DNA from: Thiofilum flexile DSM 14609
GTDB taxonomy: Bacteria; Pseudomonadota; Gammaproteobacteria; Thiotrichales; Thiotrichaceae
Reading direction: 5' to 3'
NCBI RefSeq assembly: GCF_000380185.1
Contig: NZ_KB904754.1
Location: 1 to 64,000, forward strand
Length of the DNA stretch: 64,000 bases
The position numbers and the translations under genes are program-made. The notes under the pieces are model-generated. The model did no database searches. It worked only from the letters and a program-made list of their open reading frames with translations, and was not told the DNA's origin. Position 1 is the stretch's first letter; every line of letters begins with the position of its first letter. This document shows positions 1 through 64,000 of this stretch, one piece after another.

Positions 1-1
1 G

Positions 2-181
2 GCGCGTAACCGTACCGGCGATGGGCCTCACAATTTCTCCCTCCTACGCCAGATGGCGACTAACTTACTTCGGTACAGCCAGACAAATAAGCATAGTCTC
101 AAAGTACGGCGCAAGCAGGCCGCTTGGTCAACCGATTATCTCGCCGAACTCTTGGAGCCACTCATCCCTCTACAACAATAA
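2..181 (+). pseudogene. ISAs1-family transposase, C-terminal end (cut by window edge)
   Basis: The frame opening at base 2 reads without a stop to TAA at 179-181 and gives 59 residues. They resemble the C-terminus of ISAs1/H-repeat DDE transposases: a GDGPHNFSLLRQMATNLLR block corresponding to the usual 'AENFALLRHLALNLL', followed by a basic KVRRKQAAW and a DYLAELL tail. The start lies left of the window, so it cannot be said whether the gene is whole. A terminal inverted repeat candidate follows at about 190-201. Family assignment rests on remembered motif similarity only. Confidence 0.6.
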
Positions 182-201
182 AGATTCAAGCGATTGCCCT
201 G
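182..201 (+). mobile_element. Probable right end of the ISAs1-type element
   Basis: Just after the transposase stop the sequence runs into TTGCCCTG, ending at 201. Read outward-in this is CAGGGCAA, the kind of terminus ISAs1 elements carry. The left end and the target duplication cannot be seen, so the exact boundary is provisional. Confidence 0.4.
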
Positions 202-281
202 GATGACCAGCCCCCTGCTTTTTAAGATGATAGGCTTACGACACACTACAGCTATTAGGAGGCTAGTAAACCCGCTAAGCG

Positions 282-1355
282 CTATGATTGATACACTAAA
301 GGCACTCGGCGCGTGACTCCAGTAAATAGCGTGTAAGCAATCGTTTGACTATGAGCAGCCACCTCATTAGCCCGCACGGTATTCCCCCATAACTCCACTC
401 GATCCCCGACTTTAGCGGTCGGTAAAGGCGTTAAATCGACGGTCAACATATCCATCGACACCCGCCCAATAATACGGGTACGCACGCCATTAACAGCAAC
501 CGGAGTACCATTTACCGCATGGCGAGGATAGCCATCAGCATAGCCCATCGCGACTACACCCACTCGTGTGGGCTGTTCACAGGTAAAACGTGCTCCATAA
601 CCAATACTTTCTCCCACCCCCAATTCACGCACTGAAATTAAAGCAGACTCTAGTGTCATCACAGGTTGTAGTGCTTTCGATTCGGGTAAATCCTCTGCCA
701 CAGGAGTAGCGCCATACAACATAATCCCCGGACGTATCCAATCCAAACGGGTACTAGGCCACATGAGGGTAGCAGGTGAATTAGCAATACTCACAGGGGC
801 TTGAATCCCTTGGGTTGCTGTTTTGAAGCGGGCAATCTGTTGCTCCGTCGCCGAGCAATCTACCTCATCTGCACGGGCAAAATGGGTCATCAAGGTTATA
901 GCAGCAACATTAGCACAAGCTTTTAAACGAGCATAAAAGGCCGGAACTTGTTCAGGGGCAAAACCTAAACGATGCATACCCGTATCAATCTTGAACCAGA
1001 TAGCCAAGGGTTGAGTTAATTGCGCCTGCTCCAACCACTCCACTTGCTCCACATTATGCACCGCAATCATGAATTGATAACGGGCGGCTAACGGTAATTC
1101 ATCAGGAGTAAATACGCCCTCTAGCAATACAATAGGCTGGGTAATACCCGACTCTCGCAGCTCCAAAGCCTCTTCAATACAGGCTACCCCAAACGCATCC
1201 GCATCATACAATGCCCGTGCTACCACCACCGCACCATGCCCATAGGCATTCGCTTTAATAATGGCGGCGGCTTTAGAGTGAGGTGCTAACGATTTAGCAT
1301 AGTGATAATTATGCCGTAGTGCTTTGAGATTAATACACGCACGCGCTGGACGCAT
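282..1355 (-). CDS. alr: Alanine racemase
   Basis: PLP-dependent interconversion of L- and D-alanine in the cytoplasm, supplying D-Ala for peptidoglycan. The 357-residue product is normal for the family. The PLP lysine is K34 in AIIKANAYGHG, and the second catalytic base is Y253 in SIGYGARF; GRVSMDM and the C-terminal beta domain are intact. The frame stays open 21 codons further upstream, but the ATG at 1355 is chosen because AAGGAG sits about 7 nt before it and the protein then begins at the conserved MRPARACINL. It stands alone, downstream of the alpha-glucosidase on the same strand, with a long inverted repeat between them. alr rather than dadX is a guess, since no dadA neighbour is present. 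Confidence 0.95.
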   Translation of the reverse strand: MRPARACINLKALRHNYHYAKSLAPHSKAAAIIKANAYGHGAVVVARALYDADAFGVACIEEALELRESGITQPIVLLEGVFTPDELPLAARYQFMIAVHNVEQVEWLEQAQLTQPLAIWFKIDTGMHRLGFAPEQVPAFYARLKACANVAAITLMTHFARADEVDCSATEQQIARFKTATQGIQAPVSIANSPATLMWPSTRLDWIRPGIMLYGATPVAEDLPESKALQPVMTLESALISVRELGVGESIGYGARFTCEQPTRVGVVAMGYADGYPRHAVNGTPVAVNGVRTRIIGRVSMDMLTVDLTPLPTAKVGDRVELWGNTVRANEVAAHSQTIAYTLFTGVTRRVPLVYQS

Positions 1356-1430
1356 GACAAGCTCCTTAATAATAAGAAACAATAAGATCAAAAAATTATT
1401 ATGATTACAGCGGCTCACAATAGACCAATA

Positions 1431-1466
1431 GCCACTCTATTGCCCCATTATAGGCAATAGAGCGGC
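1431..1466. terminator. Long inverted repeat between alpha-glucosidase and alr
   Basis: GCCACTCTATTGCC (1431-1444) faces GGCAATAGAGCGGC (1453-1466): a 14-bp stem with one mismatch and an 8-nt loop. It probably ends alpha-glucosidase transcription on the minus strand. No clear T-run follows on either strand, so intrinsic termination is uncertain. Confidence 0.45.
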
Positions 1467-1525
1467 TTAATAGGAGGGCAAAAAGCTAGTCCGTATTTAG
1501 CTTCTCGTCAATAGACCTAATGGCA

Positions 1526-3157
1526 TCAATTCAACTGCGCAAAGAACACTTGATAGGCACCTAATTGTGCGGTATTACCCTGTTGAGCACTATTAAAACC
1601 ATGTCCTGTTAATGCTTGCGCATTCGCAGGCAAGGTGTACTCTTGAGCCTCAGCGGTTAAATTAAATACACACAACACTTTATTGCCTTCAGTTTCACGT
1701 ACCCACGCCACTAAAGTATCAGGGGCATCCACAAAACGGAGACTACCGGTTAAGAGAGCAGGCTGACTCTTACGCCAATGCAAAAAGGCACGAATGGTCT
1801 TAAGATCGGAATGCTCTTTATGCTCTTGTTCGCTAATCGCACGGGCAAAATGATCACTCGCAATCGGTAGCCACGGTTTTACGCTAGAGAAATCGGCATA
1901 AGGCTGCTTTGCACTCCAAGGGATAGGCGTACGGCAACCATCACGCCCTTTATAATCCGGCCAGAAGCGAATGCCAAACGGGTCTTGTAAATCTTCAAAG
2001 GCGACATCGGCTTCGGGTAAGGCTAGCTCCTCACCTTGATACAAACACGCACTACCGCGAATACTGGTGAGTAAAGCGACTAGCATAGCCCCAGATTGCG
2101 GCCCCTGCCCCCAGCGTGTCACTACCCGTGCCACATCATGATTAGAAAACGCCCAACACGGCCAACCCGTTCCACCCCGCTCTTGCATCCGGCTAATCAC
2201 CCCACGAATATGCTCAGCACTATATTCGGGCGTCATAAAATCAAAGCTATAGGCCATATGGATACGCTTGCCCGCTTCGGTGTATTGGGCAATGAAACCA
2301 TACATATCCGTCACCGCCCCTAACTCACCTACTGTGGTCACGGCGGGATACTCATTCATTAACTGACGTAAGCGCTCTAGGAAAGCTAAGTTTTCGGGCT
2401 GAGTAATATTATATTTAGGCTCTTGTCTAGAATAGGGATTGGTGGGGTCAACACCATTCACCCGCTTATTACCAATGGGTGGGTTATTACGCAATTGCTT
2501 ATCGTGAAAATACATATTCACGGTATCTAGACGAAAACCATCTACACCCTTATCCAACCAAAAGCGCACCATATCCAAGAGTGCATCTTGCACTTCAATA
2601 TTGTGGAAATTCAGGTCTGGCTGACTGGTTAAAAAGTTGTGTAAGTAATATTTACGTCGCCGTGTCTCCCATTCCCACGCTGAACCGCCAAAGATAGAGA
2701 ACCAATTAGTAGGTGGCGTACCATCTTCATTAGCATCCGCCCAGACAAACCAATCAGCTTTAGGATTATCAGCGGATTGCCGACTTTCTTTAAACCAAGG
2801 ATGTTGATCGGAGGTGTGGGATAACACTAAATCAATTAGAATTCGTAGGCCTTTAGCATGCGCTTTTACTAATAATTCATCAAAATCGGCTAAAGAACCA
2901 AATAAAGGATCGACATCCCGATAATCCGAGACATCATAGCCAAAATCTTTCATGGGGGATTTATAGAAGGGCGATACCCAAATAGCATCTACACCAAGAC
3001 TCGCAATATAATCAAGCCTTTCAATAATACCGCGTATATCACCAATCCCATCCCCATTCGTGTCTTGATACGAACGCGGGTAAATTTGATAAATTACCGC
3101 TCCCTTCCACCAATCAGACGCGCCCCCTAGTTGCTGAAACTGCTTGCTCTCAGTCAT
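1526..3157 (-). CDS. GH13 alpha-glucosidase (AglA / oligo-1,6-glucosidase type)
   Basis: Hydrolyses terminal alpha-glucosidic bonds of sucrose, maltose or isomalto-oligosaccharides. The 543-residue TIM-barrel shows all GH13 landmarks: YQIYPRSYQDTNGDGIGD near residues 23-40, nucleophile D211 in GVDGFRLD, acid/base E278 in VGELG, and transition-state stabiliser D341 in FSNHDVAR. No signal peptide is seen, so it is probably cytoplasmic. A GTG two codons upstream is possible, but the ATG at 3157 has better spacing from GAGG. It is divergent from a LacI regulator and near amylosucrase, which suggests a sucrose/alpha-glucan locus. Exact substrate cannot be read from sequence. Confidence 0.9.
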   Translation of the reverse strand: MTESKQFQQLGGASDWWKGAVIYQIYPRSYQDTNGDGIGDIRGIIERLDYIASLGVDAIWVSPFYKSPMKDFGYDVSDYRDVDPLFGSLADFDELLVKAHAKGLRILIDLVLSHTSDQHPWFKESRQSADNPKADWFVWADANEDGTPPTNWFSIFGGSAWEWETRRRKYYLHNFLTSQPDLNFHNIEVQDALLDMVRFWLDKGVDGFRLDTVNMYFHDKQLRNNPPIGNKRVNGVDPTNPYSRQEPKYNITQPENLAFLERLRQLMNEYPAVTTVGELGAVTDMYGFIAQYTEAGKRIHMAYSFDFMTPEYSAEHIRGVISRMQERGGTGWPCWAFSNHDVARVVTRWGQGPQSGAMLVALLTSIRGSACLYQGEELALPEADVAFEDLQDPFGIRFWPDYKGRDGCRTPIPWSAKQPYADFSSVKPWLPIASDHFARAISEQEHKEHSDLKTIRAFLHWRKSQPALLTGSLRFVDAPDTLVAWVRETEGNKVLCVFNLTAEAQEYTLPANAQALTGHGFNSAQQGNTAQLGAYQVFFAQLN

Positions 3158-3402
3158 TATCACTCACCTCTTCGCTCATTTTGCTCATCATAATGCGTGT
3201 TCATCATGCCCGATTGAGCGTTGTTTTGAAAGCATCACTCATGCAGCAGCTTGACTACTTTTTCGACCTTTTAGAGTAGAATGCGCCTTTTAGTGTCTTG
3301 ATCTTGTATGCAGTCTTAAACAGAGCCTGCGCTATCTCTTTCACCCGCATGGATTTAGGGCTAAAATCAAAAAGTGTGTAACCAACATGACAACCTAACC
3401 TT

Positions 3403-4431
3403 ATGAGTCTTAAAGCCCTTTCTCTACGGCTGGGATTATCACAGACAACGATTAGCCGGGCTTTAAATGGCTATCCTGAAGTCAGTGAGAAAACCCGCCA
3501 ACGTGTACAAGAAGCCGCGCGAGAATTAAATTATCGACCGAATCCCCATGCTAAATCACTAGCAACGGGACGCACGGGTCATGTAGGTCTAATTTTGCCT
3601 ATGGAGCAAAATCTACTAGCAGAACCCTTATTCAGCGAATTCCTCGCCGGCCTTGCCTACTATCTCAATGAAAACCAGATGGATATTACAATCTTGCCTG
3701 TTAATCATGATGCTGAATTAGAGGTCTATGCTCAATTAGCACGTTCGGGGCGGGTGGATGGTATTATTATTAGTAGCCCGTTGATTCAAGATAAACGCGT
3801 GGAACGTTTAGCACAGTCGGGTTTTCCCTTTGTGGTGCATGGGCGTACCTTATGTGAGCTTCCCTATAGTTATCTGGATATTGATAACAAAGGTGCTTTC
3901 TTCAAAGCCACCCATTTACTCTTAGATTTAGGGCATGAGCGTATTGGTCTAGTGAACGGTGATGAGCGCTTAACCTTCGCCCGTAATCGGCATCAAGGTT
4001 ATCGAGAGGCGTTGCAACAGTGGAATATTACCTATGACCCTGCCTTAACTTATTCCAATGGTGGTATGCGTGAGGAGGACGGGTTTATGGCAGTGTCTAA
4101 AATGCTCATGTTTAAACCTCGCCCTACCGCATTTATTATCACCAGTATGATTCATGCTTTGGGTGCTTTGCGGGCTATTCGTCAACATGGTTTAGAACCT
4201 GGACGCGATATTTCCTTAATTGCTCACGACGATGAACTCCCCTATCTCGCAGCAGACAAATTTGATCCACCGCTTACTACTACCTATTCTCCTATTAGAC
4301 CCGCAGGCTATGAAATCGCTCGTATGCTCCAGTATGATATTCAACACCCGAATGTCCAAACCGTGAAACCTCAGCGGGTTTTAGATGTTGAATTAGTGAT
4401 GCGTAGCTCAGCTCGCCCACGCCGTACTTGA
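3403..4431 (+). CDS. LacI-family transcriptional regulator
   Basis: DNA-binding repressor or activator of sugar genes. The N-terminal helix-turn-helix (residues 1-22, SLRLGLSQTTISRALNGYPEVS) is followed by the hinge helix (RPNPHAKSLATGRT) and a periplasmic-binding-protein-like effector domain to residue 342. The HTH begins almost at the first residue, slightly shorter than the usual leader, but no better upstream start exists. It resembles AglR-type regulators of alpha-glucoside genes. It diverges from the alpha-glucosidase across 245 bp and precedes amylosucrase by 81 bp, so it probably controls both. No convincing palindromic operator was found. Confidence 0.88.
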   Translation: MSLKALSLRLGLSQTTISRALNGYPEVSEKTRQRVQEAARELNYRPNPHAKSLATGRTGHVGLILPMEQNLLAEPLFSEFLAGLAYYLNENQMDITILPVNHDAELEVYAQLARSGRVDGIIISSPLIQDKRVERLAQSGFPFVVHGRTLCELPYSYLDIDNKGAFFKATHLLLDLGHERIGLVNGDERLTFARNRHQGYREALQQWNITYDPALTYSNGGMREEDGFMAVSKMLMFKPRPTAFIITSMIHALGALRAIRQHGLEPGRDISLIAHDDELPYLAADKFDPPLTTTYSPIRPAGYEIARMLQYDIQHPNVQTVKPQRVLDVELVMRSSARPRRT

Positions 4432-4512
4432 AGCAAACCAAAACGCTTGCAGTCCATCCAGTCGTGCCTTTATGATGCGTATTCACTCAACATCGCTAGG
4501 CACGTATTTACC

Positions 4513-6468
4513 ATGTACTCCTCTCAAGCTCATGCCGTTTTACAACGTATTCTAAGCACACTCAGTGACACTTTTGGTCGCAAGCAACTACAGCCATTTT
4601 ATACCCGCTTAGGTATTCATTTCCCTGAAATTTATAGCCGTTACCTGTCGCTTTATGGGCAACGAGCCGATCTAGAAGATCAACTACAACAGCTCATTCA
4701 CACCCTAGCGCAAAGCTATATAGAACGCTCCCCTACACTCAAGCAAACTGACCTTGAACGCGAGCAAAACCCCACCTGGTTTCTCAGTCAACAATGGGTT
4801 GGGATGGCACTCTACGCGGATCGTTTTGCTGGTGGCTTAGCCGGGGTGAATAGTAAGGTGGGGTATTTGCAAAACCTAGGCGTGAATATGATTCACATTA
4901 TGCCTTTAATGCAATGCCCTGAAGGTAGCAATGATGGCGGCTATGCGATTAGTGATTTTCGCAAAGTAGACTCCCGTATTGGTACGCAAGACCAGCTTCA
5001 TCAACTCACTACTAACCTACGCCGTGAGAAAATGCTCCTTACCTTAGATGTGGTCATCAATCACACCTCGGATGAGCATGAATGGGTACAACGCGCGCGT
5101 GCTGGTGAAAAGACCTATCAAGACTATTACTACTGTTATTCTGATCGCACGGTGCCGGATCAATTTGAACGCACTATGCCAGAAGTCTTCCCTGAAACCG
5201 CACCGGGCAGTTTTACGTGGGATGAGTCACTACAACAATGGGTGATGACCGTCTTTAATCATTATCAGTGGGATCTAAACTACACCAACCCCGCCGTATT
5301 CCGTGAAATGACCTCCATCATTTTACACTGGGCTAATCAAGGGGCTGATATTTTACGCTTGGATGCTCCGGCTTTTATTTGGAAGCAGATCGGTACGACT
5401 AGCCAAAATCTCGCTCAAGCCCACACACTGCTGCAATTATTTAAAGCCTGTAGCCAGATTGTTACCCCCGGTGTGTTATTTATTGCCGAGGCTATTGTCG
5501 CTCCGCATGATATTATGAAGTACTTTGGCACACCGAGCACGCAAGAGTGTGATATTGCCTATAACGCTACTTTCATGGCCTTACTATGGGAGGCCGTCGC
5601 CACACGTAATACAAAGGTGCTCACCAATACCTTAAAACACTTACCTGTTAAACCACTCGGAACCACATGGCTGAACTATATACGCTGCCATGATGATATT
5701 GGCTTAGGGTTTAGTGATGAGGATATTGTGCGAGCCGGATTTACCCCCTATTTACACCGCCGTTATTTGCTCGACTATTTAACCGGACAATACCCTGCGA
5801 CTATTTCTAGAGGTGCGCCCTTTGGTAGTAATCCTAAGACGGGAGATGCACGAATTTCCGGCTCACTAGCCTCCCTCGCCGGTTTAGAAGCGGCAATGGA
5901 GGCGAATGATCCTGTTGCTATTGAGCAGGCGCAACAATTAATTATCACGCTCCACGCCTTGATTATGTCTTATGGTGGCATTGCCTTACTGTACTATGGT
6001 GATGAACTAGCCACACTCAATGATCATGACTATCTCAATGATCCGACTAAAGCGAGTGATAATCGTTGGATGCATCGCCCACAATTACAATGGGATCGTA
6101 TTCAACAGCTCTTAAGCACCGCTAATCCGCAGCAAGCCGTGTTTAGTGCGCTACAACGGCTGATTGCCTTACGTAAACAGCTACCCATTTTAGCCGACCT
6201 GAATAATCGTGTATTAATAGACCAAGATAACGCTCACCTACTCGTGATGGCCTGTAAAGATCCGAGCGGCGTGCAAGCACCTTTGTTTGTGATCGCGAAT
6301 TTTGATGATCGAGAACATCATTTCAATCTTAGCTATCTAAACCAACAAGGTTGGCAAGGAGAGGCTTTATATGATCTTTATAATCAAGAAGTTATAGAAA
6401 TCATTGATAACCATCTGCTGGCTATTCCTGCTAAAGGATTCTATTGGCTAAGCGCCACCGCAAACTAA
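4513..6468 (+). CDS. Amylosucrase (GH13_4)
   Basis: Transfers glucose from sucrose to build alpha-1,4-glucan, releasing fructose. The 651 residues align along their length with the well-known Neisseria enzyme (636 aa): an N-terminal helical domain to about residue 85, then a GH13 barrel with PLMQCPEGSNDGGYAISDF, DLNYTNPAVF, nucleophile D284 (LRLDAPAFIWKQ), acid/base E326 (FIAEAI) and D394 (RCHDDIG). The frame extends upstream to a TTG at 4447, but the ATG at 4513 gives the family N-terminus. No signal peptide is seen, so polymer is probably made inside the cell. The last ~20 codons reappear as a ghost at 7741-7804 (see findings). Sucrose phosphorylase is less likely given the full-length match. 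Confidence 0.92.
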   Translation: MYSSQAHAVLQRILSTLSDTFGRKQLQPFYTRLGIHFPEIYSRYLSLYGQRADLEDQLQQLIHTLAQSYIERSPTLKQTDLEREQNPTWFLSQQWVGMALYADRFAGGLAGVNSKVGYLQNLGVNMIHIMPLMQCPEGSNDGGYAISDFRKVDSRIGTQDQLHQLTTNLRREKMLLTLDVVINHTSDEHEWVQRARAGEKTYQDYYYCYSDRTVPDQFERTMPEVFPETAPGSFTWDESLQQWVMTVFNHYQWDLNYTNPAVFREMTSIILHWANQGADILRLDAPAFIWKQIGTTSQNLAQAHTLLQLFKACSQIVTPGVLFIAEAIVAPHDIMKYFGTPSTQECDIAYNATFMALLWEAVATRNTKVLTNTLKHLPVKPLGTTWLNYIRCHDDIGLGFSDEDIVRAGFTPYLHRRYLLDYLTGQYPATISRGAPFGSNPKTGDARISGSLASLAGLEAAMEANDPVAIEQAQQLIITLHALIMSYGGIALLYYGDELATLNDHDYLNDPTKASDNRWMHRPQLQWDRIQQLLSTANPQQAVFSALQRLIALRKQLPILADLNNRVLIDQDNAHLLVMACKDPSGVQAPLFVIANFDDREHHFNLSYLNQQGWQGEALYDLYNQEVIEIIDNHLLAIPAKGFYWLSATAN

Positions 6469-6479
6469 AAAATCTACTA

Positions 6480-6515
6480 CATGAGGGTATTATTAAAATT
6501 AATTTTGCCCTCATA
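6480..6515 (+). terminator. Hairpin after amylosucrase
   Basis: ATGAGGG ... CCCTCAT pair around an AT-rich loop that itself contains the palindrome AAAATTAATTTT. It lies 13 nt after the amylosucrase stop. The downstream T-run is poor, so this is a weak terminator at best; the outer stem is lost in the duplicated copy near 7820. Confidence 0.35.
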
Positions 6516-6715
6516 TCGCCTTATTTAACCCGTCAAAAAACAATTTCGACCGCCTATCCGTATTAAGCCTACGTTTATCTTAGCTCTGAATCCGATGCGA
6601 TTTGTTTGCACAATATCAAACTAGATTTCACTCCAGATACTGAAACGACTCAATAAATAAGAGCGAGCTTGCTGTATCAAACATGAAGATAATATTTAAG
6701 TGATGGAGAATAATG

Positions 6716-7639
6716 ATGACCAATTCAGTAATCGGCAATAGTGTTATCGGTTCCGGTGTTAATCCTAATACAAAACCAACTCCCAATGCCCCTAGCAAAA
6801 ATGACTCTCAACATTTTGCTAATGCATTAGGTGGCGGTGACAAAGGCAATGCTGGTGGTGTCGGCGGCGGTAATGGCGCTGGTCATGCTGGTGGAATCGG
6901 CGGTGGTAACGGCGGTGGCAATGGCGGCGGTGCTGGTGGTGTCGGCGGCGGCAATGGCGGTGGTCATGCTGGTGGAGTCGGTGGCGGTAACGGCGGTGGC
7001 AACGGCGGCGGTGCTGGTGGTGTCGGCGGTGGCAACGGCAATGGCGGTGGTCATGCTGGCGGAATCGGTGGCGGTAACGGCGGTGGCAACGGCAATGGCG
7101 GTGGTCATGCTGGCGGAGTCGGTGGCGGTAACGGCGGTGGCAACGGCGGTGGTCATGCTGGCGGAATCGGTGGTGGCGGTAACGGCGGTGGCAACGGCGG
7201 CGGTGCTGGTGGTGTCGGCGGCGGCAATGGCGGTGGTCATGCTGGCGGAATCGGCGGCGGCAATGGCGGTGGTCATGCTGGTGGAGTCGGCGGTGGCGGT
7301 AACGGCGGTGGCAACGGCGGCGGTGCTGGTGGTGTCGGCGGCGGCAATGGCGGTGGTCATGCTGGCGGCGGTGCTGGTGGTGTCGGCGGTGGCAACGGCA
7401 ATGGCGGTGGTCATGCTGGCGGAATCGGTGGCGGCAACGGCGGTGGTAAAGGTGGCAATGGTCTAGGTCACAGCATTAGTAACGGTCTAGGTCACAGCAT
7501 TGGTAACGGCGTTGGTCACAATGGTGACAGCGGTAAAGATGCTGGTAAAGCTCAAGACAGTGGAAAAGGTGGTAGCTTTGTTGCTAACGACCCTGCAGGC
7601 AAAGGTACTGGTGGGGTTAAAGATGCAAAATGGAGCTAA
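6716..7639 (+). CDS. Glycine-rich repetitive protein, copy 1 (function unknown)
   Basis: The 307 residues fall into three parts: an N-terminal ~40-residue segment (MTNSVIGNSVIGSGVNPNT, then a Pro/Asn/Ser stretch ending FANAL), about 215 residues of GGxGGGNGGG-type repeats interrupted by GHAGG, and a C-terminal tail (GLGHSI repeats, KDAGKAQDSGKGG, ending KWS). No classical signal peptide, lipobox or transmembrane segment is seen. The second of two adjacent ATGs is chosen because the paralogue at 8057 keeps only that one; GGAG lies about 8 nt upstream. The DNA repeat is GGC/GGT-rich and prone to length change. It may be a structural or surface polymer, but no family was recognised. Confidence 0.7.
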   Translation: MTNSVIGNSVIGSGVNPNTKPTPNAPSKNDSQHFANALGGGDKGNAGGVGGGNGAGHAGGIGGGNGGGNGGGAGGVGGGNGGGHAGGVGGGNGGGNGGGAGGVGGGNGNGGGHAGGIGGGNGGGNGNGGGHAGGVGGGNGGGNGGGHAGGIGGGGNGGGNGGGAGGVGGGNGGGHAGGIGGGNGGGHAGGVGGGGNGGGNGGGAGGVGGGNGGGHAGGGAGGVGGGNGNGGGHAGGIGGGNGGGKGGNGLGHSISNGLGHSIGNGVGHNGDSGKDAGKAQDSGKGGSFVANDPAGKGTGGVKDAKWS

Positions 7640-7661
7640 TTAGCCATTAGCTAACTACCTC

Positions 7662-7704
7662 AGCATAAGGAGGGCTAATCAAGGGGTGATGTCCTCCTTA
7701 TGCT
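7662..7704 (+). terminator. Terminator of glycine-rich gene copy 1
   Basis: AGCATAAGGAGG (7662-7673) pairs perfectly with CCTCCTTATGCT (7693-7704), followed by CTTTAAAGTTTATT. It begins 22 nt after the stop codon. The equivalent hairpin after copy 2 keeps the pairing with a compensatory base change. Confidence 0.75.
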
Positions 7705-7740
7705 CTTTAAAGTTTATTCACACAGCTTATGCCCAATCTT

Positions 7741-7804
7741 GACAATCATCAGCTATCTATTCCTGCTAAAAAATTCTATTGGCTAAGTACGGCAAAAAAT
7801 TAAA
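7741..7804 (+). pseudogene. Ghost of the amylosucrase 3' end
   Basis: One frame ending in TAA at about 7802-7804 reads DNHQLSIPAKKFYWLSTAKN, close to the amylosucrase C-terminus IDNHLLAIPAKGFYWLSATAN. DNA similarity continues past the stop into the downstream intergenic sequence. It is not a gene; it marks the left edge of the second unit of a tandem duplication covering the amylosucrase tail, the intergenic region and the glycine-rich gene. Confidence 0.8.
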
Positions 7805-8056
7805 CTACCTCATCGATGCAGGTATTATTAAAATTAATTTATCACCCATCTCGCATTATTTAAATTTCCAAAAAATAACTTTTACCGCTTATCCAAATTA
7901 AGCCTGTGTTTATCTTAGCTTTGCAACTAATGCAATTTGTTTGCACAATCTCCAGCTAGATTCCACTTCAGATACTGAAACGACTCATAAATAAGAGCGA
8001 GCTTGCTGTATCTAAATTAAACATGAAGTTAATATTTAAAGTGATGGAGAATAATC

Positions 8057-8476
8057 ATGACCAACTCAGTAATCGGCAATAGCGTTATCGGTTCCGGTGT
8101 TAATCCTAATACAAAACCAATTCCTAATGCTCCTAGCAAAGGTGATACTAATCAATTTGCTAGCGCATTAGATTGCCCTCCTGTTAAGGTTGGTGGTGGT
8201 AAAGGTGGTCATAGTGGTGGTTTTCCTAACATCAATATCAATATTGGTGGCGGTCACGGCGGTGGTCATGGTGTCGGCGGTGGTAAAGGCCACGGTATCG
8301 GTCACAGCATTGGTCACGGTCTTGGTCACGGTGGTAGCCACGGTGTAGGTCATGGTGGCGACAAAGGTGGTAAGGGTGGCGATGACTGTGTAGTTACCGG
8401 TAAAGACGGCGGCAAATTTATTTCTAACGACCATGCTGCCAAAGGCTCTGGATTTAAAGGTGGAAAATGGTGCTAA
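8057..8476 (+). CDS. Glycine/histidine-rich protein, copy 2 (function unknown)
   Basis: A 139-residue paralogue of the upstream protein. The first ~37 residues are almost identical (MTNSVIGNSVIGSGVNPNT, PNAPSK, ending FASAL). The middle is Gly/His/Lys-rich rather than Gly/Asn-rich (GGHGGGHG, GHSIGHGLGHGG) and opens with CPP. The tail (FISNDHAAKGSGFKGGKWC) matches copy 1 (FVANDPAGKG...KWS) but ends in cysteine. The promoter region, RBS (GATGGAGAATA) and terminator are also duplicated. Dense histidines would suit metal binding, which is inference. Conservation of both ends with a divergent core suggests the ends carry the targeting or assembly function. Confidence 0.75.
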   Translation: MTNSVIGNSVIGSGVNPNTKPIPNAPSKGDTNQFASALDCPPVKVGGGKGGHSGGFPNININIGGGHGGGHGVGGGKGHGIGHSIGHGLGHGGSHGVGHGGDKGGKGGDDCVVTGKDGGKFISNDHAAKGSGFKGGKWC

Positions 8477-8494
8477 TTAGTTATTAGCTACCTC

Positions 8495-8538
8495 AGCATA
8501 AGGGGGTCTGATCAAGGGGTGATGGCCTCCCTTATGCT
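8495..8538 (+). terminator. Terminator of glycine-rich gene copy 2
   Basis: AGCATAAGGGGG pairs with CTCCCTTATGCT around the same loop as copy 1 (ATCAAGGGGTGATG), 18 nt after the stop. One A-T pair of copy 1 is G-C here, a compensatory change that supports a real RNA hairpin. Confidence 0.7.
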
Positions 8539-8843
8539 CTTCAATCTTTATTAAATAGCACTTATATCTTACTGAAATAAAACAATATCAATTAGAACAA
8601 TTCGCTAAACTTTCTTATTGGCTAATAATCCATTTATTCCATACTATACACCTTAGACAAACCGCCACATTCTATTTGTAGAATAGAAATAATATTTTTT
8701 TCTAACCCTCGCCATACGCAATTATCATTTCCATTATTCTTCCATTAAATCTCCATGTTGCCTGACAATTTGCTTGTAAACTATCTGTCATACTATCAAG
8801 TATTATTTAATACCAAACATGGATCTCAGGAGAAGAAAGCATT
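8539..8843. other. AT-rich intergenic stretch
   Basis: About 300 bp between the second glycine-rich gene and the dioxygenase. No open frame of note or strong hairpin was found. TTCTTATTGGCTAATA near 8610 faintly echoes the amylosucrase tail, too weakly to call. Confidence 0.4.
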
Positions 8844-9764
8844 ATGAGTGAAAACCTAAACCGCCGCAGTGTATTGAAGCTGTTGGCTACCGCCCCCACT
8901 GCTGCTGGACTGGTTTGGCTCTCACCCGCTATGGCAGAGAACAAAGCGGCGAGTGTTGGGCTGATCAGCAGTAATGTCTGCCAACTGACCCCCGAAGTCA
9001 CCGAAGGCCCTTATTACCTTGATAAGGATTTAGTACGTGCGGATATTCGTGAAGACCGTACTGGCATCCCGCTGAAAATGCGTATTCAAGTGGTAGGGGC
9101 TGACTGTAAGCCTCTAGAAAAAGCGCGGGTTGATATTTGGCACTGTGATGCTCAAGGGAATTACTCTGGTTATAGCGGTCAGGGGTCTGATACTCAGGTT
9201 GATACCAGTAAACAGACTTTTCTACGCGGTACTCAAATGACGGATAGCGCGGGTATCGCTACCTTCCAGACGATTTACCCGGGCTGGTATATGGGACGCA
9301 CTGTACATATCCACTTCAAAGTATTTCTAGATCAGACTCAGGTACTCACCGGACAAGCTTTCTTCCCTGATGCTCTGAGCCAGTATATTTTTGACAATGC
9401 ACCCGACTACGGCGGACGGAAAACCACCCGCGATATGATCAATATTAATGATGGTATTGCTAAAGAAGCGGGCGAAGGCTCCTATGCAGCAGTGCGTGAA
9501 CAGACTGATGGTTATGATGCAGCATTAGTAGTTGGTATTGATCCTGAAGCCCGCTCCGTGCAGCGTGGTGGCAACCCTCCTCCACCTCCTATGGGTGCTG
9601 ATGGCAAACCTTTACCCCCACCCAATGGACGCCCCCCCTTAGATGCAAATGGCAAACCCATGATGCCTCCGGGTGGAGGTATGCCACCACGTATGAAAGA
9701 GTGGAAGCCCGTTGACCTCATTCCAACAGCTAGCAGCGAAGACACTACAAAGAGCAAGTCATAA
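8844..9764 (+). CDS. Tat-exported intradiol ring-cleavage dioxygenase-like protein
   Basis: Belongs to the non-haem Fe(III) intradiol dioxygenase fold (protocatechuate 3,4-dioxygenase beta-like). The N-terminus NRRSVLKLLATAPTAAGLVWLSPAMA is a Tat-type signal, although the twin arginine is followed by SVLK, so the protein probably folds with iron and acts outside the cytoplasm. Candidate ligands are visible: a tyrosine in TEGPYYLD, another in YPGWYMG, and HIH shortly after. Residues ~230-306 form a tail rich in Pro, Gly and Met (GADGKPLPPP, DANGKPMMPPGG) that is not part of the catalytic fold. AGGAG precedes the ATG. It is a lone gene; the true substrate is unknown, since many exported members of this family are uncharacterised. 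Confidence 0.82.
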   Translation: MSENLNRRSVLKLLATAPTAAGLVWLSPAMAENKAASVGLISSNVCQLTPEVTEGPYYLDKDLVRADIREDRTGIPLKMRIQVVGADCKPLEKARVDIWHCDAQGNYSGYSGQGSDTQVDTSKQTFLRGTQMTDSAGIATFQTIYPGWYMGRTVHIHFKVFLDQTQVLTGQAFFPDALSQYIFDNAPDYGGRKTTRDMININDGIAKEAGEGSYAAVREQTDGYDAALVVGIDPEARSVQRGGNPPPPPMGADGKPLPPPNGRPPLDANGKPMMPPGGGMPPRMKEWKPVDLIPTASSEDTTKSKS

Positions 9765-9781
9765 TAAATAATAGCCCCAGT

Positions 9782-9815
9782 ACCCGACTATTCCCGTATA
9801 AGTGATAAGTCGGGT
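9782..9815. terminator. Hairpin between convergent genes
   Basis: ACCCGACT (9782-9789) pairs with AGTCGGGT (9808-9815), 18-nt loop, between the dioxygenase and the LysE-type gene. It could serve both directions. Confidence 0.45.
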
Positions 9816-9824
9816 GCTGCTGAT

Positions 9825-10454
9825 TTATCGGCTATAAGTCACATTCGCCAATGCGACCCCTGCCAAGACAAAGGCGGCTCCGAAAACCTTATTGAGATAG
9901 CTATGCGGTGAGTGCAGCACCTTAGCTTTGCTGGTATGAACAATGCTGGCATAAAACAGCAGTGAGAAAAAAGATAAGGCCATAAAGGTCAATACTAGAA
10001 TCGAAAATTGCACTAATAATGGCTCATTTTGCTTGATGAACTGGGGAAACAGAGCGGTTGTGAAAGCAATCGCCTTGGGGTTGCTCAAGGCCACCGCTAA
10101 ACCATTCAGGTATAACTTGAGAGGCTTAATACGCCGCTGCGTCGACTGGGTATCGGTGGTGACAGGCTTCAGCCCATTACGCCAGAATTTAATACCCAAA
10201 TAGATCAGATAGGCTGCCCCGATATATTTGATAATGGAAAATACCCATTCCGAACCCAAAATAATAACGCTCAGCCCCAGCACGGATAGCGCCGACATGA
10301 TAAAAAGCCCAGAAATATTACCCAGAATAGTAAACACAGCCGAGCGCCAGCCATAGCTTAGGCTATGTGTGGTGGCTAGCAACACCGCAGGCCCTGGTGT
10401 AATGGTAGCCATAAACGCAATAGATGAAAAAAGCAGCCAACTATGAATGTCCAC
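9825..10454 (-). CDS. LysE/RhtB-family amino-acid exporter
   Basis: Inner-membrane exporter of amino acids or similar small molecules. The 209-residue product has about six hydrophobic segments and the family N-terminal signature FMATITPGPAVLLAT, then SYGWRSAVFTILGNISG and the mid-protein ALSNPKAIAFTTALFPQF. A longer open frame starts at 10577, but the GTG at 10454 gives the normal family start (VDIHSWLLF), has GAGGG 5 nt upstream and avoids overlap with the phosphatase gene. Substrate is not deducible. Confidence 0.85.
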   Translation of the reverse strand: MDIHSWLLFSSIAFMATITPGPAVLLATTHSLSYGWRSAVFTILGNISGLFIMSALSVLGLSVIILGSEWVFSIIKYIGAAYLIYLGIKFWRNGLKPVTTDTQSTQRRIKPLKLYLNGLAVALSNPKAIAFTTALFPQFIKQNEPLLVQFSILVLTFMALSFFSLLFYASIVHTSKAKVLHSPHSYLNKVFGAAFVLAGVALANVTYSR

Positions 10455-10548
10455 TTTACCCTCGTAGATACCTGTATACACATCAAATGATGCCAGTCCA
10501 GTATAGCGAATGCTTTTAACAAAAGAACGGGAGTACGTGAATCTATTA

Positions 10549-11052
10549 TTAACTCTGATAGGGATATGCCTGTGCATATCTACTCAGCCACTCTTTCTGT
10601 TGTTCGGTATCCGGTACTTGAACCCGCCGCGCAGTACTGATGATTTGCAGCGCCTCTGCTGGCTTATACCCTAGTTGTGTGAGTACACACCCTGCTATCA
10701 AACCAGTACGCCCGATACCCGCGCGACAATGAATCGCCACACTCTCACCCTTGTGCAGTCTATCAACCAGCGATGAAATCATAATATGAGTCCTAAGCAT
10801 TGACTCTGGAACATTACGATCCGCAATCGGATACGAAAGTAGCTCGATACCGTGGGAGGTGCATAGAGCCTGCTCATCCTGTAAACCAAGTGCTACAACC
10901 TCATGCGGTTCCAGCAGACTGACTATCACTGATACCCCTAAATGAGCAAAACCCGCGATTTCATCCACGAGCCACTCACCAGCACGCGGGCGCGGCATAA
11001 CCGCAAGCCGTAGGGGAGTAATATCTTTAATCCAGAAAATGTCAGGGGTCAT
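10549..11052 (-). CDS. Dual-specificity protein phosphatase-like protein
   Basis: 167 residues with the cysteine-phosphatase P-loop HCRAGIGRTG at about residues 107-116 and an upstream general-acid region (PIADRNVPE). It resembles CDKN3/DSP-type small phosphatases that dephosphorylate phosphoproteins or other phosphoesters. Cytoplasmic; no signal peptide. It is transcribed toward the LysE-type gene with 94 bp between them and may share its transcript. Substrate unknown. Confidence 0.8.
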   Translation of the reverse strand: MTPDIFWIKDITPLRLAVMPRPRAGEWLVDEIAGFAHLGVSVIVSLLEPHEVVALGLQDEQALCTSHGIELLSYPIADRNVPESMLRTHIMISSLVDRLHKGESVAIHCRAGIGRTGLIAGCVLTQLGYKPAEALQIISTARRVQVPDTEQQKEWLSRYAQAYPYQS

Positions 11053-11290
11053 AACTGCCAGCTACTTTGCAACCTATAAATCAAAGAAAAAATACTCAAC
11101 ATAATTCAGTTTCTCACTCACCTTCATAGCATTACATCTACTTTTTTGATCGATATATAATCAAAATCCCTACTACAAATAAATTTTCTGCCACTTCATC
11201 TTATTATAACAATCAGGACACACTCGAATTTCTAAAAATGAACCCAGTGAGTCCTGTACAAGCAATTATTATCGCTACCTGAGGAACATC

Positions 11291-12019
11291 ATGACCTATC
11301 GCCCCCATATCAAACGTCTACTGATTCTTTTTGTAATCATTCCGCTATTGAGTCTCGCCGCTATGGCAGCATGGTATGGTTACACTATTCATCAGGCTCG
11401 GCAGCAAACGCCTGCATTGATTCAGCAGGCACTCGCTCAGCAAACGCATCCGCTACAGGCTCAAGACCTGAACCCTCAGCAGCTTGCTATGCTATTAGCT
11501 GTGGAAGACCCGCTATTTATGCAGCATAAAGGGGTGGACTTCCAAACACCGGGGGCGGGCATGACTACTATCACGCAGGGGCTAGTAAAACAGATCTATT
11601 TTCCTGCTGGCTTCCAACCCGGTATTGCCAAAATTCGCCAGACTCTCATTGCCCGTTATGTACTAAATGAACAGGTGTCCAAAGCGCAGCAATTGCAGCT
11701 CTTACTAAATCTAACCTATTTCGGGCATGAAAACGGCAAATCTGTACAAGGCTTTGCCCAAGCCGCGCAAGTTTACTTTCACAAAGATTTTGCCGCCCTC
11801 AGTGATGACGAGTTTCTAGCGCTGACGGCTATGCTAATCGGCCCGAATGCCTACAAGCCGGGAACAGCCGCCCACACCGAACGCATGCGCCGCCTCCATG
11901 CTTATCTTAAGGGTGAGCTAAAACCCGCCAGCCTATTAGATGTGGAATATAGTGGTAAGCAGCAGGGATCTAGAGCTGAGGAAATGCTAATAAAATTATT
12001 ACGGCTACTCACTGACTAA
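11291..12019 (+). CDS. Monofunctional GT51 peptidoglycan transglycosylase
   Basis: Polymerises lipid II into glycan strands in the periplasm. 242 residues: an N-terminal membrane anchor (residues ~8-32), then the GT51 domain with catalytic glutamate in LLAVEDPLFMQHKGVDF, the second motif GMTTITQGLVKQ, and LNEQVSKAQQLQLLLNLTYFG in place of the usual LSKxEILExYLN. There is no penicillin-binding domain, so it is MtgA-like, although the sequence is divergent from enteric MtgA. GAGGA precedes the ATG. It stands alone. Confidence 0.82.
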   Translation: MTYRPHIKRLLILFVIIPLLSLAAMAAWYGYTIHQARQQTPALIQQALAQQTHPLQAQDLNPQQLAMLLAVEDPLFMQHKGVDFQTPGAGMTTITQGLVKQIYFPAGFQPGIAKIRQTLIARYVLNEQVSKAQQLQLLLNLTYFGHENGKSVQGFAQAAQVYFHKDFAALSDDEFLALTAMLIGPNAYKPGTAAHTERMRRLHAYLKGELKPASLLDVEYSGKQQGSRAEEMLIKLLRLLTD

Positions 12020-12089
12020 TAGGCTTGCTCGGATATTGCTTTCTACATCACTGCTGCTGCTAAAATTCATTACAGCCACTTATTTTGAA

Positions 12090-12120
12090 TGGTCAGCACC
12101 CGACCATAGGACTATGCCAT
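12090..12120 (+). repeat. 31-bp dispersed direct repeat, copy A
   Basis: Matches copies B (19851) and C (20417) at 29 of 31 positions, same orientation. The unit begins TGGTC-AGCACC-(A/C)GACCA, a short hairpin, followed by ATAGGGCTATGCCAT. Copy A lies in the 264-bp gap before hsdM; copy B lies just after hsdR. Confidence 0.85.
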
Positions 12121-12283
12121 GCTATAGCGTGGGATGAGGCGGCGCTCAGGTCTGATATTAACTCACAGGCTTAGCGTCTACTCCCCCGCTAGTCGTGCCG
12201 AGGTATTACCTCTACAATACCCACAACCGTTTATACCTTGCTAAGACTAGCAAAATACCCCTATTTTTCTGAAAGGAACGTGC

Positions 12284-13780
12284 ATGATTACGGGCGAGTT
12301 AAGATCTAAAGTCGATAAAATTTGGGATACCATGTGGTCGGGGGGTGTTTCTAATCCTTTGTCCGTGATTGAGCAAATGACCTATTTGTTATTCATCAAA
12401 CGCTTGGATGAACTACAAACCCTGAAAGAGCGCAAAGCTTCCCGCACTGGCAAACCCATTGAAGACCCGATTTTTACACCCGAACAGGATGCTCTGCGCT
12501 GGTCACGTTTTCGGGATAATGCGCCTGAGCAGATGTTTGTCACCGTGCGCGATGGGGTGTTTCCGTTTATTAAGCAACTCGGTGATAAACCGCAGGGTGA
12601 TACGGAAGCCGCGAATAGTACCTATGCCCATCATATGAAAGATGCACTCTTTAGTATGCCCTCGCCGCGTGTCTTGTCTAACGTGGTGGATCAGCTCGAC
12701 AAAATCGACATGAGCGATGCCGACACCAAGGGCGATCTGTATGAATACATGCTGGGCAAGATTGCGAGCGCGGGACAAAACGGTCAATTCCGCACCCCAC
12801 GCCATATTATCAAGCTGATGGTGGACATGATGGCTCCGACTCCTAAGGATGCCATTGTCGATCCGGCCTGTGGTACAGCGGGCTTTCTGGTAGCAGCGGC
12901 GGAATATATGAATGAGCATCATGCGACTGCTATTTATCAAAACGCTGAGAGCCGCAAAAAATACGCCGAGGATACGTTTTTCGGCTTTGATTTTGATACC
13001 ACGATGTTACGCATTGGCAGTATGAATATGCTGCTGCATGGAGTGGAAAACCCTGATATCCGTTATCGGGATTCGCTGGCAGAACGTGGGGAAAATGAGG
13101 GCGATGATAGCGGCACCTATTCGCTTATTTTGGCTAATCCACCTTTTGCGGGGAGTCTGGACTATGAGTCGACTGCTAAAGATTTGCAGCAGGTGGTAAA
13201 GACCAAGAAAACGGAGCTGTTGTTTATTGCTCTGTTCCTGCGCTTGCTGGAAGCGGGGGGTCGGGCGGCGGTGATTGTGCCGGATGGGGTGTTGTTTGGT
13301 TCGAGTAATGCCCATAAGGAGCTGCGGCGGATACTGGTGGAGGAGCATAAGCTGGATGGGATTGTGTCTATGCCATCGGGGGTATTTAAGCCTTATGCGG
13401 GGGTGTCGACGGCGATTGTGTTTTTTACCAAGACTAACTCCGGCGGGACGGATCATGTCTGGTTTTATGATATGCAATCAGATGGGTTTTCGCTGGATGA
13501 TAAGCGCACGCCGCAGCCGGATAAGTCGGATTTAGCGGATATTTTGGCACGTTGGCAACAGCGCAGTGAGGAGACGGGGCGCAAGCGCACGGAGCAGAGC
13601 TTTTTGGTGCCAAAGCAGGAGATTGTGAATAATGATTATGATTTGTCGATTAATCGCTATAAGGAAGTGGTGCATGAGGCGGTGGATTATGATGCACCTA
13701 AGGTGATTTTGGCGCGGTTGGCGGCGTTGGAGGAGGAGATTGCTAAAGGGCGGCAGGAGCTGGAGGCATTGCTGGGATGA
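12284..13780 (+). CDS. hsdM: Type I restriction-modification methyltransferase subunit
   Basis: N6-adenine methyltransferase subunit of a type I enzyme. 498 residues: an N-terminal helical domain (to ~150), AdoMet motif I DPACGTAGFL at residues 193-202 and catalytic motif IV NPPF at 285-288. The C-terminus ends EEEIAKGRQELEALLG. It overlaps the next gene by ATGA. The last 36 bp are repeated after that gene, where the hsdM frame would end in an ATGA overlap with hsdS; this suggests the present stop was remodelled by an insertion. AAGGA precedes the ATG. Confidence 0.95.
   Translation: MITGELRSKVDKIWDTMWSGGVSNPLSVIEQMTYLLFIKRLDELQTLKERKASRTGKPIEDPIFTPEQDALRWSRFRDNAPEQMFVTVRDGVFPFIKQLGDKPQGDTEAANSTYAHHMKDALFSMPSPRVLSNVVDQLDKIDMSDADTKGDLYEYMLGKIASAGQNGQFRTPRHIIKLMVDMMAPTPKDAIVDPACGTAGFLVAAAEYMNEHHATAIYQNAESRKKYAEDTFFGFDFDTTMLRIGSMNMLLHGVENPDIRYRDSLAERGENEGDDSGTYSLILANPPFAGSLDYESTAKDLQQVVKTKKTELLFIALFLRLLEAGGRAAVIVPDGVLFGSSNAHKELRRILVEEHKLDGIVSMPSGVFKPYAGVSTAIVFFTKTNSGGTDHVWFYDMQSDGFSLDDKRTPQPDKSDLADILARWQQRSEETGRKRTEQSFLVPKQEIVNNDYDLSINRYKEVVHEAVDYDAPKVILARLAALEEEIAKGRQELEALLG
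13738..13773 (+). repeat. 36-bp direct repeat flanking yhcG, left copy
   Basis: Identical over 36 bp to 14847-14882. This copy is inside the hsdM coding end (AKGRQELEALL). The pair brackets the YhcG-like gene. Confidence 0.95.
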
Positions 13781-14805
13781 GTAAAGATTTACTAAAGCAA
13801 TCAGACTGCTACCAGACCATTCGGATCATATTGCAAGAGTCAAGGGAGAAAGCCTATTCCCAGATCAATAGTATTATGGTGGATGCTTATTGGCAGATAG
13901 GAAAGCGCATTGTTGAAGAAGAGCAAAAAGGTGAAGCCCGTGCAGACTATGGAAAATCACTCATTGCCGAACTTTCCAGACAGTTAGGTGATGAGTTTGG
14001 CAAAGGTTTTTCTGTGGCTAATCTGCAAAATTTCAGGAAGTTTTACCTGATTTATCCAGAACAGGGAAAAGCCTACACACTGTGTACTAAATTGAGCTGG
14101 AGCCATAACCGGCTGATAATGCGTGAAAAAGATGATCGCGCACGGCTTTGGTATCTCACTGAAGCACAAGAGCAGAATTGGAGTGTGCGGCAATTAGAGC
14201 GCCAGATAAAAACCCAAACCTTTGAGCGCTTGCTTAATACCTCCTCAGGGAAGAGCCAAGAAGAGGGGACTCCCACATTAAGCCCCGAACATATCCTGAA
14301 AGACCCTTATATTCTGGAGTTTTTAAATATCCCAGAAAATAAAAAATTACACGAAAGCACGCTTGAAACGGCACTTATTAATAATCTGCAAACTTTTTTG
14401 CTGGAGCTGGGCAAGGGTTTTTCCTTTGTCGGGCGGCAGTTTAGAATTAGTAGTGAAACCTCACATTTTTATATTGATCTGGTTTTTTACAATTACCTAT
14501 TGAAGTGTTTTGTTCTCATTGATTTGAAAACGGATAAGTTGGTACATCAGGATATTGGGCAGATGGATATGTATGTGCGTATGTTTGATGATCTCAAACG
14601 GGGTCACGATGATAATCCGACGCTAGGTATTATTCTGTGTGCTGATAAAGATGAGACGGTTGTGCGTTATTCTGTGCTGAATGACAGTGAGCAATTATTT
14701 GCTTCTAAATATCTGCGAGTGCTGCCGAATGAGAAGGAGTTAGTTCGGGAGCTGGAGAGCAGGCATATTTTGGAGTTTAAAGATGATCAATGGGGCGAGG
14801 ATTAG
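13777..14805 (+). CDS. yhcG: YhcG-like PDDEXK nuclease (DUF1016 family)
   Basis: 342 residues with the two YhcG parts: an N-terminal helical domain (AYWQIGKRIVEEEQKG, ADYGKSLIAELSRQL, FSVANLQNFRKFY, LSWSHNRLIM) and a C-terminal PDDEXK nuclease domain (residues ~185-335) with FYIDLVFYNY and VLIDLKTDKL, which supply the acidic and lysine residues. Such proteins are often found with type I restriction systems and their exact role is unsettled. Here it sits between hsdM and hsdS, overlapping hsdM by four bases, and is bracketed by a 36-bp direct repeat. It probably joined the operon after hsdM and hsdS were already adjacent. Confidence 0.88.
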   Translation: MSKDLLKQSDCYQTIRIILQESREKAYSQINSIMVDAYWQIGKRIVEEEQKGEARADYGKSLIAELSRQLGDEFGKGFSVANLQNFRKFYLIYPEQGKAYTLCTKLSWSHNRLIMREKDDRARLWYLTEAQEQNWSVRQLERQIKTQTFERLLNTSSGKSQEEGTPTLSPEHILKDPYILEFLNIPENKKLHESTLETALINNLQTFLLELGKGFSFVGRQFRISSETSHFYIDLVFYNYLLKCFVLIDLKTDKLVHQDIGQMDMYVRMFDDLKRGHDDNPTLGIILCADKDETVVRYSVLNDSEQLFASKYLRVLPNEKELVRELESRHILEFKDDQWGED

Positions 14806-14846
14806 GCAATGATGCGGATTAAGTTTTTTGTGGTGTTTGAAAGTGG

Positions 14847-14882
14847 GATTGCTAAAGGGCGGCAGGAGCTGGAGGCATTGCT
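14847..14882 (+). repeat. 36-bp direct repeat flanking yhcG, right copy
   Basis: Non-coding copy of the hsdM 3' end lying directly before the hsdS ATG. If read in the hsdM frame it ends GCA TTG CTA TGA, so the hsdM stop would overlap the hsdS start as ATGA: the expected junction of an uninterrupted hsdM-hsdS operon. Confidence 0.95.
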
Positions 14883-16097
14883 ATGATTAGGGTAGGGAAA
14901 TTACTACAAAATAATTGGCCGTGGGTTCAGGCTAACGATGTTATTGATGTTCGTGATGGAACTCATGAAAGCCCAAAATATCAAGAAAATGGCATTCCAT
15001 TAGTTACATCTAAAAACCTAGTAGGTGGTATACTAGACTTTTCTTCTTGCAGCTATATATCAGAAGATGATCATCTAGCAATTTCTAAAAGGTCTTTTGT
15101 AGATGATGGTGATATTTTATTTGCAATGATTGGTACAATAGGTAATCCAGTAATTGTCAAAAAAGATTTTGAGTTTTCTATAAAAAATGTAGCCTTATTC
15201 AAATTTTCAAAATCAAAAGTACTTAATAGATTTTTTTTATATTTTCTTGAGTCTGGCTTAGCTAAGCAGCAGCTCTTAAAAAACTCTCGTGGTGGAACAC
15301 AAAAGTTTGTATCCTTAAAGAACATTCGACAATTACAAATCCCCCTTCCCCCCCTCCCCGAACAAAAACGCATTGCCGCCATTCTGGATGCTGCTGATAC
15401 ACTCCGCAGCAAACGCCGCCAGTCGATAGCAGAACTCGATGCCTTGCTGCAAGCAACGTTTTTGGAAATGTTTGGTGATCCGGTGGAGAATCCGAAGGGG
15501 TGGGAAATTATTTCAGCTAATGATGTCTTTACCGAGCTAACGTATGGTACATCAGTCAAGTCATTTAATGATAAAAGAAATAACTCCACTCCAGTTCTTA
15601 GAATACCCAATGTCGCAGAAGGTAAAATAGACTGGAGTGATATCAAGTTTGTCTCTCTAAATGAAAAAGAGATAAAAAAACTTAGATTAAAGAAGAATGA
15701 TTTATTATTTGTCAGAACAAATGGCAATCCAGACTACATTGGTAGATGTGCTCTTTTTGACTCAGATTGTGAGGCGATTTTTGCATCATATTTAATCAGG
15801 GGCAGGATAAATAAAACATCCAAACTAGATGCAAATTTTATAAAACATCTTATCGAGTATCCTACCTACCGTCATGAAGTACGCCGTGAAGCACGTACTA
15901 CTGCTGGAAATTATAATCTAAGTACCAAAGGTATTAAGAATTTTAGGTTCATTACTCCCTCATGGGATCTACAAAAGCAATTTGCTAGGATTGTCGAGTC
16001 CATCGAAGCCCAAAAAGCCCTCCAACAAAAACACCTCGACGAACTCGACCACCTATTCTCCTCCTTGCAACAACGTGCCTTCAACGGTGAGTTATAA
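14883..16097 (+). CDS. hsdS: Type I restriction-modification specificity subunit
   Basis: DNA-recognition subunit that sets the target sequence for HsdM and HsdR. 404 residues with two target-recognition domains (about 10-145 and 215-350), each followed by a conserved helical spacer (PLPPLPEQKRIAAILDAAD; then IVESIEAQKALQQKHLDELD). The recognition domains are clearly AT-rich compared with the spacers and the rest of the operon, the usual sign of domain shuffling. The start overlaps the duplicated hsdM end rather than a living hsdM stop. Confidence 0.93.
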   Translation: MIRVGKLLQNNWPWVQANDVIDVRDGTHESPKYQENGIPLVTSKNLVGGILDFSSCSYISEDDHLAISKRSFVDDGDILFAMIGTIGNPVIVKKDFEFSIKNVALFKFSKSKVLNRFFLYFLESGLAKQQLLKNSRGGTQKFVSLKNIRQLQIPLPPLPEQKRIAAILDAADTLRSKRRQSIAELDALLQATFLEMFGDPVENPKGWEIISANDVFTELTYGTSVKSFNDKRNNSTPVLRIPNVAEGKIDWSDIKFVSLNEKEIKKLRLKKNDLLFVRTNGNPDYIGRCALFDSDCEAIFASYLIRGRINKTSKLDANFIKHLIEYPTYRHEVRREARTTAGNYNLSTKGIKNFRFITPSWDLQKQFARIVESIEAQKALQQKHLDELDHLFSSLQQRAFNGEL

Positions 16098-16140
16098 TGT
16101 ATGCTATCCACATAAACGTACAATCAAACAAGGAGCTACC

Positions 16141-16410
16141 ATGCAAATAGCCATAGAACTCCCTAATGACTTCACACAACTACGCGGCATAGAAAAAATC
16201 ATCAAGGAAATACACCTCTCCTATGCCCTGCGCCTCTACAAAAGCGATGAAGTCACCCTGTCAAAAGCCGCAGAACTCGCAGGGCTTGACCTCTATGACT
16301 TCATGAGCGCCTGCAAACAAGAAGGCATTCCCACCATCAGCATCAGCCAAGAGGAACTACTAGAAGACCTTAATGGGTTTAATAGCTACCGTTTTGGAGC
16401 TGGCACATGA
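16141..16410 (+). CDS. UPF0175-family small protein
   Basis: 89 residues (MQIAIELPNDFTQL... EVTLSKAAELAGLDLYDFM ... GIPTISISQEELLEDL), the pattern of UPF0175 proteins, which are generally regarded as antitoxin-like DNA-binding proteins paired with PIN-domain toxins. No toxin gene is adjacent here. AGGAG sits 6 nt before the ATG. It lies 43 bp after hsdS and overlaps the hsdR start by ATGA, so it is translationally tied to the restriction subunit. It may regulate hsdR or be a stray antitoxin; both are inference. Confidence 0.75.
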   Translation: MQIAIELPNDFTQLRGIEKIIKEIHLSYALRLYKSDEVTLSKAAELAGLDLYDFMSACKQEGIPTISISQEELLEDLNGFNSYRFGAGT

Positions 16411-19400
16411 GTAACTTCCAATTCCTCCCCAACACCTTCAACGACTTCAAACAAGCCGCCCAACGCGCCGAAAGCCACATCTATGGCGACCCCCGCGCCG
16501 CCTGCTTTCACGCCCGTTTCGCCCTAGAATCCGCCGTCCACTGGCTCTACCGCCACGACAGCAGCCTACACATGCCCTACGACCATAAGCTCGGCAGCCT
16601 ATTACACGAACCCAGCTTTCAAAACCAAATCCCCCAACAGATTTACTACAAAGCCAAAGCCATTCAACAAGTCGGTAATATGGCTGTCCACGACCCCCGC
16701 CCCCTACACACCGACGACGCCAAACGCCTAGTCAAAGAACTCCATCACATCGCCTACTGGCTCGCCCGCAGCTACACCACTAGCATCCCCTTGAGTGAGT
16801 CCATCACATGGCAAGAGGACAAGATACCCCGTCCGCTCTCCCTTGATGCGGTAGTGCCACGTAAAAATCTCGAAGAACTAGAAAAAAAGCTAGCCGCAGA
16901 AAGTGAAAAGAATCTCCAACAACAGCAAGAACGCGACCAACTAAACCAAGAGCTGCAAAAACTACGCGCCGAACTGATGGAAGTGCGCAAAGCCAATGAA
17001 GCCAAAACAGACACCCACGACTACTCTGAAACCGAAACCCGCGACTATCTGATTGATATTGAGCTACATCGCGCTGGTTGGCCTCTGAATCAGTCACGCG
17101 ATAAAGAATATAAAGTAAGCGGCATGCCAAACAATAAAGGCGTGGGGTATGCCGATTATGTCCTGTGGGGGGATGATGACAAACCCCTAGCCGTAGTCGA
17201 GGCTAAACGTACTAATGTGGATGCTGCAGTCGGTCAGCAACAGGCCAAACTCTATGCTGATTGTTTAGAGCAGATGCACGGTCAGCGCCCCTTGATTTTC
17301 TACACCAATGGCTATGACTATTGGCTTTGGGATGATACCCGTTACTCAGCCCGTAAGGTGCAAGGCTTCTATAATAAGGATGCCCTAGAACGTCTCATCC
17401 GGCGACGGGATAGTCGTCAGGAACTCGAAACCCGCAAGATTAATACCGAAATTGCCGGACGCTATTATCAAAAGCGTGTCATAGGCAGCATTTTTGAACA
17501 GTTCAACCGCTCACAACGTAAAGCGCTGTTAGTCATGGCAACCGGCACCGGCAAAACCCGTACCGCCATTGCCCTAGTCGATGTGCTGCAACGTGCCAAT
17601 TGGGTGAAACGTGCTCTATTTCTGGCGGATCGGGTTTCACTGGTGAATCAGGCCGCCAATGCCTTTAAAAAACACCTGCCCGACTCCAGTCCGGTCAATC
17701 TAGTCACCGAAAAGGATAATGACGGGCGTGTCTATGTCTGCACCTATCCCACTATGATGGGACTGATTGATGAAAGTAATCCCAAAAATGGCGAGGCTCG
17801 CTTTGGTGTGGGTTATTTTGACCTGATTATCATTGATGAAGCCCATCGTTCGGTTTATCAGAAATATCAGGCTATTTTTAACTACTTCGATGCGCTCTTG
17901 GTGGGTTTGACCGCCACGCCTAGCGAACATGTGGATAAAAACACCTATACCCTGTTTGATCTGGAAACCAGCGTCCCCACTGATGCCTATGAACTGGAAA
18001 CCGCCGTCAAAGATGGCTTTTTAGTACCACCACGGGTTAAACAGGTCGACCTTAAATTCCCCCATAATGGTATTGATTACGATTCACTCAGCGAAGAAGA
18101 AAAAGAGGAGTGGGATAGTAAAGACTGGGGACAACATGAGGACGGTCAGCAAAAAAATCCCGCCAAAGTGGATGCGGCAGCAGTTAATAAATGGCTGTTT
18201 AATAAAGACACCGTAGATAAAATGCTGCAATACCTCATGGAGCACGGTCATAAAGTCGATGGCGGGGATAGACTCGGCAAAACCGTCATTTTTGCCCGTA
18301 ATCATAAACATGCCGAATTTATTGAAGAGCGCTTCAACCATCATTATCCGCACTATGCGGGACATTTTGCCCGTATTATCGACAACCAATCGAAGTACCC
18401 ACAAAGCCTGATTGATGATTTTTCTATCGCGAATAAAGCGCCTCACATTGCCATTTCTGTGGATATGCTCGATACCGGCATTGATGTACCGGAAATTCTC
18501 AATCTGGTATTTTTCAAGCCCGTCTATTCACGCATTAAGTTCTGGCAAATGGTCGGACGGGGGACGAGACTGTGCTCCAATCTATTTGCACTAGGGGAGG
18601 ATAAAAAAGACTTCCGAATTTTTGACTTCTGCGCTAATTACAAACGTTTCAAAGAAAACCCGCTGGGCATAGAAACTAGCAATACGGTTCCGCTCGGAAC
18701 ACGCTTATTCCGTAGTCGTGCCCAATTACTCGGTGCCTTACATACTCAAAAAGCCGACCCCGCCAAGCAAGCAGAACTTGCCGCTGTGCAAGAAGCCGTG
18801 ACCAATGAATTATACGCGACGGTCAAAGCGATGAATCCTGATAACTTTATTGTCCGCACTCAGATGGAGGTGGTGGAACGCTTTCAGGAGCGCAAGGCTT
18901 GGAATAGCCTCACTGAGGAGGACAGCAACACGCTGCAACAAAAGCTAGCCACTTTACCCAGTGAAATCAGTACCGACCCGATTGAATCCCGTGCTTTTGA
19001 CTTAAATATCGTACAAATGCAATTGGCTTTGCTCTATGGTGATCAAAAAACCTATGAGCGTAACCGCCAGAAAATCCTCATTATTGCCGATAAGCTGGAA
19101 GATAAAGCCACTATCCCCTCCGTAGCCGCCCAAATAGACTACCTAACCACTATACAAGAGCAAACCTTCTGGGAGGGTATGAACATTGAACTGCTGGAAA
19201 CACTGCGGCGGCGTATTCGTTCACTCGTTACCTTTATTCAGAAAGAAGAGCAGCCGATTGTTTACACCGATTTTAAGGATGAGATTATAGGGGAGTCGGA
19301 AGAAACCGCCATAGAAATGCCCCGCATGACCGGCACCCAATATGCTAAAAAGGTCAAGGAGTATCTAAATAGCCACCTAAACAATATCGTGATTCATCGC

Positions 19401-19826
19401 CTACGGACTAATCAGCCTTTAACCGAGACAGACCTACAAAATCTAGAAAGCACGCTGCAAAAAATCGGGGACGAGGAGGGTGAAACCTTATTGAGTAATC
19501 TACTACAGCAAAGCGAAGCCCCAACACTCGCCTACTTTGTTCGTAGTATGGTCGGTATGGATAGACAAGCCGCCCAAGCCGCCTTTACGGTGTTTCTTGA
19601 GGACAGAAGCCTAACACCGCCGCAAATACGTTTTATTGAAATGCTGATTGACCAGCTAACCGCGCGTGGAGTGATGAAATCGGATGCTCTTTATGAAGCA
19701 CCCTTCAATAGTCTGCATGGTGATGGCCCTGAAGCACTGTTTGCAGGGAAAGATAATGTGATTGAGGGTATTTTTTCAGCCCTAGAGGCAACCCTGCCAC
19801 CGATACAAAAAATAGCGAGCGCCTAA
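16407..19826 (+). CDS. hsdR: Type I restriction endonuclease / translocase subunit
   Basis: Cleaves DNA after ATP-driven translocation. 1139 residues in order: N-terminal DUF4145-like helical domain (1-130), a coiled stretch (~150-200), PD-(D/E)XK nuclease with VVEAKR (E265, K267), SF2 helicase with Walker A MATGTGKT (377-384) and DEAH (477-480), motif III-like TATPS, motif VI region MVGRGTRL, and a C-terminal domain that contacts the methylase. No frameshift is seen. The fused DUF4145 start marks a common HsdR variant. Copy B of the 31-bp repeat follows 25 bp after the stop. Confidence 0.95.
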   Translation: MSNFQFLPNTFNDFKQAAQRAESHIYGDPRAACFHARFALESAVHWLYRHDSSLHMPYDHKLGSLLHEPSFQNQIPQQIYYKAKAIQQVGNMAVHDPRPLHTDDAKRLVKELHHIAYWLARSYTTSIPLSESITWQEDKIPRPLSLDAVVPRKNLEELEKKLAAESEKNLQQQQERDQLNQELQKLRAELMEVRKANEAKTDTHDYSETETRDYLIDIELHRAGWPLNQSRDKEYKVSGMPNNKGVGYADYVLWGDDDKPLAVVEAKRTNVDAAVGQQQAKLYADCLEQMHGQRPLIFYTNGYDYWLWDDTRYSARKVQGFYNKDALERLIRRRDSRQELETRKINTEIAGRYYQKRVIGSIFEQFNRSQRKALLVMATGTGKTRTAIALVDVLQRANWVKRALFLADRVSLVNQAANAFKKHLPDSSPVNLVTEKDNDGRVYVCTYPTMMGLIDESNPKNGEARFGVGYFDLIIIDEAHRSVYQKYQAIFNYFDALLVGLTATPSEHVDKNTYTLFDLETSVPTDAYELETAVKDGFLVPPRVKQVDLKFPHNGIDYDSLSEEEKEEWDSKDWGQHEDGQQKNPAKVDAAAVNKWLFNKDTVDKMLQYLMEHGHKVDGGDRLGKTVIFARNHKHAEFIEERFNHHYPHYAGHFARIIDNQSKYPQSLIDDFSIANKAPHIAISVDMLDTGIDVPEILNLVFFKPVYSRIKFWQMVGRGTRLCSNLFALGEDKKDFRIFDFCANYKRFKENPLGIETSNTVPLGTRLFRSRAQLLGALHTQKADPAKQAELAAVQEAVTNELYATVKAMNPDNFIVRTQMEVVERFQERKAWNSLTEEDSNTLQQKLATLPSEISTDPIESRAFDLNIVQMQLALLYGDQKTYERNRQKILIIADKLEDKATIPSVAAQIDYLTTIQEQTFWEGMNIELLETLRRRIRSLVTFIQKEEQPIVYTDFKDEIIGESEETAIEMPRMTGTQYAKKVKEYLNSHLNNIVIHRLRTNQPLTETDLQNLESTLQKIGDEEGETLLSNLLQQSEAPTLAYFVRSMVGMDRQAAQAAFTVFLEDRSLTPPQIRFIEMLIDQLTARGVMKSDALYEAPFNSLHGDGPEALFAGKDNVIEGIFSALEATLPPIQKIASA

Positions 19827-19850
19827 TATTTTTCTAGCTTGAAAAGTGAA

Positions 19851-19881
19851 TGGTCAGCACCAGACCATAGGGCTATGCCAT
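19851..19881 (+). repeat. 31-bp dispersed direct repeat, copy B
   Basis: Identical to copy C and 29/31 to copy A. It lies 25 bp past hsdR, so A and B frame the type I system exactly, while B and C frame the VOC gene. Confidence 0.9.
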
Positions 19882-20005
19882 CATCAATGGGAAGCGGATT
19901 ACAATATCCAACCTTAAACTAGAATGGTAATAGTGATTGCCGTGATGGTTGAAATCACTGCGAATATTTGAATCACCTGATGACCTATGCAAGGAGACGA
20001 TACTC

Positions 20006-20392
20006 ATGAAACCCAATCCTGTTGTTTGGTTTGAAATCTATGTACAAGATATGGAACGCGCTCAGGCTTTTTATGAGGCCATGCTCCAGATTAAGCTAGA
20101 ACCATTATCTCTTCCCGACTCAGACGACTCCACTATGGAAATGCGTGCTTTCCCCATGGGGGAGAAAACTGTAGGTGCTGGTGGTGCCTTAGTGAAAATG
20201 GAAGGCGTACCATCTGGTGGCATGGGAACACTGGTCTATTTCAGTTGCGAGGATTGCTCAGTAGAAGCTCAACGTGCAGCAGCCAACGGTGGCAGTATTT
20301 CTAAGCATAAAATGGCTATTGGACCGTTCGGCTTCATTACACTGGTGCAGGATACTGAAGGAAACATGATCGGGCTGCATTCGATGCAGTAA
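20006..20392 (+). CDS. VOC/glyoxalase-family protein
   Basis: 128 residues of the vicinal-oxygen-chelate fold: paired beta-alpha-beta-beta-beta modules starting PVVWFEIYVQDMERAQAFYEAML, with a second module TLVYFSCEDCSVEAQRAAANGG and a closing DTEGNMIGLHS. AAGGAG lies 9 nt before this ATG, better than an upstream start. Such small VOC proteins include lyases, dioxygenases and binding proteins; metal ligands are not obvious enough to assign a reaction. It sits between two identical copies of the 31-bp repeat. Confidence 0.8.
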   Translation: MKPNPVVWFEIYVQDMERAQAFYEAMLQIKLEPLSLPDSDDSTMEMRAFPMGEKTVGAGGALVKMEGVPSGGMGTLVYFSCEDCSVEAQRAAANGGSISKHKMAIGPFGFITLVQDTEGNMIGLHSMQ

Positions 20393-20416
20393 CCCCACCC
20401 TCCTTTTTTGTCATGG

Positions 20417-20447
20417 TGGTCAGCACCAGACCATAGGGCTATGCCAT
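20417..20447 (+). repeat. 31-bp dispersed direct repeat, copy C
   Basis: Identical to copy B over all 31 positions. It directly abuts the right end of the tnpB element (about 13 bp away). Confidence 0.9.
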
Positions 20448-20459
20448 GATGGGGTGACA

Positions 20460-21681
20460 TTGACATCCTCCCCGACCTAAAGGACGGGGATTCCTGCTGC
20501 CAGACGCTCATATCCGAGCGCGAGAATGTTCTTAGCCGCATTAATATCTCTATCATGCAGCACCCCACACTCAGAGCAAGACCATTCTCTTATTCCAAGA
20601 CCCGCTCTACCTTTCGGACTATTAGGGCTTATACAGCCGCAACACGAACACGTCTGGGTAGTGTACTGTTCATTGACCTCTAGAAACACCCCTGACCGCG
20701 CACTCGCTTTGTATTTCAGTTGTGTCTTGAGCATAAACCAGCCCGCATCTAAAACGCTCTTTGCCATCTTCGTTTTAGCGAGACCGGAACTGCTCACGTT
20801 GCCAATGACGATTAAGCCGTTTGCTTTAACGACTTTATTGGAAAATTGATGGATAGCCTCTAAGCGCCTGTTTTTAATCTGGGCGTGGATAGCCTTTACC
20901 CGTTTCTTTTGCTTAGCGCGTTGAGCTTTGCCTAGTTTAGGTTCTAGCTCTCGATAGAAATCACCACGCTCTAATTTATCCCCATTGCTACAGGTTGCGG
21001 TGTCTTTTAGACCTAGGTCAATACCCACTTCACCCGTAGCAGGTGTTAGGTTATTAACGACTTCTACTACTACATTGAAGTACCAACGGCCTCGCGCCTC
21101 TTGGGAAAAAGAGCCAGAGCGAAACTCATATTGAGAAAGCCCATAGCTATCCCATACACCAAAAAAATGACCCGCATAGCGTACTTGCCCATGCTTCCAA
21201 ACCGCAGCACCTTTTTTAAAGGGTATCCAACCTAAGGAGCGTTTAGAACCACTCGATACTCTCCAACGCAGTTTGCTTTTCTTGAATTGCTTACGCGCTT
21301 TTTCGTGAACCGCAATGGTTTCTTGAATCGTCGAGGAGTGAATCATAAAGCCACGTTCGGCTTTAATGCCTTTGAGTTGGCTTTGTAGGTCATAAGCACT
21401 GAGATAAAGTGAGTGAAAACCAAACTCTGGAATGAAAAAGTGAGAATAATAGGCGGTTTCTTCATTCGCGGCATTCCACACCTGATTCACCTCAAACGCC
21501 ATACGTTCAAGAATAGGCTTGTATTTATCCTTGATGCGAACTTTGAGAGTTTTCAGGTGAGTGGATGATTTCATGATGTTGATTATACTACAAAAGGTGC
21601 TAACTGCTATAACCGTGGTACTACCTTTCATCGGCTGTCGCCGATCGCCTTATATCCCCTAGCTGAAGCAAGGGGCTTTAC
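20460..21681 (-). mobile_element. IS200/IS605-group element carrying tnpB only
   Basis: About 1.2 kb. The right end at 20460-20490 has the family hairpin: TCCCCG-A-CC ... GG-A-CGGGGA around TAAA, preceded by TTGACATCC. The left end at about 21656-21681 has the second hairpin, CCCCT ... AGGGG, then CTTTAC. No Y1 transposase (tnpA) is present, so it needs one in trans to move. Insertion coincides with loss of the 5' part of a glutathione S-transferase gene. Boundaries are estimated from hairpin positions. Confidence 0.8.
20477..21574 (-). CDS. tnpB: TnpB, RNA-guided nuclease of an IS200/IS605 element
   Basis: 365 residues. N-terminal helix-turn-helix/WED-like region, then a split RuvC domain: D186 in GIDLGLKDTA, zinc ribbon C309-C312 and C333-C336, and HDRDINAAKN with D341/D343. 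The second RuvC glutamate, normally in an IVVEDLN-type motif, is replaced by G258 in LIVIGNVSSSGLAKTKMAKSVLDAGW-like sequence; E302 just before the zinc ribbon (VNEQYTTQTC, where many relatives have Pro) could substitute. Whether the nuclease is active is therefore open. The stop codon lies inside the right-end hairpin, as expected if the 3' end doubles as guide RNA. The ATG at 21574 matches the family start better than the upstream one at 21631. Confidence 0.9.
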   Translation of the reverse strand: MKSSTHLKTLKVRIKDKYKPILERMAFEVNQVWNAANEETAYYSHFFIPEFGFHSLYLSAYDLQSQLKGIKAERGFMIHSSTIQETIAVHEKARKQFKKSKLRWRVSSGSKRSLGWIPFKKGAAVWKHGQVRYAGHFFGVWDSYGLSQYEFRSGSFSQEARGRWYFNVVVEVVNNLTPATGEVGIDLGLKDTATCSNGDKLERGDFYRELEPKLGKAQRAKQKKRVKAIHAQIKNRRLEAIHQFSNKVVKANGLIVIGNVSSSGLAKTKMAKSVLDAGWFMLKTQLKYKASARSGVFLEVNEQYTTQTCSCCGCISPNSPKGRAGLGIREWSCSECGVLHDRDINAAKNILALGYERLAAGIPVL

Positions 21682-21684
21682 GAC

Positions 21685-22161
21685 TGGTTCGGTAAAGTTC
21701 CGGCACTCAAGCATGGTGCTGCCATAGTGACGGAAACAGCCGCTATCTGTGCTTATCTTGCGGATTATTTTCCAGACAAAAATATGATTCCACCGGCTGG
21801 CTCACCCGCACGAGCGGCCTTTTACCGCTGGCTATTCTTTGCTGCAGGGCCATTAGAACAAGCTATAACGGTCAAATCACAACGCTGGGCTGTTGCAGCA
21901 GATCAGGAAAATGTAGTCGGTTTTGGTAATTACGACAAAACCATGGCTACCCTACGCACTGCCCTGCAATCGGGTCCCTATATCTGTGGAGAACAATTCA
22001 CCGCTGCGGATGTCTATATCGGCTCTCATATTGGCTTTGGCCTACTATTCAATACCATCGAAACCAATCCTGACTTTGAAGCCTATGTAAAACGCCTATA
22101 TGCACGCCCAGCCTTTCAGCGGGCAGAACAAATCAATGATGAACAATTCAAGTCAGCCTAA
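21685..22161 (+). pseudogene. Glutathione S-transferase, 5'-truncated
   Basis: The frame reads WFGKVPALKHGAAIVTETAAICAYLADYF before a GTG at 21727 that could be mistaken for a start. VPALKHG and the ETAAICAYL glutathione-binding segment belong to the GST N-terminal thioredoxin fold, so roughly the first 50 residues are missing. The C-terminal helical domain (GEQFTAADVYIGSHIGF) is intact to the stop at 22161. The upstream frame runs into the IS left end. The lost 5' part is not found on the far side of the element (20393-20459), so a deletion accompanied or followed insertion. Confidence 0.8.
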
Positions 22162-22177
22162 CTTGATCTCATGCGGA

Positions 22178-22201
22178 CTCCTGACACCACATTGTCAGGA
22201 G
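22178..22201. terminator. Perfect hairpin between convergent genes
   Basis: CTCCTGACA (22178-22186) pairs with TGTCAGGAG (22193-22201), 6-nt loop, between the GST remnant and the nucleotidyltransferase fusion gene. It likely ends transcripts from one or both sides. Confidence 0.5.
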
Positions 22202-22216
22202 ACTCTGCCACATTGA

Positions 22217-23401
22217 TTATGCCGAGTGTTGGCGCAACTGATAGATAAAAGCGTCTACTGCAGCACCATCCTTAGCTTGGGCTTTTATAATAACCCGCTC
22301 ATACCCCGCCCCTTCAAACTGATCTATCTCGTCCCAATAGGCAGATAAATTATCCGAGCTAAATAGATAACCACAGACTACCTCACCGTCTGGTGTGGGA
22401 ATAATACCCGGAAAACCCATGTCAGCGCCCCAGCCCTCACTCACTAAGCGCCCCCGAACAGTAGCCTCTACCCATTCACCCCCCACCTTTTTAAGTAAAT
22501 GCTCATTAGGACGACCGGGTGCTAGCGAGCCATACACGAATAACTTATTAACCGTTAGATTTAAGGTCTGAGTGGGATCAATACCCTCCTTGATCAATAG
22601 GTCATCTAGGCTATCGAGTAACTCATCTAGTCGATGTAACAACATTTCATCCGCCGTAGCTGCACCTCGCAATACTTTCTCAACCTGAGTCTGAAAATCC
22701 ACAGGTAACTTCGGGCACTTCTGCAATGCAAAGGCTACTAGTTTCTTTTCACCCGGATTCAGAATTTCATTAATGGCAAACAACATATCAAAATAACTGG
22801 CGAATAAAGCCGCTACTCGATGATTAATACTGACTAGATCCTGACGCTCAATCGCTTTTTTAATCTGGGCATAGTAGGAGGGAATCACAGCCCTCAACAC
22901 GGGATGATTTTTGGCAATAATGGCGCGTTTCAGCGTGGCAGGATAAGGCAGACTATAGCGCTGCTGTAACTGCGCAAACCAACCTTGGCGATCAAACAGT
23001 ATGTTTGAGTTTGAAATCGTATACCAGAAACAGGTGGTATAGCCCATACTAGCTTGATGAGACACTGCCACGCGCTCTAGTTGTTCGGTGATCCAAGACA
23101 GACTCCAATAGATCATATCGACCTCAATACCAGACTCTAGGTCAAACCATTCATCACCTAAATCCCAGAAGGTCAGATTCAGATCTGCCTTGCTCGCCCC
23201 TAGTGTTTTGACTATCGACTCCCGTGTGCTTAAGGGAATGATTTCATTGGAATAGATATACAGATCAATATCAGAATGCTTATCTAAGTTGCCACTAGAC
23301 TGTGACCCACCAAGGGCAATAGCCTCTACACACGGTATAGCCCTGAAATGCTCAACCAGTTTATTCGTGAGTAGGGAGTATTCTGAAGCTTTCTTTTGCA
23401 T
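22217..23401 (-). CDS. Nucleotidyltransferase-GGCT fusion protein
   Basis: 394 residues joining two domains. Residues 1-~120 form a polymerase-beta-type nucleotidyltransferase with GGSQSSG (31-37) and SDIDLYIY (D44, D46 as metal ligands), as in DUF4037 proteins; a helical region follows to ~270. Residues 287-394 form a gamma-glutamylcyclotransferase/AIG2-like domain with FVYGSLAPG (YGS 290-292) and a candidate catalytic glutamate E363 in DQFEGAGYERV. Either half alone is common; the fusion is unusual. The second domain may act on gamma-glutamylamines or peptides. Function of the pair is unknown. Confidence 0.78.
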   Translation of the reverse strand: MQKKASEYSLLTNKLVEHFRAIPCVEAIALGGSQSSGNLDKHSDIDLYIYSNEIIPLSTRESIVKTLGASKADLNLTFWDLGDEWFDLESGIEVDMIYWSLSWITEQLERVAVSHQASMGYTTCFWYTISNSNILFDRQGWFAQLQQRYSLPYPATLKRAIIAKNHPVLRAVIPSYYAQIKKAIERQDLVSINHRVAALFASYFDMLFAINEILNPGEKKLVAFALQKCPKLPVDFQTQVEKVLRGAATADEMLLHRLDELLDSLDDLLIKEGIDPTQTLNLTVNKLFVYGSLAPGRPNEHLLKKVGGEWVEATVRGRLVSEGWGADMGFPGIIPTPDGEVVCGYLFSSDNLSAYWDEIDQFEGAGYERVIIKAQAKDGAAVDAFIYQLRQHSA

Positions 23402-23625
23402 ACAATTTTCTCGTTGAGGTCAATAAATAGGGCAGATAACAACCCAACTTCCTAATTTGAGTCTACCAATAGGCTCAAATGTACTCATCATATCAATATC
23501 TGCCTACTCATCTACCCCACCCTTGGCTTAAAAGCTGTCTAAGGTATCAATTCTATGAGGAGTTTATCACTCATATGTTTTCAACCCCTCTAAATCATGG
23601 CCAATTTCTACTTTAGAAATTAACT

Positions 23626-23876
23626 ATGGCCGATAGACCTGCAGGACAATCCAAAATGGGGGGACGTAAGTACACCGAACAAAAGTACCGCCTTAAGGAT
23701 ATATTGCGCTTTCGAGGAGCAAAAAAGCTGATATAGATACAGAGTTTATAGTAAATGAAAAATTAGATACTTTTTTGCGTAACCATGTTCAGGATGGAAG
23801 ATTACTCAATGGAGCAAAGGTACGATTTAGCGATAATCCCAAGGTATCGGGTTTTACACTCGATTTTGATTTGTAG
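23626..23876 (+). pseudogene. Possible toxin C-terminal tail, frameshifted
   Basis: An open stretch starting ATG at 23626 reads GRKYTEQKYRLKDILRFRGAKK, then stops at 23734. Shifting frame at a run of six A (23721-23726) continues ADIDTEFIVNEKLDTFLRNH...KVRFSDNPKVSGFTLDFDL to TAG at 23874. The join is smooth, suggesting one ~82-residue coding sequence broken by a homopolymer indel. It ends 13 bp before the next gene. The arrangement of a short C-terminal fragment followed directly by a small acidic-type gene is that of an orphan polymorphic-toxin tail with its immunity gene; no toxin family was recognised. Confidence 0.45.
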
Positions 23877-23889
23877 TGAGGTTTAAATA

Positions 23890-24330
23890 ATGAATGCAGA
23901 TAGAGATGCTTGGTATCGTAGTCGGATTTTATGGAAAGCTAGTCAGCATAAGCTTTTGGATAAAAAGTGTTATAAATTTTCTGATTTACCAGAGAATGAG
24001 GCCTCATTGATTCAAAATATGCTTCCTTCGAGTGTTAATCCTGTGATTGTATTTTGGGAAAATCAAGACAAATGGACTGTTCTTGGAACAAGAATAGTTG
24101 CTTCTTTTTATCAAGGCAACTTGGTTCTTGCTGAGCTTGACAAAATAAATAAGCAGATAAGTGTCGTGCTACCAAAAAACTCTGATCCAAAAAATATCAA
24201 ACGAGAAGCTAGTTTTCTTAGGTTGGATGCTCTTGATACTCTCATTTGGGCACCGGCTGGCTCAGAGTTATTTGCATTGATGAATATTTTGCAGATGTTC
24301 CCATTAGTTAAAAAAATTGATTTACTTTAA
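23890..24330 (+). CDS. Hypothetical protein, candidate immunity protein
   Basis: 146 residues, soluble, no signal peptide or known motif. Middle segment NPVIVFWENQDKWTVLGTRIVASF looks like beta strands, and the C-terminus (PAGSELFALMNILQMFPLVKKIDLL) is helical and hydrophobic. TGAGG lies 8 nt before the ATG. It follows the frameshifted fragment by 13 bp on the same strand and is lower in GC than neighbouring core genes. The immunity role is inferred from position only. Confidence 0.55.
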   Translation: MNADRDAWYRSRILWKASQHKLLDKKCYKFSDLPENEASLIQNMLPSSVNPVIVFWENQDKWTVLGTRIVASFYQGNLVLAELDKINKQISVVLPKNSDPKNIKREASFLRLDALDTLIWAPAGSELFALMNILQMFPLVKKIDLL

Positions 24331-24389
24331 ATAGCCATCGTTTGATTCCTAAAGTTCCTTTTTTTTAGGAGGAGAATACAAATAAGAAA

Positions 24390-24569
24390 ATGGCTATCAC
24401 AGGCGATGGTTTTCTTGTCGTAGCTACCATAAAAAATATGAATGTGCCAGTCGAAGTAGAAGTTTGTAGTAGCCAACCTATCAACAACTTTGGTCTATGG
24501 GATCACATTGTTCAATGTGGAATAGACGTTACTTCCCCCAATTATCTGTGTAATAGCGAAGAATATTGA
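24390..24569 (+). CDS. Short hypothetical ORF, possibly a gene remnant
   Basis: 59 residues (MAITGDGFLVVATIKNMNVPVE ... CNSEEY) starting at the only ATG in frame. AGGAGG is present but about 14 nt upstream. Not recognised. Its size and position among similar small genes suggest either a truncated immunity gene or noise. Confidence 0.3.
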   Translation: MAITGDGFLVVATIKNMNVPVEVEVCSSQPINNFGLWDHIVQCGIDVTSPNYLCNSEEY

Positions 24570-24701
24570 AGGAGTTAAGCGTACCTGAAGCTGCTTAAAC
24601 ACCTAATCCTTGCGCCGCCCAACGCAAAGGCAATGACTCGATCACTCACCACATCAACGGTCGATCCCAGCCAACACTCCTACGTTTTGTTACGAGGAAA
24701 C
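24570..24701. other. Intergenic remainder in the immunity cluster
   Basis: Higher GC than the genes on either side. No frame continues into either neighbour; no hairpin of note. It may be debris of older genes. Confidence 0.3.
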
Positions 24702-25070
24702 CTATAATTGCTTCGCATCTAGCCAGCGACTTATAGGAGTATCTTTTATGTCAGATATTTTACAGATAAGTCCATGGTCATTATCTATAACTGCATGACT
24801 ATCCGTAGGGAAATTATCAATAAACTCCTGTAATAAACTATTATCTCGCCACTCAATTAAATAGGGAATTGGTTCTAATATTAACGACTTGACTACTAAC
24901 AGCTCATCTTCGTCATAATCACGCCATATATCATTAGGCTGATAGATGCTGAGCCAACCATTTGAAGTCTCTATAACGAATCTACCATCCTCAGTTATAT
25001 ATTGATTTACTAGGCTACTCCACGATTTTAGATGAGATTCTTTTTCAAAGAAAATTACTATTGAATTCAT
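24702..25070 (-). CDS. Hypothetical protein, candidate immunity protein
   Basis: 122 residues, acidic, no signal peptide (MNSIVIFFEKESHLKSWSSLVNQYITEDGRFVIETSNGWLSIY-type start; DYDEDELLVVKSLILEPIPYLIEWRD in the middle). The alternating strand pattern and acidity resemble contact-dependent or Rhs immunity proteins, but no family is recognised. It is on the opposite strand to the previous two genes and lies about 100 bp downstream of another candidate at 25170-25523. Confidence 0.55.
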   Translation of the reverse strand: MNSIVIFFEKESHLKSWSSLVNQYITEDGRFVIETSNGWLSIYQPNDIWRDYDEDELLVVKSLILEPIPYLIEWRDNSLLQEFIDNFPTDSHAVIDNDHGLICKISDIKDTPISRWLDAKQL

Positions 25071-25169
25071 GGCTTCACTACACCTATCAATGTAGAGCTT
25101 TTGGTATCTTTATGCAGACAGACCCAAGTGTCAGCTAATCGTGAACCAGATCAGTTAAATACTAGCTTT

Positions 25170-25523
25170 CTATAATAAGGCAGTCACATCAGTTTGCATC
25201 TCTATATAGAGATAGTCTTTATTTTTCCAATTAGAAAATAACTTCTTCGCTACACTTAAAGCTTTTGATGAATCTTTATAACTAACAACAAGAAATTCAA
25301 CCGTGCCCTCTGGATAGAGTGGATCATCACCAAATTTTTTTACCCATACTGCATAAGGGTGGGTGTCATTTTCATCGTAAATAATTTTAATAGCTCGCTT
25401 CAATTCTTTGTTTATAAAAGAAACGGTATCTGAATCATCACATTTAGTGTTTAACCATGGCTTCCAATCATTCATTTCTTCAGAATCAGTCAGTAAGTTC
25501 CAAAACTTTTGTGATGTACTCAT
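25170..25523 (-). CDS. Hypothetical protein, candidate immunity protein
   Basis: 117 residues, acidic, soluble (MSTSQKFWNLLTDSEEMNDWKPWL; EGTVEFLVVSYKDSSKALSVAKKLFSNW). Nothing catalytic is seen. On the same strand, a short open fragment ending about 35 bp upstream (25556-25660) reads like the end of a larger protein, the same tail-then-immunity arrangement seen at 23626-24330. Confidence 0.55.
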   Translation of the reverse strand: MSTSQKFWNLLTDSEEMNDWKPWLNTKCDDSDTVSFINKELKRAIKIIYDENDTHPYAVWVKKFGDDPLYPEGTVEFLVVSYKDSSKALSVAKKLFSNWKNKDYLYIEMQTDVTALL

Positions 25524-25555
25524 AAAATAATTCCAAGGTTATGAATGAAATTTGT

Positions 25556-25660
25556 GTTAGGGTATAAAGGCCATTCCAGTAAGAACCTCTATATCAATTC
25601 TAGCTGATGGATCTTTTCGATTAACATCTTTACATGACTTACTGATTGGAGCTGATATAG
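25556..25660 (-). pseudogene. Possible toxin C-terminal remnant
   Basis: On the minus strand the frame PISAPISKSCKDVNRKDPSARIDIEVL-TGMAFIP runs from a stop near 25660 to TAA near 25558, with no start codon of its own worth using. It precedes the small acidic gene at 25170-25523. Evidence is positional; the fragment was not recognised. Confidence 0.3.
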
Positions 25661-25787
25661 GTCATGATTTAGAGGGCATATGAACAAGCAAGAGATAACG
25701 TTCTATCTATGCTGATTAGCATAGTGAATAGCTAGAAACTCGATGTTAGCATCGATATTTTGCAAGGTACAATTTACTTAACGTCAA

Positions 25788-25826
25788 AATAAAAAAGCCC
25801 TGTAAGCTATTAACTTACAAGGCTTT
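25788..25826 (-). terminator. Intrinsic terminator of tRNA-Lys
   Basis: On the minus strand AAGCCTTGTAAG pairs with CTTACAGGGCTT (one mismatch and wobble) and is followed by TTTTATTTT. It starts 7 nt after the tRNA CCA end. Confidence 0.85.
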
Positions 25827-25832
25827 GAAGAC

Positions 25833-25908
25833 TGGTGGGTCGTGCGCGATTCGAACGCGCGACCACCTGATTAAAAGTCAGATGCTCTACCGACTGAGCT
25901 AACGACCC
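25833..25908 (-). tRNA. tRNA-Lys (anticodon TTT)
   Basis: 76 nt including encoded CCA. Acceptor GGGTCGT pairs with ACGACCC; D-arm GCTC/GAGC; anticodon stem-loop TCTGA-CTTTTAA-TCAGG with TTT; T-arm GCGCG-TTCGAAT-CGCGC. A terminator follows directly. The 3' end faces the degraded accessory cluster, a usual place for element integration, though no duplicated tRNA end was found. Confidence 0.97.
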
Positions 25909-25996
25909 GTCTTGAGGTTGCGTATTCTACACAATTCAGCTTCAGTTGCAAGCCATTTTTATAGTTTTTTATGAATTGAGCATAAATTCTACAAAA

Positions 25997-27847
25997 CTAC
26001 GCTGTTCCCAACCGAATAGGCCTAATATCTAAGACATTATCATCTGGCCTGCAATCTAATAATACTAAATCTTTACCATTTTCAGGTATCTGCGGCAAGC
26101 TCACCCACAGTTGGGTAGTAGATTGATGGGCTAAGGTATTCAAATGCGCCAGTGCCTGACTTAATAATGGCTCAGTAAAACTAAGCAATGCCTCGTCCCA
26201 AAATAAACTATGCTGATTTGTCCCATGCCTCAATGCTAACGCTTTTGCCAAGCTGAGTCGCAATGCCATAGCAATCTCACGCTGCACTTCTGCTTTAAGT
26301 GTTTTAAAGGGAGTGCGTGACTGATTAGACTCTTGTATTACATAAAGCTGTAAGTCATCTGCTAACTCAACTCCCTGATACTCTCCCCCAGTCATAGCCT
26401 CAATATAAGCCCGTGTACTGTGATTAATCGCACCATTAAAACGAACCGCTGCCTGATGATGAGCACGATTAAGCAGCCCCTGCGCCATAATTTGAACCTG
26501 TAACTGCGTTTGTGCCGCCCCTAGCACTGTTTGACGCTCTAATTGTTGTTGCTGTATTGCCTGAGCCTCTTGTGCTTTCGTTTGCTCACGATAAATATCC
26601 TCATTGGCTCGTGATAATAACCCAGCCGTCATTTGCTGACGTTGCTGTAAATTCACCACTAAACCATCCGCGAGATGGCGCAAATCCGTTGGTTCGATAG
26701 CATAATTTTCTACCCTATTCGACCACTTAGCCAAGGACTGCATATCCATCAGCATATCCGCACTTTCAGGGGCTATCTGTTTTTCACGCAGCCAATCTGC
26801 TGTAGCCGGATGAAGCAACTCATGTAAGGACACACTCATCATACGATAGCCGGTATATAAGCGTTGCGCCAACAGACCTACCTTACTACGCAGTGGTGTC
26901 ATTTCCTCATTTGCCAAACGATAGGCAAAAAAGACAGCTACCGCAGCACTAATGCCCAATAGTAAGGCTATCCAAATCATGAGTTTAGAGGCACCTGTCC
27001 ATAAACTCTCAACCCACAGAGTAAACCCACTACTTAAACTCCCCCCCAGCAAAATCAACATCAGTAGCAATAATAGTCCCGCCCCCCAATGCAAAGAACT
27101 CACTTGGCGTTTGATTTGGTGATAGAGGGGATAACGCCGCTCATAATGTTGAGTTTCCTCACCAATTTGCTCGGCTAGCGCATAATGCTGCTCTTGAGAA
27201 TTTGATAATTCGGCTTGCGTTTCTTGTAACCATTTTAAACGTAAGGGATCGACTTTCCGCTGTTTTAACTGAGCGGCTTGCTCTTGTAAGGTCTTTTCTA
27301 ATTGCTCCGACTTAGAAAGGGCAGTACGGGTATCATTTTCAATTAAGTCGTGTACTTGCTGATAGACCTGCACCCCCGCCATGGCCTGTATGGCCTCTAA
27401 ATCAGCCGTACTAGACTTTGTGAGCCGCTGACTCCAATAAAAGGTTTGATTAAAGACTTTATGCCCATAACCCAACAAATTTTGTAATACCGTTTGTACC
27501 TGCTGGATGGCATCGGCAATCACTTGTCCGGTAGAGCGATCCCATAACACAACACTCATCTGCCCAGCCGTACTAATCGTGCGCTCAATTAATAGCGCCT
27601 TATCATTAATCTGAAACGCGAGTTGGACTATCGCCTCTTCCTGCCCCCAACGTATTAATTGATGCAGTGTTTTCGCCCCCACCCGATCCGAGAGGCCAAA
27701 GAGGGCAAAAACAATAGCCTCCCCAATAGCGCTCTTACCCGTTTCATTACCGCCAACGAGTAAAATCACTCCATTGGCGGGAATCAATTGAATATTGAGG
27801 TGCAGAAATTGGCGAAAATTTTGTGCCTGCAATGCTTGAACGATCAT
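25997..27847 (-). CDS. SbcC/Rad50-like ATPase with central transmembrane segments
   Basis: 616 residues. The N-terminus is an SMC/Rad50-type half ATPase (LQAQNFRQFLHLNI, Walker A GGNETGKS at ~32-39), followed by a short coiled coil (~150-245). Two hydrophobic segments (about 253-278 and 290-313) sit where Rad50 would have its long coiled coil and zinc hook. A second coiled region follows, then a signature-like ALRLSLAKALALRHG, Walker B LFWDEALLSF and a C-terminal strand. It is therefore probably anchored in the inner membrane with both ATPase halves in the cytoplasm. No SbcD/Mre11 nuclease gene is adjacent. It overlaps the preceding 68-residue gene by ATGA at the end of the tol-pal operon. 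Confidence 0.75.
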   Translation of the reverse strand: MIVQALQAQNFRQFLHLNIQLIPANGVILLVGGNETGKSAIGEAIVFALFGLSDRVGAKTLHQLIRWGQEEAIVQLAFQINDKALLIERTISTAGQMSVVLWDRSTGQVIADAIQQVQTVLQNLLGYGHKVFNQTFYWSQRLTKSSTADLEAIQAMAGVQVYQQVHDLIENDTRTALSKSEQLEKTLQEQAAQLKQRKVDPLRLKWLQETQAELSNSQEQHYALAEQIGEETQHYERRYPLYHQIKRQVSSLHWGAGLLLLLMLILLGGSLSSGFTLWVESLWTGASKLMIWIALLLGISAAVAVFFAYRLANEEMTPLRSKVGLLAQRLYTGYRMMSVSLHELLHPATADWLREKQIAPESADMLMDMQSLAKWSNRVENYAIEPTDLRHLADGLVVNLQQRQQMTAGLLSRANEDIYREQTKAQEAQAIQQQQLERQTVLGAAQTQLQVQIMAQGLLNRAHHQAAVRFNGAINHSTRAYIEAMTGGEYQGVELADDLQLYVIQESNQSRTPFKTLKAEVQREIAMALRLSLAKALALRHGTNQHSLFWDEALLSFTEPLLSQALAHLNTLAHQSTTQLWVSLPQIPENGKDLVLLDCRPDDNVLDIRPIRLGTA

Positions 27848-28050
27848 ATCCCCGCATCCTGCTCAGACTGACTGACAGTATCAATTTGTGCAAGTGCATA
27901 ACTCACTGCCTGCAAATAGAGTTTGCTATCAAACATTAGATTTTGCTGTTGAATCAAACGGTCAGTTTTACAAAACTCCAAAAACCGTCGACCCGCTGCC
28001 GTCCGTGGCTGTAAAGTCGTATACCAATCTTGTATGGGTGGCTGGGACAT
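27844..28050 (-). CDS. Small hypothetical protein upstream of the SbcC-like gene
   Basis: 68 residues (MSQPPIQDWYTTLQPRTAAGRRFLEFCKTDRLIQQQNL...), soluble, not recognised. A GAGGT motif lies before the ATG, and the stop overlaps the SbcC-like start by four bases, so the two are probably made together and may act as partners. It follows cpoB by 41 bp. Confidence 0.65.
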   Translation of the reverse strand: MSQPPIQDWYTTLQPRTAAGRRFLEFCKTDRLIQQQNLMFDSKLYLQAVSYALAQIDTVSQSEQDAGI

Positions 28051-28091
28051 AAACGTACCTCATTGCAGGTATTGCACGAAATAATACTTAG

Positions 28092-29075
28092 CTAGAACCC
28101 CTCACTGGTCATTTGCTCAATTCGAGCTTGTGCTAAGCGAGCTGCATTACTACTAGGGAAGTACTCAATAGTGTCCTCTAATGATTGGCGTGCCATTTCC
28201 CAACGTTTGAGTTCATAAAAGGCATAGCCCATTTTTAAAGCCGCGTCGGGTGCTTTGGCGCTATTTTTATAACGTTGTAACACTTTCGCAAACTCATCCA
28301 CCGCACGAGCATAATTATCTTGTGCATATAAAGCCTCACCTAACCAATATTGAGCATTAGCTGCCAAAGGATGGCTAGGATACTGCCGCAAAAACTCTTC
28401 AAAGGCGGGGACTGCTTGAGCAGGACGCGCTAGTAGTAACTTATAAGCTGTATTATAGGCCTCCCCTGCTACTATATCGGCCTGTGTTTCATTAGCAGGA
28501 ATCAAAGGAGCGCTGGGCGTCACATCTGAACTACGTAATGAAGTAGCCGCTGGTCGTGCTACAGGTTTAACGGGCTTCTCGGCTCTATCCTCTGCAGTTT
28601 TTTCAGTACCATAGTAATAATAACTATCCGAACTCTCAGGACTCACCTTCTCAGCCGTTCCTACCATTCCCTCTGGGCTATTCGCAGGATCAGGAATCTG
28701 AATACCCTCCGAGGTCACCACAGGCTCTGCCCTAGGTGCAGGTGCGGGTACTGGCGCTGGAACCGGGGCAGGAGCAGCCGGCACTTGAGAAGATTGTACC
28801 CGCTCTGAGCGCACGGGGGTTTCTCCTGGTACTTCTAGCTTTTGCACCCGCTCATCTACTTGTAAAAAGCCATCTTTTTGATTTTGTTGCAGTGTTTCAA
28901 CTTGATTATATAGCTCTTGATTTTTCCCGCGTAAATTACGCACCTCTTGCTCTAATTGATTCAGTCGATTGACTAATTGTGCGGCGGCCTCATCTTCGAC
29001 CGGAGCAGCAGCAACTTGCGTTGCTACTCCACCGATTACCCCCCCTAAAGCCCAGCCTATTATTATTTTCTTCAT
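28092..29075 (-). CDS. cpoB: Tol-Pal system coordinator CpoB (YbgF)
   Basis: Periplasmic protein linking Tol-Pal to peptidoglycan synthesis at division. 327 residues: signal peptide (1-24, ending VAAA), an N-terminal coiled coil (~30-75) as in CpoB trimers, an extended Pro/Ala linker (~85-205) and TPR repeats (~210-325; YNTAYKLLLARPAQAVPAFEEFLRQYP, AQYWLGEALYAQDNYARAVDEF). The linker is longer than in E. coli (263 aa in total). It follows pal by 6 bp. Confidence 0.93.
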   Translation of the reverse strand: MKKIIIGWALGGVIGGVATQVAAAPVEDEAAAQLVNRLNQLEQEVRNLRGKNQELYNQVETLQQNQKDGFLQVDERVQKLEVPGETPVRSERVQSSQVPAAPAPVPAPVPAPAPRAEPVVTSEGIQIPDPANSPEGMVGTAEKVSPESSDSYYYYGTEKTAEDRAEKPVKPVARPAATSLRSSDVTPSAPLIPANETQADIVAGEAYNTAYKLLLARPAQAVPAFEEFLRQYPSHPLAANAQYWLGEALYAQDNYARAVDEFAKVLQRYKNSAKAPDAALKMGYAFYELKRWEMARQSLEDTIEYFPSSNAARLAQARIEQMTSEGF

Positions 29076-29081
29076 AGTGGA

Positions 29082-30074
29082 TTATTCTCCAATATATTTA
29101 ATCTCCACACGCCGATTTTGTGACCAAGATTCCTCATCTTGACCCAATTTAACTGGCATTTCCTCACCATAACCAATGGTATTCATACGTGCAGCACTTG
29201 CTCCACGCACAGACATATAATCCCGTACCGCCATACTACGGCGTTCCGATAAGGCTAGATTATATTCGCGTGAACCTCGATCATCCGCATGCCCCTCTAA
29301 GCGGATTTGTGCGTTTGGATTAGCACGTAAGTATTTAGCATGAGCATCCAGAATTGCCATGTACTCAGGCTTAATAGAAGATTGATCATAATCAAAATAG
29401 ACAATACGACGCGCTAATAACCCTGCATCAGCCCCCCCTGTGCCACCTTGATTATTATAATTCCCCCCAGCACCATATTGTCCACCAGAACCACCGGAAC
29501 CATACTGTCCACCAGAGCCGCCGTATTGTCCGCCTGAACCAGACTGACCTTGCCCGCCTGAACCGTATTGTCCACCACCATACTGACCATTGCCTTGATT
29601 ATTAGCATATTGGCCTTGCCCTGCACCACCATAACCATATTGTCCGGTAATACCCCCACGGTTACGGTTGGCTTGCTGCTGCCGCGCACGAGCCGCTGCG
29701 GCTGCCGCTGCACGTTGACGGGCTAATTCTGCTTGACGCGCACGCTCTGCAGCTGCCCGCCGACGCTCAGCTTCATAAGCATCATAACCAATGCCACTGC
29801 CATTATCATAGCCATTTGTATTGGTACCTGTACCACCACGTCCATAGCTACCCCCTTGGCCTCCAGCACCATTGCTACCCCTGCCTGAGCCACTTCCTCC
29901 CATGCCGCTGCCTAGCCCACTACCACCACTAGCATCCTCCAAATAAGTAGTCGTGGTATCGATGGTGGTCATTTCTGAAGCATTAGCCACCAATGGTGCG
30001 GTACTTTGCTGAGCACATCCTGTCAAAGCTCCAGCTACCAATATAGTTAACATAGAAAATGGTTTTATACGCAT
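29082..30074 (-). CDS. pal: Peptidoglycan-associated lipoprotein Pal with enlarged linker
   Basis: Outer-membrane lipoprotein that binds peptidoglycan. The signal ends in lipobox LTGC (Cys20). The OmpA-like domain fills about residues 220-330 (VYFDYDQSSIKPEYM, LEGHADDRGSREYNLALSERR, NRRVEIKY). Between them lies ~170 residues of low complexity: Gly/Ser, an Arg/Ala-rich helix (~105-140) and GQYG/GGQYGSGG repeats. At 330 residues it is nearly twice the E. coli protein (173). The linker would let the peptidoglycan domain reach much further from the outer membrane. Confidence 0.93.
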   Translation of the reverse strand: MRIKPFSMLTILVAGALTGCAQQSTAPLVANASEMTTIDTTTTYLEDASGGSGLGSGMGGSGSGRGSNGAGGQGGSYGRGGTGTNTNGYDNGSGIGYDAYEAERRRAAAERARQAELARQRAAAAAAARARQQQANRNRGGITGQYGYGGAGQGQYANNQGNGQYGGGQYGSGGQGQSGSGGQYGGSGGQYGSGGSGGQYGAGGNYNNQGGTGGADAGLLARRIVYFDYDQSSIKPEYMAILDAHAKYLRANPNAQIRLEGHADDRGSREYNLALSERRSMAVRDYMSVRGASAARMNTIGYGEEMPVKLGQDEESWSQNRRVEIKYIGE

Positions 30075-30114
30075 AACATAAGTCCTTGACTCTGTTCACT
30101 GATCATTAGAACGT

Positions 30115-31371
30115 TTAAGGTAAATAAGGTGACCAAGCAGGATTACGAGCGGCTCCTCCTTGGATAGGCAAAAACTGGCGCGACTTACCATTATCACTTG
30201 ACACTGCTAATTGCTCCCTACCCCCAGCACGCGTGGCATACACTACCATGGCACCATTAGGCGCTAGTGATGGCGACTCATCGGCTCCACCTCTAGAAAC
30301 TGTAGCACTATTCTTAGTCGAAGCATTCATAATCGCAATCTTAAAACCCGCACCTAATTGACGAACCATACCAATTTTATTCTTTACAATACTGGGGGCT
30401 GCATTGTAATCACCCTGGAAAGTAATCCGCTGCCCATCACCACCATTCACAGTGGTTCGATAAAGCTGTGGCTTGCCCCCTTGGTCTGAGGTATACACAA
30501 TCGTATTATTACTTGCCCATGCCGGTTCAGTATCAATCGCTCGATCTTGAGTAACTCGTTTAATCGCGCCATTACGTACATTGACCACGTAAATGTCCGT
30601 ATTATCCTCATCGGTTAAACTAATTGCGATTTGAGAGCCATCGGGTGACCACGCGGGTGCTCCATTTGTACCCTCATATAGCAGCAAGACGCGCTTATCA
30701 CCACTTTTCAGGTCTTGAATAAATACCGCCGAATGATCCTTTTCAAAAGAAGAGTAGGCTAAAAAGCGTGCATCAGGCGACCATGCTGGGGATAAAATAG
30801 GTTTATTCGATTGCATGACTGATTGGGGATTATAGCCATCCGCATCCGCCACCATGAGCTGAAACGTCTGACTCCCTGCCGCTCCATTGGCTAATATATA
30901 GGCCACCTTGGTATCAAACGCCCCCTTAATCCCAATCATTTTTTCAAATAATAAATCCGCCGCCTTATGCGCCATCCGCCGTCTATTCGGATGAGGTGGA
31001 ATACGATAACCGGCTACCCGTTCACCTGTTGCCGTATTCAATAACTCCACGGTCAGGGTATCGGTTTGTGATCCTACCACCACATAATCCGCCCCAGAGC
31101 GCCGCAATACCTCTATATTAAACGGCTTACCTAACTCTAGACGTTGCCCAGCTTTGGCTGGACTAATTAAGGTAAAGCGCCCACTACGATCAAAATCAGC
31201 TTCAATAATCTTGGCAGCCTGATCATCCCCTGCAAAAGGAGCGATCATAATTGGCAAGGCTTGGTCAATCCCATCCGTAATACGCACCTCAATAGCCGCA
31301 GATACCGAGGTACTTGCCATGACATAGAATGCCAAGGCACTCATCCACTTGAATATTGTTTGATAGTTCAT
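30115..31371 (-). CDS. tolB: Tol-Pal periplasmic beta-propeller TolB
   Basis: 418 residues: signal peptide (residues ~1-27, ending SVSAA), N-terminal domain (IEVRITDGIDQALPIMIAPF), and a six-bladed propeller with repeated SPAWSPD, APAWSPDGSQIA and NPAWSPY motifs. It exchanges between Pal and TolA. The ATG at 31371 lies just after the tolA stop; a TTG five codons earlier is less likely. Confidence 0.94.
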   Translation of the reverse strand: MNYQTIFKWMSALAFYVMASTSVSAAIEVRITDGIDQALPIMIAPFAGDDQAAKIIEADFDRSGRFTLISPAKAGQRLELGKPFNIEVLRRSGADYVVVGSQTDTLTVELLNTATGERVAGYRIPPHPNRRRMAHKAADLLFEKMIGIKGAFDTKVAYILANGAAGSQTFQLMVADADGYNPQSVMQSNKPILSPAWSPDARFLAYSSFEKDHSAVFIQDLKSGDKRVLLLYEGTNGAPAWSPDGSQIAISLTDEDNTDIYVVNVRNGAIKRVTQDRAIDTEPAWASNNTIVYTSDQGGKPQLYRTTVNGGDGQRITFQGDYNAAPSIVKNKIGMVRQLGAGFKIAIMNASTKNSATVSRGGADESPSLAPNGAMVVYATRAGGREQLAVSSDNGKSRQFLPIQGGAARNPAWSPYLP

Positions 31372-31375
31372 AAGG

Positions 31376-33727
31376 TTATGGCTCAAAAATAATTCTTAAA
31401 TCCTCGTTATATAATTCATCGTAACGCGGCCTAGGAAAGGGTTCCGACTTTCGAATAGCGGCCACTAATGAATCACAAAACGCTCGACTGCCACTACAGT
31501 TAGCGACTTTTAGGCTTTTTACATAGCCTGGCGGACGCACAACCAAAGCAATGGTTGCTCGCATGCCAAAGGTATCTTCTGGCTCAATCCAATTAGAACT
31601 GACTCGTTGACGGATCTGCCGCGCCCATTCTTGTTGCCCACGATCTAAAGCTTGGCGATCAACACTACTAGGGGCACGAGCATTAGCAGACTCTCTGGTA
31701 CGCGCTGCTGCTCTAGCACGAGCCGCATCAGCCTCTGCTTTGGCTTTTTCTTCTGCAGCAGCACGAGCACGTACCGCTCTGGCGCGTTCGGCCTCTGCCT
31801 CCGCTTTTGCCTTCTCTTCTGCAGCAGCACGAGCACGTGCCGCTCTGGCGCGTTCGGCCTCTGCCTCCGCTTTTGCCTTCTCTTCTGCCGCAGCACGAGC
31901 GCGTACTGCTCTAGCACGCGCTGCTTCCGCTTCAGCTTTTTCTTTCTCCTCTGCAGCGGCACGAGCACGAGCCGCTCTAGCACGCGCTGCTTCTGCCTCA
32001 GCTTTTTCTTTCTCCTCCGCTTCGGCACGAGCACGAGCTGCTGCTCTAGCGCGAGCAACGGCTCTAGCTCTTGCTTCCTCCGCTTCTGCCTCAGCTTTAG
32101 CTTTTTCCTCTGCTTCGGCACGGGCGCGAGCAGCAGCTCTAGCACGTGCGACGGCTCTTGCTTCCTCTGCTTCAGCCTCGGCTTTGGCTTTTTCTTCCGC
32201 CTCTGCACGAGCGCGGGCGGCGGCTCTGGATCTCGCTTCAGCACGAGCACGCGCCTCGGCTTCTTCCTTGGCCTTTTCTTCAGCTTCGGCACGCGCACGC
32301 GCTGCTGCTCTAGCACGCGCTATTTCTGTTTCTACCCTTGCTTTCTCTTCCGCCTCTGCACGTGCTCTAGCTTCGGCACGAGCTTTTGCTTTCGCCTCCG
32401 CTGCTTCTTGCTCCTTACGCTCTGCCTCTTTGGCTAACCATTTTTCACGCGCAATCGCCTTAGCTTGCTCCTCTTCACGACGCTTAGCCTCAGCTTCAGC
32501 CGCTGCAATACGTGCTGCTACCCGTTTATTTTCTTGTTCTTCTGCCTCAGCTTTTGCTTTGGCTTCTTCACGGGCTTTTTCCTTCTCGCGCTCGCGTCTT
32601 GCTTCAGCTCGTGCCTCTTCGCGGGCTTTTTCCTTTGCCTCAGCTTTAGCCTTTTCCTCCGCTTCGGCTTTTGCCTTGGCTTCTTCGCGCGCTTTCTCTT
32701 TTTCGCGCTCGCGTCTTGCTTCAGCTCGTGCTTCTTCGCGGGCTTTTTCCTTTGCCTCAGCTTTAGCCTTTTCCTCCGCTTCAGCTTTTGCTTTGGCTTC
32801 TTCGCGAGCTTTTTCCTTCTCACGCTCGCGTCTTGCTTCGGCACGTGCTTCTTCGCGGGCTTTCTCTTTTGCCTCAGCTTTAGCTTTTTCCTCCGCTTCA
32901 GCTTTTGCTTTAGCTTCTTCACGTGCTTTCTCTTTCTCACGTTCACGTCTTGCTTCGGCGCGTGCTTCTTCACGCGCTTTGTCTCTTGCTTCGGCCTTCG
33001 CTTTCTCCTCTGCTTCAGCTTTAGCCTTGGCTTCTTCACGCGCTTTCTCTTTCTCACGCTCGCGTCTTGCTTCGGCTCGTGCTTCTTCGCGGGCTTTGTC
33101 TTTTGCTTCAGCTTTAGCTTTTTCCTCTGCTTCGGCCTTTGCTTTGGCTTCTTCGCGGGCTTTTTCCTTTTCACGTTCACGTCTTGCTTCGGCCCGTGCT
33201 TCTTCGCGGGCTTTGTCTTTCTCTTCTGCTATAGCTTTTACTTTGGCTTCTTCGCGGGCTTTTTCTTCTGCTTGGGCTTTTAAACGGGCTGTTTCCCGTG
33301 CCTTTATTTCGGCTTGTTGTGCGGCTATTTCTGCAGCTTGACGCTCTGCTTCTAAACGCGCCGTTTCTTGCCTGGCTCGCTCTGCTTCTGCCCAACGTTC
33401 TAACTGCTGTTTAGCGGCGGGGTTAGTATCCTCCGGTAAGACCTGCTCCTCTAAGGGGGGTAGCTCAGATAGACTTTGCAGACGATCGGGTAACGTAGTC
33501 TGATTGCTTGAATCCGATAACGGTGGCTCTGATAGCGGCGGCTCTTGCTTAGCCTCATCTAGTGGTGGGGTTTTAATACCTTCGGTCATTAGCACCGTGT
33601 CAGGTTGCTCGGAAACCTTTGGTATAGATTCCCACTTAAAACTAATAATCAGTAACAACACCACTACGATATGCAAAATAATTGCAATAGCTAACGCTTT
33701 GGGATGTTTGAGTAACTCTTTTAGCAT
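31376..33727 (-). CDS. tolA: TolA with greatly expanded repeat domain
   Basis: Inner-membrane protein spanning the periplasm to energise Tol-Pal. One transmembrane helix (residues ~11-30, ALAIAIILHIVVVLLLIISF), a huge Ala/Lys/Glu/Arg helix and a C-terminal domain (~690-783, WARQIRQRVSSNWIEP...) that meets TolB/Pal. At 783 residues it is nearly double E. coli TolA (421). The helix contains six near-perfect 39-residue (117-bp) tandem repeats, each including EARREREKEKAREEAKAKAEAEEK, at about 32545-33230, then shorter RARAAAEEKAKAEAEAER-type repeats. The repeats create long antisense open frames, which are not genes. Confidence 0.92.
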   Translation of the reverse strand: MLKELLKHPKALAIAIILHIVVVLLLIISFKWESIPKVSEQPDTVLMTEGIKTPPLDEAKQEPPLSEPPLSDSSNQTTLPDRLQSLSELPPLEEQVLPEDTNPAAKQQLERWAEAERARQETARLEAERQAAEIAAQQAEIKARETARLKAQAEEKAREEAKVKAIAEEKDKAREEARAEARREREKEKAREEAKAKAEAEEKAKAEAKDKAREEARAEARREREKEKAREEAKAKAEAEEKAKAEARDKAREEARAEARREREKEKAREEAKAKAEAEEKAKAEAKEKAREEARAEARREREKEKAREEAKAKAEAEEKAKAEAKEKAREEARAEARREREKEKAREEAKAKAEAEEKAKAEAKEKAREEARAEARREREKEKAREEAKAKAEAEEQENKRVAARIAAAEAEAKRREEEQAKAIAREKWLAKEAERKEQEAAEAKAKARAEARARAEAEEKARVETEIARARAAARARAEAEEKAKEEAEARARAEARSRAAARARAEAEEKAKAEAEAEEARAVARARAAARARAEAEEKAKAEAEAEEARARAVARARAAARARAEAEEKEKAEAEAARARAARARAAAEEKEKAEAEAARARAVRARAAAEEKAKAEAEAERARAARARAAAEEKAKAEAEAERARAVRARAAAEEKAKAEADAARARAAARTRESANARAPSSVDRQALDRGQQEWARQIRQRVSSNWIEPEDTFGMRATIALVVRPPGYVKSLKVANCSGSRAFCDSLVAAIRKSEPFPRPRYDELYNEDLRIIFEP
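32545..33230 (-). repeat. Six tandem 117-bp repeats inside tolA
   Basis: Each unit encodes 39 residues, starting (K/R)(D/E)KAREEARAEARRERE. Copies differ mainly at silent positions and at the second residue (D or E). Boundaries are approximate. Confidence 0.8.
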
Positions 33728-33737
33728 TGTATTGTTC

Positions 33738-34148
33738 TCAAGGGTTACGTTCCGGCTCAGCCATTAAACCAATCTTTTTCGCACCCGCTTTTTGCACGGC
33801 GACCATGGCTTGCATCAAATAATGATACTCAACACGCCCATCACCTTTGACATAGACGGGGCGTTCAGCAGATGCACGTATTTTATCCTGAATAACATCG
33901 GTAATTTCTTCTAGGCTCATTGGGTTATCACCCTCAAGAAAATACTTCCCCTCATGATCCACCACTACAATCAAAGGCTCTTGTTGATTATTCGTGGTGA
34001 GTGGGTCGGCATTGGCTTCGGGTGCATCGACTTCAACGCCCGTTTTCATCATAGGAGCGGTAATCATAAAGATCACCAGTAACACCAACATGACATCGAT
34101 GTAAGGCACGACATTCATCTGTGCCATCGCTTTACGTGGGCGTCTCAT
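33738..34148 (-). CDS. tolR: Tol-Pal inner-membrane protein TolR
   Basis: 136 residues. One transmembrane helix (~18-36, PYIDVMLVLLVIFMITAPMM) carrying the conserved proton-path aspartate (YIDVMLVLL), then a periplasmic ExbD-like domain. It overlaps tolQ by four bases and precedes tolA by 10 bp. Confidence 0.95.
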   Translation of the reverse strand: MRRPRKAMAQMNVVPYIDVMLVLLVIFMITAPMMKTGVEVDAPEANADPLTTNNQQEPLIVVVDHEGKYFLEGDNPMSLEEITDVIQDKIRASAERPVYVKGDGRVEYHYLMQAMVAVQKAGAKKIGLMAEPERNP

Positions 34149-34837
34149 GACTTACTCCGTTGCGTGACCATATGGCGCTCTAATAAAGCGGTAAATTCTT
34201 CGCGGAAATTCTCATAACTCACCGCCAAACGCTCTACTTGATCACTAAAACGGTTATAGGCAATTAGGGCTGGAATCGCCGCAAATAGGCCAATCGCAGT
34301 GGCAATCAAGGCCTCTGCAATACCGGGGGCTACCACATCAAGGGTAGCTTGTTGCATTTTACCCAGTGATAAAAACGCATTCATAATCCCCCACACCGTA
34401 CCAAATAGCCCCACATATGGGCTGGTCGAGGCGACGGTGGCTAAAAAGGTTAAGTTCTGTTCTAAATTATCAATCTCTTTAGAAGCGGCTACTCGCATGG
34501 AGCGTTGTACCGCATCGGATACAGAAAAATCAGAACTCACCGCATCCAATTTACTAGTACGCCGGTATTCATGAAAACCATCATAAAAAATCCTTTCCAT
34601 GCCGGTACGGGTGGCTGTCTTTTGCGATAGCTCATCGTATAGGGAGTTCAGCGCCATCCCACTCCAGAAACGCTCCTCAAATTTAAATGCTTGCTGCTTA
34701 GCCCTACCTAGGGCATAGGATTTGCTAAAAATTAAAGTCCACGACAATAAAGAGGCGAGGACGAGTAATAGCATCACCACCTGTACTACCGGACTAGCAT
34801 CGGTAATAAGCTTCATGACCGATAGATCAGCATTCAT
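34145..34837 (-). CDS. tolQ: Tol-Pal proton-channel protein TolQ
   Basis: 230 residues, three transmembrane helices: one near the N-terminus (VVQVVMLLLVLASLLSWTLIF) and two in the C-terminal half (FLATVASTSPYVGLFGTVWGIMNAF; IATAIGLFAAIPALIAYN). With TolR it forms the proton-driven motor. ATGA overlaps on both sides (ybgC and tolR) show tight coupling. Confidence 0.95.
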   Translation of the reverse strand: MNADLSVMKLITDASPVVQVVMLLLVLASLLSWTLIFSKSYALGRAKQQAFKFEERFWSGMALNSLYDELSQKTATRTGMERIFYDGFHEYRRTSKLDAVSSDFSVSDAVQRSMRVAASKEIDNLEQNLTFLATVASTSPYVGLFGTVWGIMNAFLSLGKMQQATLDVVAPGIAEALIATAIGLFAAIPALIAYNRFSDQVERLAVSYENFREEFTALLERHMVTQRSKS

Positions 34838-35262
34838 ACGAGTAAACTCCTGATTTCGTGAGGAATAGCGGTTGACTTAAACTTATCTAACTGCACACAG
34901 ACCACTTTGACGCTGGCGGTAATTAAGAGTTCAGCCTCTGTGGTTAAATTACGACGAGTAACCGTTTGCTCAAACTCGATACTAGCTCGTCCTAAATGCT
35001 TCACCCGTGCAGTAACTTCGATTTGATCATCAAACTTGGCTGGCTTTAAATATTCAATACTAAGACTACGGACTGCAAAGGCTATATTTAAAGCATTCAT
35101 TAAATAGTGTTGCTCAAAACCCAATTGGCGTAGCCATTCGGTACGCGCCCGCTCCATAAAACGGATATAACCCGCATGATAAACGACACCACCCGCATCG
35201 GTATCTTCATAATAGATACGAATAGGCAAACTAAAATGATTAGAAACTACTAATTGAGTCAT
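34834..35262 (-). CDS. ybgC: Acyl-CoA thioesterase YbgC
   Basis: 142-residue hotdog-fold thioesterase with the active-site motif YYEDTDAGGVVYHAGYIRFMERART near the N-terminus. It heads the ybgC-tolQRAB-pal-cpoB operon, the classic arrangement. Confidence 0.93.
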   Translation of the reverse strand: MTQLVVSNHFSLPIRIYYEDTDAGGVVYHAGYIRFMERARTEWLRQLGFEQHYLMNALNIAFAVRSLSIEYLKPAKFDDQIEVTARVKHLGRASIEFEQTVTRRNLTTEAELLITASVKVVCVQLDKFKSTAIPHEIRSLLV

Positions 35263-35329
35263 ATACCCGTAAACCCTATTAAATTAACCCTATCAACAAC
35301 TGATTATAGTGAATTAATTTATAAAACTA

Positions 35330-36283
35330 TTATTGTTTAACCAGCCAATCACATAAAGTTGCTAATTGATGGTCATTAGTTAAATTAGCACAATTTGCTA
35401 ATCTATCTGTGGTATATAGAGAAAAAATCTCATTTGCCATAGCTGGCTCTATTGCTGCACCAATAAATATCAGCGGTACTTTATTGAAAGCAGTATTAAT
35501 ACGATTTAAGGCGCTGAGTGCTGTTTTCCAATGCTCATCAGCACCAGCAGAATCAATTCCCCCCTTTAGTTCACCTAATACTTTATAGTTACTTGTATCA
35601 CTTAATAGCTCTTTAACTACAGAGACACTCATTTTATTTGGTTTAGGCAAGCCCTCCATTAGGACAATATCAATATTTTTCCTAACTTGGGGTACATTAA
35701 TATCATAGATTAAAATTCGAGATGAGTTATTTAGCACCCTCCATTTTATAGCCTTAATCGTGCCTAGAGATTGATAGTCTATAGCTTTACCATCAATCTC
35801 TATCCAGTTTTTATTATAAAAAACAATATCAGCGTTTAAAATATTAAGCTGTGCAATAACAAAGCGAGTTAGCTTTTCCTTAGCAATTAAACCCACAATA
35901 TTACGCATTTTTCCACCTAAAGCATCACCTGCTGTTAATAGATAGCGATAAACAACTTCATCTTTATAGGCTGATCCCATAGGAACCAACACCTTTTCAA
36001 TAAAATTGGCTAGTAGTTTATCTTTATCCTCAATATTTAAATGTGTCTTAGCTTTAACCGATAAACCAGCAGCTTCTAATAAGCTTTCTCTGATCTCACT
36101 CAAACTCACTAAGTCAGAAGCTTGCTTTGAGTGGTTATCTAAATAAACCTTTAATGCCTTAGCACGATCAATAAAAGGTTCTGATTCTAAATTGCGTCGT
36201 AGGGCATACTCTAGAAAGCCATTACGTCTAGCTTCACTAGTAGTTATTAAATCATCTGGGCACTGTACATAAACATTAGCCAT
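35330..36283 (-). CDS. Type II restriction endonuclease, AvaI/BsoBI family
   Basis: 317 residues. The C-terminal half carries NIDIVL (D205), GELKGGID (E238, K240) and ADEHWKT (H251); these match the BsoBI active-site set (Asp, Glu-x-Lys, His) in order and spacing as I remember them. The predicted target is CYCGRG, cut after the first C. The ATG at 36283 is preferred over the longer frame to 36322: the protein then begins MANVYVQCPDDLITTSEARRNG, and its start overlaps the end of the methylase beta gene by 8 bp. Confidence 0.85.
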   Translation of the reverse strand: MANVYVQCPDDLITTSEARRNGFLEYALRRNLESEPFIDRAKALKVYLDNHSKQASDLVSLSEIRESLLEAAGLSVKAKTHLNIEDKDKLLANFIEKVLVPMGSAYKDEVVYRYLLTAGDALGGKMRNIVGLIAKEKLTRFVIAQLNILNADIVFYNKNWIEIDGKAIDYQSLGTIKAIKWRVLNNSSRILIYDINVPQVRKNIDIVLMEGLPKPNKMSVSVVKELLSDTSNYKVLGELKGGIDSAGADEHWKTALSALNRINTAFNKVPLIFIGAAIEPAMANEIFSLYTTDRLANCANLTNDHQLATLCDWLVKQ

Positions 36284-36677
36284 TACTGCTCTCAAACAGT
36301 TGCTTTTGCAAAGCATCCCCAATAGCTTTTGCTAATATAGGGGGAACAGCATTCCCTACTTGCCCAAATTGAGTCATAGTTACAACCCGCTTACTACTGT
36401 AAGAATCCAAACGTGTTCCTATAAATTCCCAATGCAAAGGGAACGTTTGTAAACAGGCTAACTCACGTACTGTAAGCATTCTATTTTCAAAAGGATGAAT
36501 AAAATCTCGATAACCACTACGCGTTACCGTAGGAGAGGGTTTATTAGGATCTAAACGTCTATAGGTAGAGCCAAATGTTTTTTTGATATGACTTAACTTT
36601 CCTCCAATAGGAACAATCTTAATTTTCTCTAAAGTTGATGGGGCATGAGCGGTTTTTTGATGATTCTTAATATCCAT
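36276..36677 (-). CDS. Split m5C methyltransferase, beta subunit (AquI-like)
   Basis: 133 residues holding the C-terminal part of a DNA cytosine-5 methyltransferase: the recognition region (GSTYRRLDPNKPSPTVTRSGYRDFIHP), motif IX region (RMLTVRELACLQTFP) and motif X (GQVGNAVPP). Its ATG lies inside the last codons of the alpha gene (11-bp overlap, different frame). M.AquI, which methylates CYCGRG, is likewise encoded as overlapping alpha (248 aa) and beta (139 aa) genes, so this is more likely a natural two-subunit enzyme than a frameshift. Confidence 0.85.
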   Translation of the reverse strand: MDIKNHQKTAHAPSTLEKIKIVPIGGKLSHIKKTFGSTYRRLDPNKPSPTVTRSGYRDFIHPFENRMLTVRELACLQTFPLHWEFIGTRLDSYSSKRVVTMTQFGQVGNAVPPILAKAIGDALQKQLFESSNG

Positions 36678-37416
36678 GTTTAATAACTCTATCCTTAATA
36701 GTACCTGCTACTTTTAGTGCTGTTTCTGAAGGCTCTTGAGCAGCGGGTAAATCGCCAATACTATCCCAGACAGTTAACCATGCTTGTTTGGATGGGGTAT
36801 TGAATAAATCTACTTGTTGAGTTGTTTCATTTGCTGCATGGGTTGGCTTAGGAAAATTAAATTTCTCCCCAATACGATTGCCTACAATAAAAATTCTCTC
36901 TCTAAATTGAGGAGCACCATAATTAACTGCATCTAAAACTTGATAACTAAGCTGGTATTGATAAGTTTGACCTTGATACTCAATAGGCTCTGCTACCTCT
37001 TGCAGAATAGCGTTTAATGCTTTCCCTCCTTCCCAATTCACCATGCCTTTTACGTTTTCCATCACAAAAGCTGCAGGCAATGCTTCTCGAACCACACGAA
37101 TAAATTCTAATACTAAACGCCCCCGTGGATCGTTTAATCCCATTCGTTTTCCTGCCAAACTAAAACTTTGACACGGAGGCCCCCCTACAACCAAAGCAGC
37201 TTCTAATGGTTTTAGCTTTGCAACCGCTAAAATGTCGGCTGTAGTAGTGTGAGTAATATCCGCCTCTAGAACCGGTATGTTGGGCATATTTTTTCTTAAG
37301 GTGGCACAACAAGCGCTATCTTGCTCAACCGCTACCGCCGTCTCAAAACCAGCCTGATGGAAACCAATATCCATCCCACCCGCTCCGGAAAATAAACTAA
37401 TAATTTTACGTGTCAT
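36667..37416 (-). CDS. Split m5C methyltransferase, alpha subunit (AquI-like)
   Basis: 249 residues with the catalytic half of a C5-cytosine methyltransferase: motif I SLFSGAGGMDIGF, motif IV GGPPCQSFS with nucleophile C82, motif VI MENV (E119) and motif VIII QFRERIFIVG. It ends IKDRVIKHGY with no recognition domain or motifs IX-X, which are on the overlapping beta gene. Length matches M.AquI alpha closely. It leads the three-gene system alpha-beta-endonuclease and lies 32 bp downstream of ruvB. Confidence 0.9.
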   Translation of the reverse strand: MTRKIISLFSGAGGMDIGFHQAGFETAVAVEQDSACCATLRKNMPNIPVLEADITHTTTADILAVAKLKPLEAALVVGGPPCQSFSLAGKRMGLNDPRGRLVLEFIRVVREALPAAFVMENVKGMVNWEGGKALNAILQEVAEPIEYQGQTYQYQLSYQVLDAVNYGAPQFRERIFIVGNRIGEKFNFPKPTHAANETTQQVDLFNTPSKQAWLTVWDSIGDLPAAQEPSETALKVAGTIKDRVIKHGY

Positions 37417-37448
37417 ATCAAGCCTATAAAAAGCATACTACCGCTTAT

Positions 37449-38516
37449 TTAGTTATCAGAACTATCCAACACCGTTAATACTCCCTGTTCAGGTAACTGT
37501 AGCTCAAAACGTGAAGGTGTGTGGAGTCCAAAGTATTGCCAAGTGTGCCGTGTTGCCATACGTCCTCGTGGGGTACGCATCATAAAACCCTGTTGAATCA
37601 AATACGGCTCAATCACATCCTCAATCGTTCCACGCTCCTCACCAATCGCTGCGGCTAGGCTATCCACACCGACAGGCCCTCCATCAAATTTTTCCAACAT
37701 AGCCATGAGCAAACGTCTATCCATATGATCGAGACCTTGGCTATCCACATTGAGCATGGTTAAAGCACCATCTGCCATCGCCTTGGTAATCAGCCCATCG
37801 CCTTTGATCTGAGCATAATCACGTACCCGACGCAGTAAACGATTGGCAATCCGAGGCGTTCCACGTGCACGGCGGGCTATTTCATAAGCTCCCTCTGCCT
37901 CAACCTGTACCCCTAAAATACTCGCCGCACGGGTCACGATAAAGGCTAAATCCTCCACATTATAAAACTCCAAGCGCTGCACAATACCAAACCGATCCCG
38001 TAATGGTGAGGTCAAAAGCCCCGCACGTGTCGTCGCCCCTACCAAAGTAAAGGGCGGCAAATCTAATTTAATTGAGCGAGCAGCAGGCCCTTCACCAATC
38101 ATAATATCGAGCTGAAAATCCTCCATGGCAGGATAGAGTATTTCCTCTATCATCGGACTCAGACGGTGAATCTCATCAATAAATAAGACATCATGTGGTT
38201 CGAGATTTGTCAAAAGCGCTGCTAAATCCCCTGCCTTCTCTAGCACAGGCCCGGAGGTCTGGCGTAAATTCGCCCCCATTTCCTGTGCAATAATATTAGA
38301 CAGCGTGGTCTTACCCAATCCGGGGGGGCCAAAAATTAGGGTGTGATCTAATGCCTCGCCACGGCGCAAAGCAGCACCAATAAAAATCTCCATTTGCTCA
38401 CGCACCAGTGGTTGACCAATATAGTCTTTTAACCGACGTGGGCGAATTTGATCATCTGCACGCTCCTCTTGTGGAGTCGCACGGGGTGAAATCATACGTT
38501 CTGAGTGACTTTCCAT
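37449..38516 (-). CDS. ruvB: Holliday junction branch-migration helicase RuvB
   Basis: 355 residues. AAA+ Walker [11 protein letters not shown], Walker [10 protein letters not shown], sensor GATTRAGLL, and C-terminal winged helix ([26 protein letters not shown]). The ATG at 38516 ([11 protein letters not shown]) fits the family; the frame extends upstream into the promoter of the divergent permease. ruvA and ruvC are not next to it, and a type II RM system lies directly downstream. Confidence 0.96.
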
Positions 38517-38567
38517 CGTTTTAAGCCAATAATGTGTTTCGTTTATTTTACGGGCTTTAGCACCACC

Positions 38568-39458
38568 ATGCCTACCACACAATTCAGCCAGCTATGGTTA
38601 CAGGCCATGCCGCTTTTGTTTGTGATCCTGTGGAGTACCGGGTTTATTGGTGCCAAATTTGGCTTACCACATGCGGATGCTTTGGCTTTTTTGAGTATAC
38701 GTTATGCCTGGGTGATTGTGCTCATGACCGGCATAGCTTTAGTCACTAAAGCACCTTGGCCTAAGGGTTTACGGCTGTGGATTCATTTAGGTATAGCGGG
38801 ATTGCTGCTGCAAGCAGGGTATTTAGGTGGGGTTTTTCTTGCCATTGGTCATGGCCTACCGGCAGGTATTACCAGTTTAGTCGTGGGTATGCAGCCCCTC
38901 TTAACAGCCGCATTAGCAGGTTGGTTGCTGCATGAAACCGTAAGCCGTAAGCAATGGCTCGGTATTGTATTAGGTTTAATTGGAGTCTTTATGGTTATTA
39001 GTGGGCGTGCTAATATGACCTCGCTAGATAAGATTGACCCTATGCAATTAATTCCGGTGGTGTTTGCCTTATTCAGTATTACGCTAGGCACGCTGTATCA
39101 AAAAAAATTCTGCCCCCACTTTGATTTAAGAACGGGAGCGGTGGTGCAATTTATCCCAAGCTTAATCATCACTGCCTTATTGGTTCCAGTATTAGGCAGT
39201 TGGCGGATTGAGTGGACGGGTGAGTTTATTTTTGCCTTAGCGTGGCTAGTGTTAGTGCTCTCCATCGGTGCCATTAGCCTATTAAGCTTGCTGATTCGGC
39301 AACAGGGTGCTGTTAGTGTAAGCAGTTTATTTTATTTAACGCCGGCGGTTACCGCTTTAATGGCTTGGATATTATTTAATGAACACCTGAGCATTCTACA
39401 AATCACTGGCATGGTGGTGGCTATCTTAGGTGTATGGCTAGCTCGTAAAACTACTTAA
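38568..39458 (+). CDS. EamA/DMT-family permease
   Basis: 296 residues, about ten hydrophobic helices in two EamA repeats ([30 protein letters not shown]; second half [10 protein letters not shown] ... [27 protein letters not shown]). Inner-membrane exporter of metabolites. The ATG at 38568 is chosen; earlier in-frame starts overlap ruvB's promoter region. Substrate unknown. Confidence 0.87.
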
Positions 39459-39490
39459 CTCAGGGCATAGCAACACTATGCTAAGAAAAA

Positions 39491-40318
39491 ATGGCTCAAA
39501 CCTCTGCACTGATAACGACTTTAAAGAAACTCTTGCGCCGCCATAATAAGACTTATGTGGATGTCGCTGCTTGCCTTGAGCTTTCAGAGGCTAGTGTCAA
39601 GCGGCTATTTGCTGAGCAAAATATTTCCTTACAACGCTTAGATGCGATCTGCACGCTATTGGATTTAGAAATTAGCGATCTAGTTGCTGAAATGAAGGCA
39701 GAGCAAAAACGCCCCATTACTGAACTCACCTTAGCGCAAGAAAGGCAAATTGCGGATGATCTGAATCTAATGATGGTGACGGTTTGTGTGCTCAATCGTT
39801 GGAGTTTGCAAGATATTATTAGTCACTATCGCTTTAAAGAGACTGATCTGATTCGTTATCTAGCCTTATTGGATAGGCTAAAAATCATCGAGCTACAGCC
39901 TCATAATCGGATTAAGCTCTTGATTGCCCCTAATTTCAAATGGCGTGATGATGGCCCCATTATGCAATTATTCCGCGCTAAAATTGAGTCAGAGTATTTT
40001 AGAACCACTTTTACTAAAAATAGTGAAAAGTTATTAGTACTCAATGGCATGTTAAGCCCGGTGTCGAATGAAATATTCCAACGTAAAATGGCTCAACTGG
40101 CTCACGAATTTGATCAGCTCAGTAAGGATGATGCTCATTTACCCATTGGTGAGCGCACTGGCTCTACGGTAATCATTGCCATTAGGGATTGGGATTATGC
40201 CCGCTTATTTGCGGATATGCGCCAGACTCAAGCGCCTGCCAGCTTCCTAGCGCTAAACCATCCAGCGTCCAAGAGCCAATACGATAACGAATCAGGCGTA
40301 AGGTCGGAAAACCAATAG
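39491..40318 (+). CDS. XRE-type helix-turn-helix regulator
   Basis: 275 residues. Residues ~5-65 form an XRE/Cro helix-turn-helix ([41 protein letters not shown]), and the remainder (~75-230) is a predicted sensory or oligomerisation region without known motif. It lies 32 bp after the permease, so it may regulate it. The last 45 codons overlap the end of rluE on the other strand by 137 bp. Confidence 0.75.
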
Positions 40319-40763
40319 CGGCAGTCATACGGCGCACTTGACGATTGCGCCCTTCGCGAATTGTTAGCTCCAACCAAGTATCAGGAATAGCCTGACGTAC
40401 TCGAATCGGGGGATTACGCTCCCACAAGATCGCAGGGGGTGGAATAATGCGGACTTTAGCCGGTAAGGTCATACCGTCTTTTAGTTCTATCCCGCTACGC
40501 AAAGGCTCTAAATCCACCTCTGTGGGTATTCCTTCAACTTGCACCCAATAGGTTTTAGAGGTTTTTTGTTTAGGATCGCTGATTTTATGCTGTAACTTAC
40601 CATCATCCGTTAATAGCACTAACCCCTCACTATCTCGATCAAGACGCCCTGCGGGATAAACTCCTTTAATAGGGACAAAATCTGCTAAAGTACTCCGCCC
40701 TTCCCCATCCGTGAATTGACAGAGTACATCATAAGGTTTATTGAATAAGATAATGCGTGCCAT
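40182..40763 (-). CDS. rluE: 23S rRNA pseudouridine synthase, RluE-type
   Basis: 193 residues of the RsuA/RluB/E/F group without an S4 domain: [13 protein letters not shown], catalytic aspartate in [18 protein letters not shown], and [28 protein letters not shown]. RluE modifies U2457 of 23S rRNA in E. coli. The final 45 residues, including the conserved RQVRRM region nearby, lie opposite the end of the XRE gene. Confidence 0.92.
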
Positions 40764-40775
40764 AGCGTATGCAGA

Positions 40776-41819
40776 TTACAGTTGTATCAAAGCCGGCTGA
40801 AAGGTTGGAGTCGCATAGCTATCAAATCCTGTCTCGGTGCGCCAAATAAAATAGGCCGCTAGTTTATGCTCTTCTGCAAATTTTCTGCCCTGCTCATCCC
40901 CTAATACCATTAGTAATGTCGCATAGGCATCCGCGAGCAATCCCGTCTCCGCCAATACCGACACCGATGCCAAACGATGCTGGACTGGGGTTCCTAAGAG
41001 AGGATTCATGGTATGTGAATAACGCTTACCCTCGGCAACAAAGAAATTACGATAATCCCCAGAGGTCGCTAGCCCCACATTATGCAAACCAATACCTTGT
41101 TGCACTACGCGCCCTATTTCCACCGGCTTTTCAATCGCAATACGCCAAGCATCCCCGCGTGGACTACTACCCCGTGTGCGCACCTCACCCGCTACCTCGA
41201 CCATATAGTCACGAATACCTAGAGACTCTAAATACTCACCCGCTTGATCCGTCGCATAACCATCCGCAATAGAGGCTAGTTCGACATGCAGATCCGCTTG
41301 GGTTTTACGTAACGCAGGAGGGTCTAAGCGTACTTGTAGCTTTTGATAACCCATTTTGGCTTTGGCTGCCTCAATCTCTGCTGCGGTAGGAATAGCCCCT
41401 TGCGCGGGATCACCGTGTTTAAATCCCCATAGCTTTAATAGTGGTGCCACCGTTACATCATATAGCCCTTGACTCTCTTGGCTGAGGCGCAACGTGGTGG
41501 TGACAACCTCAGCCAACTCCTTAGAAACGGGTATCCAATCAGTGCTCGTGTTTTGATTAAATTGGGAAATCTCTGAGTTAGGATTCCATGTCCCTAGAAT
41601 TTGATTCGTATGAGCCAGCACCTTATCCAGCTCCTGCTGAAGCTGCTCGGCACTTTTATCAGGCGGTGGGTTAGTAATCGTGATATGCCATGCTGCAGTG
41701 CCAAGCTGTCCCTCTAACCTCAGAAAAGATGGCGACGTATCACAAGCACTGAGCAGGATAAGGGCTGCTAGCATCAAAGCTAGCAACCGAGCAATAGATA
41801 AAAGAGGCATTATGAGCAT
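40776..41819 (-). CDS. apbE: FAD:protein FMN transferase (ApbE lipoprotein)
   Basis: Attaches FMN covalently to periplasmic or membrane proteins (e.g. NqrB/RnfG). 347 residues with signal peptide and lipobox LLSAC (Cys26), TWNPNSEISQFN, VAPLLKLWGFK, and the C-terminal LADAYATLLMVLG motif. It overlaps the upstream GTPase gene's stop by one base. No flavoprotein target gene is in the window. Confidence 0.93.
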   Translation of the reverse strand: MLIMPLLSIARLLALMLAALILLSACDTSPSFLRLEGQLGTAAWHITITNPPPDKSAEQLQQELDKVLAHTNQILGTWNPNSEISQFNQNTSTDWIPVSKELAEVVTTTLRLSQESQGLYDVTVAPLLKLWGFKHGDPAQGAIPTAAEIEAAKAKMGYQKLQVRLDPPALRKTQADLHVELASIADGYATDQAGEYLESLGIRDYMVEVAGEVRTRGSSPRGDAWRIAIEKPVEIGRVVQQGIGLHNVGLATSGDYRNFFVAEGKRYSHTMNPLLGTPVQHRLASVSVLAETGLLADAYATLLMVLGDEQGRKFAEEHKLAAYFIWRTETGFDSYATPTFQPALIQL

Positions 41820-43273
41820 TATGGTTTAGGATTCGTATTCGTTGTTTGATCGGCTAATTTAGCCTTAGTGAATACATCATTCAAGCTTTGCACAAAATGA
41901 TCGGTCGCTTCACGTACTGACTCAATACTGCGCCGTGCTCTATAGCCCCAACCGCGTGGATTATATAAGAAAATACTACGCCAGGGTTTAGTACTGAGTT
42001 GGAAGGCGCGTTGTAAATTACCGTAAATTTCACGCGTTGGTAATTTAGCCGCAATAGATTTAGCCACTTTAGAGCGAATGGTGAAATGTATGACAATCGC
42101 ACCCACGACTAAAATAGTAATAAATAGCATCCATGCAATCGGACTAGACCCAATATCCCCCCAAGGTGGATTAAAGATGATCCCATTCCAATAACCTAAC
42201 CAAGCTGTCAACGCGACTCCACCCACTAATAGGCCACCTAGTATAATACCATCCCACAGTAAGACTTTTTTACGCCAGCTCTGTAACGACATTTGTAAGC
42301 TAGGAACCGCTTGTTGTTCTAAGTGGTTAGCGATGGATTCCATATTGCCGGTAATGCGATAAACCCGTTCGGTGTTAACACCCCCAATACGATCCATAAT
42401 GCGCTTATAATCAGTATTACGTTTTTCTACAAAACGTTGCCATACCTGTTCATTTTCCGCAGGTATTGCTAAACGTTCATTATAAATCACATAGAAATTA
42501 CCGGAGGCCAGACCCGCTTGAGCTAAAGCTTTTTGCCATGAGGAGACAATATCCTCTAGATTATCTTCTCTAGCCGCAGTATCTATCTGGTTTAAGATAA
42601 ACAAGAACTTATTATTATCATTACGTCTTTGCGCTCCTTTCACCAAATGCTCTAGAGTATCTTGCATAGCCCCTGGTTCGGGATGGCGGGCATCAAAAAA
42701 TACTAATACTAAATCTGATAGCTCAATAATATGGTCGGTAATACGCAAGACTGCCTTACGCTGTGCGTCGGCATCAAAGCCCGGCGAGTCAATTAAAATA
42801 CGCCCCCGCAGTTTTTCACTCGGCGCTACCTTCATTTGTAGGTAATTATTAACCTTAGAACCTTCCCCCGGTGCGACGCGCTCGATTTCCTCACTGATTT
42901 GATAAAAAGGAAAGCGCGGATCACCATCTAAAGCTAAGCCGGGCAGAGTTTCGGTTTTACCATCGGGGCTATAGGTAATGACCGTAAAACGATCATCCAC
43001 TGCCTGATTACCCGAACGCTGCAACTCCATGCCTAAATAGCTATTAATAAAGCTCGATTTACCGGCTGAAAAGGTGCCTAACACCGAGACCATAGGCCAC
43101 CATGAAATCTGAGTGGCATAAGACTCCGCAGGGCTTAATAACCCTAGCCGTTTAGCAACTTTATCGAGTTGCTGATAAAAACTCACAACCTCAACTAAAA
43201 TAGGGTTCTCACGGCTCAATTGCTCCTGCAAACGACTAATGCGCTGCTCAATACGCTTTCCGGGGTTTATCAT
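41819..43273 (-). CDS. Dynamin/EHD-like membrane GTPase
   Basis: 484 residues. GTPase domain: P-loop GTFSAGKSSF (~66-75), G3 DSPGFD, G4 NQID. Helical regions flank it, and two transmembrane segments lie at ~337-360 and ~378-400. It resembles bacterial dynamin-like proteins that remodel membranes. It is tightly followed by apbE and preceded, 41 bp away, by a membrane coiled-coil protein that may be its partner. Biological role unknown. Confidence 0.83.
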   Translation of the reverse strand: MINPGKRIEQRISRLQEQLSRENPILVEVVSFYQQLDKVAKRLGLLSPAESYATQISWWPMVSVLGTFSAGKSSFINSYLGMELQRSGNQAVDDRFTVITYSPDGKTETLPGLALDGDPRFPFYQISEEIERVAPGEGSKVNNYLQMKVAPSEKLRGRILIDSPGFDADAQRKAVLRITDHIIELSDLVLVFFDARHPEPGAMQDTLEHLVKGAQRRNDNNKFLFILNQIDTAAREDNLEDIVSSWQKALAQAGLASGNFYVIYNERLAIPAENEQVWQRFVEKRNTDYKRIMDRIGGVNTERVYRITGNMESIANHLEQQAVPSLQMSLQSWRKKVLLWDGIILGGLLVGGVALTAWLGYWNGIIFNPPWGDIGSSPIAWMLFITILVVGAIVIHFTIRSKVAKSIAAKLPTREIYGNLQRAFQLSTKPWRSIFLYNPRGWGYRARRSIESVREATDHFVQSLNDVFTKAKLADQTTNTNPKP

Positions 43274-43314
43274 TGCTATCCTCTTTTTACGATTAGTCTG
43301 CCACCCAACCCCCC

Positions 43315-44100
43315 CTACGGTGTTGGATGACTCAGCCCCGTGACAGATGGGGGAGTTGGTGTTAATTGTAGTGCATTTAATAAAGTACTGGTGCTCATAA
43401 CATCGACAGTGGGTTGAGTATTCTGCATTACTGTTATCATATTAGGCAAAGCACTAAACGTTGATGCGTTACTATTATCAGGTGATGGCCAATAATAACT
43501 CTGTTGCGGGTAGTAAGTCACGGGTGGCGGTGGTACATATTGACGCTGATTAGTACCCGAAAAAGACATAAAATGACTCATCATCTTAAAAGGACTAGAG
43601 AAACGCTGATTAAGACTGCCCATGTCTCCTTGCAGATTATACATAGAGGCTGCCATGTTTTGAGCCGAGCTATTCATTTGTTGCACATCATTAGCCATAC
43701 GCCCCGTATTATTGGTCATGCCAATCAAATAATAAGCCATATTTTGCGTAGATTCCGTCACATAGCCCATATTTACCGACACACTATTCAAGCTCAATAC
43801 CATCGTATTAAGATCCTTTTTAACCACCGTCTGCATCTCTACCACGCTATCGGTCATACGCCGCATATCCGTCTGCATAGCCACAATGGTATTAGTTAGG
43901 CGATGTACATCCATAGCCAGACTTTGAACAAGGTAAAAACCATACAAAGCTAAAATAATAAAAGCTAATAAAGAAGGGTAAACAATAAACTTAAGTAAAT
44001 TAGTATCTTGGACTTGCTTGACTTCAAATTGGTGTAACTCCTGTTCAACCTCCTTAATTTCTTGCTCAAGCGCGGGGGGACTAGCACTAGATGCCGCCAT
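43315..44100 (-). CDS. Membrane-anchored coiled-coil protein
   Basis: 261 residues, not recognised. A short N-terminal coiled coil (EQEIKEVEQELHQFEVKQV), one transmembrane helix (~36-60), then a long region of phased heptad-like repeats rich in Met/Asn/Val (MQTDMRRMTDSVVEMQTVV, NNTGRMANDVQQMNSSAQNM) and a Pro/Tyr/Gln-rich tail. The layout recalls methyl-accepting-type or flotillin-like scaffolds, but no family fits. It precedes the dynamin-like GTPase and may recruit or anchor it (inference). Confidence 0.7.
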   Translation of the reverse strand: MAASSASPPALEQEIKEVEQELHQFEVKQVQDTNLLKFIVYPSLLAFIILALYGFYLVQSLAMDVHRLTNTIVAMQTDMRRMTDSVVEMQTVVKKDLNTMVLSLNSVSVNMGYVTESTQNMAYYLIGMTNNTGRMANDVQQMNSSAQNMAASMYNLQGDMGSLNQRFSSPFKMMSHFMSFSGTNQRQYVPPPPVTYYPQQSYYWPSPDNSNASTFSALPNMITVMQNTQPTVDVMSTSTLLNALQLTPTPPSVTGLSHPTP

Positions 44101-44308
44101 AACTCATATCTCTCTTCAGGTGACTCACATCAGTCATAAGTAGGTATACCACAGTAATCGGGTATTTCTGGAGCAGTCTTGGTGGCAGGGATACCGCCTT
44201 GTAGCGTACAAGGATGTATTCACAGCGACTGCAAAAGAAATACCTGATTGCTTTGGTTCAAGTACTTAAGCATTCAACTACTCAAGGCTTAGTAAGCAAT
44301 AGCTTAGG

Positions 44309-44354
44309 CAAAAAAAACAAAGCGGGATATAGCTCTCTAGGCTATACCCCGCTT
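44309..44354 (-). terminator. Intrinsic terminator after the TPR-protein gene
   Basis: On the minus strand AAGCGGGGTATAGC pairs with GCTATATCCCGCTT and is followed by a TGTTTTTTT run. It lies 24 bp past the stop of the gene ending at 44378. Confidence 0.88.
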
Positions 44355-44377
44355 CTCATATTGGATAAGCTTAATGC

Positions 44378-45130
44378 TTACTGCCCGATTAAAGCGCCGA
44401 GTTTTTTACCTTTCTCTGGATTGGTAATATCGACATAAACTTTCATATTGATTAACTCAATAGTACGTCCCTGCTCTTTTAACCATGGGCCAATTTCGAT
44501 ATATAAATCCGTTGCTTTTTCAGGATTTTCCATTTTCCAAAAGACATTAGCTAACTCACCCTTATAGGCTGGATTAGCATCTAGTGCCGTTAATTTTTCA
44601 TACCAGCTCACAGCCTCTTCTAGCTTAGCCATATTATTACTCTTAACCCCATCCCAATAGGCTTGGCGGGCTGTTTTTAATAATGACTGCACATCTGAGG
44701 TCTCAGCCATTACGATGGTAGTAGTGGCTACAGTGGTAGTGACGGTATCAACTGGCTCAATATTGGTATCAGCCGCTGCAGACTGGTTTTCCGTTTCCGT
44801 AACGACTTCTTTAACTTCTGCTACCGCTTGGGTAGGTGCAGCAGGGGTAGCTTGATTGCTTTGAGCAGCAGCCGTTTCAGTAGCTGCCGTATCGGTGGGT
44901 GCTGCTTGAGCTGCTTGTGTTGCTTGCTCCGCCATGGCTTGACCACCATGAGCAGCCTGTGCGGAGGGCTGTGGATTAGTCGCTGCTGCTTCAACAGGTG
45001 CCACATTCTTTGCCTCTGGGGTTTTAGCACCTACAAACAAATTTAAGGCAATAGCAATGAAAGCTAAAATCCATGCAAACGCAATCGGATGCTTGAGCAA
45101 CCACTGCCAAGAATCGCGTACTTTATCCAT
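44378..45130 (-). CDS. Membrane-anchored TPR-like protein
   Basis: 250 residues: N-terminal transmembrane helix (~14-34, HPIAFAWILAFIAIALNLF), an Ala/Gln/Thr-rich linker (~40-135) and a C-terminal helical repeat region (~145-235, YWDGVKSNNMAKLEEAVSWYEKLTALDANPAYKGELANVFWKMENPEKATDLYIEIG) like Sel1/TPR repeats. It probably presents a protein-interaction domain to the periplasm. Own terminator follows. Function unknown. Confidence 0.75.
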   Translation of the reverse strand: MDKVRDSWQWLLKHPIAFAWILAFIAIALNLFVGAKTPEAKNVAPVEAAATNPQPSAQAAHGGQAMAEQATQAAQAAPTDTAATETAAAQSNQATPAAPTQAVAEVKEVVTETENQSAAADTNIEPVDTVTTTVATTTIVMAETSDVQSLLKTARQAYWDGVKSNNMAKLEEAVSWYEKLTALDANPAYKGELANVFWKMENPEKATDLYIEIGPWLKEQGRTIELINMKVYVDITNPEKGKKLGALIGQ

Positions 45131-45439
45131 TCCAGACTCCTCTTAAAACTTAAAACGTTTAGGTCAGCTATTAAACAGAATAGTTGGGTATTATTCTGTT
45201 TAGAATAATTACATTGCGTAGGGTGTGGGGGCACAGCATGACTATTTCATTTAATGACACATCACGCTTAGGCTCAGACCCTAAGCTGCTAAAGTCTAAG
45301 CCTATATAGTCATGTTTTTACTTGTCAATCGCTAATAATCAAGCTATGCCTAATAAATTTTCAAATCTAGGGGTAAGACTAACATCAATCCCTTAGAATT
45401 GAACATTTTATCGCAGGATAAAATGTTCAAAGATGCTTG
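45131..45439. other. Intergenic region with one palindrome
   Basis: 309 bp. A perfect 12-bp stem, GAACATTTTATC / GATAAAATGTTC with a 4-nt loop, lies at 45401-45428 just downstream of the Met/His-rich protein gene and may terminate it, although no T-run follows. The rest presumably holds the promoter of the TPR gene; nothing else was found. Confidence 0.5.
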
Positions 45440-46996
45440 TTATTGTGGTTTAGCAGGCGGTTGGTCTTGTGGAGCCATGGGGGCTGGAGGTGCTGACATG
45501 GGGGGAGCCATCCTATTATTAGGAGCAACCATCATGGGCATAGGCATCATACGATAGCCTTGTGGCACGACATAACCTTGAGGCCAACCATAACCCTGCG
45601 GAACAGGCATACCGTTTTGCATTGGTACAGGCATTACCGGTATGAAGTACATCACTTGGGGCTGCTGAGTGTAATACATGTGTGGTTTTGCTGAAGACAT
45701 CGGCGGCATGGGATGACGGCCTGTTGGTGGCATAGGATGGTTAGGTCCAGCTCCCCGCTGAGGCATGAAATGGTTAGGCTTAGCACCACCCACTCCTTGT
45801 TGCGGCATGGGATGATTCGGTTTAGCACCTTGACCATGTTGTGGCATGGGGTGATCCGGTTTCATATGATGCATAGGCATATCATGTTGCATCTGATCCA
45901 TAGGCATATCATGTTGCATCTCTGCTGCCTGTTCAGCCTCAGGAGCTTCAGGAGCTGGAGCAACGACTACAGGCATAGGTGGCGCTTCAGGAGCATTAGC
46001 TTGTTGAGTATCGATGGGCACGGTTAGTAGGGGTTGCGCCGCCATTTGAGGGCTAGGTGGAACCTCTTTAGGTGCCTCTGCTGCTTCAGGATTTGCTGCC
46101 TCTACGGGTGCAGGTTTATCTAGTACCAAACGTGTGGTAGTAGATTCAGATAGTGCTGGAGCCTCAGCGGATTTAGGTGCTTCGGGGGCTGGAGCCGCCG
46201 CTTGAGCTTCTGCTGGTTTGGGCGCATCGGCTGCGGGGGTGGGAGCCGCTTGAGTTTCTGTTGGTTTGGGTGCTTCAGGCGCTAAGGGAATTTCGGTATC
46301 TAGTATTAACAGTCCAGCCGCTGGGGTTGCTGCATCTAGTATAATTTCAGCCTCTTCTACCATTGCCTCATCATCTGCATCATCACTGGCTGCTTCAGCT
46401 TCAGGAGGCGCTTCGGCTGCGTCATCACTCGCAGCTTCAGCTTCAGGAGATGCCTCGGCTGCGGGTGCTGTTGATGATTGTGTTGTTACTTCAGCAGGTG
46501 TCGTCGGTGCTGGAGCAGATGCATCTGTCGCCTGTGACTCAGCAGCGGGAGCATTAGCCGCTTCAGGGGCATTGGATGGTTCTGGGGTAGTAGGTGCCGG
46601 AGGAGCATTTACGGTCATTTTAGGCTCTTCTGGCTTGACCGGCTCGGAGGGAGAAGGAGGCTCTTGAGGATTACTGGCTATGATCACATCACCTGCATCC
46701 GCCATCATTAGACCTTGCGGAGGGGGTGGCATATCCTTTACCGACGTCAGTAGCACTGAATCAGTAAATTCTATATTACCCTCTGACTCACTAAAGGGCC
46801 CAGGTGGTGCATCAGGTAAATTATCCTCAACCGTGCTAGTACTAGTGACTAAAGTAACACTCTCAACCCTATCAGAATCAGAGGCTAAATAAGGGCCTTC
46901 TGGTGGAGCAGGTACACTCTCTACACTAGCAAGTGCGCCTGTAGAACAACAAGCTGCAATGAGCAAGGTTAGCAAACGTTTTTCAAATGTCTTCAT
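45440..46996 (-). CDS. Secreted Pro/Ala-rich protein with Met/His-rich C-terminus
   Basis: 518 residues, not recognised. Signal peptide (1-23, LLTLLIAACCSTGALA). Three diverged N-terminal repeats of PAPPEGPYLASDSD / DAPPGPFSESEG / PPPQGLMMADAG type, each followed by a short VxLxTS-like stretch; a long Ala/Pro/Glu low-complexity middle (~115-350); and a C-terminal region with MQHDMPM, HHMKPDHPMPQHG, AKPNHPMPQQG repeats and a Met/Pro/Tyr tail. The Met/His spacing recalls copper- or silver-binding segments, which is inference. The gene lies upstream of no obvious metal gene, but an RND pump is on the same strand 160 bp away. Confidence 0.7.
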   Translation of the reverse strand: MKTFEKRLLTLLIAACCSTGALASVESVPAPPEGPYLASDSDRVESVTLVTSTSTVEDNLPDAPPGPFSESEGNIEFTDSVLLTSVKDMPPPPQGLMMADAGDVIIASNPQEPPSPSEPVKPEEPKMTVNAPPAPTTPEPSNAPEAANAPAAESQATDASAPAPTTPAEVTTQSSTAPAAEASPEAEAASDDAAEAPPEAEAASDDADDEAMVEEAEIILDAATPAAGLLILDTEIPLAPEAPKPTETQAAPTPAADAPKPAEAQAAAPAPEAPKSAEAPALSESTTTRLVLDKPAPVEAANPEAAEAPKEVPPSPQMAAQPLLTVPIDTQQANAPEAPPMPVVVAPAPEAPEAEQAAEMQHDMPMDQMQHDMPMHHMKPDHPMPQHGQGAKPNHPMPQQGVGGAKPNHFMPQRGAGPNHPMPPTGRHPMPPMSSAKPHMYYTQQPQVMYFIPVMPVPMQNGMPVPQGYGWPQGYVVPQGYRMMPMPMMVAPNNRMAPPMSAPPAPMAPQDQPPAKPQ

Positions 46997-47155
46997 CGTC
47001 TTCTTATCCTCGACAGATTAAAGGGAGTCTCTAGGCTGTGCAGTACTACACTGATGGGGATTCTTGTCAGCAATGACCGCCGTGTGGCCTCACTGTAACA
47101 GTATCCTTTAGTATTTGGATAGTAACCCTTCAGCGCACAACTACTCTTAGCTTTA

Positions 47156-50100
47156 TTACTTTGCTATTTTTCTCAGTGACTTATCACGAAGCTTAGCTTT
47201 AATTAAACGCTGCAATGCCCTTAGTAAATCCAGAATACCCACCCCAATACTGATTATCAGTAACCATAAATATAGTCCAGTGTAAGAAAAAATACTCTTT
47301 AGCATCGAGCCTAATTTACCCTTTGATTGCATAGATTGATTAACACTCTCAGGATTAGGTTTAGCCTCACCACTGCCTAATGAGCGACCCGCACTAATAC
47401 AGCCTAAAGGAATAATAATCAAAGTTAATAAGGTAGAAACCGCACCACCAAAAATCAGCGATACTGCCATACCCTGAAAAATAGGATCAGAAATAATAAC
47501 ACTAGATCCCCCTAATAAAGCTAAAGCAGTAATTAAAATAGGCCGCGTACGTACTTCACAAGAATGAATTACCGCATCCATCACCGTACTACCATTATTC
47601 ACCGCATCACGCGCAAAATCGACTAATAGAATAGAGTTACGCACAATAATACCCGCTAGGGCAATAAAACCAATCATAGAGGTTGCCGTAAATTCAGCTC
47701 CCATCATCCAATGCCCCGGAATAATACCTACTAAAGTTAAAGGAATGGGTGCCATAATAATGGCAGGTAAAATAAAATTACCAAACTGTGCAACAATTAA
47801 CATATAAATCAAAATCAAAGCCGCACCAAAAGCCATACCCATATCACGGAAAGTTTCAAATGTTACTGTCCACTCCCCGCCCCAGACAACAGCGGTTTTA
47901 CTATCAACATTGCTAGGTTCACGTAACCAATAAAACTCATCGGCTAATACGGTGCCGTCGGGTGCAGTATAATTAGCATCCTTTACTAATTGCTCGACTT
48001 GCTTTTGACCATAGACCGGAGCCGCTAAGCGTCCTGTTCCCTCGGCAGTTACAAACTCTACGGGGCGTAAATCTTTATGAAAAATAGGTTTATCTTGCTG
48101 AACTTGTTTAAATGCACCTAATTCATGTAAGGGCACTAATTTACCTTGTGCATTACGTAGCGGTAGCTGTGCTAAACGCATCATTTGCGAGCGCACATTT
48201 AAAGGAATCTGTAAAATAATGGCAGTGGGTTCGACAATGGAGCGCACATTTTTAATATCGCCTACAATAAAATTACCCAGCACCATTTCTAAGGTCTGAT
48301 TAATTTCCTGTACGGTAATACTAGCACGTTGTACTTTACTCTCATCTACTTCAAAACGTACCACATTATAATCAGTCTCCATGAGATTACGAATATCAGT
48401 CAGATTTTCTGCTTGCTCAAAAAACCCAGTGAGATCTTTAGCTACTTGGCGGCGTACCTCATCATCCGGCCCATAAACCTCGGCAACTACCGTTTGCAAT
48501 ACCGGAGGCCCTGGTGGCATTTCAACCACCTCAATACTACCCTGTGCAGCCTTTACTAAGGGCGTGAGTAAATCACGTACCTCTAAAGCAATCTGATGGC
48601 TAGTTCTTTTACGCTGAGATTTATCGACTAATTGGACTTGAATATCTGCCTGCCAAGGCTGTTGACGTAAATAATAATGCCGCACTAGTCCATTAAAATT
48701 AAAAGGTGATGCCGTGCCTATATAACTCTGTAATGCGGTAATTTCTGCAATGGGCTGTATTTTAACGGCTAACTCATGAACTAAATTAGCGGTAACGGGT
48801 AAAGCAGTCCCCTCCGGTAGATTTACTACTACATTAAACTCTGGCTTATTATCTAAGGGCAGCATTTTTACTGAAACAGCTTTCAATGGATACATTAACA
48901 GTATGGCAGCAAAGAATACCCCAATAATACTAAATAACACTAAGTATCCTAATGATTTACGCTCAACTAAAGGCGTTAATAATGCTCTGAAAAAATGCTC
49001 CATATACTGTGCCAGTTTATGTTCTTTTTCAGCATCGTGATGTAATTTTGCTAAACTCGGTTTGAGTAAGTTGGTTAACCAAGGGGTAAAGGCAAAGGCG
49101 GCAAATAAAGAAATAATCATCGCAATCGATCCCAATATGGGAATCGGCTGCATATAAGGCCCCATCATGCCACTCACAAACCCCATCGGTAATAAAGCCG
49201 CTATAACCGTCGCCGTGGCTAAAATAGTAGGATTACCCACTTCGCGCACTGCATCAACGGCAATATCTAAGTCTTGATTACCGGCTAATAGCCAACGCCG
49301 ATAAATGTTCTCTACCACTACAATGGCATCATCAACCAAAATACCAATCGAGAAAATCAGCGCAAATAGACTGACTCGATCAATGGTCATGCCTAAAGCC
49401 CAGGTTGCAAAAACGGTGGTAGTAATCACCGATGGAATCACTAATAACACCACCGTGCCCGCCCTAACACCTAAGGCTAGGCAAACTAAAAGGGTGACAA
49501 TACCTGTGGCAATAAATAGCTTTTTAATTAAATCATTCACTTTAACGCGAGCCGTATCACCATAATCGCGGGTAATGGCTACATTGACATTATCGGGAAT
49601 AATTTGCCCTTTTAAAGTTTCTAAACGCTTTAATACCGCTTGTGAAACATCCACCCCATTGGTACGATTTTTTTTAGCAATGGCAATCGTCACCGCTGCC
49701 GCATCATCCGCTTTCACCGTGCTATCAGGGTAAGCCGCGCCGGTGTAATATCCCACCATGCTGCTCGCATCCCCCGGCCCTTGTTTGACCTCGGCAATGT
49801 CTTGCACATACACCGGACGCCCATTAATCACCGCTACCATTAAGCGCTTAATCTCATCGGCTGAGTTTAAGAAGGCACCGCTATACACTTGATAAACACG
49901 ATTAGTCGATTCAACCCGACCGACTTGATATTCCGAATTTGCCGCTTGAATAATACGCGCTACCTGATCTAAGGTGACGCCAAAAGTAGCTAAACGCTCG
50001 GGCAATATTTCAACCTGTACCGACTCACGCCGCCCAGACACCATAAAGCTTTGGCTGGTATTATTCACCTCACGCAGTTTTTGGGTGACATCTAGGCCAA

Positions 50101-50617
50101 TTAAACGCAATTGCGCATCATCCACCTCATTAGACCATAAGGTAATAGTCACCACAGGGACATCATCCACCCCTTTAGGTTTAACCAAGGGATCATGTGC
50201 CCCTAAAGGTATACGGTCACGATTAGAAGAAAGCTTGTCATAAAGCTTGACCAATGAAGCTTCTAGATCCTGCCCCACTTCAAACTGTACGGTGACCATG
50301 GCTTGACCATAACTAGAGATAGAGTACACATGCTCTACCCCGGTCATTTCCGACAAAATCCCCTCTAAAGGTCGCGCGACTAACCCCTCGACCTCTTTGA
50401 CAGAAGCGCCGGGGTATTGCACAAATACGTCCACCATAGGCACCGAGATTTGCGGATCTTCTTGGCGTGGCGTAATCAGTAACCCTAAAATACCAATGAC
50501 AAAAAAGGACAATAATAATAAAAGTGATAGCGGCGAAGTAATAAATGCCCGTGCCATCCAACCCGCCACGCCTAATGAATGAGACTTTTCGGTCTCTGCT
50601 GTCGATAATGCGTTCAT
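47156..50617 (-). CDS. RND-family efflux permease
   Basis: 1153-residue proton-driven inner-membrane pump: two sets of transmembrane helices each followed by a large periplasmic loop, with the TM4 motif GILVDDAIVVVENIYRRW (the paired aspartates of the proton relay), QEDPQISVPMVDVFVQYPGAS near the start, and the second-half GFIALAGIIVRNSILLVDFARDAV. It is ~100 residues longer than AcrB-type pumps, with an extra C-terminal hydrophobic segment (LYLWLLIISIGVGILDLLRAL). It follows the adaptor gene by 32 bp. Substrate unknown; no TolC-type gene is nearby. Confidence 0.9.
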   Translation of the reverse strand: MNALSTAETEKSHSLGVAGWMARAFITSPLSLLLLLSFFVIGILGLLITPRQEDPQISVPMVDVFVQYPGASVKEVEGLVARPLEGILSEMTGVEHVYSISSYGQAMVTVQFEVGQDLEASLVKLYDKLSSNRDRIPLGAHDPLVKPKGVDDVPVVTITLWSNEVDDAQLRLIGLDVTQKLREVNNTSQSFMVSGRRESVQVEILPERLATFGVTLDQVARIIQAANSEYQVGRVESTNRVYQVYSGAFLNSADEIKRLMVAVINGRPVYVQDIAEVKQGPGDASSMVGYYTGAAYPDSTVKADDAAAVTIAIAKKNRTNGVDVSQAVLKRLETLKGQIIPDNVNVAITRDYGDTARVKVNDLIKKLFIATGIVTLLVCLALGVRAGTVVLLVIPSVITTTVFATWALGMTIDRVSLFALIFSIGILVDDAIVVVENIYRRWLLAGNQDLDIAVDAVREVGNPTILATATVIAALLPMGFVSGMMGPYMQPIPILGSIAMIISLFAAFAFTPWLTNLLKPSLAKLHHDAEKEHKLAQYMEHFFRALLTPLVERKSLGYLVLFSIIGVFFAAILLMYPLKAVSVKMLPLDNKPEFNVVVNLPEGTALPVTANLVHELAVKIQPIAEITALQSYIGTASPFNFNGLVRHYYLRQQPWQADIQVQLVDKSQRKRTSHQIALEVRDLLTPLVKAAQGSIEVVEMPPGPPVLQTVVAEVYGPDDEVRRQVAKDLTGFFEQAENLTDIRNLMETDYNVVRFEVDESKVQRASITVQEINQTLEMVLGNFIVGDIKNVRSIVEPTAIILQIPLNVRSQMMRLAQLPLRNAQGKLVPLHELGAFKQVQQDKPIFHKDLRPVEFVTAEGTGRLAAPVYGQKQVEQLVKDANYTAPDGTVLADEFYWLREPSNVDSKTAVVWGGEWTVTFETFRDMGMAFGAALILIYMLIVAQFGNFILPAIIMAPIPLTLVGIIPGHWMMGAEFTATSMIGFIALAGIIVRNSILLVDFARDAVNNGSTVMDAVIHSCEVRTRPILITALALLGGSSVIISDPIFQGMAVSLIFGGAVSTLLTLIIIPLGCISAGRSLGSGEAKPNPESVNQSMQSKGKLGSMLKSIFSYTGLYLWLLIISIGVGILDLLRALQRLIKAKLRDKSLRKIAK

Positions 50618-50649
50618 AATCCCCTCTAACTAGCCATTAATAACGTGGA

Positions 50650-51807
50650 TTAATTAGGCTGAGTAGCTGTTTCAGCACTCGGCATCCACCCCGAACCTAC
50701 TTTAGGAGGAGGATTATCAATAACTTGCTCATTAGGTTTTAAGCCAGAAACAATTTCAATCTTAGAACCATAGACACTACCCGTACGCACTAAGCGCAAT
50801 TCAGATTTATTATTCGCCACCACTAAAACACTGGGCAAACTCCTGCCCCGCAAAATCGCTGTTTCAGGAATTAATAAGGTTTTAGCCACACTATTAGGAT
50901 TTGCGGGTAGCAATAGTTCTGCATAGACGCCGGGTTTGGTTTGAATCTGAGTGGGTAGATCTAATTTAACAGTGATGGTATGACGCTCTGGATCGGCTAA
51001 AGGGTAAATTTGTGTCACTTTAGCTTTAGTCATGTCACTAACCCCATCAATACGCACATCGATTTCCATGCCTTCTTGAAGCTGATTAATCATACCCGCA
51101 GGGACATCTGCTAGAAGACGCATATATTTCATAAACCCAATGCGTAATAAAGGCTGTCCGGGTTGTACCGCATCACCGACCTCTACTAATTTTTGCAGAA
51201 TAATCCCCTCAAAAGGAGCAATGGCTTGGGTATTACGTAAAGCTGCATCAACCTCTTGGAGCTGCGAGAGGGCTTGTTGCACCATACCATTCGCCTGTGA
51301 GACATGATTAGCGCTGGTCATTAAATCGGAATAACGCACGGCCTCCGAGTTATATCCTCCTAGCACAGTATCTGCCATGGGTTTAGTAAACATTTGATCC
51401 ATGATCGCAGGCAAACCAAAGCCGGGCATAGCTCCTACATCCTTACTACGGGGTGAAATCAGCTCACGATTATATTGAACTTCTGAGGAGCGTAGGGCTG
51501 CTTGAGCATTTTGAATTTGAGCTAATACCGCATTACGTTTTGCCAATAATTGCGACTCATCAATTTGCACCAAGGCGACCTCTTTAGGAAAAGCCGTGCC
51601 TACCTCACCAGCAATAAACTTGACGACTCCCGCCGTTTGCGCGGATAAGGTGACTTCTTTATAAGGGATAACGGTACTGCCTAATATGGAGGTGGATAGA
51701 TTATTGACTACTTCAACCGGCACGATAGTGGCTGCCTTTACTAGGGAGGCACTTAACAGGCTACCTACTAGCAAACCCCACCCCACCATGATCTTCATTC
51801 GTTTCAT
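50650..51807 (-). CDS. RND efflux periplasmic adaptor (membrane fusion protein)
   Basis: 385 residues: signal peptide (1-25), split lipoyl/barrel-sandwich domain (LSAQTAGVVKFIAGEVGTAFPK and IAPFEGIILQKLVEVGDAVQPGQPLLRIG), an alpha-hairpin (~75-190, longer than usual and containing GAMPGFGLPAIMDQMF) and beta-barrel domain (DVRIDGVSDMTKAKVTQIYPLADPERHTITVKL). It links the pump to an outer-membrane channel encoded elsewhere. Confidence 0.92.
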   Translation of the reverse strand: MKRMKIMVGWGLLVGSLLSASLVKAATIVPVEVVNNLSTSILGSTVIPYKEVTLSAQTAGVVKFIAGEVGTAFPKEVALVQIDESQLLAKRNAVLAQIQNAQAALRSSEVQYNRELISPRSKDVGAMPGFGLPAIMDQMFTKPMADTVLGGYNSEAVRYSDLMTSANHVSQANGMVQQALSQLQEVDAALRNTQAIAPFEGIILQKLVEVGDAVQPGQPLLRIGFMKYMRLLADVPAGMINQLQEGMEIDVRIDGVSDMTKAKVTQIYPLADPERHTITVKLDLPTQIQTKPGVYAELLLPANPNSVAKTLLIPETAILRGRSLPSVLVVANNKSELRLVRTGSVYGSKIEIVSGLKPNEQVIDNPPPKVGSGWMPSAETATQPN

Positions 51808-51915
51808 TTAATTACGTCCTCAAAGCTAACAACAGACCTCAGCAGCAAAATAACTCGGCCTGTAACCCCAATCTACGCTTAATGTTGAACTGAATAGTAA
51901 CCCTTTGACTAGCCA

Positions 51916-52524
51916 TCAAAGGGGATAGGGCAATACGGTTCGGGTAAGGGTTCCGAACTGTTTATGTTCAATAATTAACGAGAAAGCATTAGAGTTTGCT
52001 AATATATCTGCATTTTCGGTGCTTGTCTCGCTTTGATTTGCATCAGATTTTATCACCTCTACAGAGGCATTAATGAGCTGGTCTAGTAATACTAAGGTTT
52101 GCGGCTCGGTATGCTGGGCATAATCGGGGTATATCCAGACATCGCGTAATAGTTTTCCCTCACTAAAACGATAACGAATACGTTGTAGGGTATGCCCGCG
52201 CTGTCTACTCCAGTCATAATAATTATTGGCGCTAAACTCCAATAACATCCCCTCCCCCTGACTAATACTAGGCTGAGTCGAATTAAAGTCATTGGTAATC
52301 GCACGAGGAGCCGCTTGGCGTACATCCCGCTCCCACATCATAAAAGCCTGTTGTACTTCTGTTAAGGCCGTGAGTGCATGGCGTGACTGCTGCTCGGTAA
52401 AGATTAACGTGTTTAGCGCTTGATAGGACATCACTGAAATGAGCGCGAAAATGCTCAAGGCAATCAGCACCTCAATTAAAGTAAAACCCTTTTGAGCAGA
52501 TCGAACAGCAGGTACGGTAGTCAT
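51916..52524 (-). CDS. gspJ: Type II secretion minor pseudopilin GspJ
   Basis: 202 residues. Class III prepilin leader cleaved at KG/FTLIEVLIALSIFALISVM (G13/F14, Glu+5). The length and the WERDVRQAAPR segment fit GspJ. It overlaps gspI by four bases and is the last of the four pseudopilin genes; gspK does not follow. Confidence 0.88.
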   Translation of the reverse strand: MTTVPAVRSAQKGFTLIEVLIALSIFALISVMSYQALNTLIFTEQQSRHALTALTEVQQAFMMWERDVRQAAPRAITNDFNSTQPSISQGEGMLLEFSANNYYDWSRQRGHTLQRIRYRFSEGKLLRDVWIYPDYAQHTEPQTLVLLDQLINASVEVIKSDANQSETSTENADILANSNAFSLIIEHKQFGTLTRTVLPYPL

Positions 52525-52910
52525 AACTTAGTTAGCCTAAAACCATGTTCTAGTGCGACACGCTTATCAAAATTATCCGCTTGGGTGCTTACTTCCACCA
52601 CAATTTCAAGCAGTTCTGCCTCCGGTGTCGGCTTAATAGTTTGCCGCCAATACCAAGTACGCCCTGCCATAAGGGTTTCGCCTTGGGTCTCACCTTCAGA
52701 GGCTTGATCAAGTTGAGCGCGGCTGATTTGATTTAAAGCCACCCAACTGCCCAGCGTATTGCTCTCTAATACACTCACGGTATTTAAAGCACTACCGACT
52801 AATTGACTCGTGGCTCCCAATACTAATCCCAAAATAAGCAAAGCCACTAAGACCTCAATGAGACTAAAGCCAGCTTGTGCCGCCACACCTGATTTAGGCC
52901 AATTACTCAT
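52521..52910 (-). CDS. gspI: Type II secretion minor pseudopilin GspI
   Basis: 129 residues. Leader cleaved at AG/FSLIEVLVALLILGLVLG. WVALNQISRAQL and the Trp-rich GRTWYWRQTI match GspI. It overlaps gspH by 8 bp and gspJ by 4 bp. Part of the pseudopilus tip complex. Confidence 0.9.
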   Translation of the reverse strand: MSNWPKSGVAAQAGFSLIEVLVALLILGLVLGATSQLVGSALNTVSVLESNTLGSWVALNQISRAQLDQASEGETQGETLMAGRTWYWRQTIKPTPEAELLEIVVEVSTQADNFDKRVALEHGFRLTKL

Positions 52911-53427
52911 GCCTCACCCGCCCTAGGCTATCCCACTCTTGCTTTAACTCATCTTTAGCATTTAACCAAGCAAACCCAAAAGGTGTCATTTCCCCCGTGG
53001 GCAAAAACACAATCTGCGGTTGACGCGGTGATTCGTCGGTATTGTTAAATAATTTCTCTAACTCAGTAGGTTCAACATAGTCGGGTAAAATGACAGGGAC
53101 TTGTTCTAAATAAAGCTGCTCTTTTAGACTTGGGTCAAATTCATAACGTTGTTGTTTGGCTAAAGTGACCAGTTGCCATTGCTTAGGCGCGGTTTGTTCA
53201 AAAAATTGATAGCCCTTTTGATCAATCAGCAGTCCTAATACTCTTGAACTCACCACCGCCTCATTCTGCGCTAAGCGTAATACAGCACTAAACTCATTAG
53301 AGGCTTGGTCTATCGGGTTCGTTTTAACGGAGCTTAGGGATACACTGGCAATGCCGTAAAGTACACCTAAGATAATGAGTACTAACAACATTTCTAAGAG
53401 TGAAAAACCAGTGTATCGAGCCGGCAT
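52903..53427 (-). CDS. gspH: Type II secretion minor pseudopilin GspH
   Basis: 174 residues. Leader MPARYTG/FSLLEMLLVLIILGVL. The ATG at 53427 gives the usual short leader; a TTG at 53457 is possible but overlaps gspG. AAGGAG lies 13 nt upstream, rather far. Sits between gspG and gspI as in standard gsp operons. Confidence 0.87.
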   Translation of the reverse strand: MPARYTGFSLLEMLLVLIILGVLYGIASVSLSSVKTNPIDQASNEFSAVLRLAQNEAVVSSRVLGLLIDQKGYQFFEQTAPKQWQLVTLAKQQRYEFDPSLKEQLYLEQVPVILPDYVEPTELEKLFNNTDESPRQPQIVFLPTGEMTPFGFAWLNAKDELKQEWDSLGRVRHE

Positions 53428-53444
53428 AGTATTAAATACGCTCC

Positions 53445-53888
53445 TTAGCGCTGCCAATTGCCAATATCATCATCACTTTCTTTGCCATCTTTACCGAGGC
53501 TAAACACATCATAGTCACCGCCACTTTTAGCGCCCGGACTCGCATAACGATATTCACGCCCCCAAGGATCAACCGGAATATCTTTGGCCCCTTTAATATA
53601 AGGCCCCTGCCAATTACGTGGAATCGGCTCACCAGAAGGTTTAGTCACCAGTGCTTTTAAGCCTTGCTCAGTTGAGGGTAGCGCTGAATTTTGGGCTTGA
53701 TAGAGCGTTAGGGTGGTTTCTAAATTTTTGATCGCACTCGCCGCTGCGACACGTTTCCCCTCATCGGAAGCCCCTGTCATATTAGGAATAGCTACTGCTA
53801 GCAGCACGCCTATGATAGTAATGACAATTAATAGCTCCATTAATGAAAAGCCTTGGGTTTTACGGCTATAACGACGTTGTTGCCTCAT
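53445..53888 (-). CDS. gspG: Type II secretion major pseudopilin GspG
   Basis: 147 residues. Leader cleaved at QG/FSLMELLIVITIIGVLLAVAIPN, then the highly conserved STEQGLKALVTKPSGEP, WQGPYIKG and DPWGREYRYASPG. It forms the pseudopilus shaft. First of a gspGHIJ set, divergent from rhombosortase. The core gsp genes (C-F, K-M) are outside the window. Confidence 0.96.
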   Translation of the reverse strand: MRQQRRYSRKTQGFSLMELLIVITIIGVLLAVAIPNMTGASDEGKRVAAASAIKNLETTLTLYQAQNSALPSTEQGLKALVTKPSGEPIPRNWQGPYIKGAKDIPVDPWGREYRYASPGAKSGGDYDVFSLGKDGKESDDDIGNWQR

Positions 53889-54031
53889 AATCCTTATCCT
53901 ATTTGATCCTGCTATTATCAGTAATTTTAATTTAAAGTGTGGGTGGTTAAAATCGTGTCAGTAAAGCCTAGATTAGGCCATGCTCTGTCACCCTCTATAG
54001 ACTAATTATCCTTTCTTAAGGTTTTAGCATT

Positions 54032-54607
54032 GTGCCCTTTATTTTTAAGACCTACGGGTCAATATTAGTCTTAAGTTTAGTGTTAGTAGTGGCTCAATGG
54101 TCACCTGAGTGGCTGTACTATGAGCGCACTAAACTAGCGCAAGGCGAGTTATGGCGTCTAGTGAGTGGGCATTTTACTCACAGCAATGCCGCACATTTGT
54201 CACTCAATTTAGTGGGGTTCTGGCTCTGGCGACTCCTGCAACCTGCTACTCTCCCCCAGCACCGTATTCTTAGTCTGAGTTTGCTCTTAGCCCTCATCAT
54301 TAGCTTGTTATTTTGGTTCACCTTGCCTCAGTTACACTGGTATGTGGGGTTTTCAGGTATTCTTTATAGCCTATTTGGGGCTTGGGTAGGCTATTTACTC
54401 TATACCCGCGAGTATTTAATAGGCAGCATCCTCGGTCTTACCCTCATCGGCAAAACGCTTTGGGACGCTACTCATCCTGATAACCTTAGCCAACAACTCA
54501 TTGCTGTCCCTGTGGTGTATCAAGCCCATCTATATGGACTGGCACTTAGCCCACTGAGCACATGGTATTTGTATAGACGTATCCCCGCTATCCACACTCA
54601 GGCTTAG
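54032..54607 (+). CDS. rrtA: Rhombosortase (rhomboid-family protease)
   Basis: 191 residues, about six transmembrane helices. GELWRLVSGHFTHSNAAHLSLNLVGF, catalytic serine in GFSGILYSLFGAW and histidine in YQAHLYGL. Rhombosortases process the GlyGly-CTERM tail of proteins exported by type II secretion, which suits the divergent gspGHIJ. The start is a GTG. No GlyGly-CTERM substrate was seen in the window. Confidence 0.83.
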   Translation: MPFIFKTYGSILVLSLVLVVAQWSPEWLYYERTKLAQGELWRLVSGHFTHSNAAHLSLNLVGFWLWRLLQPATLPQHRILSLSLLLALIISLLFWFTLPQLHWYVGFSGILYSLFGAWVGYLLYTREYLIGSILGLTLIGKTLWDATHPDNLSQQLIAVPVVYQAHLYGLALSPLSTWYLYRRIPAIHTQA

Positions 54608-54615
54608 TAGTAAAA

Positions 54616-55263
54616 ATGTACTCATGGGCTATGACACTAAAACAGCAGTGCAGCACTTTATGGCACAGCCCCTGTCCGCTATGTCAAGCACAACGCCCGT
54701 TAAATCAACTAATTTGCTCAGCTTGTTGGGCAGCTCTCCCCACTCCTCCGGCCTTTACGCTTGATCCTGACTTTACCGTGCTTTATGCGTTTTATTATAC
54801 GGCTCCCATTCGAGAGCTGATCCTAAAAATTAAATTTGCCCACTCACTAGCGGATACTCAGTTATTAGCGCAACTCATAGCACTGCGCTTAACCCCACAG
54901 ATTCAAGATAAACCCGATATTATTATCCCCGTCCCGTTGCATCAGCAGCGACTACGAAAACGCGGTTTTAATCAGGCACTAGAGTTAGCCAAACCCCTAG
55001 CAAATGCGCTAGACTGTCCAGTCAGTACAGCATTTATTCAACGCATTAAAGCCACCAAAGCACAATCAAGCTTGCCAGCCGCCGAGCGTATGCACAATGT
55101 TCAACAGGCCTTTGCTTTGTTACAACCTATACCTTATCGACATGTGGCTTTATTTGATGATGTCCTCACTACCGGAGCGACCTTAGGTACACTTAAGCAA
55201 CTGCTACAGACTCATGGGGTGGAGCGGGTAGATTTTTATGCTTGTGCCCGTCCTTTACTGTAG
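54616..55263 (+). CDS. comF: ComF-family phosphoribosyltransferase-like protein
   Basis: 215 residues: N-terminal zinc-finger cysteines (CPLCQ ... CSACW), then a PRTase fold with PVPLHQQRLRKRGFNQALELA and PRPP loop VALFDDVLTTGAT. Implicated in DNA uptake/transformation. An internal ATG five codons in is an alternative start. Confidence 0.9.
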   Translation: MYSWAMTLKQQCSTLWHSPCPLCQAQRPLNQLICSACWAALPTPPAFTLDPDFTVLYAFYYTAPIRELILKIKFAHSLADTQLLAQLIALRLTPQIQDKPDIIIPVPLHQQRLRKRGFNQALELAKPLANALDCPVSTAFIQRIKATKAQSSLPAAERMHNVQQAFALLQPIPYRHVALFDDVLTTGATLGTLKQLLQTHGVERVDFYACARPLL

Positions 55264-55298
55264 GGCTACTAGCCTCACTGATTTGAGAGATCGACATT

Positions 55299-56165
55299 AT
55301 GATTCGTAGTATGACAGCGTTTGCCTATCGAGAAAGCACCACCGATCAAGGGATGCTCAGCCTAGAAATACGCTCGGTTAATCACCGTTACCTCGATATT
55401 TCCCTACGTCTGCCTGAGGAGTTTCGCAACCAAGAAAATACCTTGCGTGACTTTATTCTGAGCCGAGTTAAGCGTGGTAAAATTGAGCTAACTTTACGCT
55501 TTACCCCTTTGTTTAATACAGAAAACGCTATTCAGGTGAATGAAGAGCTGGCAAAGTCACTGATTGTTGCTTGTCGTCAGATTGAGGCCATTGCGGGTAA
55601 TACCGAAGCGCTAAAAGCGGTTGATATTTTACGTTGGCCCGGCGTCACGCAAGAAGCACGCCCTAATTTAGAACACCTACATCAGCAGGTACGCGCTTTA
55701 GTATTAGAAGCCTTAAATGATTTAGTCAGCACTCGTAGTCGTGAGGGACAGCGTTTGGCAGAGTTTATCTATGCCCGTTGTGATCAAATTGCGGAGATTT
55801 CAGTACGGATTCGCAAACGTCGCCCGATTATTATCCAACAGCTTCGTGATAAGATTTTACAACGCCTAGAAGAACTCAATATTCATCCTGATAATAATCG
55901 CTTAGAACAAGAGCTAGTTCTATTAGCACAGCGCCTTGATGTGGAGGAAGAGCTTGATCGCATTATGGCGCATCTAGATGAAATTAATGAGGTACTTGAG
56001 CGTAAAGAACCTATAGGTCGTCGCTTAGATTTTCTCATGCAAGAATTAAATCGTGAAGCCAATACGCTGAGTGCTAAATCGAATGATACCGAAACGACGC
56101 AAGCGACAGTTGATTTAAAAGTATTAATCGAACAGTTGCGCGAGCAGGTACAAAATATAGAATAA
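55299..56165 (+). CDS. yicC: YicC-family endoribonuclease/RNase adaptor
   Basis: 288 residues. N-terminal IRSMTAFAYRE, EIRSVNHRYLDISLRLPE and C-terminal DUF1732 (RRLDFLMQELNREANTLSAKSND). YicC proteins act in RNA turnover. It lies 35 bp after comF and 53 bp before cbpA. Confidence 0.93.
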   Translation: MIRSMTAFAYRESTTDQGMLSLEIRSVNHRYLDISLRLPEEFRNQENTLRDFILSRVKRGKIELTLRFTPLFNTENAIQVNEELAKSLIVACRQIEAIAGNTEALKAVDILRWPGVTQEARPNLEHLHQQVRALVLEALNDLVSTRSREGQRLAEFIYARCDQIAEISVRIRKRRPIIIQQLRDKILQRLEELNIHPDNNRLEQELVLLAQRLDVEEELDRIMAHLDEINEVLERKEPIGRRLDFLMQELNREANTLSAKSNDTETTQATVDLKVLIEQLREQVQNIE

Positions 56166-56218
56166 TAGCTTGGCTGAATTCAGTACATTATAAAACGGTA
56201 AGTGATAGATAAGTGGCA

Positions 56219-57118
56219 ATGGACAATAAAGATTATTATGCCCTACTAGGGATCACGGCAAATGCTGATAATGAGACAATTAAGATTGCTTACCGTAGGG
56301 CTGCGCGTAAATATCATCCCGATGTGAGTCGCGAGGCCAATGCTGAGGAATTATTTAAAGCGGTTAATGAGGCTTATGAGGTACTCAGTAATCCACTTAA
56401 ACGTGAAAAATTCAACCGCCTTTATCAAACTTGGCAGGCAGAGTCGGAAAAGTTCTCTTACACGGCTGCCTCAGCACAAGCTCAGGCCAAGTCAACTGCC
56501 TCCCCTCCTAACAACACACCTGTACCTAAAGGCCGCTTAGGTAATTTGCTGGATAAATTATTTGGCACGACTGATAGACCGCCTCTAAAGCATACCTTGC
56601 GTAAAGCAGCTAAAAATATGGCTCAAGTGGCCTCCGTACGCCTTACACTAGAAGATGTCTATTTAGGGGCAACAAAGACCATTAAACTGCCTACAGGTGA
56701 AAATGTTCAGGTCAAAATTCCACAGGGCATCGAGGACGGCAAAAAAATCCGCTTGCCCGGTAAAGGCTTACAAAATAGTGACTTACATTTAAAGATTCAG
56801 TTAGTTGAACATCCCTTATTCACATTACAAGCACAAGATCTACATCTTACCTTACCTATTGCCCCTTGGGAGGCGGCTTTAGGCTCTAAAATCACGATTC
56901 CCGGTTTAGGTGGGCCATTACAGCTCTCCGTTCCTAGCAATACTAATAGTGGGCAAAAATTACGCTTAAAAGGTCAGGGCATGCCTTCCGTTGAAGCTAT
57001 TGGTGATTTAATTGTTACGATTCAAATTGAAACGCCCCCCGTACACAATAAGCAAGAGCGTGATTTCTATCTGCAAATGGCGCAACACTTTGAGTGGACG
57101 CCTAGGACTAACTTCTAA
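56219..57118 (+). CDS. cbpA: DnaJ-class co-chaperone CbpA
   Basis: 299 residues: J-domain (KDYYALLGITANADNETIKIAYRRAARKYHPDVS-type, HPD present) followed by a linker and the two C-terminal peptide-binding domains (VRLTLEDVYLGATKTIKLPTGE; WEAALGSKITIPGLGG). No zinc finger and no Gly/Phe region, as in CbpA. The ATG at 56219 is preferred to a GTG two codons earlier. Confidence 0.9.
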   Translation: MDNKDYYALLGITANADNETIKIAYRRAARKYHPDVSREANAEELFKAVNEAYEVLSNPLKREKFNRLYQTWQAESEKFSYTAASAQAQAKSTASPPNNTPVPKGRLGNLLDKLFGTTDRPPLKHTLRKAAKNMAQVASVRLTLEDVYLGATKTIKLPTGENVQVKIPQGIEDGKKIRLPGKGLQNSDLHLKIQLVEHPLFTLQAQDLHLTLPIAPWEAALGSKITIPGLGGPLQLSVPSNTNSGQKLRLKGQGMPSVEAIGDLIVTIQIETPPVHNKQERDFYLQMAQHFEWTPRTNF

Positions 57119-57271
57119 ATGACCTCCTAACATTTGCATTTGTTGTTTAGTTAAAACAGTGCTAGTTTTAGCATTCATGGGAATCTGTTTTACCGCTTAC
57201 ATCAACACTACTAAAGCGGCTCAGCTAGGCATAATTCAAATTTATTCTTCGCTTTACTTAGGTAACAATCC

Positions 57272-58360
57272 ATGTGGTCGCATAGACTTAAAACAACAAT
57301 TTTAACAGGTATTTTTTTGGCTTCGATCAACACTGTTAGCGCAGGTGTTATACCTAGTTATGTGGGCAATCAAAAAGTCCCCTCTTTAGCACCTATGCTA
57401 GAGCGGGTGACACCAGCGGTTGTGAATATCGCTACTAAGGGTCGCTCTAAAGCGGATGCTTCCGTATTAAAGGATCCTTTTTTTCAGCGCTTTCTCAATA
57501 ATCCTGCCGACAAAAGCTCGACTAAACCCATTGACGGCACCGGCTCTGGTGTCATTGTGCATAGTCGCTTAGGCCATATCCTAACCAATTATCATGTCAT
57601 TCAAGATGCTGAAAGTATTCAAGTCACTCTCAATGATGGGCGACGTTTTGAGGCTTCGATTGTTGGGACAGACGAACGCGCGGATTTGGCAATTTTAAAA
57701 ATCAAATCCTCTGATTTAGTATCGATTCCTTTTGGTGACTCCACGCGGATGCGGGTGGGTGACTTTGTGGTCGCTATTGGCAACCCCTATGGTATTGGTC
57801 AATCGGTCTCGTCTGGCATTGTGAGCGCTCTGCATCGTAATCCGGGCATTGGTGAGTATGAAAATTTTATTCAAACCGATGCCTCGATTAATTTAGGTAA
57901 CTCCGGGGGTGCCTTGGTCAATCTAAATGGCGAATTAGTGGGTATCAATACGGCCATTTTAGGGGGGCAAAGTGGGGGCAATATTGGGATTGGATTTGCG
58001 ATTCCTATTAATACTGCGATGGGAGTGATTGATCAAATTATTCGCTACGGTACAGTAGAGCGGGGTGAAATTGGGATTGAGGTGAGTAATCCTAGTGCTG
58101 CCCTGACGGAGCAAGCCGGTATTGATAACGGGGTGGGTGCATTAATTACGCAAGTTTTTCCTAACTCCCCTGCTGAGCAAGCGGGCTTAGAGGCAGGCGA
58201 TATTATTGTCAGAATTGATAATCAGGATATGCTGAGTGCTAGTGAAGTTAAAAACTTTATTGGTGCTATGCGTGTTGGAACCGAAATTTCACTGACTTTT
58301 GTACGCAAAGGCGAATATTTTATGACCAATGCTGTACTCACTAAACCAGCTAGCAACTAG
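57272..58360 (+). CDS. HtrA/Deg-family periplasmic serine protease, single PDZ
   Basis: 362 residues: N-terminal signal peptide or anchor (~8-25), trypsin-like domain with triad H108 (TNYHVI), D138 (RADLAIL) and S211 (GNSGGAL), and one PDZ domain (~265-355). One PDZ is DegS-like, while most DegP/DegQ have two; DegS would keep its N-terminal anchor. It could thus be a sigma-E-pathway sensor protease or a general quality-control protease. Confidence 0.92.
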   Translation: MWSHRLKTTILTGIFLASINTVSAGVIPSYVGNQKVPSLAPMLERVTPAVVNIATKGRSKADASVLKDPFFQRFLNNPADKSSTKPIDGTGSGVIVHSRLGHILTNYHVIQDAESIQVTLNDGRRFEASIVGTDERADLAILKIKSSDLVSIPFGDSTRMRVGDFVVAIGNPYGIGQSVSSGIVSALHRNPGIGEYENFIQTDASINLGNSGGALVNLNGELVGINTAILGGQSGGNIGIGFAIPINTAMGVIDQIIRYGTVERGEIGIEVSNPSAALTEQAGIDNGVGALITQVFPNSPAEQAGLEAGDIIVRIDNQDMLSASEVKNFIGAMRVGTEISLTFVRKGEYFMTNAVLTKPASN

Positions 58361-58518
58361 CTGCACCTACTACCTCATAAGCTAAAGGGGCTAGAAACTG
58401 CCCCTAGTCTATACCCCTAGTCAAAAGATGGGTCAGTTTACCGCTAACTATTGAAAATTATTATATTTGGGTAATAGGCCAGAATGAGCGGGTAAAATTC
58501 AGTCACAACAAAGTGTTA

Positions 58519-58546
58519 TTGACAATAGCGTAAAAAATGATATAAG
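58519..58546 (+). promoter_or_regulatory. Strong sigma-70-type promoter for a small RNA
   Basis: TTGACA (58519-58524), 16-bp spacer, TATAAG (58541-58546). Start of transcription is expected near 58552-58554. No coding sequence follows; the transcript would end at the hairpin at 58688-58721. Confidence 0.7.
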
Positions 58547-58552
58547 TATGAA

Positions 58553-58728
58553 GGTATAGGGATTACTGAATCCCCTATGAACCTGTAGCATCAGGAATGA
58601 CGATGGATGAAAGCGCTTAAGCCCAGCGCTGTCGTGATTTCGCTATAGGGACAGATTTGGTTTCCCCAATCCAAATCTGTTAATTCGACCCCGGCTTTTA
58701 GACCCCCTGTTTGGCCGGGGTTCCTTTT
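58553..58728 (+). ncRNA. Candidate structured small RNA (~175 nt)
   Basis: Bounded by a good promoter and an intrinsic terminator, with no usable reading frame. Predicted local stems: ATAGGGATT/AATCCCCTAT at the 5' end; an AGCGCT/AGCGCT stem near 58610-58635; a perfect 10-bp stem ACAGATTTGG/CCAAATCTGT around 58651-58679; and the terminator. GGA occurs several times, including CATCAGGAATG, which might bind CsrA, but this is speculative. It does not look like 6S, SRP, tmRNA or RNase P RNA. Confidence 0.6.
58688..58728 (+). terminator. Intrinsic terminator of the candidate small RNA
   Basis: ACCCCGGC (58688-58695) pairs with GCCGGGGT (58714-58721), followed by TCCTTTT. It could also serve the engB gene ending at 58745 poorly, since the T-run is on the plus strand only. 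Confidence 0.8.
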
Positions 58729-58744
58729 AAGGGATACTAACTTG

Positions 58745-59377
58745 CTAATTGTGAATAGTTGCTGAATCGTTTGTGTTCTGGCTACGCTCTAACCATTCCT
58801 CTAATTTAGCCCACACTACATCCAAACCTAAGCCATCCTGAGCTGAAAAAGTCTGCACGGTAATGTTTCCATTGAATTCTTGCAGTTTTTTACGTACTGC
58901 TAATAGCTCATTCATTATCGCTCCCCTTTTTAATTTATCGGCTTTATTTAGTAATATATGTACCGGTAAATTCCGCGCAGCCGCCCATTGTAATAACATA
59001 CTATCGTGCTCGGTTAAAGGATGACGAATATCCATAACAATGATTAACCCTTTTAATGTTTTGCGTTTGGTTAAATAATCATTGATAAAGCGTTGCCATT
59101 CTAATTTAATTGCCTCTGGTACTTTTGCATAACCATAACCCGGCAAATCGACCAAATATTCTCCTTGAGGTAGAGCAAAAAAATTAATTAATTGAGTGCG
59201 CCCAGGGGTTTTACTAGTACGCGCTAAAGAGCGTTGTGAACAAATTCGATTAATAGAACTCGATTTCCCTGAATTAGAGCGCCCGGCAAAGGCTACTTCA
59301 AACCCCGCCTCTGGAGGTAAAGTTTTAGGGGTTGTCGCACTTTGAGTAAAACGTGCCTGTTGAAAGTAGTGATTCAT
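58745..59377 (-). CDS. engB: Ribosome-biogenesis GTPase EngB (YihA/YsxC)
   Basis: 210 residues: P-loop AGRSNSGKSSSIN, G3 DLPGYG, G4 NKADK, and the switch segment KTPGRTQLINFF. Needed for 50S assembly. The ATG at 59377 (MNHYFQQARF) is the family start; the open frame continues upstream. Divergent from cytochrome c4, as in Pseudomonas-type genomes. Confidence 0.95.
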   Translation of the reverse strand: MNHYFQQARFTQSATTPKTLPPEAGFEVAFAGRSNSGKSSSINRICSQRSLARTSKTPGRTQLINFFALPQGEYLVDLPGYGYAKVPEAIKLEWQRFINDYLTKRKTLKGLIIVMDIRHPLTEHDSMLLQWAAARNLPVHILLNKADKLKRGAIMNELLAVRKKLQEFNGNITVQTFSAQDGLGLDVVWAKLEEWLERSQNTNDSATIHN

Positions 59378-59623
59378 GTTAGCATTCTCTAATATTTTTT
59401 GAGGCATTAAGTTTGAATATGTTATACAATTTTGACGTTTTAACACGAGCGCATAGTAGCGCTATAGTACAGATTTTTTACTGGCTTGACTAATCGCAAG
59501 TCTCGCCATAACACCCGTATTTTAGACTGTGTTTGTTTGTCCACTCTACTAGGTAATCAACAGGGTCAAGGTTTTATTTGTTCATAGACTTCAGAGCTTA
59601 TCGATTTTAGGAGCACTTTATAA

Positions 59624-60235
59624 ATGAAAAAAGCACTTTTGATTGCGCTTGCCAGTCTCACCATTGGCGCCTCTACTGTTGCTTGGTCTGCAGGTGACGC
59701 TGCAGCCGGTAAAACCAAAGCCGCTGTTTGTGCTGCCTGCCATGCGGCGGATGGTAATAGTGTGAATCCCGAATGGCCAAAACTAGCGGGTCAGCATGAG
59801 ACTTATATTACGAAGGCCTTGCATGACTTCAAAGACAAAGCACGTGAAAACGCCCTTATGTCTCCGCAAGCGGCCATTTTAAGTGACCAAGATATGCAGG
59901 ATTTAGCTGCCTACTTCTCTAGCCAAGAAGCCAAGCCCGGTGCAGCCGATATGACTAAGGTAGAGTTAGGCGAAAAAATCTATCGGGGTGGTAATATCGC
60001 AACAGGCGTTGCAGCCTGTGCAGCTTGCCATGGCCCTACTGGTGCTGGTAATCCAGCCGCTAAGTTCCCCTCACTACAAGGGCAACATGCCACCTATACT
60101 AAGTTGCAACTGAATATGTTCCGCAATGGTGGTCGTGCTACTGACGCTGGCAAAATGATGCGTAATATCGCCTCGAAAATGAGTGATGCGGAAATCGATG
60201 CGGTATCCGAATATATTGCTGGATTACAGAAGTAA
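59624..60235 (+). CDS. Cytochrome c4 (di-haem)
   Basis: 203 residues: signal peptide (1-23, ending AWSA), two CAACH haem-binding sites (C36/C39/H40 and C132/C135/H136) and candidate axial methionines in NALMSPQ and KMMRNIASKM. Periplasmic electron carrier to terminal oxidases. AGGAG precedes the ATG. It is followed by a terminator and then the cytochrome assembly genes that would mature it. Confidence 0.95.
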   Translation: MKKALLIALASLTIGASTVAWSAGDAAAGKTKAAVCAACHAADGNSVNPEWPKLAGQHETYITKALHDFKDKARENALMSPQAAILSDQDMQDLAAYFSSQEAKPGAADMTKVELGEKIYRGGNIATGVAACAACHGPTGAGNPAAKFPSLQGQHATYTKLQLNMFRNGGRATDAGKMMRNIASKMSDAEIDAVSEYIAGLQK

Positions 60236-60270
60236 ATTTAAGCTCGACTTAATAATCTGATATAAGACTA

Positions 60271-60296
60271 GGGTGAGCTTAGGCTCGCCCTTTTTA
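60271..60296 (+). terminator. Intrinsic terminator after cytochrome c4
   Basis: GGGTGAGC pairs with GCTCGCCC (one G-T wobble) and is followed by TTTTTATT, 36 bp past the stop. Separates cytochrome c4 from ccsB. Confidence 0.88.
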
Positions 60297-60329
60297 TTGT
60301 CCCTTATCTGTAAGCCAATCTGAAACTGT

Positions 60330-62309
60330 ATGACTCAACGCAAACCCTATAGTACCCAAGTAATGCAATTTCTAGGTTCCATGAACCTAGCCATTACCCT
60401 ACTCGTGGTCATTGCCCTTGCCTCCATCATTGGCACGGTACTACAACAAAACCAACCCTACCCATCCTATGTCATTAAGTTTGGCGCTTTCTGGTTCGAT
60501 ATTTTTCGTATCTTAGGCTTGTACGATATCTACTCCTCGGTTTGGTTTTTAACTATTTTAGCCTTTTTAGTCATCTCCACTGCGACCTGTATTGTGCGTA
60601 ATACGCCCGGTATTGTGCGGGAACTGAAGCATTTTCGTGAGCATATCCAAGAAAAATCCTTACGCCTCATGAAGCACAGTACCGCTTTGCACCTCACTCA
60701 ATCGAGTGGCGAAGTACAAAAAACGGCTGAAACTATCCTTAAGAATCAAGGCTACCGCTTTAAGTTGCAACAAAATGAGGACAATATTGTCATTGCCGCT
60801 AAAAAAGGCAGTAGTCATTACTGGGGCTACTGGCTGACCCATATCGGGATGATTGTGATTTGTTTAGGTGGCCTATTAGACAGCCGCCTACCCATTATGC
60901 TTGCCGAGTGGCAAGGCACTATTAAGCCTGAAACACGCCCCGTACCGGTCAGTGAAATTGCTAAAGAAAGTTTTTTGAGTCCCAATAATTTATCCTTTAG
61001 AGGTAATGTGAATATTGCCGAGGGGCAAAAAACTGATGTTATTTTCTTACCTATTCGGGATAGTTATTTAGTTCAGCCACTCCCTTTTAAAGTTGAATTA
61101 AAAGATTTTCGTGTCGAACATTATTCTACTGGCATGCCTAAATCTTTTGAATCTGATTTAGTAATTTATGACTCTGATTTAGCACAACCCATTAGTAAAA
61201 CCATTTCAGTTAATCATCCTCTTATTCATAAAGGTATTGCCATTTATCAAGCAGATTTTGGTGATGGTGGTTCAGAGGTTGATTTGAAATTTAATCCCTT
61301 TAATCCTAACTATAAAGTACCGGATTTAAAAGGCAATGTTTTCAAAGATTATAAAATTACCGGCACTAGCGCTCAATATAAACTAGAATTAACTGATTTT
61401 AGGCTATTTAATATTTTACCTATTACCGATGACAAAGGCATTGTTCATCAACGTAATGTAGGGCCAAGCGTAACCTTTAAAGTGCGTAATGCAGCGGGTG
61501 AAGCTATAGAGTATTTAAACTATATGTCACCTATTATGATTGATAATAGAAACTATATTGTTAGTGGTATTCGTACTAAACCGGGTGAAGCTCTAAAATA
61601 TTTACATATCCCTATTGATGAAAAAGGTACTGTACAAGGCTTTATGCAATTTTTGCATAACCTGCAAAACCCAGAACTAGTGCGCCGCGCCGCTAGCTCG
61701 ACCACACAACAGTCGATGCAGGAAGTTAACTTAAAAAATGCCGATATAGAGCAGCAAGTTATCGAATCAATGATACGCCTAACCCAAGTCTTTGCTACAC
61801 GAGGATTTGAAGGTATTAGTGCGGATATCAATCAGCGCTTTCCTGAGCCACAACGTGCCGCCGTCAATGAAGCTTTTGCCAAAGTACTCAATGTTGCTTT
61901 AAGAGCCGTCTATCTAGAAACCTTAAAAAACAAAGGTATTACTAATCCCACCGAAAAAGATTGGCTATTTTATGATGACAGCTTAAGTGCTATGGCTAAT
62001 TTACCCTTATACGGCTCACCTTGGTATGTACAACTCACTGGTTTTAAACAAATCCAAGCCTCCGGTTTACAAATGACCCGCTCTCCGGGGCAAAATGTGG
62101 TGTATTTAGGCTGCCTGATGTTAGTGCTCGGCGTATTTCTTATGTTTTATGTGGCACAGCGCCGTATCTGGATTTGGCTAAAGCCGCAAGAGACACCTAA
62201 TACAGTTGAAATGATTTTAGCAGGCACGACCAATCGTCAGGTGTCCGAATTTGAAAAGTTTATGAAAACCCTAAGACAAGCATTTGAATCAATGTCCGTC
62301 AGGAGTTAA
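60330..62309 (+). CDS. ccsB: System II cytochrome c biogenesis protein CcsB/ResB
   Basis: 659 residues: transmembrane helices near 17-37, 70-90, 170-190 and one at the C-terminus (~590-615), around a large periplasmic domain (~195-585). MNLAITLLVVIALASIIGTVLQQNQPYPSYV is the family N-terminus. With CcsA it exports haem and attaches it to apocytochromes. Six bp before ccsA. Confidence 0.93.
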   Translation: MTQRKPYSTQVMQFLGSMNLAITLLVVIALASIIGTVLQQNQPYPSYVIKFGAFWFDIFRILGLYDIYSSVWFLTILAFLVISTATCIVRNTPGIVRELKHFREHIQEKSLRLMKHSTALHLTQSSGEVQKTAETILKNQGYRFKLQQNEDNIVIAAKKGSSHYWGYWLTHIGMIVICLGGLLDSRLPIMLAEWQGTIKPETRPVPVSEIAKESFLSPNNLSFRGNVNIAEGQKTDVIFLPIRDSYLVQPLPFKVELKDFRVEHYSTGMPKSFESDLVIYDSDLAQPISKTISVNHPLIHKGIAIYQADFGDGGSEVDLKFNPFNPNYKVPDLKGNVFKDYKITGTSAQYKLELTDFRLFNILPITDDKGIVHQRNVGPSVTFKVRNAAGEAIEYLNYMSPIMIDNRNYIVSGIRTKPGEALKYLHIPIDEKGTVQGFMQFLHNLQNPELVRRAASSTTQQSMQEVNLKNADIEQQVIESMIRLTQVFATRGFEGISADINQRFPEPQRAAVNEAFAKVLNVALRAVYLETLKNKGITNPTEKDWLFYDDSLSAMANLPLYGSPWYVQLTGFKQIQASGLQMTRSPGQNVVYLGCLMLVLGVFLMFYVAQRRIWIWLKPQETPNTVEMILAGTTNRQVSEFEKFMKTLRQAFESMSVRS

Positions 62310-62315
62310 AGCATT

Positions 62316-63683
62316 ATGTCTGTTCCAAGTGAAGCTCTTAATGAGCTATTAAACAAACCTTCTTTTTTCCAACGCATTAAACCTACTGATTGGGTGTGGG
62401 CAGCGTTGGTCGTTGCAGGTGGGTTATTTGCATTCGTTAAATACGCTCATGCTATGGATATTTATGAGCAAGCCTTTCTTATTTTAGCCATACCTTCCAT
62501 GATTGCACTAGGCTGGTCTTGGCGAGCCTTTCAGCCCTATAGTGTTGCGGTCACTATTCTCAGTTTACTCGGTATTAGTTTATATAGTGGCGTTTATGCG
62601 AATGGTGAAACCGTATTCGGCTTAAAATACTTATTTTCTAGTCAATCTGCCGTTATGTGGATGAGCGCTTTATTTGTGCTTGCCACTTTATTTTATTTTG
62701 GCGGCTTGTTTACGCATCATGAGTTTACCCTCAAAACAGCCAGTGCGATCACATGGACTGCGCTAGTAATGGGATTCGTAGGCTTAATGGTGCGCTGGTA
62801 TGAATCTTATCTAGTTGATCCCGAATTTGGACACATTCCGGTTAGTAATCTCTATGAAGTATTTATTTTATTCTGTGTGATCACCGGATTGCTCTATATG
62901 TATTACGAGGGACGCTATCGCACTCGAACTATGGGTGGCTTTGTGTTGTTAGTGATTAGTGCTGCGGTCGCCTTTTTACTGTGGTATGCCTTCACACGTG
63001 AGGCTGATCAAATTCGCCCCTTAGTCCCAGCCCTAAAAAGCTATTGGATGAAAATTCATGTCCCCGCTAATTTCATTGGTTATGGTGCATTTGCTTTGGC
63101 TGCTATGACTAGTACCGCCTACCTAGTTAAATATTATTATAATAACCCTTCACGCTTAGTGGCTATTTTAGTGCCTAGCTTTATCTTTGCCGGTTTATTT
63201 CTTTGGATTTTACTGAGAGATTTATTTGGTAAAGAAGCGGTTGCAAACCCATCTTTCACCTTCATACTATCGGCGGCAACACATGCTGGTATGATTGCCT
63301 TAGTCACCACAGCACTGCTGGCTGCTTTAGGCTATTTACTTCTATTGCCTAGTACCCAAAAGAATTTTCCCTCACTAGATTTACTAGAAGATATTACCTA
63401 TAAAGCGATTGCTTTGGGGTTTGCTTTCTTTACAGTTGCCACTATTTTAGGGGCAATGTGGGCGGCTGAAGCGTGGGGCGGCTATTGGTCTTGGGATCCT
63501 AAAGAAACGTGGGCGCTGATTGTATGGTTAAATTATGCGGCTTGGTTACACTTCCGTTTTAGTAAGGGAGCACATGGTACACCGATGGCTTGGTGGGCTG
63601 TTGTTGGTTTATTTGTCACGTTGTTTGCCTTTTTAGGCGTTAATATGTTCCTCTCTGGGTTACACTCCTATGGTGAACTTTGA
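62316..63683 (+). CDS. ccsA: System II cytochrome c biogenesis protein CcsA/ResC
   Basis: 455 residues, multi-spanning, with the tryptophan-rich haem-handling motif WGGYWSWDPKETWALIVWL near residues 387-405 and flanking histidines (KIHVPANF; WLHFRF). It is longer than short CcsA proteins because of about four N-terminal helices. Tightly coupled with ccsB. Confidence 0.95.
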   Translation: MSVPSEALNELLNKPSFFQRIKPTDWVWAALVVAGGLFAFVKYAHAMDIYEQAFLILAIPSMIALGWSWRAFQPYSVAVTILSLLGISLYSGVYANGETVFGLKYLFSSQSAVMWMSALFVLATLFYFGGLFTHHEFTLKTASAITWTALVMGFVGLMVRWYESYLVDPEFGHIPVSNLYEVFILFCVITGLLYMYYEGRYRTRTMGGFVLLVISAAVAFLLWYAFTREADQIRPLVPALKSYWMKIHVPANFIGYGAFALAAMTSTAYLVKYYYNNPSRLVAILVPSFIFAGLFLWILLRDLFGKEAVANPSFTFILSAATHAGMIALVTTALLAALGYLLLLPSTQKNFPSLDLLEDITYKAIALGFAFFTVATILGAMWAAEAWGGYWSWDPKETWALIVWLNYAAWLHFRFSKGAHGTPMAWWAVVGLFVTLFAFLGVNMFLSGLHSYGEL

Positions 63684-63740
63684 GACGACTTAACCAGTCT
63701 CAGTAGAATCTTTTATTAAAACAAGTAACGGAGCAGACGC

Positions 63741-64000
63741 ATGAAACGTTTTTTAAGCCGCATTCTGACAGCCACCGCCATTGCACTGGTCACACTGACC
63801 GGGTGCTTTTCAGAATCGACTCAAGCCGACAACAATCTCACTTATGTAAACGGCACTCATTACACGACTTTAAGCACCCCACTACCTACACGAGTGGCTC
63901 AAGATAAAGTCGAGGTTGTTGAATTATTTTGGTATGGCTGCCCTCATTGCTACCACTTAGAGCCTATCATTAATAAATACTTAGCACAGAAACCGGCTAA
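63741..64000 (+). CDS. dsbA: DsbA-like thiol:disulfide lipoprotein (cut by window edge)
   Basis: First 86 residues only. Signal with lipobox LTGC (about residue 23), then VEVVELFWYGCPHCYHLEPII with the DsbA-type CPHC active site. It probably oxidises or shuffles disulfides of periplasmic proteins. A lipoprotein form is unusual for DsbA and suggests membrane attachment. It follows ccsA by 57 bp; GGAG lies 9 nt before the ATG. Confidence 0.9.
   Translation, partial: MKRFLSRILTATAIALVTLTGCFSESTQADNNLTYVNGTHYTTLSTPLPTRVAQDKVEVVELFWYGCPHCYHLEPIINKYLAQKPA

Follow-up and report, generated by a model that had tools for sequence, protein, structure and literature searches.

SMC and Rad50 machines have been studied as soluble DNA clamps, and the head together with the base of the coiled coil is the place where the helix-loop-helix of Mre11 or a kleisin binds. 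Among SbcC-like ATPases, YhaN of Bacillus has membrane segments. Lamassu systems contain LmuB, a short Rad50 relative of ~650 aa (PMC10586767). Here, we analysed a two-gene pair of Thiofilum flexile within a 64,000-nt stretch of DNA (the window). The pair consists of a Rad50/SbcC-like ATPase gene and, directly before it, a gene for a small helical partner.

The ATPase resembles SbcC/Rad50 in its head fold (VIA-align Z about 30), in matching archaeal Rad50 in a profile search at E 1e-40, and in the order lobe, coiled coil, apex, coiled coil, lobe. It differs from SbcC/Rad50 in carrying a predicted transmembrane (TM) hairpin where the zinc hook would be, in its much shorter arms, and in adjoining a helical protein of about 65 aa instead of a nuclease. 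Moreover, it scores far below the NCBIfam cut-offs, reaching at best 46.2 bits against the 847 required for the SbcC/Rad50 equivalog. With SMC-kleisin complexes the pair shares ABC heads on coiled coils and a small non-enzymatic subunit, but the putative TM hairpin occupies the position of the hinge domain, and the partner credibly matches neither a kleisin nor any other PDB chain. Similarity to YhaN is confined to a weak AAA_27 match of residues 1-64 (23.3 bits, cut-off 22), which covers only profile positions 1-65 of 206. In 58 genomes of the class, a single protein exceeded the AAA_27 threshold (1164 aa, in genome G092). It lacks a TM peak and is matched weakly by the family profile of the ATPase, and identity with YhaN was rejected on the grounds that this sole AAA_27 protein has no TM peaks.

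The position of the pair behind cpoB at the end of the tol-pal operon, proposed in a first-pass annotation, was borne out by the open reading frames and by NCBIfam and Pfam matches (Table 1). The upstream operon is complete, with YbgC, TolQ, TolR, TolA, TolB and Pal recognised by Pfam and CpoB by NCBIfam (TIGR02795, 108 bits, cut-off 90). A gap of 41 bp separates cpoB from the partner gene on the same strand, and no clear terminator was found between them. The stop of the partner gene overlaps the start of the ATPase gene by 4 nt (ATGA). TolA (31376-33727) is unusually long at 783 aa, and its middle is highly repetitive and rich in Ala, Lys, Glu and Arg. Elsewhere in the window, an open reading frame at 20477-21631 resembles a TnpB-type protein of IS200/IS605 elements, with a putative CxxC zinc ribbon.

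Table 1. Features of the pair and its surroundings in the T. flexile window.
Feature	Coordinates	Strand	Remarks
Rad50/SbcC-like ATPase gene, 616 aa	25997..27847	-	ORF; predicted TM hairpin at residues about 249-307
Partner gene, 68 aa, predicted three-helix product	27844..28050	-	ORF; no Pfam, NCBIfam or PADLOC family
ATPase N-lobe, residues 1-160	27368..27847	-	Walker A GGNETGKS and Q-loop region intact
ATPase predicted TM hairpin, residues 249-307	26927..27103	-	Hydropathy and AF2 model
ATPase C-lobe, residues 460-616 and stop	25997..26470	-	D551-E552 retained; S518-x-G520 and D558 lost
cpoB/ybgF, upstream of the pair	28092..29075	-	NCBIfam
ybgC-tolQ-tolR-tolA-tolB-pal, remaining tol-pal operon	29082..35262	-	Pfam
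tRNA-Lys(ttt), downstream of the pair	25833..25908	-	
Terminator-like hairpin after tRNA-Lys	25826-25794		Strong

By sequence and by model, the ATPase is a Rad50-class ABC ATPase. Pfam AAA_23 matches it at 8e-15. An AF2 model built from 77 sequences has a mean pLDDT of 89.8, and Foldseek relates it to the heads of E. coli SbcC and of archaeal and bacterial Rad50 at E about 1e-15. The VIA-align Z scores to SbcC/Rad50 heads are 28-30, including 29.8 for the E. coli SbcCD head (6s85) and 29.9 for a bacterial Rad50 (3qf7), and both the N- and C-terminal ABC lobes of the Rad50 fold are present in the model. The predicted chain runs from the N-lobe (to about residue 156) through helices 160-197, 203-275 and 280-338, then through short helices and a long helix (386-485) to the C-lobe. 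Walker A (G32 to K38), the Q-loop residue Q140 and the acidic pair of Walker B (D551-E552) are conserved. The first-pass annotation had described Rad50-type ATPase ends at both termini; this is correct for one half only, as the signature motif and the D-loop of the C-terminal end are lost.

The apex is predicted to be a TM hairpin. Averaged over 19 residues, Kyte-Doolittle hydropathy has two peaks, one of 2.11 starting at residue 249 and one of 2.62 starting at residue 289. Both peaks lie inside the long modelled helices 203-275 and 280-338, which are joined by a short loop near residue 277. A pair of such peaks (first ≥1.6, second ≥1.2) occurs in 124 of 125 distinct relatives, T. flexile included, and both peaks reach 1.6 in 112 of them. 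The middle of the T. flexile protein has no CxxC. A hook-like CPxC was found at the apex in none of the 125 relatives; 120 have no CxxC anywhere in the middle, and the motifs of the other 5 are not CPxC-like. Hydropathy and helix length together indicate that the ATPase is probably inserted in the inner membrane by this hairpin, in agreement with the earlier proposal that two TM segments replace the zinc hook. Most relatives are about 600-650 residues long, and eight complete ones reach 742-766. Arm lengths thus differ among relatives, and the distance from head to membrane would vary with them.

T. flexile encodes an SbcC of its own, with a CPLC hook, on contig C57, and the sole SbcD-family match of the genome (TIGR00619) lies on contig C46. 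No SbcD was found next to the pair, as had been noted at first, and the ATPase of the pair is present in a single copy. Because SbcC and SbcD are encoded elsewhere, the ATPase is a protein other than the SbcC of the cell, and an ordinary zinc-hook SbcC was rejected as its identity. In one relative (L031), sbcC and sbcD are split: the protein encoded after SbcD (404 aa) has leucine-rich repeats, and SbcC is found on a different contig.

The pair is a conserved two-gene module across many sulphur-oxidising bacteria. The ATPase is encoded in 58 of 63 Thiotrichaceae genomes, in all 8 genera (E 1e-5 or better), and the order-level search comprised the same 63 genomes. It is missing from three incomplete genomes (G025, G032 and G033) and from two that are 99-100% complete (G038 and G049), and it is dispensable because these last two lack it. 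Close relatives of G038 and G049 carry the ATPase; soxB is present in both genomes and dsrA in G038. In the class sample, at least 37 of 370 genomes match at 1e-12, 35 of them strongly and from 15 families. At least 24 of 397 genomes match in the phylum sample, 22 of these from a second class in which the ATPase occurs in 22 of 30 genomes. In both samples, scoring was limited to three candidates per genome, which makes the counts from the two samples lower bounds. Named carriers, which come from 80 loci retained out of 176 by two sequence patterns (one being the signature itself), include Thiothrix, Cocleimonas, Leucothrix, Sedimenticola, Thiodiazotropha and tubeworm symbionts. Among them are the cultured Thiothrix fructosivorans, T. 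caldifontis, T. lacustris, Cocleimonas flava and Sedimenticola selenatireducens.

The partner gene lies directly upstream of the ATPase gene in 120 of 125 distinct relatives. For the other 5 the sequence ends too soon: four have less than 105 nt upstream (L140, L074, L171 and L176), and in L088 the C-terminal end of the partner runs off the locus. The commonest spacing is -4 nt (89 of 155 loci in which a partner was found, duplicates counted). The suggested translational coupling to a small protein is thus matched by a lasting association of the two genes. A chance or isolated open reading frame was rejected in view of these counts and of the 58 family genomes. The ATPase tree broadly follows taxonomy. 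Two sequences titled Aquificaceae and Polarisedimenticolaceae (L122 and L131) fall within gammaproteobacterial ATPase clades and are probably misassigned metagenome bins.

The partner measures 60-70 aa across the module and is modelled as three helices (6-13, 18-34 and 42-65; pLDDT 83). Searches of Pfam, NCBIfam and PADLOC assigned it to no family, and its alignment of 73 members shows no recurring Pfam family. When its structure alone was compared with the PDB, the 3 matches all had E values of 1 or more, and a sequence-profile search there gave nothing credible, kleisins included. Neither protein of the pair belongs to a named family. In the titles and abstract openings searched, mostly outside subscription journals, no description of the family of the pair was found. 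The module is therefore real, conserved, undescribed within that literature, and a variant of the Rad50 kind.

We propose, with a probability of roughly 55%, that the pair forms an ATP-gated clamp of the Rad50 kind that is tethered to the membrane, works with a helical partner lacking nuclease function, and has been secondarily altered in T. flexile. By sequence and model, the two lobes of the ATPase form a cytoplasmic head, from which the coiled coil runs towards the inner membrane. There the TM hairpin would hold the far end of the coiled coil, at the place where Rad50 dimerises through zinc. The partner is made just before the ATPase and, we infer, would bind near the head and the base of the coiled coil without bringing a nuclease. 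Two protomers may engage their heads around ATP and so clamp a substrate close to the membrane; DNA is a plausible substrate and would be the most likely one. In T. flexile, the signature and D-loop, which make up the half-site acting on the opposite subunit, are gone while Walker A, for ATP binding, is kept, leaving a protein that may be a static anchor or in decay. If true, the proposal would show how such motors attach to the envelope, with an anchor in place of the dimerisation apex and a 65-residue helical protein in place of the nuclease, and the pair would offer a compact two-protein system for testing envelope attachment. A wider generalisation is more tentative and in our view doubtful: that Rad50-type clamps tethered to the membrane and paired with a miniature partner that is not a nuclease make up a new class. 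Such clamps would be core equipment of many sulphur-oxidising Pseudomonadota and would use ATP to control how DNA, or some other polymer, is held at the inner membrane, with a half-site pseudo-ATPase in the T. flexile lineage.

The alteration in T. flexile concerns the signature S-x-G, replaced by K518-A-E520, and the D-loop, in which D558 is lost. Each of the 44 distinct relatives whose selection did not depend on a sequence pattern retains S-x-G; one pattern-selected relative (L151) is frameshifted at the signature. T. flexile departs from the consensus at 21 of 56 conserved columns (defined by agreement of at least 93% among the other 112 rows), against a median of 1 per row and a next highest value of 9. 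Its terminal branch on the ATPase tree is by far the longest (1.83 versus a median of 0.12). Judged by sequence identity, TolB of the same operon is not fast-evolving: T. flexile and L092 share 58% and L092 and L099 52% in TolB, whereas the corresponding values for the ATPase are 26% and 36%. A frameshift is excluded as the cause, because the alignment stays in register before and after the changes. Since the signature and D-loop are gone and Walker A is retained, the T. flexile ATPase probably binds ATP and cannot form a normal ATP-sandwiched dimer; it has probably been turned secondarily into a half-dead ATPase. The lost motifs and the long branch could also mean that the gene is simply decaying and without function. 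We consider this unlikely, given that the frame is open over its full length, that the predicted TM hairpin, Walker A, the DE of Walker B and the partner are all retained, and that the losses cluster in one half-site (17 of 31 conserved columns in the C-lobe versus 4 of 24 in the N-lobe; Fisher p 0.005). In this one genome, the changes may reflect either decay or a new use.

Other functions can be weighed against the tethered clamp by means of gene content and neighbours. The module is largely confined to genomes with dsrA (dissimilatory sulphite reductase), a correlation confounded by kinship, and the pair might serve sulphur oxidation, for example by organising the membrane or sensing in cells with the reverse Dsr pathway. 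Of the 35 ATPase-positive genomes in the class sample, 31 carry dsrA, versus 94 of 335 others (Fisher 2e-12, with genomes that are related and counts that are not independent). By family, it is found in 14 of 15 of the ATPase-positive set (p 8e-5 to 9e-7, assuming 120 to 165 families). A Sulf_transp (YeeE/YedE) gene lies next downstream of the ATPase gene in T. caldifontis (L100, 9922-11184), and proteins with similar starts occupy the same place in other Thiothrix loci. However, the 94 dsrA-positive genomes have no ATPase, and in the second class dsrA occurs in 20 of 22 ATPase-positive and in 7 of 8 ATPase-negative genomes, which shows no enrichment. Four ATPase-positive genomes of the class sample are exceptions: two of one family, f74 (G135 and G247), have neither dsrA nor soxB, a third (G324) has soxB, and a fourth (G339) has weak soxB fragments only. 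In the loci inspected, none of the genes next to the pair was recognised as a dsr gene, and a role in sulphur oxidation appears quite unlikely.

An anti-phage function, with a short Rad50-like sensor and a small subunit as in Lamassu or another defence system, would suit the generic PADLOC matches of the ATPase to mad3, LmuB and AriA (best 1.5e-7 in T. flexile and 1.2e-18 in the relative L134) and its LmuB-like length. We regard it as very unlikely. The ATPase is a single-copy gene, near-universal in Thiotrichaceae, and broadly tracks taxonomy, unlike patchy defence islands. No effector is visible beside the pair, and the partner and four other neighbours in the window matched no PADLOC model at the thresholds used, Lamassu effectors and LmuC-type subunits included. 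The passages on LmuB consulted in PMC10586767 do not mention a TM hairpin, and the word 'transmembrane' occurs 0 times in the paper. The first-pass annotation had favoured a cell-division role, and a membrane ATPase acting with CpoB and TolA at septa would agree with the short, apparently terminator-free gap after cpoB. Upstream sequence of at least 1 kb is available for 108 relatives. In 15 of them cpoB precedes the pair, all within the Thiothrix clade, the 21 relatives that group with T. flexile on the ATPase tree, but it does so in none of the other 93. Even within that clade, 6 of the 21 have the pair without cpoB upstream. An RNase II-type gene was confirmed upstream in L134, and in other lineages the pair is preceded by further unrelated genes, such as putative trxA-rho or hslVU-like genes. 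The expected arrangement after cpoB thus recurs only near T. flexile, and the tol-pal position is local, because other lineages have other neighbours. This weakens the cell-division reading, and a Tol-Pal factor is, to our judgement, the least probable of these functions.

The tethered clamp predicts a contact between the two proteins, and covariation was compared across 113 pairs (effective number 54). Cys27 of the partner and Cys599 of the ATPase are conserved, both being present in 104 of 113 rows; they looked like a redox pair, but a strict one is unsupported, as 4 rows retain Cys599 although the Cys of the partner is gone. By mutual information with APC, partner R22 and ATPase Y162 rank first of 212,899 column pairs. 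The basic residue in the partner and the aromatic residue or His in the ATPase each change three times, and these changes coincide on the tree; the column pair was picked after the fact and mostly follows the Thiotrichaceae split, and an independent-pairs sign test gives p 0.25, three pairs being too few to reach significance. As a lead only, this column pair points to a partner contact at the base of the coiled coil: residue 162 is the start of the first coiled-coil helix, which we take to be the Mre11-binding part of Rad50.
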